A stretch of DNA of 40,360 nucleotides from a virus. The stretch lies in the IMG/VR virus record IMGVR_UViG_3300044858_000828, positions 1 to 40,360 of that record. The stretch is one strand, 5' to 3'. This document shows, one piece after another, positions 1 to 40,360 of this stretch (position 1 is the stretch's first letter; each line of letters starts with the position of its first letter). A program made the translations under genes and the position numbers. The notes under the pieces were generated by a model. It was not told where the DNA came from, did no database searches, and saw only the letters and a list, made by a program, of their open reading frames with translations.

Positions 1-2
1 TC

Positions 3-1691
3 TTACAAGAGTTGCTCTACAGTAAGAACATCAAGGGTATTAAAAAAGGCGATATCCTTAATAGACATACTACTGCTCGTGGTTGGTCTGGGCAGCTTAG
101 TTTCAAGGTAGACAAAGACCTCTATGATCTCACGGTAGAGCGTGTAGGAGATTCTAGTAAGGTCAAGCTGTTAAAAAACGGACAAGATATCTCTGAACAT
201 AAGATTCCTGATACCTATAAAAAGCTACACACTATTCTTGGTATGACTTTTGAGGTATTCTCTCAGCTAACCTATCAGAGTAGTACCGATCTCTTAGACT
301 TCATCAAGGCTACAGATACTAATAGAAAGAAGTTCTTAATCAACCTCTTTGGGCTTGAGAAGTATCTTGAGATTGGTGACGTCTTGAAGATAAAGATGAC
401 TGATGTCGAACAAGAACACGCAACCTTACAGGGTGAACTCTCAGGAGTTAAAAAGTTTTTAGAAAGCACTACTATTACTGATAAGAAAACGCTCATACCA
501 GTTCCTCCTTATGACACGCAAGCAGAAACTAAGCGGGCTCATCTAAAAGTTCAGCTAGACGACTTTAACGCTCAGTGCATCAAGATTGATAAGAACCTAA
601 TGCTTATCAAGGAGCGTGATGGATTGAAATTTGATGTAAGTGTCGAAAAGCCTAGCCAAGACGTAACGCTTTCAGACAAGATAAAAGCAGCAGATACTGC
701 TATCACCTTAAAAACTCAGAAAGTCAAAGACCTAGAGCGTAACAAGTCTAGTATTGATACCAGTGATTCTTGCTATGCTTGCGGTCAGAAGATTGATAAC
801 TCTAAAGGCGTAGAGTTAAAAAATCAGATAGATTTAGAGATAGGCAAACTTAACTTTGAACTAACAGAACTTAAGGCGGATCTGAAGTCGCACAGAGAGC
901 AGGAGAATAGAGAGAGTATAGCCTATCGTAATTGGATAACTAATCAAAAAGCTATCGAGAGATTTGAACAGCTCTCACAACTGATAGATAAGTCAATTCC
1001 CTTTGTTTACCCAGACTATGCAGCTATCAAAACAGACTACGACAATACAACAAAATATTTAAATGATTTGCAAAACTCTATAGAAGAGGCTAATAGATAT
1101 AACAATCAAGTTCATATCCACAATACTAGAGTAGAAACCCTAGTAGAGCAACGTAGAGATTTTTTAGCTAGACAAGAGTTGTTAGAGAATAGTATAATAA
1201 ATCTTAAAATAAAGATTAATCATTTGAACATTCTTAAAAAAGCGTTTTCTACCTCAGGCATCGTTGCTTTTAAGCTAGAAAACCTTACTAAGCAGTTAGA
1301 GAGCACGATTAACTATTATCTCGCTGAACTCTCTGACGGACAGTTCCAGATTATCTTCAGACTCAATGGTGAAAAACTCAATATCGTTGTTGCTAATAAC
1401 GGTAAAGAAACACCCATCGAAACAGTTTCAGGTGGCGAATTTGGTAGAATTCAAACCTCTATCCTACTTGCCATAAGGAATATTTTATCTAAAATTGGTG
1501 GTAGTAAAGTAAATATACTATTCCTAGACGAAATTACAGGTGTCTTAGACGCAGCAGGAAAAGAAAGACTAGTAGATATCTTAATGCAGGAAGATGCTAA
1601 TACATTCTTTATCTCTCACGACTTTGAGCACCCACTTATCGAAAAAATTCAAATCGTAAAACAAAACAACATATCTAAAATAGGAGAATAA
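3..1691 (+). CDS. SbcC/Rad50/T4 gp46-like recombination nuclease ATPase subunit (5'-truncated by window edge)
   Basis: The reading frame is open from the first bases of the window, so the N-terminus (including the Walker A loop) lies outside. What remains is the C-terminal part of an SMC-like ATPase. Long charged coiled-coil arms flank a CxxC zinc hook at nt 771-782 (motif CYACGQK). The ABC signature VSGGEFGRI is near nt 1426-1452. A Walker B ILFLDE and D-loop are near nt 1516-1560, and the H-loop ISHD is near nt 1611-1622. In the family, this subunit works with an SbcD/gp47 nuclease to process DNA ends for recombination and repair. No SbcD-like gene is in the window; it may lie upstream. The gene ends 1 nt before the reductase gene, suggesting co-transcription. 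The family call is secure; whether it is gp46- or SbcC-type is less so. Confidence 0.9.
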   Translation, partial: LQELLYSKNIKGIKKGDILNRHTTARGWSGQLSFKVDKDLYDLTVERVGDSSKVKLLKNGQDISEHKIPDTYKKLHTILGMTFEVFSQLTYQSSTDLLDFIKATDTNRKKFLINLFGLEKYLEIGDVLKIKMTDVEQEHATLQGELSGVKKFLESTTITDKKTLIPVPPYDTQAETKRAHLKVQLDDFNAQCIKIDKNLMLIKERDGLKFDVSVEKPSQDVTLSDKIKAADTAITLKTQKVKDLERNKSSIDTSDSCYACGQKIDNSKGVELKNQIDLEIGKLNFELTELKADLKSHREQENRESIAYRNWITNQKAIERFEQLSQLIDKSIPFVYPDYAAIKTDYDNTTKYLNDLQNSIEEANRYNNQVHIHNTRVETLVEQRRDFLARQELLENSIINLKIKINHLNILKKAFSTSGIVAFKLENLTKQLESTINYYLAELSDGQFQIIFRLNGEKLNIVVANNGKETPIETVSGGEFGRIQTSILLAIRNILSKIGGSKVNILFLDEITGVLDAAGKERLVDILMQEDANTFFISHDFEHPLIEKIQIVKQNNISKIGE

Positions 1692-1692
1692 T

Positions 1693-3819
1693 ATGATTGC
1701 ACCAGGCACAAAGCCAGTTCACTTTTATCTTAGTGAAAAATTCAAAAAAGACTTAAAAGCAGCTACAGAACAGTGGGGTTTCGGAGGTCTATCCGCCTTT
1801 ACTTTCTATAGAACATACTCTAGAAAGAAAGCAAACGGAACCATGGAAACATGGGCAGACTGCGTTATCAGAGTAATAGAAGGAATGTTTACCATTCTTA
1901 AGACTCACGCTAAGCTATCACACATTCCTTGGAATGATAAAAAGGCTGCAAAGCACGCTGAAGAAGCTGCTACTCGTATGTTTGAATTTAAATGGCTACC
2001 ACCTGGACGCGGTCTATGGATGATGGGAACTCCCTTTGTGTGGGAAAAAGGCGGTGCCTGCTTAAATAACTGTGCATTCGTTTCCACCGAGAATATCGAA
2101 ACCGAGCTATCTAAGCCTTTCGCATTCCTGATGGATATGTCAATGGTTGGAGTAGGTGTAGGATTTGATACTAAGGGCGCTGATAGACTACCTGTCAACA
2201 TGCCATCTGGAAAGACTGTAGAGACCGTAGTAGTAGACGATTCAAGAGAAGGATGGGTAGAAGCTATCTCTTGCCTAATCGATTCATATCTTGAGCCGGA
2301 TTCTAATCCAGTAGAGATTAATACATCTCTAGTTCGTCCATACGGAGATCCTATTGCCGGATTTGGTGGAGTAGCTTCTGGACCTGAACCTCTAGAACAA
2401 GGCTTCTATGGTATTCGCGATGTTCTTGAAAAGAGAGCCATGAGCGATGATAATCTACTATCTTCTACAGATATAGTAGATATTATGAACCTAATTGGTA
2501 AAATAGTAGTCGCTGGAAATGTTCGCAGAACAGCAGAGATCGCCTTTGCAGAGCCTGACGATCAAGACTTTATTGAGATGAAGCGTTGGGATAAGTTTGG
2601 AGTAGAGACTGGCAGTATCGCTCCACCAGAGCTAAAAGCTATATCAGAAGAAGAATACGAGAGATACAATAATGACTGGAATGCACGTGGTGAAATCGCT
2701 AAGAAATATGCTAACTATGAATGGTCTTATAAATTTGGGGGTTGGCGTTGGGCTTCTAATAATTCTCTTTTTGCCTATGTTGGAATGGATTATACTGATG
2801 CGGCTAAGAGTATTGCAGTAAATGGTGAGCCAGGTTTTGCTTGGCTTGACAATATGCAAAAATATGGTCGTATGAAAGACGGAGTTAACAATAAAGACTA
2901 CCGAGTTCGTGGTGGTAATCCTTGCCTCGAGCAGAGTCTTGAGCCATATGAACTATGCTGTCTAGTAGAAAATTTCCCTGCTAAGCACAAAGATTACTGG
3001 GATTTCCAAAGAACCTTGAAGTTCTCTTATATGTATGCTAAGACAGTAACCTTAATGGCTACACACTGGTCAGAGACTAATGCTGTTATTACTCGCAACC
3101 GTAGAATTGGTTGCTCTCAGAGTGGTATTCAAACAGCAATGTTAAAGTTTGGTAGACACAAGTATTTCGATCAGTTCTGCGACAGAGCCTATACATATAT
3201 TCAATATGTAGATCAGAAATATGCTGAATGGCTTGGTGTTCCAAAGAGTATAAAAACTACTTCGGTAAAGCCATCTGGAACAGTATCTCTAGTAGCAGGC
3301 GAGCTACCAGGCATTCACTACGCCGAAAGCGAGAACTATTATAGAACAGTTCGAGTAGCTGCAAACTCTCCATTCGTACCACTCTTACAAGAAGCAGGTT
3401 ACAGAATTGAGCCTGCAGTATCAGATCCTACTAGAACAGTCGTAGTATATTTCCCTGTTCTACTAAGAGAAGGAACTATTTCTAATAAGAATATCTCAAT
3501 CTGGGAACAGTTTGCAAACGCAGTAGATATGCAACACTATTGGGCAGACAATCAAGTATCTATTACTATTACGTTTAATCAGTCAGAAGCTGATCAGATT
3601 GCAAGAGCCCTATCTGCATTTGATAACAGGCTAAAGGGAGTATCTCTTCTACCAGTATCAGATCACGGATACGCTCAAGCTCCTTACACTACTGCACCTA
3701 AGGATGAGTTAGAGAAGTATGCGGCTACACTAAAGCCAATTAACTTCGATAGCCTAACCAAAGAAGGCGATAACGCAGATGCTAATAAGTTCTGCGATGG
3801 AGATAGTTGCGTAATATGA
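1693..3819 (+). CDS. nrdJ: Class II (adenosylcobalamin-dependent) ribonucleoside-triphosphate reductase, monomeric RTPR type
   Basis: This enzyme reduces ribonucleotides to deoxyribonucleotides using a B12-derived radical, supplying dNTPs for phage DNA synthesis. At 708 residues it fits the monomeric Lactobacillus-type enzyme (about 740). The active-site loop reads N409-P-C411-L-E413, the expected Asn/thiyl Cys/Glu triad, with the second redox Cys at C422, 11 residues on as in the family. Its disulfide partner is probably C127 in LNNCAFVST. The C-terminus ends CDGDSC (C701/C706), the swinging cysteine pair that passes electrons from thioredoxin or glutaredoxin. KPSGTVS is the typical late motif. 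An AGGAG site precedes the ATG. Its stop overlaps the start of the glutaredoxin-like gene (ATGA), so the reductase and its probable reductant are translationally coupled. No second subunit is needed for this class. Confidence 0.95.
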   Translation: MIAPGTKPVHFYLSEKFKKDLKAATEQWGFGGLSAFTFYRTYSRKKANGTMETWADCVIRVIEGMFTILKTHAKLSHIPWNDKKAAKHAEEAATRMFEFKWLPPGRGLWMMGTPFVWEKGGACLNNCAFVSTENIETELSKPFAFLMDMSMVGVGVGFDTKGADRLPVNMPSGKTVETVVVDDSREGWVEAISCLIDSYLEPDSNPVEINTSLVRPYGDPIAGFGGVASGPEPLEQGFYGIRDVLEKRAMSDDNLLSSTDIVDIMNLIGKIVVAGNVRRTAEIAFAEPDDQDFIEMKRWDKFGVETGSIAPPELKAISEEEYERYNNDWNARGEIAKKYANYEWSYKFGGWRWASNNSLFAYVGMDYTDAAKSIAVNGEPGFAWLDNMQKYGRMKDGVNNKDYRVRGGNPCLEQSLEPYELCCLVENFPAKHKDYWDFQRTLKFSYMYAKTVTLMATHWSETNAVITRNRRIGCSQSGIQTAMLKFGRHKYFDQFCDRAYTYIQYVDQKYAEWLGVPKSIKTTSVKPSGTVSLVAGELPGIHYAESENYYRTVRVAANSPFVPLLQEAGYRIEPAVSDPTRTVVVYFPVLLREGTISNKNISIWEQFANAVDMQHYWADNQVSITITFNQSEADQIARALSAFDNRLKGVSLLPVSDHGYAQAPYTTAPKDELEKYAATLKPINFDSLTKEGDNADANKFCDGDSCVI

Positions 3820-4043
3820 AAATCGTAGTATATGGAAAGGACAATTGTCCATACTGTGTAGCCGCTAAGGAGTGGTTAAACGCTAGGTGTCTAGCGTTTA
3901 ACTACGTTGATGTGCTAAAAGACCTTAATCCTGGAGAACTAGCATCCTTAAAAACACAGTATAAAATGAATACAGTTCCGATCGTTGTAATTAACGACGA
4001 ACTGATCGGTGGATATTCTAACTTACAAAGGTTAGAACTATAA
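3816..4043 (+). CDS. Glutaredoxin/NrdH-like thiol-disulfide redox protein
   Basis: This is a 75-residue thioredoxin-fold protein with the CPYC active site near residues 11-14, a TVPIVVIN cis-Pro segment and a GGYSNLQ region near the C-terminus, as in glutaredoxins and NrdH redoxins. It probably re-reduces the C-terminal cysteines of the class II reductase encoded immediately upstream. I chose the ATG at 3816, which overlaps the reductase stop (ATGA), rather than a TTG at 3807. The ATG start gives the usual MKIVVYGKDNCPYC beginning and has a GGAG about a dozen bases upstream. Glutathione versus thioredoxin-reductase dependence cannot be decided from sequence. Confidence 0.9.
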   Translation: MKIVVYGKDNCPYCVAAKEWLNARCLAFNYVDVLKDLNPGELASLKTQYKMNTVPIVVINDELIGGYSNLQRLEL

Positions 4044-4062
4044 GAAAGAGAGACCACATGAA

Positions 4063-4509
4063 GTGGCTAGTAAAAGTAAAACAAAAGGCTCTGCTTTTGA
4101 AGCTAAAATTAGAGACATTCTTACAGAAGAACTGAATATAAAATTTGAAAGGATGCCGTTAAGTGGGTCCATATCTTACCTAAAAGGTGATTTATGGGTT
4201 CCATCTGATACGGCATCTTTTCCTTATACAATAGAATGTAAACATTATGCAGAGTTGGAGTTTAATAACTTACTTACTGCTAAGACTACCGACATACTAG
4301 AATTCTGGAAACAGGCTATGGAAGAAGCTAAGGTAATGAATAAAAAACCTTTACTTATCTTTAGATGGAATAGAAGTAAAGATTTTATATGTTGGGATTC
4401 AGATATAGAGCTAGAGCACCAAATAGAATATAAAGTATTTGGTTATAAGTTTAAGATGGGTCTTTTATCTGATTGGCTAGATAAGTTTAAACTTACTAAA
4501 GCTTCTTGA
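4063..4509 (+). CDS. PD-(D/E)XK nuclease, Holliday-junction-resolvase-like
   Basis: This 148-residue protein shows the elements of the PD-(D/E)XK fold: KGSAFEAK with an early Glu, then KGDLWVP with the metal-binding Asp, then IECKH as the E-x-K motif (about residues 8-60). This layout resembles Hjc/VRR-type Holliday junction resolvases, which cut branched DNA. That would fit beside a recombination ATPase and a 5'-3' exonuclease, but a restriction- or repair-type nuclease is also possible. The start is taken as GTG at 4063 after a purine-rich stretch (AAGAAAGAGAG). An ATG at 4058 lies in another frame and closes after about 25 codons. The stop codon overlaps the -35 box of the next promoter. 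Confidence 0.65.
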   Translation: MASKSKTKGSAFEAKIRDILTEELNIKFERMPLSGSISYLKGDLWVPSDTASFPYTIECKHYAELEFNNLLTAKTTDILEFWKQAMEEAKVMNKKPLLIFRWNRSKDFICWDSDIELEHQIEYKVFGYKFKMGLLSDWLDKFKLTKAS

Positions 4510-4534
4510 CCTGACTACAATAATACGGTATAAT
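4506..4534 (+). promoter_or_regulatory. Sigma70-type promoter giving a predicted leaderless exonuclease mRNA
   Basis: TTGACC (4506-4511), a 17-nt spacer and TATAAT (4529-4534) form a near-perfect sigma70 promoter. The -35 box overlaps the upstream stop codon. Only six bases separate the -10 box from the ATG at 4541, so transcription should start at or within a base or two of the start codon. No Shine-Dalgarno sequence is present. Confidence 0.75.
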
Positions 4535-4540
4535 ATACAA

Positions 4541-5422
4541 ATGATGGAACAAGATACAAAAGGTTGGAATGATCTTTCAGAATTAGAATCATACATTCCT
4601 CAAAAACCTGTTGTAAGTGGAAAAAATATACTTATTTGCGATGGCAATAACTTAGGGTATAGATACTTACAGCGAAGAAATTACAATAACTTCAAGGATG
4701 ATTATTGCAGAACAGTAGAGAGCCTAGCTAAAAGCTACGGCTGCAAGGATATTATAGTAGCCTTTGATTTTGGTAAAAGCTATTATCGAACTAACTTTTA
4801 TCCTGAGTATAAAGCTACTCGTAAAAAGCCTCAAGACGAAAAAGAGAAAGAGCACTACGATCAGTTTTTTGCTTGTCTAAACGACGTAGCAGATACTATA
4901 CCTTTCTCAGTAACTAAGTTTAGAGGAGTAGAAGCAGACGATCTGATAACCTATGCTGTTCTAAAAAATAGAAACACAGCAGATCATATTTGGGTTATTT
5001 CTAGCGATAGAGACATATATCAACTCCTAGACAAGAATATCAGCATTTTCAATATTTTCTCTAGAAAAGAGATTACCGTAGATTCTCTATATGAAAAACT
5101 ACAAGTAACTCCTAAAGAGTATATGATATCTAGAATTATCTCTGGAGATAGTGGAGATAATATCGTAGGTATTGAAGGTATAGGCGAAAAGCGTGCTACT
5201 GCTATAGCTAGAGAGCATAAAACTTTTACTGCTCTACTAGAGGCCTTACCACTAAAAGGTAGATCTAAGTATATTCAAAATCTAAACGTAGGCAAAGATA
5301 TACTAATTCGTAATGAGAAGTTAATTAACCTTATCAAATACAATGAAGAAGCTATCCTATCAGGAAAAGGCGAAGAGATAAATTTGGAGACGTTAAATGC
5401 AATCACAACCTTTAACCATTAA
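4541..5422 (+). CDS. 5'-3' exonuclease / flap endonuclease (T5 D15 / PolI N-domain family)
   Basis: This 293-residue FEN-family nuclease removes 5' flaps and RNA primers during phage DNA replication. Visible landmarks are the N-terminal metal Asp in ILICDGNNLG, VAFDFGKSYYRT with the following KATRK helical-arch region, GVEADD with paired acidic ligands, SSDRD, and SGDSGDN followed by a helix-hairpin-helix segment GIEGIGEKRA. These match the expected order of catalytic Asp clusters and the DNA-binding HhH. The start ATGATG directly follows a strong promoter and has no ribosome site; no good alternative start exists between it and the first catalytic motif. The 3' end overlaps the dUTPase gene by 26 nt, which suggests coupled translation. 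Confidence 0.93.
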   Translation: MMEQDTKGWNDLSELESYIPQKPVVSGKNILICDGNNLGYRYLQRRNYNNFKDDYCRTVESLAKSYGCKDIIVAFDFGKSYYRTNFYPEYKATRKKPQDEKEKEHYDQFFACLNDVADTIPFSVTKFRGVEADDLITYAVLKNRNTADHIWVISSDRDIYQLLDKNISIFNIFSRKEITVDSLYEKLQVTPKEYMISRIISGDSGDNIVGIEGIGEKRATAIAREHKTFTALLEALPLKGRSKYIQNLNVGKDILIRNEKLINLIKYNEEAILSGKGEEINLETLNAITTFNH

Positions 5423-5876
5423 TGTTAAGGTAGAAAAAACCGGCAAGGCTCACGTCTTGGAGAAGAAGCTAGACATTAGTTGGGATATCGCTAGACATTT
5501 CGATTTTGATGCTGGATATGACGTTAGAGCCGCTATCTACGAACCTTTAACTATATTTAGTAGAAAGTTTGAAGTAATTCCTATAGGTCTGAAATTTGAA
5601 ATTCAAGATCCTTATTGGGAGATACAAGTCAGATCCAGAAGTGGCTTAGCGGCTAAACATGGCGTATTCGTACTGAACAGCCCTGGAACTGTAGATTATG
5701 GATATAGACAAGAGGTTCAAGTAATTCTATTTAATAACGGAAGTAAGGATTTCGTAGTGAATCCGGGAGATAGAATTGCACAGATGTGTGTAAGACCTGT
5801 TCCTCAAGTATCTTTCACCTACGGACAGGTAGAAGAAACTATACGTGGAGGATTTGGTAGCTCCGGTGTATCCTAA
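5397..5876 (+). CDS. dut: dUTP diphosphatase
   Basis: This protein hydrolyses dUTP to dUMP and PPi, keeping uracil out of DNA and supplying dUMP to ThyX encoded just downstream. All five dUTPase motifs are present in its 159 residues: AGYDVRA (I), RSRSGLA (II), GTVDYGYRQE (III), PGDRIAQ (IV) and the C-terminal Phe-Gly arm RGGFGSSG (V), so it should be the trimeric type. Motif III has Gln where Gly usually follows the Tyr-x pair (YRQE instead of YRGE), an unusual change next to the uracil pocket. A GGAG at 5385-5388, 8 nt before the ATG, sits inside the upstream exonuclease gene. Confidence 0.95.
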   Translation: MQSQPLTINVKVEKTGKAHVLEKKLDISWDIARHFDFDAGYDVRAAIYEPLTIFSRKFEVIPIGLKFEIQDPYWEIQVRSRSGLAAKHGVFVLNSPGTVDYGYRQEVQVILFNNGSKDFVVNPGDRIAQMCVRPVPQVSFTYGQVEETIRGGFGSSGVS

Positions 5877-6054
5877 TAAATATTTTGATTGGTTCTTATT
5901 AGTAATAAGTATATCAATGACCATATTTGTGTATGTTGCACATGGGCCATATTTCTACTTATTTATGAGCCTAGTATATATCGTAACAATGTTTTTACTA
6001 ATCAAAGCCTTGTTCGATTTTAATAATAGAATGAAAAGGTGGTTAAAATTCTAA
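5845..6054 (+). CDS. Small two-helix membrane protein of unknown function
   Basis: This short ORF (up to 69 residues) lies between dut and thyX, overlapping the end of dut. It encodes two hydrophobic stretches, about residues 15-33 (FDWFLLVISISMTIFVYVA) and 36-57 (YFYLFMSLVYIVTMFLLIKA), followed by a basic tail (RMKRWLKF), as expected for a double-spanning inner-membrane protein with a cytoplasmic C-terminus. The start is uncertain: GTG at 5845, TTG at 5854 and GTG at 5866 are all possible. Its stop overlaps the ATG of thyX (TAATG), which supports it being translated. I do not recognise the family. Confidence 0.55.
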   Translation: MEDLVAPVYPNKYFDWFLLVISISMTIFVYVAHGPYFYLFMSLVYIVTMFLLIKALFDFNNRMKRWLKF

Positions 6055-6734
6055 TGATTGTTAGACTAATAAGTTACTCTCAACCTACCGACGAACTATA
6101 TAATCAAGGTATAGTAGATGCTCAGGAATTAGTTGCATATTGCGCTAGAGTATCTAATCCTACAAATCAATTTAATACCGAAACTAGTGAAAAACTTATC
6201 AGATATCTCATTAAGAATAAGCACTGGTCGCCTTTAGAGATGGTAAATGTATGCCTAGAGGTTGAAACTACTAGAGACATAGCTCATCAAATAATTCGTC
6301 ATAAGAGTTATGCCTTTCAAGAGTTCTCACAAAGATATGCAGAACCTAAAGAACTAGGAAATATGTTTGAATTTAGGGAAACTAGATTTCAAGATACTAA
6401 GAATAGGCAAAAATCTATAGACCTAGATCCTGCAGACCCTAGCCAAGTAGACATAGATAAAACTTGGCAAGAATATCAACGAGCTATTGCATACTTAGCT
6501 GGAGAATATTATAAGTGGGCTGTAAGCAATGGAATTGCTAAGGAGCAAGCTAGAGCAATACTTCCAGAAGGTTTAACTAAAACTAGACTATATATGAATG
6601 GAAGTCTACGTAGTTGGATACATTATATAGAATTGCGTAGTGATAATGGAACCCAAAAAGAGCATATGTTAATTGCTAAAGAATGTGCTAAAGTAATTAA
6701 TCAAGTCTTTCCAATGATGAAAACCCCGGAATAA
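6054..6734 (+). CDS. thyX: Flavin-dependent thymidylate synthase
   Basis: This enzyme makes dTMP from dUMP using FAD, NADPH and methylenetetrahydrofolate. The protein is about 226 residues, a usual ThyX size. It carries the signature as RHKSYAFQEFSQRY, which fits R-H-R-x7-S with Lys in place of the third Arg. HWSPLE, near the N-terminus, is the typical folate-side segment. The ATG at 6054 overlaps the previous stop and has AGGTGG about 11 nt upstream; I preferred it to the GTG at 6039. With dut just upstream and the reductase in the same cluster, the phage encodes a route from ribonucleotides to dTTP precursors. Its stop codon lies within the loop of the terminator hairpin. Confidence 0.95.
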   Translation: MIVRLISYSQPTDELYNQGIVDAQELVAYCARVSNPTNQFNTETSEKLIRYLIKNKHWSPLEMVNVCLEVETTRDIAHQIIRHKSYAFQEFSQRYAEPKELGNMFEFRETRFQDTKNRQKSIDLDPADPSQVDIDKTWQEYQRAIAYLAGEYYKWAVSNGIAKEQARAILPEGLTKTRLYMNGSLRSWIHYIELRSDNGTQKEHMLIAKECAKVINQVFPMMKTPE

Positions 6735-6750
6735 CTTCCGGGGTTTTTTT
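6721..6750 (+). terminator. Rho-independent terminator between convergent modules (possibly bidirectional)
   Basis: An 11-bp perfect stem (6721-6731 with 6736-6746) with core CCCCGGAA/TTCCGGGG and a 4-nt loop is followed by T's to 6750. The loop TAAC holds most of the thyX stop codon. On the - strand the same stem ends in TTTTC, so it could also stop late transcription. Confidence 0.92.
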
Positions 6751-7003
6751 ATTTAGTCTTCTTTTTAGACCTAATATTTTTAGCAGGTTTAGGCAATTTA
6801 TTAGACGATGTAGATTCCACAGAACCCATTGGTAATCCTAGAGTCGGTTTACCGCTAAGTCTGTAATAAGTGCTATCAACTTTAAATTGCTGACCATACT
6901 GTTTAGGAACGGTTGGATGGTTCTTACCGTAATCCAATCCGCCATGTGGGTATGGATGGCCTTCTAATTTAACTTTAGGTTTCTTTATTTTTTTGGTAGC
7001 CAT
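6749..7003 (-). CDS. Small basic protein with a YYRLSGKPTLG motif (unknown function)
   Basis: This 84-residue Lys/Pro/Gly-rich protein has basic ends (MATKKIKKPKVK and SKKKTK) and little predicted fold. Residues around 46-60 read YYRLSGKPTLGLPMG, nearly the same as YYRVSGGPTLGNPMG in the protein encoded at 7201-7485, so the two share a module. A second segment, LDYGKNHP, echoes LDYGQEKP in the 64-aa protein next door. It is the last gene of the late strand and abuts the convergent terminator. The family is not recognised; a minor virion or DNA-associated role is only a guess. Confidence 0.6.
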   Translation of the reverse strand: MATKKIKKPKVKLEGHPYPHGGLDYGKNHPTVPKQYGQQFKVDSTYYRLSGKPTLGLPMGSVESTSSNKLPKPAKNIRSKKKTK

Positions 7004-7004
7004 T

Positions 7005-7199
7005 TTACTTAGAACTATTTACTGGCTTTTCTTGGCCATAGTCTAAATGTCTTCTAGATTTATCGGTTTTTACACCTGCATTAATGCCGTTATATGTAGG
7101 TTTAAGAGTATCATTAACCTCATCGACATCGCGTCCAGTAACATTTCCGTAAGTGCTACGGTTAGCCATAATTCTACCAGACCCTAACGGTTTCGCCAT
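7005..7199 (-). CDS. Small hypothetical protein (64 aa)
   Basis: This hydrophilic 64-residue protein, beginning MAKPLGSGRIMANRS, contains LDYGQEKP near its C-terminus, a segment shared with the 84-residue protein encoded downstream. The ATG at 7199 is preferred over a GTG at 7214: it lies 1 nt after the upstream gene's stop, although the ribosome site is weak (GAGAAA). No known domain is visible. It is tightly packed with its neighbours, so it is probably co-transcribed with the other small late genes. Confidence 0.55.
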   Translation of the reverse strand: MAKPLGSGRIMANRSTYGNVTGRDVDEVNDTLKPTYNGINAGVKTDKSRRHLDYGQEKPVNSSK

Positions 7200-7200
7200 A

Positions 7201-7485
7201 TTAGTTTCTCGCACTATTATTTGGAGCCATATTAGGAACGGTGATCTTCTTTAGAGGTGACCCTGAGTGAGAAGAAGCTGGTCTATCTGGTCCGCCCATT
7301 GGATTGCCAAGTGTTGGGCCGCCAGATACGCGATAATATGTTTCTGCATTCTTTAGATCATACTTAGTTGTACCAGTAGCTGTTCCACTGCCTGGCTTGG
7401 TACTATTAGAATCTGTACCGCCTACAGGGGTTAGTTTATGCTTCATTAGCATTGGCTTACCGCTTGTTTCGTTATTCATGCCCAT
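7201..7485 (-). CDS. Small Gly/Thr-rich protein with a YYRVSGGPTLG motif (unknown function)
   Basis: This protein has 94 residues from the ATG at 7485, which has a strong AAGGAGATT site upstream; a TTG at 7509 would add eight residues but lacks such a site. The middle is Gly/Thr/Ser-rich and probably disordered. The motif YYRVSGGPTLGNPMGG matches the protein at 6749-7003. It lies in a run of small late genes downstream of the fibre gene. The family is not recognised. Confidence 0.6.
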   Translation of the reverse strand: MGMNNETSGKPMLMKHKLTPVGGTDSNSTKPGSGTATGTTKYDLKNAETYYRVSGGPTLGNPMGGPDRPASSHSGSPLKKITVPNMAPNNSARN

Positions 7486-7495
7486 GTTAATCTCC

Positions 7496-7615
7496 TTATT
7501 TCTTTGCACCCTGCTTCTTCATAATCATTTTCTGAAGTGCAGGAGGAAGTTTCTTTTGTTTAGCGGTTAGACCCGCATCTTTTTTCATTGTATCTTTTTT
7601 TGAAGCTTTTGCCAT
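7496..7615 (-). CDS. Very small Lys-rich protein (39 aa)
   Basis: This short ORF begins MAKASKKDTMKKDAG and ends MIMKKQGAKK, with about one third Lys. The middle, KQKKLPPALQKMIMKK, looks like a short amphipathic basic helix. AAGGAA lies about 7 nt before the ATG, supporting expression. The flanking genes are spaced normally for an operon, and the 120 bases would otherwise be an unexplained gap. Nucleic-acid binding or a minor head role is possible but unproven. Confidence 0.6.
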   Translation of the reverse strand: MAKASKKDTMKKDAGLTAKQKKLPPALQKMIMKKQGAKK

Positions 7616-7665
7616 TTTAGATTTCCTTATAGTTGAGCTCTCTTGAAGAAAACTAGGAGCTATAC

Positions 7666-7974
7666 TCATTTTTTTACAATATCATCTAGCTTTATTTCAA
7701 GCTGCATTTCTTCTTGCTCTGACATTTCGTCTGACTCTTCTGAGTCCTCTTCTTCACTTTCTGAATTAGCTGATTCCATCTCTTGATTAGAAAATTTCAT
7801 ATAGCTATAAACAGCACTGACATAGTAGTCTAGTTTAGAGAATTTATCTTGAAGCCAAGCAGGTAATTGTTGTTCATCTTTTATCATAGGAAGAAGTTCT
7901 TGAGAAAATACAATAAGTTTTCTTAGTGTATTTTTAGCCATTTCTCCTTCATAATCATATTCTTTATTTTTCAT
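7666..7974 (-). CDS. Conserved-looking helical phage protein with acidic C-terminus
   Basis: The first 60 of 102 residues are helical ([18 protein letters not shown], then [19 protein letters not shown] and [10 protein letters not shown]). This pattern resembles small proteins widespread in environmental tailed phages, in which a helix is followed by lpxWvqdKi and a Tyr-rich helix. The remaining part is an acidic run ([13 protein letters not shown]) and a short end. Its ATG overlaps the stop of the preceding 48-aa gene (ATGA), so translation is coupled. The function is unknown. Confidence 0.65.
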
Positions 7975-8117
7975 TTTTTAGCCTTCTTAGGTTTATTAGA
8001 CTTACCTGCACTAGATAAAGCAATGGCTACTGCTTGTTTTTGCGGGTAGCCTTCTTTTACCATTTTACTTATGTTTGAAGAAATTGTTTTTTGTGACTTA
8101 CCTTTTTTTAGTGGCAT
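7971..8117 (-). CDS. Small basic phage protein of the MPLKKGKSQ type (48 aa)
   Basis: The 48-residue product starts [18 protein letters not shown] and continues [18 protein letters not shown] with a Lys-rich end. This N-terminal Lys-rich stretch plus a [10 protein letters not shown] helix is a pattern I recognise from many short uncharacterised phage proteins. A strong AAGGAGTT site precedes the ATG by about 5 nt, and the gene is first in an operon with its own promoter. Function unknown. Confidence 0.75.
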
Positions 8118-8130
8118 ATTAACTCCTTAT

Positions 8131-8159
8131 ATTCTATATAACTGAATGTTTTTTGACAA
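8131..8159 (-). promoter_or_regulatory. Sigma70-type promoter for the small late genes
   Basis: On the - strand, TTGTCA (8154-8159), a 17-nt spacer and TAGAAT (8131-8136) precede the gene starting at 8117. The predicted start falls near 8124, within the ribosome site, so the leader would be only about 7-10 nt. In AT-rich DNA a chance match is possible. Confidence 0.5.
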
Positions 8160-8170
8160 AGTTAATTTTA

Positions 8171-10147
8171 TTAATTTGTGAAAGCTCTTATTAATACTCG
8201 TAGTCCAGCAGGCACTGAGCTGTCAGTATACTGTATTGTATCATTCGCTATGTTGTAGACAAAATCTACTCCATTAACTTGATCGATTCCGTTAAGAGAG
8301 CTGTATACATAGCTTAAGCTAGCAGGACTATTTGCGCTTACTCTAACAAAGAAGCAATTGCTAGTTCCGGAGCTTACATTAGTATTATATCTAGGTTGAA
8401 GATTTAACCCCAAAGCGCCATCTACATAGGCTTTAGTAGCAGCATTACTAGCACTAGTAGGAGGTCCAGACAGAGTTAGTTCACCCGTCATAGTATCTCC
8501 TGCTTTAGATACCTTAGCGTTTACGTTACTTTGAACGGAGTTCAAATTAGCGTTTAAACTGGTATAAGTATTAAAATCATTAGCTAAAGCAGCTAAATAT
8601 GTAGTATAATCATTACCTCTAGCAGAAAGTAGAGTAGCTCCATCATTGGCTAAGGCAGCTAAATATGTTACGTGGTCATTCTGACGAGCCGTTAAGAGTG
8701 TGGCTCCGTCATTGGCTAAGGCAGCTAAATATGTTACGTGGTCATTCTGACGAGCCGTTAAGAGTGTGGCTCCGTCATTGGCTAAGGCAGCTAAATACGT
8801 TACGTGGTCATTCTGACGAGCAGAAAGTAGAGTAGCTCCATCATTTGCAGCTAATGTAGAATAAGTATTCCAGTCATTACTACGCGCAGTTAGTAAGGTA
8901 GCTCCATCATTAGCGGCTAAAGTAGAATATGTAGACCAATCATTAGCTTGATAGTCTCTAGTTCTAGCTATGTCATCAGCTGATGTTAAAGTACCTACTC
9001 CAACTCTAAACTTAGAGACAGATGCAGAAGCATAAATTAAATTAGCTAATAATGCGCTACTAGTTCCTGCTACTTGAATACCAGAGCCTTCAGCCAATGC
9101 ATCTGTGCTATTCCAATTTATAATTATAGTTTTATCTTCGGTAGAGATATTTGATACATTTGCAGTAACGCTATCTCCTAGTATAAATAAATTACCTTCG
9201 ATTACTAAATCTCTAGCAAAAGTTTTATTACTTGTAAATTTTACTGTAGAATCATTGATAATAGCATTGTAAGTATTATAATCATTACTTCTTGCAGTTA
9301 ATAAAGTAGAATGATCGTTACCTTGCGCACTATTCCACGTTGCAAGGTCATTAGCACGCGCGCTCAATAAGGTAGAGTGATCATTGCCTTGCGCGCTATT
9401 CCATGTTGCAAGGTCATTAGCACGCGCAGATAAAAGAGTAGAGTGATCATTGCCCTGTGCGCTATTCCACGTTGTAAGGTCATTAGCACGCGCGGATAGA
9501 AGAGTAGAGTGATCGTTACCACGTGCTGTGGCTAAAGTAACTCCATCGTTTGCTTGAGCAGCTAGATAAGTATTATAGTCATTAGCAGCAATTTGTAGAT
9601 AAGTATTATAATCATTAGCAAAATACCAATTATTAGCAGTTGCTACGTTAGCCACAGCGTTAGGAGAAGCACTTAAATTCAAAATATCTAAGTTACTTGC
9701 TAAAAGAACATCTGCGCCTGCAAAAATACCACCTCTAACGTTTAATATATAAGTATTAGATGTGGGTAATATATTAGAAGTAGTTCTTCCAATACTAATA
9801 CTGTTACTAGAGATTAATAAACCAGGTCCGCCAGCAGTTGATTCTATGCTAAATACATTTTCTGGTCTAGTTAGAACTGTTCTGGAATATACTCCATATT
9901 TGAAGAGCTCAATATCATTTACAAAATAATTAGTAATTGAAAATTTACTATTGGCAGTATAGCCATAAGCATTAGCGTTTGAATCAAACCAGCTATAGAA
10001 ACTGCCTACATTAGCAGAATTAACACTGATATTAGAGAATATATTTGACCCGGCTAGATGTCTAGATTCAATAGCAGCATTAGCTATTTGAGAAGAACCA
10101 ATTACATTACTTCCAATTACTGAACTTGTTATTTTAGTTAATGCCAT
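8171..10147 (-). CDS. Tail fibre protein with 11-residue ND repeats
   Basis: This 658-residue fibre starts MALTKITSSVIGSNVI, a common N-terminus of phage fibres that attach to the tail. It has two shaft blocks of 11-residue repeats that begin Asn-Asp (residues about 178-298 and 402-533). Between them is a beta-rich segment of the type found in many fibres (EGNLFILGDSV, EDKTIIINW). Next comes the KAGDTMTGELTLSGPPTSA...NAATKAYVD module typical of trimeric fibres. The last 80 residues are beta-rich with a possible receptor-binding tip. There is no visible endosialidase or chaperone domain. It lies last among the tail genes, before the small late genes. A long side fibre or tip fibre is likely; the receptor is unknown. 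Confidence 0.85.
   Translation of the reverse strand: MALTKITSSVIGSNVIGSSQIANAAIESRHLAGSNIFSNISVNSANVGSFYSWFDSNANAYGYTANSKFSITNYFVNDIELFKYGVYSRTVLTRPENVFSIESTAGGPGLLISSNSISIGRTTSNILPTSNTYILNVRGGIFAGADVLLASNLDILNLSASPNAVANVATANNWYFANDYNTYLQIAANDYNTYLAAQANDGVTLATARGNDHSTLLSARANDLTTWNSAQGNDHSTLLSARANDLATWNSAQGNDHSTLLSARANDLATWNSAQGNDHSTLLTARSNDYNTYNAIINDSTVKFTSNKTFARDLVIEGNLFILGDSVTANVSNISTEDKTIIINWNSTDALAEGSGIQVAGTSSALLANLIYASASVSKFRVGVGTLTSADDIARTRDYQANDWSTYSTLAANDGATLLTARSNDWNTYSTLAANDGATLLSARQNDHVTYLAALANDGATLLTARQNDHVTYLAALANDGATLLTARQNDHVTYLAALANDGATLLSARGNDYTTYLAALANDFNTYTSLNANLNSVQSNVNAKVSKAGDTMTGELTLSGPPTSASNAATKAYVDGALGLNLQPRYNTNVSSGTSNCFFVRVSANSPASLSYVYSSLNGIDQVNGVDFVYNIANDTIQYTDSSVPAGLRVLIRAFTN
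8549..8944 (-). repeat. In-gene tandem repeat block 2 of the fibre (66-bp units)
   Basis: Twelve 11-residue units each start with ND; alternate units pair into 22-residue (66-bp) repeats such as NDHVTYLAALA plus NDGATLLTARQ. At DNA level the copies at 8648-8713 and 8714-8779 are nearly identical, and a third from 8780 differs by a base or so before diverging. The block is in phase with the gene and likely prone to unit gain and loss. Confidence 0.9.
9254..9616 (-). repeat. In-gene tandem repeat block 1 of the fibre (66-bp units)
   Basis: About eleven ND-led 11-residue units, with alternating forms NDHSTLLSARA and NDLATWNSAQG, make a 66-bp repeat that recurs with few base changes between about 9300 and 9520. 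It is the same design as block 2, with different side chains. Confidence 0.88.
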
Positions 10148-10156
10148 TGATTCTCC

Positions 10157-11074
10157 TTATCTAACATCGGGCAACATACTTCCGTACATATTAGTCCCAT
10201 CAGATACAAATGAAAACATATCTCTTCTACTAGCTGTAGTAGTAAGAGTAGGAGCGACTCCTGCCGGCCATTTAAATACACTATTCCAGTTTAGAGTGCG
10301 ACCGCCTACTCCGTCTTGTATAACATGAAGTATGTAAGTTCCTACTCTCATATTACCGGGAGCCGCAACAGTCCTATTACCTCCAAGAGTTACAGTCGCT
10401 ACTTGTCCTAAAAATAGATCCCAAGATATAGTAGCCCCATCTGTAAGAGTCTGTGTAGAGGCGTTCGCATAAGCAGTATTATATGAACCATATACTGTAA
10501 GTTGATGGTTACTGCTAAGAGTAGTGCTACCTACAGTTAATTTACCATCGGTGTTAAATTTTAAGTTACCGCCTGTTGCTAATTTTGCATCAGTTATTGC
10601 AGAGTCTGCCACGATGGTAGAAGTTACAGAACCCGTCGGCGGCACTCCTACATCTACTATAAAAGGGCTACTGTTAGAATATTTCATATACATTCTAGCA
10701 TTAGCAGCAGGTCCGCCCGTATATGTAGTGCTAAAGAATTCACCTATCTCATAAGTTCCTATATTAGCAACAGCATGTACTAAATCTTTTTCTATACGGT
10801 ATCCTATACCGTATCTAGAAAGATTTTGTCCTAAAACAGAATTTTTATTGAAAGTACTATCTACCTTATAAAGGGCTCCAGTTGTTGCATCTACATACAA
10901 CATACCATTTGGAGGAGCGGTAGCTCCTCCTTCGTATGTTATATTTGTAGAGTTAGGTATACCAGAACTATAAAAATTTTGTAATAAAGCAAACAGAGTT
11001 TCATTTATTTGAATTCTAGCAGTTCCTAAAGAGGTGCTCGATGTAGGCGTTGAAAATGTATTTGAACTTGGCAT
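10157..11074 (-). CDS. Tail fibre/tip protein with conserved C-terminal beta domain
   Basis: This 305-residue, Ser/Thr/Gly/Asn-rich protein starts MPSSNTFSTPTSSTSLGTA. The central part carries DSAITDAKLATGG, a fibre-like collar segment. The last 100 residues include TLTDGATISWDLFLGQ, VTLGGNRTVAAPGN, GGRTLNWNSVFKWPAG and FVSDGTNMYG. I recognise this pattern from the C-terminal domain of numerous phage tail and fibre proteins, where it probably forms a trimeric tip. The gene sits between the FN3-type protein and the repeat fibre. Host-recognition or fibre-assembly roles are both plausible. Confidence 0.75.
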   Translation of the reverse strand: MPSSNTFSTPTSSTSLGTARIQINETLFALLQNFYSSGIPNSTNITYEGGATAPPNGMLYVDATTGALYKVDSTFNKNSVLGQNLSRYGIGYRIEKDLVHAVANIGTYEIGEFFSTTYTGGPAANARMYMKYSNSSPFIVDVGVPPTGSVTSTIVADSAITDAKLATGGNLKFNTDGKLTVGSTTLSSNHQLTVYGSYNTAYANASTQTLTDGATISWDLFLGQVATVTLGGNRTVAAPGNMRVGTYILHVIQDGVGGRTLNWNSVFKWPAGVAPTLTTTASRRDMFSFVSDGTNMYGSMLPDVR

Positions 11075-11077
11075 TAC

Positions 11078-14000
11078 TTATGCTCCATCTGCTTTGATAT
11101 CTACGGTAATACCTGTAACAGATACTCCATTGCTAGAATAATATAGAGATATGCCGCATTGATTATTAGTTTTACCTGTAATAATTGGCACTACTGGATC
11201 TGTGCCAGATGTTTGACTAACTGTTATAGTAGGGACTACAGTAAATCCAGCAGCACTGTAATCTATAGTAGTATTACTAGAATTTATCGTATTACTAGTA
11301 GAAAATACTTTTCTAGTTAAGTTAACTGCATATCTAAGCTTATCCAATATAGTAGACACTTGTCCGGGTTTGGAATTTACTATAGAAACTCTAAGTTGGA
11401 AATGTCTAAAAGTAATATCAGATTCAGTTAAAGGAGCGTAACCATCGTTGGTTGCAAATCCTACGAAAGCATTAGTATTAACTTGATTATTACCAGAGTA
11501 ATAAACATTACTAGCAGTTGAATATCTTAAGTCTACGTTGTAAGATATAGAATTACTTGGCCCCTCAAAAGTAGATGTTAATCTGTCATTATACTGTGTT
11601 AAATTAACTAATGCATAAGAAGTAGCACTTCCACTTAAATTAGCTAATATATTGCTACCTGTAGACACTCCATTTGCAAAATAAGTATTACTAAATTGAA
11701 TTATGCCTAAAGAAGAATTTGTCACACTAAGTATAAGGGCATAACTATTAGCGTTTGATACATCATCAACAAACTGTCCATAGTTCCATATAGCATAAAC
11801 ATTACCACTAGGACCTCCGCTTGTCAATGTTTTATTATCTGTATCATACGTTGCTATATCTAAAAACGTTGTAAGAGCGCTATCTTGAAAAAATCCAGGA
11901 CTTTGTAAGGCGTCAGATACCCCAACGAGAACATTTTCTTTAAAATCATTGTATGTTGAAGTAACACTTTGAATAACGTTTACACTAGATACTAACCTGC
12001 CAGTAATAAGTTGTCCTAAATCTCTTATTTGAGTATAATATACCGCATTAGCAGACGCATTAAGATCTGTAACGCCTACACCAACAGTAAATCCAGTAGA
12101 AGTTCCATTAGAATTATCAACTATACTTCTACCTGCTCCTGCTATTCCTCCATAAACAGAATTAGCAAAACTTGGATAATAATATTCAAAATAATTATTA
12201 TTAGTAGATCCAGATATATAGTCATTTGCACCTGGATTATCTTCGCTGAACGCTCTAAAAGTAAACAAGCTAGCTGGTCGTATAGTAGTTATAGTAAATA
12301 TAGCTATATCAGATGCTTCACACTGATTACCTGTTGTATCTCTAGTTCTTAATAAGTAAGTAAAAGTACCATACTCTCTAACAGGCGCATTTAAGAAACT
12401 TACGTTAGCAAAAGCAGATCCTATACTTGTTGAGGATTCCCAGTTAGATTCTGTGACAGAACTATAAGTTCCTGTTAATTGTTTTATCTCAAATTGATAT
12501 AAGTCTATTTCTAGAGGATCACCGTTTTGATCTCTAGGAACTGTCCAAGAGAATAAAATTTGATCTCCAAGTTGACTGGCTGAAAAACGGGTTACTCCGT
12601 CTGGTTTAGCAGTTTTACCCACTATATCTGCTGAGGTTTCTGTAGTAATACCTCTGATATCATTATTAAGAGGTGTAACTCTAGCATAAAAACGATAATT
12701 ACCAGCAGAGGCACCTCTTTCTATATTATCAATCTTAAAATATAATTTTCCGTCTTCTGCTATACCGCTAGCAGACACTTTTACAGTAGTATAAGTAAGC
12801 AGATCAGCTCCAGAACTATTATCTTCTATTTTATAAGATATTTCATAGTCTGTAACAGATTGATTAACTATAGGAGTAAAATTTATAGTAGCTCTAACAG
12901 CAATACCAACTTGTTTATCTCTGTAAAGAGATTCAGATATTTGTAAATCTGTTACTTTTCCTATCGGTAAAGTATCAATATTTACCTGTTTAGTAGAATA
13001 TGCGCTTTTTCTATTAAAACTATTCTTATTTCTAGCTCTTACAACATAACTTCCTGGGGCTATGTTTTTTATCTTTCCTTCTTTACTTATGTCTAAGGAT
13101 TCAAAAGTTTTACTTAAACTTACGTTATATACTTTATAAGATCCTAATTCGTAAACTCCTGGATATATTGTGTTGTCATAGTCCAAAGTGAATGTATTAG
13201 CTGTAGCATTCAAATTTCCTACAGTGCCTTGAATATCATTAGATATATTTACGCCCGTAACTCCAGATATATTAGCAGTAAGCGATGTAGCAAATTTAAC
13301 TCTGTAAATACAATTAGTAGTTAAATAGGCGTTATAACTAGGGCTTGAAGAATTGTAACTAGTCTCAGAAACAGCATAGATATTACCAGAAAACAAAGAA
13401 ATATTATCTCCCGGTTCTATGATAGGGACAGTATAGTGGTTTGTTCTTACGGTAAGAACTTTTCCAGTTCCAGTCTGGACAGTAATATTAGATTTACTAT
13501 CCCAAGTAAAAACACCTTGAGCTTGTTCTTGGTTATCAATATATACTGAAATTGCAGTCTTATATCTTGGTACTATGTTTATATCAACAGTAGAAGATCC
13601 TGCAACAGCTATAGCCTCAATATTAAAAGTCTTTGTAAATATATGTGAATATCCTTCTAGATACACGCTATTATTATTAAATTTAGTCTGATCTAAAAGT
13701 TGACTTATTTTTAAGTAGAAAGGAGGCTCAGGTAAACTATCTAATAAGAAAGTCTCTGGGTGGTTAGCGCTTACACTATTATTAACCTTTAAAGTATTAT
13801 TACTTAAGTTAAAACTCTCTATAGGCATACTAATCTGCGTTACAATAGGATTATATCCTACATGTCCTATATCTGCACCCGTATCTGTTTTCTCATTAAT
13901 AGGTATTCCTACATAATCAATACCCTTTAGGTTACCAAAAACAGCAGGGTCATCATTAACTAATAATACATTTTTATTAAAGTTTAAGTCTATTGCACTA

Positions 14001-14197
14001 GCTAATCCAGTAACAGTAAATTCTAAGTTACCATTTTTTATAGTTCTATCTCCAGTAACATCTACTCTATTTACTGATGTGCATAACAGAGGTATAGATC
14101 CTAGAAGGGTATTAAATCCATTTTTGCCTACCAGAGCTACTCCGATACCATTAGATATATTAGAAGTATTTTCTACGGTTATTGTTTTATATGCCAT
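11078..14197 (-). CDS. Large FN3-type tail-tip protein (J C-terminal-half-like)
   Basis: This 1039-residue beta-rich protein has fibronectin-III-like stretches in the middle (about residues 410-640, for example LPIGKVTDLQISES and KPDGVTRFSASQLG followed by FSWTVPRD). These correspond to the FN3 part of lambda gpJ. The C-terminal segment, with LRYAVNLTRKVFS and then YYSSNGVSVTGITVDIKA, matches the central-fibre end seen in other tail-tip proteins. The start overlaps the stop of the J-like gene by 1 nt (TAATG), so the two are coupled. I infer that the J function is divided between these two genes; it may instead be an accessory tip fibre. Confidence 0.7.
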   Translation of the reverse strand: MAYKTITVENTSNISNGIGVALVGKNGFNTLLGSIPLLCTSVNRVDVTGDRTIKNGNLEFTVTGLASAIDLNFNKNVLLVNDDPAVFGNLKGIDYVGIPINEKTDTGADIGHVGYNPIVTQISMPIESFNLSNNTLKVNNSVSANHPETFLLDSLPEPPFYLKISQLLDQTKFNNNSVYLEGYSHIFTKTFNIEAIAVAGSSTVDINIVPRYKTAISVYIDNQEQAQGVFTWDSKSNITVQTGTGKVLTVRTNHYTVPIIEPGDNISLFSGNIYAVSETSYNSSSPSYNAYLTTNCIYRVKFATSLTANISGVTGVNISNDIQGTVGNLNATANTFTLDYDNTIYPGVYELGSYKVYNVSLSKTFESLDISKEGKIKNIAPGSYVVRARNKNSFNRKSAYSTKQVNIDTLPIGKVTDLQISESLYRDKQVGIAVRATINFTPIVNQSVTDYEISYKIEDNSSGADLLTYTTVKVSASGIAEDGKLYFKIDNIERGASAGNYRFYARVTPLNNDIRGITTETSADIVGKTAKPDGVTRFSASQLGDQILFSWTVPRDQNGDPLEIDLYQFEIKQLTGTYSSVTESNWESSTSIGSAFANVSFLNAPVREYGTFTYLLRTRDTTGNQCEASDIAIFTITTIRPASLFTFRAFSEDNPGANDYISGSTNNNYFEYYYPSFANSVYGGIAGAGRSIVDNSNGTSTGFTVGVGVTDLNASANAVYYTQIRDLGQLITGRLVSSVNVIQSVTSTYNDFKENVLVGVSDALQSPGFFQDSALTTFLDIATYDTDNKTLTSGGPSGNVYAIWNYGQFVDDVSNANSYALILSVTNSSLGIIQFSNTYFANGVSTGSNILANLSGSATSYALVNLTQYNDRLTSTFEGPSNSISYNVDLRYSTASNVYYSGNNQVNTNAFVGFATNDGYAPLTESDITFRHFQLRVSIVNSKPGQVSTILDKLRYAVNLTRKVFSTSNTINSSNTTIDYSAAGFTVVPTITVSQTSGTDPVVPIITGKTNNQCGISLYYSSNGVSVTGITVDIKADGA

Positions 14198-17160
14198 TAC
14201 GATATGCCTTGTGCCAGCACTATTTCAGAGGGTTTAGCTAATTCCATTTCTGTAGCAATAGAAATTGGGTATCCGGTAGTATCAGTAGATGCATAAATCT
14301 CTAGGTCATACTGTACTGATCCATCTAAATTCTTTATAGGTCTAGGTATTACTTTTAATATAGGTGCAGGAGGTGGTATTAGAGGATTAGCTGTATCGGT
14401 ATATTTAACAGGAACGTAACTAATAATGCTATCAGAATCTGTATATACGTTAGATACATATTCTGTAGCAGTTATAGTAACTAACTCATCAGTATCTCTT
14501 TCTACGTTTACTATCTTAAATAGTTTATCATTAGTGTTGGTATAGTAATTAGAAGGATCTACTTCTCCTAAAGACCATATATCACCTTTTACGGGAACAT
14601 TATTAGAAGTAAAATTACTAAAAGAGGCAAAAGTTCTAGTCTGAGGTTTGTATACTTTTTGAACTGTAAGTTCAATAATGTCTATGCCTGCATTAACATT
14701 AGAACTAGATACAGAACTATAAGTATTATTACATATATACAACTCTACTCTCTCTGTCTCTCTATTAATTACTCTCAAAGCTATGGGTTTAGTGTTCCCA
14801 GTTATGACAGAACCTGTAATAGCGGGACTAGTAAAGTGTTCTAGTATTACATTTCCAGTAGCTGTAGTAGCGTTAGCAAATACTCTTCCTCCGTAACCCC
14901 AAGCTATACCTCCTATTCTTTGAGATACTGCTATAACATCTCCAATGGTAGAGGTCATACCTTCAGCAGGCGTTTTAAAAGTAGCCTTTCTTCTGACATA
15001 TTTGCTAGATGCTAATAAATACTGCCCAAACCTCATTGCCTGACTTCGTCTATCACAACCAGGTAAATCTATAGATTTTACATTTTCTATAGAATTAAGC
15101 TCAGATATAGCGGTAGGGTCGTCTATTCTTACTAACTCTCTACGAGAATGATTTCTAGGCTCAAGATAAGATACCTCTACGCCTGTTAAAATTTCTGACT
15201 CTCTGATACCACTAATTAGTAAAGAGTTTTTTAAGATATTTGTCTCATTATATACAGCTACGGGTATTTCATCAGGAAGATCTACATTTAATGAGATCTT
15301 TCCGCCAGAGTAGAACAGGATACCTCTAAATATAGCAGTAATCTGATTAATAATATCCATAACTTGTTTTTGGCTGTTAAGAGATATATTACAAGTAAAT
15401 CTGCGCTCTATGATCTGAGTTCCTAAACTAACTCCAATTTGATTTTCTCTTACTGTGGTAAATTTACCCCTAGGTTTACTTCTAAAGGTGCCGTCTGCAT
15501 ATCCAGTGACTCCTGTAAATCTACCTGTCTTAGGGTCAACTGCATCACAATATTGAGCTATCTTGTAGAATTTAAACTTATCTATGTTACCTTCTGGTAT
15601 TCCTAATCCGTAAGACTGGTTAGTTAATAAATCATATAGAACCCATATAGGATTCTGAGTCCATTTATAGACGAAAGTACCATCCCAGGATCCTTTATAA
15701 ATTATGGGATTAGCTTCTGTAAGCTGAGTAGAAGATCCTGGATTTTCTAAGCTATATCCACAAGTAGTGTAAGAAAGAGCGCCAGAAGTAGGAGTTTCTA
15801 ACTCTCTCCAATCAATTTCTCCTGTAGCTAATACAGGTTGATTATAATTACTAGGAACCTTTATTATAAGGCCTTTTACAAGCGAAGTAACAGTAGGAAT
15901 AGAGCCTGAATATTCAGCGGTAGATTTTAAAGCAAATCCTAGCAGTGCTGTTCTAGGGTATACCTGTTTAGAATTTTTTATCTCATCCCATCCAACAAAC
16001 TGTATAGTATCTTGTATTTTAGAGCTATCTGAATCATCAGTAATTTTTTCAATTTTAAACTGATATCCGTTTCCACTCTTGACATTATCAGGTATAATAG
16101 CTGAGATTTGAAATTTAAAATTAGTATTAGTTTTTCCTGATATAGTTTTTTCTATTATTAAATCATCCCCGTTTTCGTCTTTAAGTATATTAGCTCCTGT
16201 ATAGTCATAAATAGTTATTTTAACACCTACAGAGTAACCACTGACATTACCGTTGTTATCCATACTTTGTAGCCCAGAGATTAAGAAATTAAATTCTAAG
16301 CTATCCCAGGCGCTTTGACTTGTGTTTTGTGTAATAACTACTTTAGGTATACTCTCTAAATTACCCTTTTTAAGACTTACTGGGGAGTTTAGTCCTTGAG
16401 GTGTTACAGTTTTACCAGCAAATCTACCTAAACTAGCTGGCAATCCTTTACCCGTAACTGTCCCTGTTGACTGTGCCGTATAGAATAATTCAGTATTTAC
16501 AGTTCCATCACCATCTATTTTTATTAAGTCGTCTATAGTAGATTCGTTAAATTCTATATCTTGAGGGCCATTAGGATTAATACGATATACTGGTCCCTCT
16601 CCTAAAGCTAAAGTGCCGAAGAAAATATCAGTAGAAAATAGAGAATTAGGCGCCTCCACAGCAGGAGCTGGAGAAGCTCCCTTTCCTCCACCCTTATTAT
16701 GCACGCGAATGCCGTTGGCTATATAGGTATGATCATTTTCTACAGTAAAATTATATACTTTACTTTTACCTATATTTTTAATTTCTAAAATAGGTCTATA
16801 ATATCCTAATCTATCAACTAAGACATCATCTATTTGTAAATTACCTATAGCTGTAAAAGCCATATTCTCATTTAAAACCCAGTGATTAGGTGTTATTTTA
16901 AAACTACCATTCCAAAAAGAAATATCTACTAGCTCATCTTCATCGTGCTCGAATATTTGAATGACTTTATTCTCTGATAGTTTACCATAATGATCAAAGC
17001 TAATTACTATATCACCTACTCGTATTTCTTCAATAGGTTTATTACCGCCAGGAATATCTATAAGGGTTCCTGCCGCGAAGCATCCTCCTTTACCTCCAGA
17101 GATAAAGGGCACATATCTACCGTTTATAATATAGTAAGATTTATACATAGCTTGATACAT
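14197..17160 (-). CDS. Tail-tip hub protein, lambda gpJ N-terminal-half-like, with an inserted Hint (intein-like) domain
   Basis: This 987-residue protein forms the tip hub through which DNA leaves the tail. Residues 1-26 (ending GGKGG) are followed by a Hint domain at 27-155 and then KGGGKGASPAPAVEAPNSLF. That tail-tip start (Gly/Lys run, then a Pro-rich stretch and an N-S-L segment) is where gpJ proteins normally begin. J-type landmarks follow: NPIWVLYDLLTNQSYGLG, NSQKQVMDIINQITAIFRG and GKISLNVDLP. Unlike lambda gpJ, the FN3 part is in a separate downstream gene. The ATG at 17160 has AAAAGGTGATG upstream. Its 5' end overlaps the gpI paralog by 20 nt. Hub assignment is confident; fate of the Hint segment is unknown. 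Confidence 0.88.
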   Translation of the reverse strand: MYQAMYKSYYIINGRYVPFISGGKGGCFAAGTLIDIPGGNKPIEEIRVGDIVISFDHYGKLSENKVIQIFEHDEDELVDISFWNGSFKITPNHWVLNENMAFTAIGNLQIDDVLVDRLGYYRPILEIKNIGKSKVYNFTVENDHTYIANGIRVHNKGGGKGASPAPAVEAPNSLFSTDIFFGTLALGEGPVYRINPNGPQDIEFNESTIDDLIKIDGDGTVNTELFYTAQSTGTVTGKGLPASLGRFAGKTVTPQGLNSPVSLKKGNLESIPKVVITQNTSQSAWDSLEFNFLISGLQSMDNNGNVSGYSVGVKITIYDYTGANILKDENGDDLIIEKTISGKTNTNFKFQISAIIPDNVKSGNGYQFKIEKITDDSDSSKIQDTIQFVGWDEIKNSKQVYPRTALLGFALKSTAEYSGSIPTVTSLVKGLIIKVPSNYNQPVLATGEIDWRELETPTSGALSYTTCGYSLENPGSSTQLTEANPIIYKGSWDGTFVYKWTQNPIWVLYDLLTNQSYGLGIPEGNIDKFKFYKIAQYCDAVDPKTGRFTGVTGYADGTFRSKPRGKFTTVRENQIGVSLGTQIIERRFTCNISLNSQKQVMDIINQITAIFRGILFYSGGKISLNVDLPDEIPVAVYNETNILKNSLLISGIRESEILTGVEVSYLEPRNHSRRELVRIDDPTAISELNSIENVKSIDLPGCDRRSQAMRFGQYLLASSKYVRRKATFKTPAEGMTSTIGDVIAVSQRIGGIAWGYGGRVFANATTATGNVILEHFTSPAITGSVITGNTKPIALRVINRETERVELYICNNTYSSVSSSNVNAGIDIIELTVQKVYKPQTRTFASFSNFTSNNVPVKGDIWSLGEVDPSNYYTNTNDKLFKIVNVERDTDELVTITATEYVSNVYTDSDSIISYVPVKYTDTANPLIPPPAPILKVIPRPIKNLDGSVQYDLEIYASTDTTGYPISIATEMELAKPSEIVLAQGIS
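16696..17082 (-). other. Hint / bacterial intein-like (BIL) domain inside the J-like protein
   Basis: Residues 27-155 have a complete Hint layout and no homing endonuclease. Block A starts at C27 (CFAAGTLI) and continues PIEEIRVGDIV. Block B has T-x-x-H as TPNHW (T90, H93). Block F/G ends DHTYIANGIRVHN with His154-Asn155. The residue after Asn155 is Lys156, not Cys, Ser or Thr. This matches the A-type bacterial intein-like pattern rather than a classical intein. Joining the flanks would give a continuous GGKGG-KGGGKG run. Cleavage without ligation, or inefficient splicing, is expected. Confidence 0.88.
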
Positions 17161-17704
17161 TAATTACATCACCTTTTTCGTGATTAATAGTATTTACATC
17201 CGCACTAATAATCTGGCCGCCAACTCTCAACATACCATAGTTTAAAGGTATAGAATTACTGCTGTCAACTGTATTTATTATACCATCGAAAGCATCATTA
17301 TTTCTTCTATCCTGATCTGTTATACCTATATCAGATCTTTTTGGCTTAGGCATAATAGCTTGTATAACTGCGCCTAGAGCAAAGCTAATAACTGTTCCTA
17401 CTATTGCTCTAGTAAAAGCTTGAGCAAAAGTAGCGCTTGTTATTGACCCAAGGAGTTCACTATTTCCACAAACTAAAGGAACTACGAAACAACCTGTTTG
17501 AGTTTCTGGTATTTCATCCTGCATTAACCAACTATCTGGAAAGGGTTTGAAATCTTGGGTAAGAAGAAGTGTTTTTGTTTTATCTATGGCAGGATAAAAG
17601 TTTTGTATATAAGAAGTAAGATCAGATACTTTTTTAATATTTATAGCTACTTGAGCTATATCTTCTGGTTGTAATAAGGACTTATGAAAACGAATATTAT
17701 ACAT
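17141..17704 (-). CDS. Tail assembly protein, lambda gpI-like (paralog 2)
   Basis: This 187-residue protein (from the ATG at 17704) has an alpha/beta N-terminal part, a hydrophobic central segment (VGTVISFALGAVIQAI, roughly residues 105-120) and a conserved C-terminal part. The C-terminal block, with DRRNNDAFD, LNYGMLRVGGQII and SADVN, matches the protein encoded directly upstream and the gpI family, whose members act in tail-tip assembly with K and J. A GTG at 17716 is possible, but the ATG overlaps the preceding stop region and looks better. No ribosome site is clear. It overlaps the J-like gene at its end. Confidence 0.8.
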   Translation of the reverse strand: MYNIRFHKSLLQPEDIAQVAINIKKVSDLTSYIQNFYPAIDKTKTLLLTQDFKPFPDSWLMQDEIPETQTGCFVVPLVCGNSELLGSITSATFAQAFTRAIVGTVISFALGAVIQAIMPKPKRSDIGITDQDRRNNDAFDGIINTVDSSNSIPLNYGMLRVGGQIISADVNTINHEKGDVINVSSYV

Positions 17705-18470
17705 AAGCTGCCACACTAATTACGTCAGTTTTTTCATGACTAATACTATTTACATCCGCGCTAATAATCTGTCCAGCGACTCTTAACATACCATAGTTGA
17801 GAGATATAGATTGGTTGGGATGTATAGTATTTATCTGACTATCAAAAGCATCATTATTACGTCTATCCCCAGAATCAGCAGAATCCATACTTTTAATTTT
17901 AGGTTTAATAGGGACTAGAGTATTTGAAACTATGTTTCCAACTGCACTAGCTATTCCTGCTGCTACGTAAGAACCTACTGTTCCTTGAAAAGCTGTAGTT
18001 CCTAGTCCAGCAGGACCTAATATAGTTTCTCCTAATACAGGAGTAGCAAACTGTTGAAATCCGTAAGCCCCCACCGCTGCAAAAGCTCCATTAATCAAAC
18101 CTCTAACGAGCGCCTGTCCTAAACTAGCACCTTGTAATAAAGAGACTGTGGTAGATAATACAAAACTTACTGCAAAAGCAGATAGAGGATCTACTCCACT
18201 TCCTTTAAAAACAGGAACTAAATAATAAATCTCACCTTCTTTAGCTAAAAATAAAAATTCTTCATTAGATAGATAGCGATTATTATGAACTATAGCTATC
18301 TCTTCTAAAGAGCTGAATTTAACGTGTTTTACTAAACGTTCCAGCTCTGGGAATAGGTTTAAAGAGTTTAAAAATAAAAAATAAATAGCGTCGGCTGTCA
18401 TCTCTACTTGTTTGACGCCGTTGGTATAAGGTAATAGACTTTTATGAAAAGATACAGTTACACTAGACAA
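17697..18470 (-). CDS. Tail assembly protein, lambda gpI-like (paralog 1)
   Basis: This 257-residue gpI-like protein has a ubiquitin-like N-terminal half, a long hydrophobic Gly/Ala-rich region (about residues 95-185, with GAFAAVGAYGF and YVAAGIASAVG) and the conserved end DRRNNDAFD...LNYGMLRVAGQIISADVN. It overlaps the JAMM gene upstream by 8 nt and the second gpI copy downstream. In lambda, I acts with K and J when the tail tip is built; the same order is kept here. Two paralogs suggest a duplication that has since diverged in the N-terminal half, with the shared C-terminal segment preserved. Confidence 0.82.
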   Translation of the reverse strand: MSSVTVSFHKSLLPYTNGVKQVEMTADAIYFLFLNSLNLFPELERLVKHVKFSSLEEIAIVHNNRYLSNEEFLFLAKEGEIYYLVPVFKGSGVDPLSAFAVSFVLSTTVSLLQGASLGQALVRGLINGAFAAVGAYGFQQFATPVLGETILGPAGLGTTAFQGTVGSYVAAGIASAVGNIVSNTLVPIKPKIKSMDSADSGDRRNNDAFDSQINTIHPNQSISLNYGMLRVAGQIISADVNSISHEKTDVISVAAYV

Positions 18471-18834
18471 GATGTCGCTCTTCTAACTCTTCATACATAA
18501 GAGATTTTAGTTTTTTATCATACCAATAAATATAGAAACGGTTATTGAAACCTACTATAAACTTGTAGCAATCGAAAACTGTGCTGGCCATATCTTCTTC
18601 GCTAGGTATAGGATTATCACTTCCTGGATGAGAATGAACTATGCCCCACGTAGTATCTTCATATTGTAATAAACTAACAGGATCTAAGATAAAATTAGTT
18701 TTTGGAGATCCGCTGATATTTTTACAAGGCACATACTCCCAGTCAGTAGTTATTATACCGCATGCCTCCCTAGGATACTCATTAATAAAATGAGTAGTCA
18801 TTTGATCTTTTAATTTTTCTAAAACTGATGCCAT
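18463..18834 (-). CDS. JAMM/MPN metallopeptidase, N-domain of lambda gpK type
   Basis: This 123-residue protein carries the JAMM zinc motif: E23 in PREACG, H67-S-H69 and then S78-x2-D81 (VHSHPGSD followed by PIPSEED). In lambda, gpK combines this domain with an NlpC/P60 domain; here they are in separate genes, the two NlpC/P60 proteins coming just upstream on the - strand. It may cut a tail-tip precursor or host structure during assembly or entry. It overlaps its upstream neighbour by 16 nt, consistent with coupled translation. Confidence 0.9.
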   Translation of the reverse strand: MASVLEKLKDQMTTHFINEYPREACGIITTDWEYVPCKNISGSPKTNFILDPVSLLQYEDTTWGIVHSHPGSDNPIPSEEDMASTVFDCYKFIVGFNNRFYIYWYDKKLKSLMYEELEERHLV

Positions 18835-19241
18835 CTATAAATATCCACCGTATATTGTTTATAATATCTACCGTAAGGAGCTATCCAACTGTTATTACCT
18901 ATCATAGTTTGTAGAATTTTATCTTTACCAAGATAGAGAGCGCAGTGATTAGCAATATTGGTAGTTCCAATAGACATAATAATCATATCGTATTCTTTAG
19001 GAGTTTTAACAGACCTAAACCCAGCTCTCTCAGCACTAGGCTTACCAAACAAATGGTTATTAGTTTCTATATACCATTTTTCTTCTGGATTACTACAAAA
19101 ATCTGCAGTAGATAGAGATATCTCTATACCTAATTCATGTTTATACACCCATCGAATGAGATTAAAACAATCTATACCTGTATCAGGATTATCTCCTAAA
19201 TGTTTATAAGGAAATCCTTCGTATTTTAAATATCTTTCCAT
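18819..19241 (-). CDS. NlpC/P60 family tail peptidase (copy 2)
   Basis: This 140-residue cysteine-peptidase-like protein has the nucleophile C25 in GIDCFNL and the partner H99 in NHCALYLG. Both are expected in NlpC/P60 enzymes, which cleave cell-wall peptides. With the adjacent JAMM protein it makes up the split equivalent of lambda gpK, which functions in the tail tip. It overlaps both neighbours by 16 nt. A very similarly sized second NlpC/P60 protein precedes it. Confidence 0.88.
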   Translation of the reverse strand: MERYLKYEGFPYKHLGDNPDTGIDCFNLIRWVYKHELGIEISLSTADFCSNPEEKWYIETNNHLFGKPSAERAGFRSVKTPKEYDMIIMSIGTTNIANHCALYLGKDKILQTMIGNNSWIAPYGRYYKQYTVDIYRWHQF

Positions 19242-19612
19242 CTAATTATATACTTTATCTTATCTCTATATTCTTGATTAAGTTCATCAATTTTTATATA
19301 TTTTCTATGATGAATAAATCTATTTAATCCAATATAAACACCGAAATGTTGCGGTCTAATATCTCGCAATTTAAAAAGAATAATATCAAATTCTTGTATA
19401 TCTGAGAGATTTATTAATTTTGCTTGATTAAGTGTAATAAATCTATCTATATCTTCGTAAGATACTGAAGAGCCCCAGTTATGTTTGAAATGATACTGAC
19501 TCATTTCTTCGATACCTTGAATACGATATCCTTGATCTTCACATATCTTCTCTATAAGAGTCAAACAGTTATAACTTTCATAGGGCAGGTATAAGTATGT
19601 AGTCCAATCCAT
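19226..19612 (-). CDS. NlpC/P60-like protein (copy 1), divergent
   Basis: This 128-residue protein starts MDWTTYLYLPYESYNC with C16 followed by LTLIEK, then has H89 in QHFGVYIG with further His residues (FIHHRKY). This is the NlpC/P60 layout, more divergent than the copy downstream. The C/H pair suggests it keeps catalytic potential. Its ATG overlaps the L-like gene stop, so it lies in the L-K-I-J block. It might be the wall-cutting partner or a structural pseudo-enzyme. Confidence 0.75.
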   Translation of the reverse strand: MDWTTYLYLPYESYNCLTLIEKICEDQGYRIQGIEEMSQYHFKHNWGSSVSYEDIDRFITLNQAKLINLSDIQEFDIILFKLRDIRPQHFGVYIGLNRFIHHRKYIKIDELNQEYRDKIKYIIRWKDI

Positions 19613-21150
19613 TATCTTGGTAAAGTCCCTCCTGTGCCAGGAAATCCTCCAAAATGAAATTGATTACCTCGTAACTCACAAGCCTGTAAGTTTTTAGCAC
19701 ATACGTCTTCTGACAAAGTGTATACAGTTTCATTACGAATATTAAAAAATCCATTAGCCGTAGCTCCGTCTGCTAATAAAGTTCCATTAGATACAATTAA
19801 AGTGTTAGATCCAGGTATGAGACCTGTTCCGCCAGTAGGATACTGACATTCACTTCCTTTATACACCCAAGGACAAACATTCTTATAGAATTTACGTCTA
19901 GGTAATTGTAATTTAAAATACTGTAACCAACTGGTTAATGAAAATGTTGCAGTTTGCTCATTTAATTCACTAAGACTATCAATTTTAAAAGTATCTAGCA
20001 CATAGTTTTCAGAATCACGTTCTTGATTTACTATAAATACATTAGATCCTGGTATAAAATTAGCGCCTACATCTGTATTACATACTAGATATGGGTGATT
20101 AATAGCTACTATTTCAAATTTATTAGAACCTGTCACACTATTGGTAATAATATCTCCTACTCTATAAGGTAAAGTAGTTATCATATTAATTAAATTACTT
20201 GAAGATCCATTGTAAGATTCATTAGATACGGTGCTGTATTCAGGCCATACATCGAGAAAATTGGCAAAAGTAGTTTTTATCTCTACAACAGCGCCGAGTA
20301 GATCTCTAGAATCTAATTTTAGTCTAGTCCAGGTCCCTCCTGTAGATAAAGTGGAATCATAATCAAATGCTGCATTAAGTCCTCTGGCTTCCCTTACGCT
20401 AGCATCGTAACTACCATGTGAAGGAACTGTTCTAGGATCTATGCCGTTTACTAATTCTCCGTTAACATAAGCAGCGGTAGATCCTGTACTATTATTACCT
20501 ACAAGAAATGGGTTTTCTACAAGAGATCCTATAAGATTATCAAAGTTAGATACTGTAATAGATAGGTCATTTATTTTACCAGACGAATCTGTGCTTAAGA
20601 CACCGCTGTTAATAGGATATGGTATAAACTCCTGACCACCCATATGAACTCTATAGTTTATGTCTGAGATATAATCTCCGCGAATTTCAGCGAATTTAAA
20701 TGGAAAACTATAAGGCCAGACAAGTCCTGCTCCGTCTCCACTTGGATTACCATATTCATTAGTAGGATACCACTCTCCAGGATAATATATAGTATATAGT
20801 CTAACCAGCGGCTTTTGCTCAAAACTATTCTTCTCTTTAATAAACTTGCTTACGTTAATAGCACTAACCGTAGCAGTTCCTGTAGTTTGTTGAGTGTAAG
20901 TAGAAGTAGTGTTGCCTATGTCATGAGTATTAGAACTAGTAGTCTTAACTATGTAGTTACTAAATATCTGTTCACCAACATGAAATTCAGCAATCGTATT
21001 AGATAGTTTTACCTTAATATTACTAGTAGCTACATCTACATTGGCTATGATTGCCTCTGTTAGAGAAGTAACGCCTATAATAGTATTACCGGCCTTAAAC
21101 CCTGTAGTTGTATCTACTTTTAATATGTAGTCGTAGTTTCTAGAAGTCAT
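19612..21150 (-). CDS. Minor tail protein L-like (Fe-S cysteine protein)
   Basis: This 512-residue protein contains the L-family C-terminal cysteine pairs: C-x8-C in CPWVYKGSEC (near residues 425-434) and C-x6-C in CAKNLQAC (near 484-491), then a GGFPG end. L-type tail-tip proteins hold an iron-sulfur cluster at such cysteines. The central part, with YTIYYPGEWYPT and ITVSNFDN, is typical too. The N-terminal ~110 residues form an extra beta-rich domain compared with lambda L (about 230 residues), hence the greater length. It abuts the M-like gene start (TAATG). L sits next to M, as in lambda. Confidence 0.85.
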   Translation of the reverse strand: MTSRNYDYILKVDTTTGFKAGNTIIGVTSLTEAIIANVDVATSNIKVKLSNTIAEFHVGEQIFSNYIVKTTSSNTHDIGNTTSTYTQQTTGTATVSAINVSKFIKEKNSFEQKPLVRLYTIYYPGEWYPTNEYGNPSGDGAGLVWPYSFPFKFAEIRGDYISDINYRVHMGGQEFIPYPINSGVLSTDSSGKINDLSITVSNFDNLIGSLVENPFLVGNNSTGSTAAYVNGELVNGIDPRTVPSHGSYDASVREARGLNAAFDYDSTLSTGGTWTRLKLDSRDLLGAVVEIKTTFANFLDVWPEYSTVSNESYNGSSSNLINMITTLPYRVGDIITNSVTGSNKFEIVAINHPYLVCNTDVGANFIPGSNVFIVNQERDSENYVLDTFKIDSLSELNEQTATFSLTSWLQYFKLQLPRRKFYKNVCPWVYKGSECQYPTGGTGLIPGSNTLIVSNGTLLADGATANGFFNIRNETVYTLSEDVCAKNLQACELRGNQFHFGGFPGTGGTLPR

Positions 21151-22091
21151 TAACTAAATACCTCTTTTAGCTTCATGCTAACAGTATAGAAATTTTGAGA
21201 AGGTTGTGAACCAGAACTAGCCACATGAGTAGTCTGAATAGGACCGTCAAAACGAACAGTTACAGAGCCACTATCATTAATATGGCTAAGATCGAATACA
21301 AAAGATTCATAATCACCACTTCTAGCATTATAGAAATTATCTATAGCTATTTTATGAACTCCAGATATGTTTGTATAGGTAAGATTATAATTACGACGAG
21401 GACGACGACTGCGCAGACGTCTAGTCTCATATCCTGCCTGACTCTCGAAAGTTAAAGTATCAAATTGTTTATCAGTAGAGAAGCCACGATCTGGTTTTCT
21501 ATCAGACATAGTAGTAAATCTTTCTACTTGCGTAGAGGTGCCGGAAAAAACTCGGATATCTAAATTAGCAACATTTGAAGCTAGTGCCGGAGATATATCT
21601 ATACCATAACTACCTAAGGTAGAACTTGGAAAAGTATATGCTGATGGATTTTGAACGACGCCGTCTACAGATACCATCATCTGATTTGCCTCAGCAGGAG
21701 TTCCTGTGATAGCCCATGCAGTTCTAGACCCATTTATCTGATAATTATTTCCATTATAACTAAGAACTGAGCTATTACTATAAAATATAGGAGAGATCTG
21801 AAGACTATCTTTAGTTATTTTCAGAAAATCTGGCACTGCTAAAGTTTTTATCTCTAGACTCGTAGCGCCTGGAGCTACTATAAAATTAACCGTTCCTTTA
21901 TTATTAGATAGAGTATAACTATTATAGGCCTGAACTATTCCGTCAACTACTATAGCGACTTCGGCCGGAGTGCCGACATAGCGGCCTATATTAAAACTAG
22001 TAGTCAAACCTGTAGAAGTATAGGTAACACTACTTACTATAGAATAGTTATCTGGGGATACATTTGCTCCACTAGGATAATATGCTACCAT
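21150..22091 (-). CDS. Minor tail protein M-like
   Basis: The C-terminal part of this 313-residue protein (about residues 195-313) carries the gpM-type region. It reads SDRKPDRGFSTDKQFDTL, then RRPRRNYNLTYTNIS, FYNARSGDYESFVF and TVRFDGPI. The first ~195 residues are beta-rich, possibly an added decoration module (lambda M is only about 110 residues). The gene lies between the tape measure and L, as in lambda; M helps connect the tail tube to the tip. Overlap of its start with the TMP start region and of its stop with L is tight. Confidence 0.8.
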   Translation of the reverse strand: MVAYYPSGANVSPDNYSIVSSVTYTSTGLTTSFNIGRYVGTPAEVAIVVDGIVQAYNSYTLSNNKGTVNFIVAPGATSLEIKTLAVPDFLKITKDSLQISPIFYSNSSVLSYNGNNYQINGSRTAWAITGTPAEANQMMVSVDGVVQNPSAYTFPSSTLGSYGIDISPALASNVANLDIRVFSGTSTQVERFTTMSDRKPDRGFSTDKQFDTLTFESQAGYETRRLRSRRPRRNYNLTYTNISGVHKIAIDNFYNARSGDYESFVFDLSHINDSGSVTVRFDGPIQTTHVASSGSQPSQNFYTVSMKLKEVFS

Positions 22092-25000
22092 TACATACCT
22101 CTCAAGGTCTTACGAATTGGACCATTATTCTGAATATCTCTTACTACTATATCTACTATCATATCTCTTCCGTTTACAGATACCTTCGGAGTTCCCACTA
22201 CTTCTTGTGAGGTTCCTTGATTATTTACATTTACCATAACATTTCCTGGAGCAGTTTGTCCAGTTGCATTCATCTGGTTAAGGGTTTGTCCTCCTATGGC
22301 CATAGCGGCTGGACGACGAATGACAAACTCACCGGGTTCCAATAGTGCGGGAACTCGGTCTCTTAGACCTGCATATCCGCCAGCGGCCATGTGTTTTACA
22401 GGTCCTCCTATAGCAGTTCCTGTACCTATAGCACCAGGAGCTATATTACCTACGCCTGTAGGTGTTGCGTTTAATCCACTGAACAAATTGCCTATTCCAC
22501 TAAATAAACCAGCTCCTCCAGCTCCTGCTGCGCCACTAAATAATTGTTTAGTAGCTATTTGAGTTAAAGCAGTTCCTAGAGCACTTACTACAGTATAGAT
22601 AAATGCTTTTTTCCAATCACGAGTAGCTGCTAAAGTAGCCGCAAAAGTAGTAGCAGCTACAGTTCCTACTGTCTGAAAGTTAACCCCTAGCTCTTTTAAT
22701 TTATCACCGAATCCTTGTGCTTCTTCTGTAGGAGGTTTAATTACGCCAGGAGTTACAGGCCCGGATGCTTGGTCAGGAGTAGCACCTCCAGAAGTGGTAC
22801 CACCAGCTCCGACCATTGTAACTCTAAGGGCATTACCTGTAAATACACTCTGCAATATTTGATCACCTGTTTTGGCTAGTTGGTCTCCTGTTATAGCAGT
22901 ATATAAAGAACCAATAGCGCCTCCAACCAAATTCTGTAAAGGCTCAATTAAGAATTTCTTTAAAATAGCTGTTTGGATAGTTTCTGCAACACTAATAGCT
23001 AACTTCTGCATACCTTCTCTAAAAGCTTGAATAGTAGGAATACCTTGGTTGATAGCTTTAAAGAAATCTAATACTGCTGTAGATAGGTTTTCTTTAATAC
23101 CTCTACTAATATCTTCAAAAAGTTGTTTAACTTTATTTCTTTGGTCTGCTATTCTCTGTAACTCTGATGCGTAGACTTGAGCAGCTTTTATTTCGTCTGT
23201 TGCAGCAGAGACTATAGCAGTATCATATCTTTTCTTAGCTAATGCAGCTTCTGTTTCTAAACCCTTTAACTTATCTTGTAGAAGTTTAACTTCTGTTTCT
23301 CTGTTAAGCTCTTGCGCCATTCTAATCTGATCTCGAGTTTGTGCTTCTTGCTCTTGTGTCTTTATTAGATTGTCTAGTTCAGCTCTAGCACCTGCAGCTC
23401 TTATGTTATTTACATCTATCTCTCCTGCAGCTCTAAGTAAGATATTTCTATTTTCTTGATTATATATTTGTTCGGATAGTTGTCTATTTGCAGTAAGAGT
23501 TGCTCTAGCTTTAGTTAGATCAGTTTCAAAATTTTTGAATATATCATTAGCAGTAGTACTTGCGGTAGTACCTAGTTGTTTATTAATTAATTCCTCATAC
23601 TTATTTAAAAACTGTTTAAATACCTCTTTCTGTTGTTCTAATAAAAATAGCTGTTTAGATATTAAGTCTAACTCAAAATCTCTACGTAGCTTAGCATCAG
23701 CAGCTACATCTAATTCTCCTCTAGCTCGAGCCCTAGCTAAATCACTTTGAAGAGCTAATACGCTTATTTCATTTTGTATTTTATCTCTATCAAGTTTTTC
23801 TCTCTTTTTAATTATATTATCTTCTATTACTTGCTGTTGGTTTTGTAGAACTTTTCTACCTTCCAAAGTAGCTAACTGTGTTTGTATTTCTTCTTCTTGA
23901 ACTTTTAATCTTTCCTTTGTAACAGAAAATTCTTGATCTGCAATTGCTTTTCTATCCTCTATTAAGGCCAGCTCTCTAGCATAATTTATATCAGCTATTT
24001 GCTTATCTAAACGTATTAAATCTTCTTCTAATACTAGATTTTGTGATCTACCTAGAATTTCCTTCTGTAAAGTCGGAACAGCTAAAGCACCTGTAAATTG
24101 TCTTTCAGTTCTAGCTTTTGCTAACTCTCTATCTGCATCTCTAAGTTGTTGAGCTCTATCTACTTGATTTTTTCTAATTTCTAAATCAGCAAGTTGAGCT
24201 TTGGAAACGGATTCTACTAGATTTTCTATTTCTTTTAAATAGTTAATTTCAGATTCTAATAATTTAATTTGAGATTGCCCGCGTCTTTGATTAGCCTCGG
24301 CAGCAGCCTGTGCTCTATTTATCTTATTTTGAATCTCTAGCTGTTCACCTTGGTTTTTTAAAGAATCAAGCTGTTTCTGATACTCTAAGGTTCGTTTTTC
24401 TTCTTGAATAGCTAGCTGATAGGCTTGTTTACCTGCCTCATACATAATTCCTAACTGTGCCTGTAATACTTCTTTTAACCTAACATTAATATCGGTAAGC
24501 TTGCTAGTTTCTATATTTTCTGCTTGTGTTGCTTTTGTTAGAGCAGCTTGAATCCTTGCTATTTCTTCTAAGTTATCCTGGTTAGCGCCATCAATTAAAA
24601 CCTGTTTTGATTTGTTTATCAGTGTATCTTCAACGTCTTTTTTGGTTTTAGTAGCGACATTTAATGAATCTATCTGTAGTTTTAAACTCTTTTCTAAGGA
24701 AGAAGCTTGCTGACCTAAAAATAATACTTGATTTCTCTGAGTTTCTTCTTGAGATCTAGAGATAGTCTTATCTGGATTAAATAATCCAGGTGTAGGTAAA
24801 TTTTCAATAAACTTTATCTGAGAAGAAAAAGTGGTTTGTATAGACTTTCTTATTCTCTCTCTTTGAGCTAGTTCTTCCGAAATAAGATTTATTTCTCTTT
24901 GTTTTGTTATCAGTCCATCTTTTTGAATATTTAATCTTAGTGCTTCAATTCCGATAGCCTCTCTAACCCTTAAAGTTGTTTCCTCAGCTCCCCGTATTCT

Positions 25001-27070
25001 AGCCTCAATAATTTCTGTATCTATTTGCTTTATTCTTTCTGTTAAAGCTATATTTCTTTGAGAAGCGGATTCTGCAGTTAATAGTCCCTTAGCTTGTTCT
25101 TCATAAAATTTCTGTACTTCTACTATACCTAAACCTACATTTAGAGCTGTTTTACCTGTATATTTATCTATTTCTTTATTTGTATCTAAGATATTAGTAA
25201 TTACATTGGCAAATTTAAGAGCGCCTTTTTCTAATTCTCCTGATGTAAATAATTTAACATAATCAAGAGCTTGACCGCCTACAGCTTCTGGAGCAAGAGT
25301 TAATATTTTTACTAATTCTGCGCTAGGTTTAATAGCTGCTAAATCTTTTAGTAATCGAATTCTAACTTCTAACTGTGCTTTACTAGATTCTTTAAAAGTA
25401 AAAAGACGCTCACCTTCTGCAGCGCTTAAAGCTCTTTGTAATCGAGCTTCTAGAGTTGTATTAGCTATCGGGAATCGTAGTATATCCTGTAATGTAGTAG
25501 CCACTTGTTCACCTGCAGCTTCAATATCTTCTTTTTTAAATCTAAATTTAAAAACAGATAGGCTATCTTTAGATGCTTCTGTTACTAGACTACTTATGGC
25601 TTCTCGAGTAGCTTTAGCTTGTTCTTGCAATTTTACAAAGAAATTAGTTATAGACCCTAACAAATCTACGCCAAATACCTGGCCTATTAACTGAGCTGCG
25701 CCTAAAGCAGCTAAGAAAAGATTAAAATATCCTAAAGCCGAGCTTATTCCTGTGGCTAATCTACTCAATCCTCCGCCTAATTTTTCAAAAGTAGAACCAG
25801 CTATAACAGAAGAATTAGATGCTTTCTTTTGAGCTTCTTCTAATTCCCTGATAGCTATTGTAGCAGCATTAGCTTTAGATATAGATTGATCTAAAGCTTT
25901 ACCTTGTAATCCTTTTTCGAACTGTCTACTTTGTTGCCTTTCTTGTAGAGCTTTTAATTCGTCTATACGTGCCTGTATCTGTTGAGGCTGAACTGTTCCT
26001 TCTTTAATAGATCTAATAGTTGCTGCTTCTGCTTTAGTTAAACCGACTCCAATGCCTTTTAAAGCTTCTCCAGCTTTTTCTATATTAGTAGTAAATGCAG
26101 GTCCTGTTAATGCAGAAGAAACTCTAGCACCGGTTTCTAGAGCTCGGGTAGACAGGTCTGTAAAAAAAGCCTCTAACAAAGTTCTTCCCTTGCCAAGAGC
26201 AAGAGTTAAGATACCTAAGAAGATCAATACAGAGTTACCTAGGTCTTTTCCAAAAAAGTTAGCTATTGGAGCTAAAAAGTCTGTTAAAATACTTCCTAGT
26301 TTATTTCCAACATCTACTATTCGCGCTGCTAATCTATTAAGAGCTTCCGAACTAGTATCAGTAGAAAGACTAATCTCTGAGTATTTTCTAGAACCCTCAT
26401 CTATAATAGCATTAACGAACGCCTGTCTACGTTCAAAGTTAGTTAAGCTAGAAGCAGCTTTTCCTGTTTTAGATGCGTAGGCTTCAATGGCTGGTTCAAT
26501 TCTTGTAAAAATACCCAGTTCGTCTAATAGTTCAGGCTCTAATTTAGCAGCACCTCTAACTAATCTGTTATATGAATCAGTAAGATCTCTACCCAGAGTT
26601 CTACTAGCCTTAGTAGCAACTTCTGATAGTGAATTTATTTGTTTAGGATTAAACCCTGCTGCTAAAGCTAAGTTAGCAGCAGCAGAAGCTTCTTTTAAAG
26701 AAAGCTGTCCTTTAGTTATATCTTGAATACTATTTAAAATTTGAGAACCAGACTGACCAAAACTAGCAGCTAACGCGTTTGTTCCGGAAATAATTTGTTG
26801 GAAATCTGCTGCTGACTTTAAAGCAGCAAAGGCCTGTTGTAAAGCAAAGGTAGTCGCAGCCGCTCCTGCATAGGCAGCAACTAATCCACCTAATCCAGAA
26901 GCCTGAGAGGAGAAGGCACGACCTGTATTGGTAGATTCATTACCTAAACGTGTTTGCTTTTTAGCGCTTTCTTCTCCTGCTTTTCCTACTTTATTAATAT
27001 CAGAAACTACTTTGTCAGCGCCCTGAGATTGAAATAAAGCTCTTACTATAGTTGTAATAGTGCCGGCCAC
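22091..27070 (-). CDS. Tail tape measure protein
   Basis: At 1659 residues this is the longest gene of the window and sets tail length. Family rules of about 0.15 nm per residue suggest a tail near 250 nm. It has hydrophobic segments near residues 280-295 and 450-465, long Gln/Glu/Lys/Arg-rich coiled coils from about 640 to 1310, and a Gly/Ala-rich region. Near the end a Gly-rich stretch with PALLEPGEFVIRRPAA is the usual lambda H/TMP-type signature, and the C-terminal VNVNNQGTSQEVV follows. The GTG start at 27070 has AAGGAGA just upstream. It follows the G/GT chaperones, as it does in lambda. No peptidase domain was seen. Confidence 0.95.
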   Translation of the reverse strand: MAGTITTIVRALFQSQGADKVVSDINKVGKAGEESAKKQTRLGNESTNTGRAFSSQASGLGGLVAAYAGAAATTFALQQAFAALKSAADFQQIISGTNALAASFGQSGSQILNSIQDITKGQLSLKEASAAANLALAAGFNPKQINSLSEVATKASRTLGRDLTDSYNRLVRGAAKLEPELLDELGIFTRIEPAIEAYASKTGKAASSLTNFERRQAFVNAIIDEGSRKYSEISLSTDTSSEALNRLAARIVDVGNKLGSILTDFLAPIANFFGKDLGNSVLIFLGILTLALGKGRTLLEAFFTDLSTRALETGARVSSALTGPAFTTNIEKAGEALKGIGVGLTKAEAATIRSIKEGTVQPQQIQARIDELKALQERQQSRQFEKGLQGKALDQSISKANAATIAIRELEEAQKKASNSSVIAGSTFEKLGGGLSRLATGISSALGYFNLFLAALGAAQLIGQVFGVDLLGSITNFFVKLQEQAKATREAISSLVTEASKDSLSVFKFRFKKEDIEAAGEQVATTLQDILRFPIANTTLEARLQRALSAAEGERLFTFKESSKAQLEVRIRLLKDLAAIKPSAELVKILTLAPEAVGGQALDYVKLFTSGELEKGALKFANVITNILDTNKEIDKYTGKTALNVGLGIVEVQKFYEEQAKGLLTAESASQRNIALTERIKQIDTEIIEARIRGAEETTLRVREAIGIEALRLNIQKDGLITKQREINLISEELAQRERIRKSIQTTFSSQIKFIENLPTPGLFNPDKTISRSQEETQRNQVLFLGQQASSLEKSLKLQIDSLNVATKTKKDVEDTLINKSKQVLIDGANQDNLEEIARIQAALTKATQAENIETSKLTDINVRLKEVLQAQLGIMYEAGKQAYQLAIQEEKRTLEYQKQLDSLKNQGEQLEIQNKINRAQAAAEANQRRGQSQIKLLESEINYLKEIENLVESVSKAQLADLEIRKNQVDRAQQLRDADRELAKARTERQFTGALAVPTLQKEILGRSQNLVLEEDLIRLDKQIADINYARELALIEDRKAIADQEFSVTKERLKVQEEEIQTQLATLEGRKVLQNQQQVIEDNIIKKREKLDRDKIQNEISVLALQSDLARARARGELDVAADAKLRRDFELDLISKQLFLLEQQKEVFKQFLNKYEELINKQLGTTASTTANDIFKNFETDLTKARATLTANRQLSEQIYNQENRNILLRAAGEIDVNNIRAAGARAELDNLIKTQEQEAQTRDQIRMAQELNRETEVKLLQDKLKGLETEAALAKKRYDTAIVSAATDEIKAAQVYASELQRIADQRNKVKQLFEDISRGIKENLSTAVLDFFKAINQGIPTIQAFREGMQKLAISVAETIQTAILKKFLIEPLQNLVGGAIGSLYTAITGDQLAKTGDQILQSVFTGNALRVTMVGAGGTTSGGATPDQASGPVTPGVIKPPTEEAQGFGDKLKELGVNFQTVGTVAATTFAATLAATRDWKKAFIYTVVSALGTALTQIATKQLFSGAAGAGGAGLFSGIGNLFSGLNATPTGVGNIAPGAIGTGTAIGGPVKHMAAGGYAGLRDRVPALLEPGEFVIRRPAAMAIGGQTLNQMNATGQTAPGNVMVNVNNQGTSQEVVGTPKVSVNGRDMIVDIVVRDIQNNGPIRKTLRGM

Positions 27071-27071
27071 T

Positions 27072-27850
27072 CTATCTCCTTGATTTTATTTCTCTTTGTT
27101 TCTCATAATATTTTGCATATTCAGTAATAATATATGTTAGCAGTTCAAATACCTCTCGTCTATGCTCTATTTCGTAGAAATCAAAGATGTCTCCTATACC
27201 AGAAAATTCTTTGCCTAACCAAAGTCCGTTCATACCTTCAATTTTATCTGGTAAAATACTAAATATTAAAAGAGCCTGCTGAGTTTCTAAAGATAAATCC
27301 CCTGGTTCAACAGGAATATCTTCCTCAACAGGCTCTTTGCCCATTTGTCGACATATTTCAAAATATTGTTCTTTAGTAATGTTACCCCCAGAAAACGTTT
27401 CCTGAAGGTAACTTTTTAGTTTTTTAGATCAGTTTCTCTTTTCTTAACAGAGAATGCTTCTAGATCATTTACAGTATCAGTAATAAACTGATCGAAAATA
27501 CTACTATTTTTTAGTAGTTCAAGAGCTTCTTCAGTAGAATACGGTAACTCATCTTCTGCGTTCATTGCTGATATATCTACCGGTAGCAACTTCGGAAGAT
27601 GCTTAACTTTAAGACCCTTCCAGCCTTTAATTACGCGTTCAGCGTAAGCCTCAACAAACTTGTCATTATCCACCTCCTCTTCTCTTTGGCGGGTGCGTTT
27701 GTTGAATTTGTACACTAGTGCCTGGTTTCTAATTTTCATTAAGTCTTCGCGAGGAACATAGCTAATAGTAACTACGAAACCTTCTGCTTCTGGAAATTCT
27801 ACATCAATAGTCTTGTCTCCAGTGACAAGTAGTGATTTAATTTTAGACAT
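27072..27850 (-). CDS. Tail assembly chaperone fusion GT, made by -1 ribosomal frameshift (predicted)
   Basis: Reading of the upstream ORF 27850-27419, then a -1 shift at 27419, gives a 259-residue product. The downstream frame is open from the slip site to the stop at 27072-27074 without interruption. The first in-frame ATG (27344) lies 25 codons past the slip, and the region after it (90 codons) would otherwise be an orphan with no Shine-Dalgarno in front. This matches G/GT in lambda and many other siphophages, in which the fused chaperone helps load the tail tube onto the tape measure encoded next. The GT C-terminus is acidic at first, then helical. Confidence 0.85.
27381..27425 (-). promoter_or_regulatory. 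Programmed -1 frameshift signal: A_AAA_AAC plus hairpin
   Basis: The heptamer A AAA AAC (27425-27419, - strand) is in the correct register of the G frame. Six bases later a hairpin begins: GTTACC (27412-27407) pairs with GGTAAC (27386-27381), and the inner CAGGAA/TTCTG arms can extend the stem. Spacer length and heptamer both fit known efficient signals. Confidence 0.88.
27416..27850 (-). CDS. Tail assembly chaperone G-like (unshifted product)
   Basis: This 144-residue protein (start MSKIKSLLVTGDKTIDVEFP) sits between the tail tube and tape measure genes, where G proteins lie. It includes a beta-rich N-terminal half and an alpha-helical acidic end (STEEALELLKNSS, ITDTVNDLEAF). Its last codons CTA-AAA-AAC are the slippery site, followed at once by TAA. 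Without shifting this is the more abundant product. GAGGAAAAATG provides a ribosome site. No known enzymatic motif is visible; the assignment rests on position and the frameshift layout. Confidence 0.8.
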   Translation of the reverse strand: MSKIKSLLVTGDKTIDVEFPEAEGFVVTISYVPREDLMKIRNQALVYKFNKRTRQREEEVDNDKFVEAYAERVIKGWKGLKVKHLPKLLPVDISAMNAEDELPYSTEEALELLKNSSIFDQFITDTVNDLEAFSVKKRETDLKN

Positions 27851-27876
27851 TTTTCCTCATAATTTAAAAATAAAGT

Positions 27877-27979
27877 GGCGCTTACCGTTTGATCGACGCA
27901 CGATCGGATGAGGGGATCCCGAAAGATTGTCGCGGTAAGCGCCTTTGGTATTAAGTTAACTAGCCCCTCAACTAGTTAA
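27877..27979 (-). ncRNA. Structured intergenic RNA with two hairpins and complementary loops
   Basis: Upstream hairpin H1 (27956-27979) is TTAACTAG, loop TTGAGGGG, CTAGTTAA. Downstream H2 (27877-27943) has a perfect 11-bp stem GGCGCTTACCG/CGGTAAGCGCC around a 45-nt loop. Inside that loop TCGG and CCGA can pair, exposing GATCCCCTCAT. TGAGGGG of the H1 loop is the exact complement of CCCCTCA in that inner loop (7 bp), so a kissing interaction is possible. H2 is followed by ACTTTATTTTT, so a weak terminator or attenuator is another reading. Confidence 0.7.
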
Positions 27980-27982
27980 ATG

Positions 27983-29239
27983 TTACTTCTTAGCGTATAG
28001 GTCTACTTCACCACCGGTTGTAACGGTATTGATTGGTTCCTGTGCTTTGAAGTTTACTGATATTGAAATAATATCTTCAATTCCGTGAGTTGGAACGTCA
28101 AATACTACTGCAGGCATATTGAGTGCTAGGTATGGAGCAGTAACTCCTCCAACAACTAGGTTTGCATTTGAGAATGCAGTAGGAGCTGGACGACGATCAT
28201 TAGCTAGATCACGTAGGAATTGAGCAGAATCTCCATCTGCACCGCGTAAGTAAGCGGTGAATGATCCTGTTACTTCTCTAGAACCCGTGAAGCTACCAAT
28301 AGGGGTATTAACCTTTGATAGTTCTTCTGGAGTGATGAAGGTGATATTATTGTTATAGTTGAAGGTGAGAGCCGTGATTGGAAAAGTATAAGTTGTTGAA
28401 GAACCGCCTTCAGGCTGAAACTTAACAGTTAGGCTTGAAAGTCTATTCTTAATGAAGCTTGCAGTTGAGATTGTTCCTGCTACGTTCCACTGATCCCAAG
28501 GCTGATAAGAATGAGTTGCAGTGGTTACGTAAGCATTGCTGTTAGCGTCTATTGTGGTTCCATTATTTAAAATACCACCAAACACAGATACTGCATTATT
28601 TCTAGGAGTACCAGTTAGTTCTATTAGGTTAGTGCCAAATCCAGACCAAGTAGTAGTAGCAACTGCGTCAATAGCAGCGTCTACTGCAGCCTGATTAACT
28701 GCTGTATTAGATACCTGATATATAACGTTATCAAGTTTAAAATACATATTATAAGTAGCAGATGTACCAAAATTAGGTGTATGAGCAGCAGTATTACCGC
28801 TAGCATTTCTAGCAGCACTGGCAAACTTTCCGCCTGCCTGCCATACGCTAGTAAGCTTATTGGTAGTATAGGTAGAAGTATTTGACATAAGAGCTTGCCA
28901 TAGATACCAATCTGAGGTAGGCATTGAATTACCTGATGTGTGAACCAAAGTACCGCCAGTAGTATTTTCAATACCAGTTGGACGGATATATGTTTGGAAA
29001 TTCCACTCTACAGGGTTCATTGCTGTTTTAAAACGCTTACTAGAGCGATCTGGTGTAGTACCGCTCTCTAAGCTATTGATGTCCTGAGTAGCTGCAGCCT
29101 GTGACATTGCATAACCTGCAAGGATTTCAACCTTCCAAGTATTTGCCGGTGTCATTGCTGATACTGCGTCTCCATCGTTAAGACTTACAGTAGAAAGGAA
29201 CACTTCACTATTTCTTTGAAGGTTCAATGTTTGTGCCAT
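27983..29239 (-). CDS. Major tail (tube) protein, V-like
   Basis: This 418-residue beta-rich protein is located between the tail terminator and chaperone genes, the position of lambda V. A Ser/Thr/Asn-rich N-terminal half (PVEWNFQTYIRP and ASAARNASGN areas) is followed by a C-terminal half with REVTGSFTAYLRG and IISISVNFKAQEP, typical tail tube-like segments. It is about 1.7 times the size of lambda V, so an inserted domain is likely, perhaps near residues 130-250. Codons look less AT-rich than in the neighbours, as expected for a highly made virion protein. AAGGAGTTAATT precedes the ATG, and a dedicated promoter lies upstream. An RNA structure follows the gene. Confidence 0.82.
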   Translation of the reverse strand: MAQTLNLQRNSEVFLSTVSLNDGDAVSAMTPANTWKVEILAGYAMSQAAATQDINSLESGTTPDRSSKRFKTAMNPVEWNFQTYIRPTGIENTTGGTLVHTSGNSMPTSDWYLWQALMSNTSTYTTNKLTSVWQAGGKFASAARNASGNTAAHTPNFGTSATYNMYFKLDNVIYQVSNTAVNQAAVDAAIDAVATTTWSGFGTNLIELTGTPRNNAVSVFGGILNNGTTIDANSNAYVTTATHSYQPWDQWNVAGTISTASFIKNRLSSLTVKFQPEGGSSTTYTFPITALTFNYNNNITFITPEELSKVNTPIGSFTGSREVTGSFTAYLRGADGDSAQFLRDLANDRRPAPTAFSNANLVVGGVTAPYLALNMPAVVFDVPTHGIEDIISISVNFKAQEPINTVTTGGEVDLYAKK

Positions 29240-29293
29240 AATTAACTCCTTAATATAACCCTATGAGTTAGGCGGTCCCTCTTATATTTTATA

Positions 29294-29322
29294 AGTATAA
29301 CACCACTTACTATAGGGCGCAA
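29294..29322 (-). promoter_or_regulatory. Extended -10 promoter upstream of the major tail protein
   Basis: On the - strand, TTGCGC (29317-29322), a 17-nt spacer and TATACT (29294-29299) with TG one base upstream form an extended -10 promoter. Start near 29287 would give a leader of about 48 nt before the ATG at 29239. Confidence 0.6.
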
Positions 29323-29334
29323 ATAATAAAAATT

Positions 29335-29817
29335 TCAAATGTTAGAATCTTGTATATATACTATTAACGCTCTAATCTCTACTACTCCATAAGGTTCCAT
29401 TATGCCTTCATCTGTTGATAGAGACTGAACTCTACATTCAGTTACGTTTAGGTCTTTAAAAGTAGAACGATATTTCATAGAATCAATAATATATTGAATA
29501 TCTTGAGCTAAATCAGCTGCTTTTTCTATAGGATTATCGTCGCTATAGACATAACCTCTGACTTCTAAAATAAAACTAGAAAAAACTTGTGCATCTCCTA
29601 TTCTAGCTCTAGTTTCGGAACTAATAGGATAACAACAAATACTAGGAAAGTCGTTTAAAGTTGATAAATATTCTTGTTTTGCAAAAACGTTTGTAAATAC
29701 ATTAGTACAAAAAGTATACGGACTACGAGGGCTGTTAGGTAGGGTCTCTGTAGTTCCGTCTATTAGTTTGAGCGCCGAAACTATTTCATTCATAATCTGT
29801 CTACGTTTGCTACTCAT
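29335..29817 (-). CDS. Tail terminator-like protein (U-like, paralog 2)
   Basis: This 160-residue protein resembles the one encoded immediately upstream: RR-x-I near the N-terminus, LK-x-I-D/N-G, NVF, NDFP, then a DL..DI helix and DxGxxxPYGxxEI near the end. Position before the tail tube fits a tail terminator or completion protein (lambda gpU equivalent). The ATG at 29817 overlaps the upstream TGA; a TTG at 29820 is possible. No catalytic motif seen. Confidence 0.65.
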   Translation of the reverse strand: MSSKRRQIMNEIVSALKLIDGTTETLPNSPRSPYTFCTNVFTNVFAKQEYLSTLNDFPSICCYPISSETRARIGDAQVFSSFILEVRGYVYSDDNPIEKAADLAQDIQYIIDSMKYRSTFKDLNVTECRVQSLSTDEGIMEPYGVVEIRALIVYIQDSNI

Positions 29818-30263
29818 CAATCATCCACATCATACTGAACCGTAATCATTATTTCTCCTAACCCATAGGGATCTAGTAAACCGGAGTCCGTGTCTATAGA
29901 CGCAATTTCGGCAGATATGATCTTGTGACTTTGGTCATATTTAACACGCTCTAAAACATGAGTAATATCATCCACAAGATCTTCTAGTTTATACAGACTA
30001 TGCTCTTCGTGTGCATAAATTCTAATCATAATAGTCATAAAAGCTTCTGTATTTGTTTTAGAATTATATCTATAGAGTTCTTCTCCTGCTTGAATATAAA
30101 TAGCAGGAAAATCATTTATCTGATCTATATATTTAAGACCTTTAAACACGTTCTGTGATAAGTTGGTTTTAAACTGATATCCATATTGGCTCGTAGAGCC
30201 GTTTATAGTTTTCAGTTGTGTGATAAGATAGTTAACTATCTCTCTACGTCTACTTGTTGCCAT
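29817..30263 (-). CDS. Tail terminator-like protein (U-like, paralog 1)
   Basis: This 148-residue protein shares a common plan with the downstream 160-aa protein (RRREIVNYL, LKTINGS, NVFKG, INDFPAIY, DLVDDITHV, DSGLLDPYGLGEI). Its location between the neck protein and tail tube fits tail completion or terminator function (gpU/gp17 class). The start overlaps the stop of the neck gene (TAATG). Which of the two copies caps the tail, and what the other does, cannot be settled from sequence. Confidence 0.68.
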   Translation of the reverse strand: MATSRRREIVNYLITQLKTINGSTSQYGYQFKTNLSQNVFKGLKYIDQINDFPAIYIQAGEELYRYNSKTNTEAFMTIMIRIYAHEEHSLYKLEDLVDDITHVLERVKYDQSHKIISAEIASIDTDSGLLDPYGLGEIMITVQYDVDD

Positions 30264-31747
30264 TATTCTAAACTCTGATTAGCTTTTATTAGATTAAACC
30301 TCTTACCAAACAGACTTCTAGTTACAGAGTTGAGAGAAGAACCAATAAGATCTTTTGGATTTCTAGAAGTAGCTTCGTGAACCCAGTAGTTAGGATCATA
30401 ATAATATTGCATATTCTGTGTTCTTATATTAGCCATTACCTGTAGGCTATTTACAAATCTACCTGTGCGATAGGTTAATACTCTAGAAGACTTAGGAGGT
30501 CCTCCCACAGGACCGATAGGCATACGACGAAGCATCTCTCTTTTAGTTAGAGCAGTTATAGTGTCGTCGGTGATGAAATCACCCATAGTTTTAGTAGACC
30601 CTCTAGTCTCTCTTAAAATAGATACAATAGAATTAATTCTACTTTGAAAAGCTGCTTTATTTATACGAGGTATATAAGTGTTTGGGTATTTAACTGTAGA
30701 AATAGGTATAGAGCCTCCGGAAGGTACTAATATTTGAGTAGTTACATCAGGCGGAGCCAACAATAGGTTTTTGATATCTGAATCTTTAATTATTTTATCT
30801 ACAGCTTGTCCTGATTTATTTTGAAGAGCTGTTTTTAGTCTTTCCAAAACTTTATTTTCATATGCAGTTGTATATGCTATATATAAACTAGAACTCTGCA
30901 CCTGTAAGTTGGTGTTCTGTACTTTAAAACTCTCTGGTAAATAGGCTGAATATGACTTAATAGTTGCGCCAGATCTTATTACATACTGCATCCATAGATT
31001 CTGACCCTTAGCTCTGATTTGTTTAACTGCAACTGAATTTTTAAAATATAATAATTTAGGATCAGTCCCAGAATATTCTCCAGTAATAGCGCTATGTAAA
31101 TTATCTTTTGCCCTGTCAAAAAAATCTTTAATAGTACGAGCAAGACGTTTAGCTTCTACTTTACTAGTATCTATAGAAGTGACTATCGGTATAACTAAAC
31201 TAGATCCTTCAGGTTTTACTCCTCCTAAAATACTTTTTATATTTATCTGTCTACCTGTTAATCCTCTAGGAGTTTTTCTACTAATTTTTAAAGAATCGTC
31301 ACTACCACCTAATAAGTCTATACCGAAAGAACCTTTAATTTCAATACCTCCTATAGTTTGTAATAAAGATAATCTTCTATTAGGGTCTTTTTCTGTGTTA
31401 GCAGCATTAACAAAGGCTTCTCTTAAAGATTGAAAATCTACTCCTTCTTCTAATTTTGCTAAATTCTGTCTTAATTCATCAAGAAAACTAAATATGGTGC
31501 TATCTTCTGTTTGATTATTTTCAAGAAGTTTATCTACATCAGCTTTAGTGATAGGTATGTCAGGTCTAGTATCTGAACTTGAAGTTCTAGGAAGTATAGT
31601 TCCAAATAACTGTCCTACATATGTTTCATAAGCTTTAGCATAAGAAGATTCCTGATCTTTAGATAATTTATTATCTCTTTTATAATACTTAGCAGTGAGT
31701 TCTTGGAATCCTGTGTTTTCAATAAAAACTATAGGCTTATCAATCAT
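30263..31747 (-). CDS. Putative neck/head-tail joining protein (unrecognised)
   Basis: This 494-residue protein is located between the connector and tail terminator-like genes, in the head-tail joining block. The C-terminal ~100 residues (YRTGRFVNSLQVMAN, YYYDPNYWVHEATS and RNPKDLIGSSLNS) resemble a small neck-type module that I have seen in other siphophages near HK97 gp10-type proteins. The long N-terminal part (charged helices, then LLGGSDDSLKISRK) is unfamiliar and makes it unusually large for that class. Both ends overlap neighbours by 1 nt (TAATG). The assignment is by context. Confidence 0.5.
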   Translation of the reverse strand: MIDKPIVFIENTGFQELTAKYYKRDNKLSKDQESSYAKAYETYVGQLFGTILPRTSSSDTRPDIPITKADVDKLLENNQTEDSTIFSFLDELRQNLAKLEEGVDFQSLREAFVNAANTEKDPNRRLSLLQTIGGIEIKGSFGIDLLGGSDDSLKISRKTPRGLTGRQINIKSILGGVKPEGSSLVIPIVTSIDTSKVEAKRLARTIKDFFDRAKDNLHSAITGEYSGTDPKLLYFKNSVAVKQIRAKGQNLWMQYVIRSGATIKSYSAYLPESFKVQNTNLQVQSSSLYIAYTTAYENKVLERLKTALQNKSGQAVDKIIKDSDIKNLLLAPPDVTTQILVPSGGSIPISTVKYPNTYIPRINKAAFQSRINSIVSILRETRGSTKTMGDFITDDTITALTKREMLRRMPIGPVGGPPKSSRVLTYRTGRFVNSLQVMANIRTQNMQYYYDPNYWVHEATSRNPKDLIGSSLNSVTRSLFGKRFNLIKANQSLE

Positions 31748-33024
31748 TACATCACAATCCTATAAAGATCCAACACGCGACGAATATGCGGAGCAAACCC
31801 ACCTGTAAATTCAAAAGATGAAATACTTTCCCCTTGTAGAGAAACCGCTCTATTTTCTAACCCTTTATGTAATTCTTTAATATAATCTAAGGTAACTAGT
31901 TTAACATCAGAAGGTATAGTATCATATCCACCGTTGTAAGTAATTTTTACACCATGTGTATAGTTATAAAACTGTTTAACACCTAAGATACTGAGAGTCT
32001 CTCTACCTGTGTCTTGCCCAACGTGTTTAGTTATTTCTCCAGTAGCCCCATACCATGTATACTGTTCTCTATTTAAAGATGAATCATAGGTAGTAATAGC
32101 ATCTTTAGAACCGTTAAAATGCATTAATAACGTAGTGTTTGTATCTGTTGAATATGTGTAGGTTTGTGGCACAAAATTAGCATTGGCTCTGTAACTATTT
32201 AGGGACATTCTTATCTCATCTAACTGACCTGAGAAATACTGTTTATCTGTTAAATTTTGTCTTCCTATCTCTACGGGTGCGGATAGGTTAGGGAATACAT
32301 TAGATACTGTTACTACAGGACTTACTAAAGATCCGCCTTTAAATATTCTGCAATCGTTATTCTCATCTCTAGAAAACATAACATGGACATATTGATTAGC
32401 AGTATAGCCAGTAGTAGAACCATTAGCTACATAGGCAATTTGAGTTCCGCCTTGCTTAGCTTCAAAAACTAGTCCTTGTGTGTTGCTAAAACCAAACTTC
32501 CAATAGTTATTACTGTCTTCTACTTGTGAGAAAAGGGTCTGAGAGCTGACTAAAGTATTAAATCTAAACCAGCCTTCAACCGCAAAAGGTAAGCTATCAA
32601 ACCAGAAATCATCGTCGTCTGTTAAAGATAAATATCCTCCAGAACCGTTTAACTGACCGGATGAAATTCCATATTTTACAAATCTAGTTTGAAGACTAAA
32701 CCCTGTATTAGAAGTAACTGTTTTATTTACTCTAGAAGCGTCAACTATCGAACTGTCTATTGTAGGACCGTCTAAAACTTGATACTGTCTGCCATCATAT
32801 TCTAAAACCTGATGAACATTATTTACGGGTATGTTTTTAACAAATAAGCTAGAGGTTCCGCCGTCAAATATCTCAGTATATGAATTAGAAGAGAAAACTC
32901 GCCCACAATAACTCTCTATCACAGAGCAGCCATAGGTAATTAGATTTGCTAATCTACCATCATGCTCTGTGCTGTTAATCTTAAGATAGTTTTTAACTTC
33001 TGCTAGAGTTACATAGTTTGCCAT
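31747..33024 (-). CDS. Head-tail connector (HK97 gp6-like) with inserted LamG-like domain
   Basis: The N-terminal ~90 residues (YVTLAEVKNYLKI, then DGRLANLITYGCSVIESYCG) and C-terminal ~75 residues (YNGGYDTIPSDVKLVTLDYI) together look like a typical HK97 gp6-type connector, normally about 100-200 residues in one piece. Residues about 115-310 form a concanavalin/LamG-like jelly roll. It runs YLSLTDDDDFWF, FAVEGWFRF, YWKFGFSN, then GQLDEIRMSLNSYR and NTTLLMHFNG. So a carbohydrate-binding-type domain splits the connector. RBS GAGG lies just past the upstream terminator's U-run, and the gene opens the head-tail joining block. Confidence 0.8.
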   Translation of the reverse strand: MANYVTLAEVKNYLKINSTEHDGRLANLITYGCSVIESYCGRVFSSNSYTEIFDGGTSSLFVKNIPVNNVHQVLEYDGRQYQVLDGPTIDSSIVDASRVNKTVTSNTGFSLQTRFVKYGISSGQLNGSGGYLSLTDDDDFWFDSLPFAVEGWFRFNTLVSSQTLFSQVEDSNNYWKFGFSNTQGLVFEAKQGGTQIAYVANGSTTGYTANQYVHVMFSRDENNDCRIFKGGSLVSPVVTVSNVFPNLSAPVEIGRQNLTDKQYFSGQLDEIRMSLNSYRANANFVPQTYTYSTDTNTTLLMHFNGSKDAITTYDSSLNREQYTWYGATGEITKHVGQDTGRETLSILGVKQFYNYTHGVKITYNGGYDTIPSDVKLVTLDYIKELHKGLENRAVSLQGESISSFEFTGGFAPHIRRVLDLYRIVM

Positions 33025-33034
33025 ATTTTCCTCT

Positions 33035-33072
33035 AAAAAAAAGAGGTAGCCATTATTTCTAACAGCTACCTC
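33035..33072 (-). terminator. Rho-independent terminator after capsid/decoration genes
   Basis: On the - strand GAGGTAGC pairs with GCTACCTC; the inner TGTTA/TAATG pairs (two wobbles) and closes a GAAA tetraloop. Eight U's follow immediately. It sits 26 nt after the decoration-like gene's stop and would reduce transcription into the connector gene. Confidence 0.93.
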
Positions 33073-33097
33073 TCACTTGATTATCAGTAGACTAATC

Positions 33098-33718
33098 TTA
33101 TGAAATTAGTGCTGATACTGTTTCAACCGTATTACCAGTATTTGATCCGCCGCTTCTGCTTGCAATTACTTGAACTGCCTTTAGAGTGGCGTTTGCTCCA
33201 GTGAAATATGCATTTGAAGAGGCATTTAGAACACTGAAACGAACGTTTGCAGATACTACTGCATTAGAACGGATTGCTCTGTCTACTGCACTAGCGTCGC
33301 AACGATCAACTACTAGAGCTACTAGAGCTTGGTTATCAATACCAAGGTCTCCATTTGTGAAGGTTACGTTTTCAAACCTTACAGTTCCTGTAGCACCGTT
33401 GGTAATAAATACGCTACGGCCTGTGCTAGCAGCTACACCGCTATTTCCGCTTAGTGTTACATTACGGAAAATATTAGTGTTTGCAGATGTGCCACCTATA
33501 ACTAGGTTTGCTAGTACTACGTCTGCTGGGTTGCCGATGCCTTCGAAAGTTAAACTATCTAGATTGATAGTTCCCATTTCGTAAACACCAGGCATAAATC
33601 TAATTGTTGATCCGAAGTTTAAAGCGTGTGATGGAATTTCATCAAAAGTCTTAAACTGAGCATTGTAGCTTAGATCGGCATCAACGATATGTAGGAATTT
33701 TTGTCCGGCTCCTGCCAT
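33098..33718 (-). CDS. Candidate capsid decoration protein with beta-helix-like repeats
   Basis: This 206-residue protein follows the major capsid gene, the usual position for a head decoration protein. The sequence has serial short beta turns (GSTIRFMPGVYEMGTI, DSLTFEGIGNP, TVRFENVTFTNGD, NVRFSVLNASSN), as expected for a parallel beta-helix rather than a typical decoration fold. Codon use is less AT-rich, like the major capsid part. AAGGAGAAA lies 5-6 nt before the ATG. It shares a hairpin upstream and a terminator downstream with the capsid gene. No known catalytic residue of pectate lyase is evident, so a structural role is favoured. Confidence 0.6.
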   Translation of the reverse strand: MAGAGQKFLHIVDADLSYNAQFKTFDEIPSHALNFGSTIRFMPGVYEMGTINLDSLTFEGIGNPADVVLANLVIGGTSANTNIFRNVTLSGNSGVAASTGRSVFITNGATGTVRFENVTFTNGDLGIDNQALVALVVDRCDASAVDRAIRSNAVVSANVRFSVLNASSNAYFTGANATLKAVQVIASRSGGSNTGNTVETVSALIS

Positions 33719-33733
33719 TTTGTTTCTCCTTAT

Positions 33734-33766
33734 GGGTAGTAGGTAGTATCTCTACTACCTACTCCC
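33734..33766 (-). other. Strong hairpin between capsid and decoration genes
   Basis: AGTAGGTAGTA / TACTACCTACT form a perfect 11-bp stem with a 4-nt loop; GGG/CCC can extend it past a bulge. There is no U-run after it, so it is not a standard terminator. An RNA stability or processing element is likely. Confidence 0.8.
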
Positions 33767-33781
33767 GTGCCTAAACTACTA

Positions 33782-35149
33782 TTATGCTCCAGAACGGATT
33801 ACTGATGCCATTGAATACTTGGTTGCATCAAGGGCAGCACTTGAGTTAGTTGTTAGTGCCTTCATGTCTAGGCGTGTGCTCATGTAGATTGCAGTTAGCT
33901 GACGACGTGGATCGTATTCGCTCTCAATCTCCATTGCACGGCGCTCAGCTACTAGGAACCCTGGCTTGTATACTAGTAGACCGATGTGACGGTCTGCACC
34001 GCCTACAACGTCTAGGAACTCAGTGATCATAACTGGAATTCCGTATACAGCTCCAAGAGCACCTGTTAGATAGGTTGCGTTTGGACCGAACTTATCAACT
34101 GTGCGGAAGTCTGAATTTGATACTAGCTCGTTATATCCTTCAATAGTTGTTAGATATACTAGGTGATCTCCTAGCTGTAGACCGTATTTACCTAATACGG
34201 CACGTGCGCTAGCAATGTTAGCTGGGGTAGCCTTGGTTGCGTTACCGCCGGTCTGAACACGGAGACCAGAGATATCATTGGCTAGGGTTGCAATTCCCTT
34301 GAATACTGCAGCATAACCAGTTCCTGCTGTGATAGCATTAGTTGGTGAAGCAGTGAACCCGCTTAGTGAACCGTCACCGCGTAGTAGAGCCTTGTCGATT
34401 GCACGGCCCATACGACGCATAGAAGCGGTACGTAGGAAGTCTAGTAGAGGAAGAATTGTATCTTCTTCTTCGTCCTTAGCTAGGTGTGTTGTAGCCATGA
34501 ACTTGTGAGGTGTGAAGTCTACAGACTTAATTGTGCTCTGGTTTGAAGTTGGCACGTTGGTAGCGTCGGCAATACCTGTGGTATATGTTCCGCTAGCGAA
34601 CTGTGCTACATCACCATCGGTGTCTTCGTCAGCAACTGGGACTCTGAAAGTCTTTGCGTCTACTGACATACGACGTAGCATTTTAGCAACAACTAGTTCC
34701 TGCTGTAGTTCAGTATAAACATCTGAGCTAAAGTTTGATAGGAACTGATCTACAGTTGTTACTGCCTTCATACGAGCACCTAGCTTGGTGTCGAATACAG
34801 ATTCCTTGCGAAGTGCCTTAGATAGTAGGTAGGCATTAGCAAGTTCACGCTGAGTGAACTGAGAAGCACGTGACTGCTCCTGGAATACCATCTTGCTGTT
34901 CTGTAGTGCAGCAATTTCGTCTTTGTACTTCTTGATCTGAGCCTGAAGTTCAGCAGCCTTTTCAGATTCACGAGGAGTATACTCACCGTACTTATCCTTT
35001 GCGTCTGCTTCCTTGATGATAGCTTCACCAGTCTTTTCAACTAGCTCAGCAACACGAGGCTCGGCAACCTTAGCTGTGGCAGTAGCCTCAGCCTTGGTTT
35101 CAGCAGTAGAACCAATAACAACTGGTTCGTCAACAGCCTGAGTAGCCAT
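33782..35149 (-). CDS. Major capsid protein from internal start (predicted)
   Basis: An in-frame ATG at 35149 (residue 499 of the long ORF; MATQAVDEPVVIGS) has AAAGGAG 9 nt upstream (ctcct on the + strand at 35159-35163), among the best ribosome sites in the window. It gives a 455-residue product: a delta-like helical region (to about residue 110; EYTPRESEKAAELQ) and the capsid fold. By eye, codons become clearly richer in G/C at third positions near here, as expected for the most abundant protein. Initiation here would separate the high demand for capsid from the low demand for protease. The long ORF still produces the fusion, possibly as a minor form. Confidence 0.78.
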   Translation of the reverse strand: MATQAVDEPVVIGSTAETKAEATATAKVAEPRVAELVEKTGEAIIKEADAKDKYGEYTPRESEKAAELQAQIKKYKDEIAALQNSKMVFQEQSRASQFTQRELANAYLLSKALRKESVFDTKLGARMKAVTTVDQFLSNFSSDVYTELQQELVVAKMLRRMSVDAKTFRVPVADEDTDGDVAQFASGTYTTGIADATNVPTSNQSTIKSVDFTPHKFMATTHLAKDEEEDTILPLLDFLRTASMRRMGRAIDKALLRGDGSLSGFTASPTNAITAGTGYAAVFKGIATLANDISGLRVQTGGNATKATPANIASARAVLGKYGLQLGDHLVYLTTIEGYNELVSNSDFRTVDKFGPNATYLTGALGAVYGIPVMITEFLDVVGGADRHIGLLVYKPGFLVAERRAMEIESEYDPRRQLTAIYMSTRLDMKALTTNSSAALDATKYSMASVIRSGA

Positions 35150-36643
35150 ATTTAATTTCTCCTTTGTTTGAGCTTCTAAATGACCGTGAAGCTTTAGCAT
35201 TATTTGTCGCATAGATGCTTCACTGTGCTCAATTTCTTTCAATTTATGAATAACTTGACAAATTCTATTTGCGACTACAAAGTCAGAATCAGTCCAGTTT
35301 TTAGTAGATACTAAGTTTATTGTTTTGTTTAGTTTTTCTTGTAGAGTTGGGTTAGTTTTTACTAGGTTGTCTGTTTTGAGATCATATAGATCTTTTTCGG
35401 TTACGTTATTTAAGTTTTTAAAGTTTGTTAGGATAGTCTGTTTTGTATCTTCATCTAAACTGAGTTCTTCGATCTCTGCTAGCTGAATATCAAAATTTGT
35501 TCCTACATCCCATATATTTAACACTTCTAGGGAAGTAGCGTCAATGTTTAAAATTTTATCAAGATGCTGTCCCTGTAAATCTACTTGTTTAAACTGGAAA
35601 CTTGGACTATCCGAAGTAGCAATCTTAGTAATTACATACCTCTCACCTTTTAGCTGAACAAATTGTCCATTAGCTAGTGCTCCAGTGCTTGCGCTTAATA
35701 GATTTACAAAAGGAATTGGCTCGTAAGGATCTGTTTCTTCTACAGTATCTTCTTCGGCTTGTTCAGAATCTTTTGTCTCTACTGTTTTCTGCACAGTATC
35801 TTCTGTTCCACTCATTAAAAAGATATTAGGAACGCTTTCCTCTTCTTCGTCTTCTTGCTCTGCGTGAACCGCGGTAGTAAGAATTCTGTGAGTGTGGCCT
35901 TCTGCAGCCTGAATTTGGCCATTAATTATCTGATGAACGTGCTCTCTAGAATCAGAGCCGAAAATAGTAGCGCCATCGTCTGTATCTGTCATTTGGAAAA
36001 TATGATAGTGTCCCATATCACGAGTAGTTATACCAATTCTATATGGGCCTTCGTTTTCTAAGATAGCTTTCTCTTCTGAAGTCATAGAAGCTTTAATCTC
36101 TTCTTCTTCTTTTGCATCTTGAACTGGAAAAGACTTTTTAAAGGTCTCATACTCTTCTTGATTTTCAAAATTCTTCTTTACAGAGAAAAGACTTTCCTGG
36201 TTAGCAGGAACACTTACAACGCTGATTTCTAGTAATTCAACATCAGATATAACGAATGTATCGTTAGCCTTATCTAGTTTTCCGTCTTTTACTAGAAAAC
36301 CTACGCTAAAACTTTTTAGGGCTCCGTCTTTTATGAGACTATGAACCCCGTGTAATTTTTCAGCAGCTTCACTAACGGAAGCCTCAATGAACATACCTTT
36401 TTTATCAACAGTTACTTTGTCTACTCTGCCGATCGGATTTTCGTGTTTGTGCTGATATAATAAAACAGGATTCTTACGAAACCTGTCTATTCCCTTAGCC
36501 CATGCTGCTGGAAGTACAACATCACCTGCGCGATCCTTATCTACAGTATTAGCATAGCCAGCAATTTTTAAACTTTTGCTACCTGTTTTCTTCTGTACAG
36601 AATTCGCTTCAAATGAGGCACTTAAGTAAAATTTCTTATCCAT
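33782..36643 (-). CDS. Prohead protease / scaffold / major capsid protein fusion
   Basis: This 953-residue ORF joins three parts. Residues 1-160 are an HK97-family (S78) prohead protease with H65 in QHKHENP, S113 in SFSVGF and ELLEISVVSVPAN. Residues 160-500 are an unusual linker/scaffold with three HxH motifs (H212/H214, H235/H237, H250/H252), acidic stretches and helices. Residues 550-953 hold an HK97-fold capsid protein (TVDQFLSNFSS, RMGRAIDKALLRGDG, ESEYDPRRQLT) after a charged delta-type coiled coil. Protease and capsid are usually separate genes. The long ORF may be cut by its own protease, and the capsid part has a strong start of its own. It overlaps portal by 8 nt. Confidence 0.9.
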   Translation of the reverse strand: MDKKFYLSASFEANSVQKKTGSKSLKIAGYANTVDKDRAGDVVLPAAWAKGIDRFRKNPVLLYQHKHENPIGRVDKVTVDKKGMFIEASVSEAAEKLHGVHSLIKDGALKSFSVGFLVKDGKLDKANDTFVISDVELLEISVVSVPANQESLFSVKKNFENQEEYETFKKSFPVQDAKEEEEIKASMTSEEKAILENEGPYRIGITTRDMGHYHIFQMTDTDDGATIFGSDSREHVHQIINGQIQAAEGHTHRILTTAVHAEQEDEEEESVPNIFLMSGTEDTVQKTVETKDSEQAEEDTVEETDPYEPIPFVNLLSASTGALANGQFVQLKGERYVITKIATSDSPSFQFKQVDLQGQHLDKILNIDATSLEVLNIWDVGTNFDIQLAEIEELSLDEDTKQTILTNFKNLNNVTEKDLYDLKTDNLVKTNPTLQEKLNKTINLVSTKNWTDSDFVVANRICQVIHKLKEIEHSEASMRQIMLKLHGHLEAQTKEKLNMATQAVDEPVVIGSTAETKAEATATAKVAEPRVAELVEKTGEAIIKEADAKDKYGEYTPRESEKAAELQAQIKKYKDEIAALQNSKMVFQEQSRASQFTQRELANAYLLSKALRKESVFDTKLGARMKAVTTVDQFLSNFSSDVYTELQQELVVAKMLRRMSVDAKTFRVPVADEDTDGDVAQFASGTYTTGIADATNVPTSNQSTIKSVDFTPHKFMATTHLAKDEEEDTILPLLDFLRTASMRRMGRAIDKALLRGDGSLSGFTASPTNAITAGTGYAAVFKGIATLANDISGLRVQTGGNATKATPANIASARAVLGKYGLQLGDHLVYLTTIEGYNELVSNSDFRTVDKFGPNATYLTGALGAVYGIPVMITEFLDVVGGADRHIGLLVYKPGFLVAERRAMEIESEYDPRRQLTAIYMSTRLDMKALTTNSSAALDATKYSMASVIRSGA

Positions 36644-37919
36644 TAGTCGATCCTTGTGTGTTTGTATCCTCTAAGGGAGTAACTGTTGTAGGCTCTGTTC
36701 TATCTTCTTCTACCGGTCTACCGCCCTGAGAAGGGTCTGTAGCACTACCTACTATATTTTGAGGCACCCTTATCTTATCCATTTCTGGATCTGTAGATCT
36801 TGATAGTCTTAAACCTTCTCTAGCTTCGTTAGGAGATATGATACCTCCATTTACTAGAGTAGTATAATACATAGCCTGAGTTTTATTATCTGGTTGTAGA
36901 GCAGAGATCGCATACTTATCTGGATATATTTTTACATCTCCCGCAAAGTATAACTGAAAGGCGCTACAATAACTATGTAGTATAGGTAGAACAACGTGAT
37001 TATATAGAAGTCTTTCGTTTACTTCTATGTTAGCATTATTACCGCTTTTTAGTAAGACATAAGGTACACCTAACGCCTTACACATATCTTGCTGTAATCT
37101 ATCAACTGAAGCTTCGAAATCTAGTTCTCTGAAGTTGATGTTACTAAACTTTTCAATTTTTAAACCACCGTCTAGGATGGCTGGACTTCTAGCTCCCTGA
37201 AATACGTTAGAATAAGTATTTCTCCAGGCTTCTAGTAGTCTTTCTTTTACCTTCTGACTTAGTACAGAATCTGTCTGTAAAACCATGCCAGGTATTGCAT
37301 TATTTTTGAAGAACTGTCTTTGGAAGTCTGTTAAAGCATAATACAGCTCTATCAGTCTTCTAAGAGGCTTTAACCTAGAGGAACCTCTAAAGATTGAATC
37401 TTCATTATCTGATTTTACATGGATAATCTCATCCGGGTCAAAGTTTATATTATTAACTTTTGGCTTATCAAAACCGTAAAGAACCGAACCACTTCTGAGT
37501 TGATATTGATAATTTTTAACGAAAGTCTTTTCATCGGGCTGAATAGCTACTTCGTTAGCAGGTAATGCATATAGAGATGTTCCATCATAGTAAAAAAAGG
37601 CATTACCATCTAGCATAAAATCTAGGAAAGATCTGCGAAATATTCTATTTCTATCTTCAAAAGGATTAGGAGTTATATTTAAAAGTTTATTTAATTTTTT
37701 AGGAGCTGCACCACCGTCTATGGTCAATGGCACATTTGCACAAGCGTTGATAATAATGTCTACAGCGCGACGTATTACTTCTACGTCACGATAAGCTCTT
37801 TCAAAATCAACTATTGTTTCAGGTACTTGATAACCAGCGTCTCTAGCGATAGAGGGCTGAACTGGATTTAGCTTTTCAGCCACCCATGCTCTAGTACGTC
37901 CTAAAAATGTATCACTCAA
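36636..37919 (-). CDS. Portal protein, HK97 family
   Basis: This 427-residue protein forms the dodecameric gate for DNA packaging. HK97-type portal segments are clear: LLNITPNPFEDRNRIFRRS, FMLDGNAFFYYDG, SSRLKPLRRLIELYY, RQFFKNNAIPG, then QDMCKALGVPYVLL. A Pro/Thr/Glu-rich tail (RPVEEDRTEPTTV) ends it. The start is TTG at 37919 (GAGGT 7 nt before); no ATG replaces it. It is preceded by its own promoter and followed by the overlapping protease/capsid ORF. Confidence 0.95.
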   Translation of the reverse strand: MSDTFLGRTRAWVAEKLNPVQPSIARDAGYQVPETIVDFERAYRDVEVIRRAVDIIINACANVPLTIDGGAAPKKLNKLLNITPNPFEDRNRIFRRSFLDFMLDGNAFFYYDGTSLYALPANEVAIQPDEKTFVKNYQYQLRSGSVLYGFDKPKVNNINFDPDEIIHVKSDNEDSIFRGSSRLKPLRRLIELYYALTDFQRQFFKNNAIPGMVLQTDSVLSQKVKERLLEAWRNTYSNVFQGARSPAILDGGLKIEKFSNINFRELDFEASVDRLQQDMCKALGVPYVLLKSGNNANIEVNERLLYNHVVLPILHSYCSAFQLYFAGDVKIYPDKYAISALQPDNKTQAMYYTTLVNGGIISPNEAREGLRLSRSTDPEMDKIRVPQNIVGSATDPSQGGRPVEEDRTEPTTVTPLEDTNTQGSTNG

Positions 37920-37937
37920 GGTTATACCTCATACAAT

Positions 37938-37966
37938 ATGATAACAGTGTATAATATTGTTGTCTA
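37938..37966 (-). promoter_or_regulatory. Extended -10 promoter upstream of portal
   Basis: On the - strand, TAGACA (37961-37966), 17 nt, then TATCAT (37938-37943) with TG at the extended -10 position. The start near 37931 gives a leader of about 11 nt that begins at the GAGG ribosome site of portal. Confidence 0.5.
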
Positions 37967-37987
37967 AACTTTTTTATTTACTTTGTC

Positions 37988-39250
37988 TTATCCGTAGATA
38001 CTTACTTTATTTTTAGCGTGTGTATAGATAGCGTATCTAAGTGCATCACAACAATGAGAAGCCCAATCATGTAGAGGTTTTTCTTTCTCACCTCTATCAT
38101 TCCATCTATATGCACACATAGACTGATAGGTTTTAGGAACCGTAGAGCTAAAAACTAATCTATTATGTTCAAGTAAAACTTGTAAATGCGTTATACCTTC
38201 ATTTTGATACTTATTAGCGTTTTCGCAGTAAATATCATATTCATATGCAAGGTCTGCTTTCATTTGCTGAGCCGCACTATCTATGTAGATAGAATTAACT
38301 CCCCAATGATCTATAAGTTCTCTAAAATGTTCTGCATGAGTAGAGGTAGTAGCTTCTTTACTAATATACTCATCTACTACATAGAAATTCTCACCATCTG
38401 TAGCCACTACTAAGAATACGGTTTCGTCTCTATATCCAAGGTCTAATCCACCGATAAAATCAAATCGACTATCTTTAGGTTGTATATCAGACAGGTCTAA
38501 TAAATGTCTAGTCTCATCCACTGCATATATCTGACCTTCGAAAGTAGACCACTCACATTCATACTCTTGTTTAAAGAGCTGTTCAGACATAATACTACGA
38601 GCTTCTTCGATATCCGTTATTGAAAGACGTGGATTAGCTCTCCAAGTATATAGAGAGCTACCCCACTCAGAATAGCGCTCGTCAGGACCACGATTAAAAT
38701 ACTCATAGATGTAATTGTTTTTTCCGCGAGGAGTAGTAATAAAGAGAGCCCTAGAATCATTAAAGGTAGAAAGAGCAGGGCGTAAGTCTCTGGTAAAATA
38801 CTCATCATCATCTATGACTGCTGCCTCGTCTACAATTAAAAAATTAGCCGCTCTACCAACAAGAGAGTCTCTATTGTTAGCAGAAAGCAGCCTAAACGTA
38901 GAACCATTAATAAGTTTTATTACTTTATCTTTTTGATTGAAACGATCACATTCTATCTTAAGTTCTTGTATTAAATCTGTTACATAATCCCAAATAATAG
39001 AACTTAGGGTAAAGTTAGGAGCCACTACAATAACTTGTTGATTAGGCTCAAGTAGTTTAGCTAGTGCAAGGATAGATGCGCCAAAGCTCTTACCTGTACG
39101 ACGCGCAGCAATATGCACCCAAAATCGGTGTTCTTCAAGGCCTTTAAAAAGACCCCATTGAGAATCGTTAAATATTACTTTTTCATCTCTAGCATACCTA
39201 GAGGGTATTTTTTCAAGTAACTTCTGAATATTAAGTTTAAAAAACGGCAT
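37988..39250 (-). CDS. terL: Terminase large subunit
   Basis: This 420-residue DNA packaging motor has an ATPase domain with Walker A AARRTGKS (residues 48-55), Walker B FLIVDEA (D141, E142) and coupling motif ITTPRG (171-176). Its RNase H-like nuclease domain has acidic residues D270 (GLDLGYRD), D324 (IYIDSAA) and D402 (HCCDALRYA). The start overlaps the preceding stop (TAATG). No small terminase is visible; the unknown gene upstream of phoH may not be it. It is followed by a promoter, then portal. Confidence 0.97.
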   Translation of the reverse strand: MPFFKLNIQKLLEKIPSRYARDEKVIFNDSQWGLFKGLEEHRFWVHIAARRTGKSFGASILALAKLLEPNQQVIVVAPNFTLSSIIWDYVTDLIQELKIECDRFNQKDKVIKLINGSTFRLLSANNRDSLVGRAANFLIVDEAAVIDDDEYFTRDLRPALSTFNDSRALFITTPRGKNNYIYEYFNRGPDERYSEWGSSLYTWRANPRLSITDIEEARSIMSEQLFKQEYECEWSTFEGQIYAVDETRHLLDLSDIQPKDSRFDFIGGLDLGYRDETVFLVVATDGENFYVVDEYISKEATTSTHAEHFRELIDHWGVNSIYIDSAAQQMKADLAYEYDIYCENANKYQNEGITHLQVLLEHNRLVFSSTVPKTYQSMCAYRWNDRGEKEKPLHDWASHCCDALRYAIYTHAKNKVSIYG

Positions 39251-39528
39251 TAAATAAGTCTAAATGTTTTGAGTATAAAAATGAAGAACGTAAACGTTCC
39301 AGCTCCTGCTCCTAGTAACCAGACTGTAGTAGAGATAGATGTTTTACCTTGCACGGCTATAGTAGACAATGTTTCTAGTTTAGCGGCAAGAGCGGCTATC
39401 TGACTATTACTAAATTCTAATTTTTCTAAAATCTGTTCATATCTTAAAGTGCATAGAGCCTCGTGAGTCTCTAATCTAGCCTTATTATTATAGGCAATTT
39501 CTTTAATCTTATCTACATCATCACTCAT
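39250..39528 (-). CDS. Coiled-coil plus C-terminal TM protein, possible holin/XhlA-like
   Basis: Of 92 residues, the first 60 form a charged helix (EAYNNKARLETHE region, EKLEFSNSQIAALAAKLETL) and about 66-88 a hydrophobic helix (TTVWLLGAGAGTFTFFIFIL), the layout of XhlA/haemolysin-type or class III-like holin partners. Lysis proteins often sit near terminase genes, but no endolysin is in the window. An alternative is a membrane-tethered packaging accessory. It overlaps phoH upstream by 4 nt and terL downstream by 1 nt. Confidence 0.5.
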   Translation of the reverse strand: MSDDVDKIKEIAYNNKARLETHEALCTLRYEQILEKLEFSNSQIAALAAKLETLSTIAVQGKTSISTTVWLLGAGAGTFTFFIFILKTFRLI

Positions 39529-40184
39529 TGTAAATGCCTCATAAGTTCTTTGACAAGATGGCTTCTAACAACATCATCTTGATAAAAACGCACTATTGAT
39601 ACGCTGGCACAATTAGACAATCGTCTAACTGCCCACTCTAATCCATTATCATGTCTAAGATCACTTTGATCGAGATCTCCCGTAATAGCTACTTTTACAC
39701 CTTCACCAAACCTAGTTAAAAACATCATCATCTGATCTCGGGTGCTATTTTGAGCCTCGTCTAGGATGACAAAGCTCTTATTAAAAGTTCTACCACGCAT
39801 GAATGCTAGTGGAGCTAGTTCTATCTCGCCAGACTGTATCATCGAATCTAGCTTCTTAACGCCAAACCTCTGTTCAAGGCAATCGAACAGAGGTCGCATA
39901 TAAGGATCTAATTTTTCTTCAAGAGTTCCAGGTAGAAAGCCAAAACTCTCATTGGTAACTGCAGGTCTTACTAGGATAATCTTATCTACTAGGCCTCGCT
40001 CGTATTCCCAAGCTGCTTGATATGCTGCTATATATGTTTTACCGCTTCCGGCGCTGCCTAATCCGATGGTAATCGGATAGTCTTGTAAGCTGCTGTAGTA
40101 TCTTCTTTGATTTTCTGTTTTAGGTATAAGACTTTTTTGATACCTAGGTTGTTCTTCAGGTTGTTGCTTGTACTTTTTAGACAT
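39525..40184 (-). CDS. phoH: PhoH-like ATPase
   Basis: This 219-residue P-loop ATPase has Walker A GSAGSGKT (residues 43-50), LVRPAVTN, Walker B FVILDEAQN (D142, E143), and AITGDLDQSDL. All belong to the PhoH family, frequent in marine phages. Its role in phage is unknown; RNA-linked or phosphate-stress functions have been suggested for the family. The ATG at 40184 has no clear Shine-Dalgarno, and a possible weak promoter lies upstream. Confidence 0.95.
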   Translation of the reverse strand: MSKKYKQQPEEQPRYQKSLIPKTENQRRYYSSLQDYPITIGLGSAGSGKTYIAAYQAAWEYERGLVDKIILVRPAVTNESFGFLPGTLEEKLDPYMRPLFDCLEQRFGVKKLDSMIQSGEIELAPLAFMRGRTFNKSFVILDEAQNSTRDQMMMFLTRFGEGVKVAITGDLDQSDLRHDNGLEWAVRRLSNCASVSIVRFYQDDVVRSHLVKELMRHLQ

Positions 40185-40206
40185 TAAAGATATAATAACT
40201 TTCTTA

Positions 40207-40235
40207 TTTATAACTGTAAAATGTTAATTATTTAA
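40207..40235 (-). promoter_or_regulatory. Weak candidate promoter for phoH
   Basis: On the - strand TTAAAT (40230-40235), 17 nt, then TATAAA (40207-40212) fit a weak sigma70 pattern. The surrounding DNA is very AT-rich, so this may be chance. Confidence 0.25.
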
Positions 40236-40360
40236 TTAAGAAGATTTAAACCTTAGGTAAGATCTTTCTATGGAATCCCATTGCAGATTTAATATTTTTT
40301 TAATTTCTTCTTTTATCTCTTCTGCATTATCAGGAAGATCGCTAAAAGTATGATCTGTAT
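40236..40360 (-). CDS. 3' end of an unknown gene (cut by window edge)
   Basis: The frame is open from the window edge to a TAA at 40236-40238, giving 40 visible residues that include DNAEEIKEEIKKILN and then WDSIERSYLRF. A charged helix followed by an aromatic/basic end is all that can be seen. It is not recognisable. The gene runs in the same direction as phoH and ends 51 nt before its ATG. The visible end could belong to a DNA-binding protein, but there is no direct evidence. Confidence 0.6.
   Translation of the reverse strand, partial: TDHTFSDLPDNAEEIKEEIKKILNLQWDSIERSYLRFKSS

Follow-up and report, generated by a model that had tools for sequence, protein, structure and literature searches.

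A predicted leaderless-type promoter at the flap endonuclease gene of a T5-like phage and its counterparts in related viruses

The exonuclease gene and its surroundings

The DNA analysed here, called the window throughout, is a 40 360-nucleotide stretch of viral sequence (IMG/VR record IMGVR_UViG_3300044858_000828). Positions 4541–5422 (+) encode a 293-residue 5′–3′ exonuclease or flap endonuclease (FEN) resembling D15 of phage T5, with matches to Pfam PF02739 and PF01367 and to PHROG 107; the closest named phages are mostly T5-like (38–40% with tblastn). Upstream of FEN lie an SbcC-like gene, a B12-type ribonucleotide reductase (RNR), a glutaredoxin and a PDDEXK nuclease, the last being a PDDEXK/RusA-like gene at 4063–4509 (+) whose stop codon ends at 4509. 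Downstream lie a dUTPase gene (5397–5876, +), which is led by a Shine–Dalgarno (SD) sequence (GGAG) and probably shares a message with FEN, and the gene for the thymidylate synthase ThyX (6039–6734, +), the final gene of the rightward block. A hairpin resembling an intrinsic terminator (6719–6748, +) closes the block and is followed by converging structural genes. Elsewhere in the window, a single 953-residue reading frame (33782–36643, −) combines a prohead protease domain with a capsid domain, and two neighbouring genes (14197–17160, − and 17141–17716, −) have immediate upstream sequences that are near-duplicates of each other, which suggests a local duplication.

The FEN gene is directly preceded by a promoter-like sequence. 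It consists of a −35 element, TTGACC (4506–4511, +), of which TTGA overlaps the TGA stop codon (4507–4509) of the PDDEXK gene, a 17 nt spacer (4512–4528, +), a −10 element, TATAAT (4529–4534, +), and a 6 nt discriminator, ATACAA (4535–4540, +), which leads into ATGATG from 4541. The initial annotation had read this arrangement as a near-consensus promoter giving rise to a leaderless mRNA. All of these elements are present in the sequence, the two hexamers agree with the consensus at 11 of 12 positions and, as had been stated, no SD precedes 4541, the nearest candidate being only a GGT 11 nt upstream. The contrast that had been drawn with AGGAG-led starts elsewhere in the window holds in part: 21 of its 35 ATG starts have a 4-base SD match and the remainder do not, several of the latter lying on or near the stop codon of the preceding gene.

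The N-terminus of FEN is conserved, which fixes the start codon by homology, and of the two ATG codons the first (4541) is taken as the start, since two relatives have ATA in place of the second (4544). The idea that two successive ATG codons assist initiation fared less well. The pair is not conserved, with ATG-ATA in two of the five distinct relatives (G003 and G004), although a second-codon ATG is somewhat commoner in genes of the leaderless type (4 of 35) than in other genes (21 of 1228). RNA folding revealed nothing unusual: the region 4509–4570 is weakly folded (−2.7 kcal/mol), and 4541–4600 has a z-score of 0.33 with its first 25 nt unpaired.

In an AT-rich window the hexamer pair alone is uninformative. 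Promoter-like pairs in positions 1–12 000 number 42, with no excess over shuffled sequence (39.5 ± 6.6), and TATAAT-N6-ATG with at most one mismatch occurs less often than in shuffled sequence (16 observed against a mean of 29), so that the pair by itself proves nothing. A match of such quality at a gene start does exceed chance. When the regions upstream of 34 genes of the window were shuffled, any gene reached 11 of 12 positions with a −10 element ending 5–8 nt before ATG in 3 of 2000 trials, and shuffles of the FEN upstream region alone reached the same match in 2 of 20 000.

Conservation of the promoter in close relatives

Relatives were drawn from IMG/VR and provide five distinct FEN upstream sequences (the window, G003, G004, G005 and G006) at 70–100% protein identity; G006 comprises part of the FEN gene only, and two further records (G001 and G002) repeat the upstream sequence of the window. 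In all five, TATAAT stands exactly 6 nt before ATG, the spacer is 17 nt long and there is no SD. The −10 element is invariant (0 of 6 columns vary), while three of the six −35 columns vary (TTGAC is kept in G003 and G004 and is replaced by TTGCTT in G005 and G006). The spacer and the discriminator are constant in length and almost free in sequence, with variation in 16 of 17 and five of six columns, respectively. Both the ATG start and the 6 nt gap are found in all seven FEN records of the clade.

Orthologs with leaders

The start of FEN is in view in 18 records. The seven just described (five distinct sequences) have the 6 nt gap and no SD, whereas the other 11, at 51–60% identity, all have an SD. 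In ten of these 11 a promoter matching 8–11 of 12 positions is present, with a −10 element that ends 22–32 nt before ATG and would give a leader of about 16–26 nt; G010, the remaining record, lacks a clear promoter. The −35 element of the leadered gene in G007, G013 and G015 is TTGACC, as in the window. As all outgroup FEN records have a leader, a single loss explains the pattern most simply, and the leader was probably lost once, in the clade of the window. The leaderless FEN records all come from this one clade, so that the loss there counts as one event.

Other genes vary in the same manner. DNA ligase has the 6 nt gap in three of ten records (G003, G033 and G034), and also in L124–L127, and an SD in six of the seven others. 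PolA has the 6 nt gap in two of 11 records (G036 and G038); a related promoter 29 nt from ATG is accompanied by an SD in G007, G013, G015 and G016, and an SD occurs with no clear promoter in G010 and G012. PolA of the window's own clade (G003, G033 and G034) lacks both an SD and a clear promoter in front of it and is uninformative. A gene for a 258-residue protein has a 7 nt gap in one of 11 records (G038) and an SD in nine of the ten others. There are two counter-cases, the ligase of G012 and the 258-residue gene of G036, which lack an SD under the 4-base rule though their promoters are further away.

The window contains a second gene of the leaderless type, which encodes a PhoH-like protein (39525–40184, −) and has no SD. 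Its start region reads TTTACA-17-TATTAT-7-ATG, with the promoter at 40191–40220 (−), and the 7 nt gap would make a one-base leader possible. The promoter is kept in G021, G026 and G027, and with TAATAT as the −10 element in G029, while the spacer sequence has changed in G021, G027 and G029 (in G021 the scan gives a spacing of 18 nt). In the PhoH-like gene of L071 the upstream sequence differs, with the −35 element, the −10 element and the 7 nt gap retained; in G007, G016 and G017 the gene is SD-led. A gene for a 406-residue protein with no Pfam or PHROG match (G026:36245–37465, −, identical to L084:17245–18465) has a start region, TATTATATTTTTAATG, that is a near-repeat of that of the PhoH-like gene, TATTATATCTTTAATG.

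Leaderless-type promoters as a class

Gene starts were scanned for a −35 element beginning with TT and matching at least four of six positions, a spacing of 16–18 nt and a −10 element matching at least five of six, using gene calls from a greedy open-reading-frame rule that were left uncurated. A clade set of 212 ATG genes (the window, G003 1–38000, G026 from 31701 and G033) gave 26 matches. Fourteen of these place the −10 element 5–8 nt before ATG, 12 of them at exactly 6 nt, and none has an SD; all four matches at 14–40 nt have one, and the rest of the 26 lie at other distances. The 14 represent ten gene families, as four are common to G003 and G033 and orthologs are counted repeatedly. G033 alone (72 kb) has seven genes with the 6 nt gap, in addition to those of the window. 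When all nine clade contigs are taken, orthologs included, there are 17 genes without and one with an SD at 5–8 nt, and one without and eight with an SD at 14–40 nt. Eleven outgroup contigs (941 genes) behave alike, with an SD at none of 17 matches at 5–8 nt and at 47 of 66 at 14–40 nt (Fisher 4 × 10⁻⁸).

The same scan of T5 (positions 1–100000) found no match at 5–8 nt against 13 at 14–40 nt, and in phage DSL-LC01 (positions 1–123000 of 129469) it found none in either range. Two control motifs gave no peak at 6 nt. Exact TATAAT within 60 nt of a start lies at 6 nt in eight of 20 cases, five of these eight being FEN orthologs. Among permuted hexamers, only ATTATA has a similar peak (four at 6 nt), which is consistent with the TATTAT-N7-ATG of the PhoH start region. 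Promoter spacing of this kind is found at 37 of 1795 candidate ATG starts, one of 338 GTG starts and none of 535 TTG starts (p = 6 × 10⁻⁶), and this near-exclusive use of ATG matches the prediction of leaderless initiation.

The virus and its probable host

The 72 kb record G033 overlaps positions 1–2876 of the window at 100% identity, so we take the two to be parts of one virus with a genome of about 109 kb or more. The gene order of the window (SbcC, nuclease, FEN, dUTPase and terminator, with converging structural genes) is T5-like. Its portal protein is approximately 36% identical over 92–94% to those of Vibrio, Erwinia and Pectobacterium phages with genomes of 106–122 kb, but there are also matches to phages of Mycobacterium, Gordonia and Staphylococcus.

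G033 contains 28 tRNA genes (ARAGORN) and a permuted tmRNA that scores as alpha_tmRNA. This RNA (L136:6419–6768) and its counterpart in G003 (L058:15413–15731) both have the tag ANDNSIE[GE]IRLAA, and permuted tmRNAs of the alphaproteobacterial type also occur in L139, L111 and L143. Of the seven records searched whole, five (G003, G033, G034, G016 and G038) have alpha_tmRNA (RF01849), and it was not found in the other two, the window and G036. Within the tRNA array of G033 lie a GOLLD RNA (RF02032, 205 bits; L135:4210–4668, −) and a tRNA with the anticodon CUA (labelled Pyl by ARAGORN; L134:11618–11691, −), possibly an amber suppressor.

The tmRNA type suggests that the host is an alphaproteobacterium; scans of genome contigs for a direct link to a host genome found no relative. 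The RNR is closest to that of the Actinomycetia phage DSL-LC01 (42.7%), but an actinobacterial host was dropped because no WhiB-type gene was found in 14 records, DSL-LC01 shows no leaderless-spaced promoters in positions 1–123000 and an alpha tmRNA is present. The lack of a WhiB-type gene in all 14 records is weak evidence, as these are fragments. Lysis families were no guide to the host (Rz in none and M15_4 in one of the 14 records).

Leaderless messages have been mapped in alphaproteobacteria. Caulobacter has 375 leaderless mRNAs, with a translation efficiency similar to that of other messages (PMC4117421, in part), and the 171 reported for Sinorhizobium meliloti all start with AUG (PMC3616915, in part). 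Excerpts of a further study indicate that non-AUG codons work less well at leaderless starts in both Escherichia coli and Caulobacter (PMC9031893). The messages predicted here resemble these in their AUG starts, and the Caulobacter mRNAs are, by the portions cited, efficiently translated; the difference is that the cellular ones were mapped experimentally in cells, while ours are predicted in a virus of unproven host.

A model for expression of the exonuclease

In the usual promoter geometry, transcription starts at the seventh nucleotide past the end of the −10 element. With a gap of 6 nt, the A of the ATG at 4541 is therefore the +1 position. The arrangement would then be a σ70-type promoter fused to the gene that it drives: RNA polymerase would start on this A and produce an mRNA with a 5′-terminal AUG and no leader, on which ribosomes would initiate without SD pairing. 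We infer with good confidence that transcription starts at 4541 and that translation initiates on the terminal AUG. This agrees with the initial annotation, and the prediction draws support from the conservation of the −10 element and of the exact 6 nt gap, from the SD-leadered orthologs, from a group-wide, SD-less peak at 6 nt that is absent from T5, and from the near-exclusive use of ATG. In the clade of the window the arrangement would have replaced an ancestral promoter with an SD leader. The FEN promoter would thus be one of a leaderless class in a group of T5-like lake phages; their hosts are probably alphaproteobacteria, in which ribosomes accept such mRNAs.

A leadered FEN message is also expected, because the promoter sits within the rightward gene block and upstream transcripts can read through. 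It is unlikely, in our view, that the exonuclease is made mainly from these read-through messages, with ribosomes initiating independently of an SD where the RNA is A/U-rich and weakly folded, and with the leaderless RNA a minor product of a real promoter. FEN does share its strand with the RNR, glutaredoxin and PDDEXK genes that precede it, the folding energy of 4509–4570 is only −2.7 kcal/mol, and D15 of T5 starts on the stop codon of D14 without an annotated promoter of its own. Expression of this kind, however, has no need to conserve TATAAT and an exact 6 nt gap; moreover, the leadered orthologs have an SD, and ATG is used almost exclusively. Less likely still is a transcription start 1–4 nt upstream of ATG, in which case the message would not be strictly leaderless but would have a very short leader. 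Start sites generally vary by 1–2 nt and a 7 nt gap is seen at the PhoH-like gene and a few others, but the commonest gap is exactly 6 nt, as in 12 of the 14 clade-set matches, and standard geometry then assigns +1 to the A. We assign negligible probability to a chance origin, in which near-consensus hexamers occur everywhere in an AT-rich genome and one happens to precede the gene: the shuffle-level number of pairs in 1–12 000 and the scarcity of TATAAT-N6-ATG (16 against 29 with at most one mismatch) fit it, but it is contradicted by a conserved −10 element next to a drifting spacer and also by the gene-start shuffles, the spacing scan, the start-codon bias and the contrast between orthologs.

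Beyond the leaderless start itself, leader length might be a regulatory state, AUG at +1 or an SD leader of about 15–26 nt, between which orthologous replication genes switch; we regard this as quite doubtful. FEN, ligase, PolA, PhoH and small genes, which make up the leaderless set, could form a translational class that is favoured when the ribosomes or initiation factors of the infected cell are altered, perhaps with help from the tmRNA and tRNAs that the phage encodes.

Comparison with known systems and implications

To our knowledge, leaderless translation in phages is known mainly from λ cI, which is one repressor gene of a temperate phage. FEN is likewise a phage gene with a predicted translation start on a 5′-terminal AUG; the difference is that it belongs to a class with replication and nucleotide enzymes among its members. 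The cI transcript is named as a leaderless mRNA in an excerpt of PMC9031893.

In cells, leaderless genes with a −10 element beside the reading frame are well known, at least from parts of two studies: TA-like (−10) signals beside the start codon were described in cellular genomes (Zheng et al., 2011; PMC3160421), as was a TANNNT motif at leaderless genes of Deinococcus (PMC12340547). As far as these excerpts go, the cellular TA-like genes share with ours a −10 element about 12 nt upstream of ATG, the lack of an SD, the use of AUG and a leader state that changes between orthologs; ours differ in belonging to a T5-like phage group and in having a recognizable −35 element as well as the −10 element.

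The order in T5 itself (AY543070) is D13-D14-D15-dut-terminator-tail, and its D14-D15-dut region resembles the window in the succession of nuclease region, FEN, dUTPase, terminator and converging tail genes. The RNR, glutaredoxin and ThyX genes are extra in the window. T5 differs in that D15 lies on the D14 stop codon with no annotated promoter and in having no leaderless-spaced promoters in positions 1–100000. No report of a leaderless promoter class in a T5-like phage was apparent among the literature matches listed, beyond which papers may exist.

Taken together, the comparisons indicate that the predicted leaderless promoter is a recurring, evolvable design in related viruses and not an accident. 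The finding is a caution for gene callers that depend on SD sites. It also provides, within one phage group, a natural series of orthologous promoters, both leadered and leaderless, with which one can test directly how leaders are lost in evolution and whether the loss is costly or beneficial during infection.
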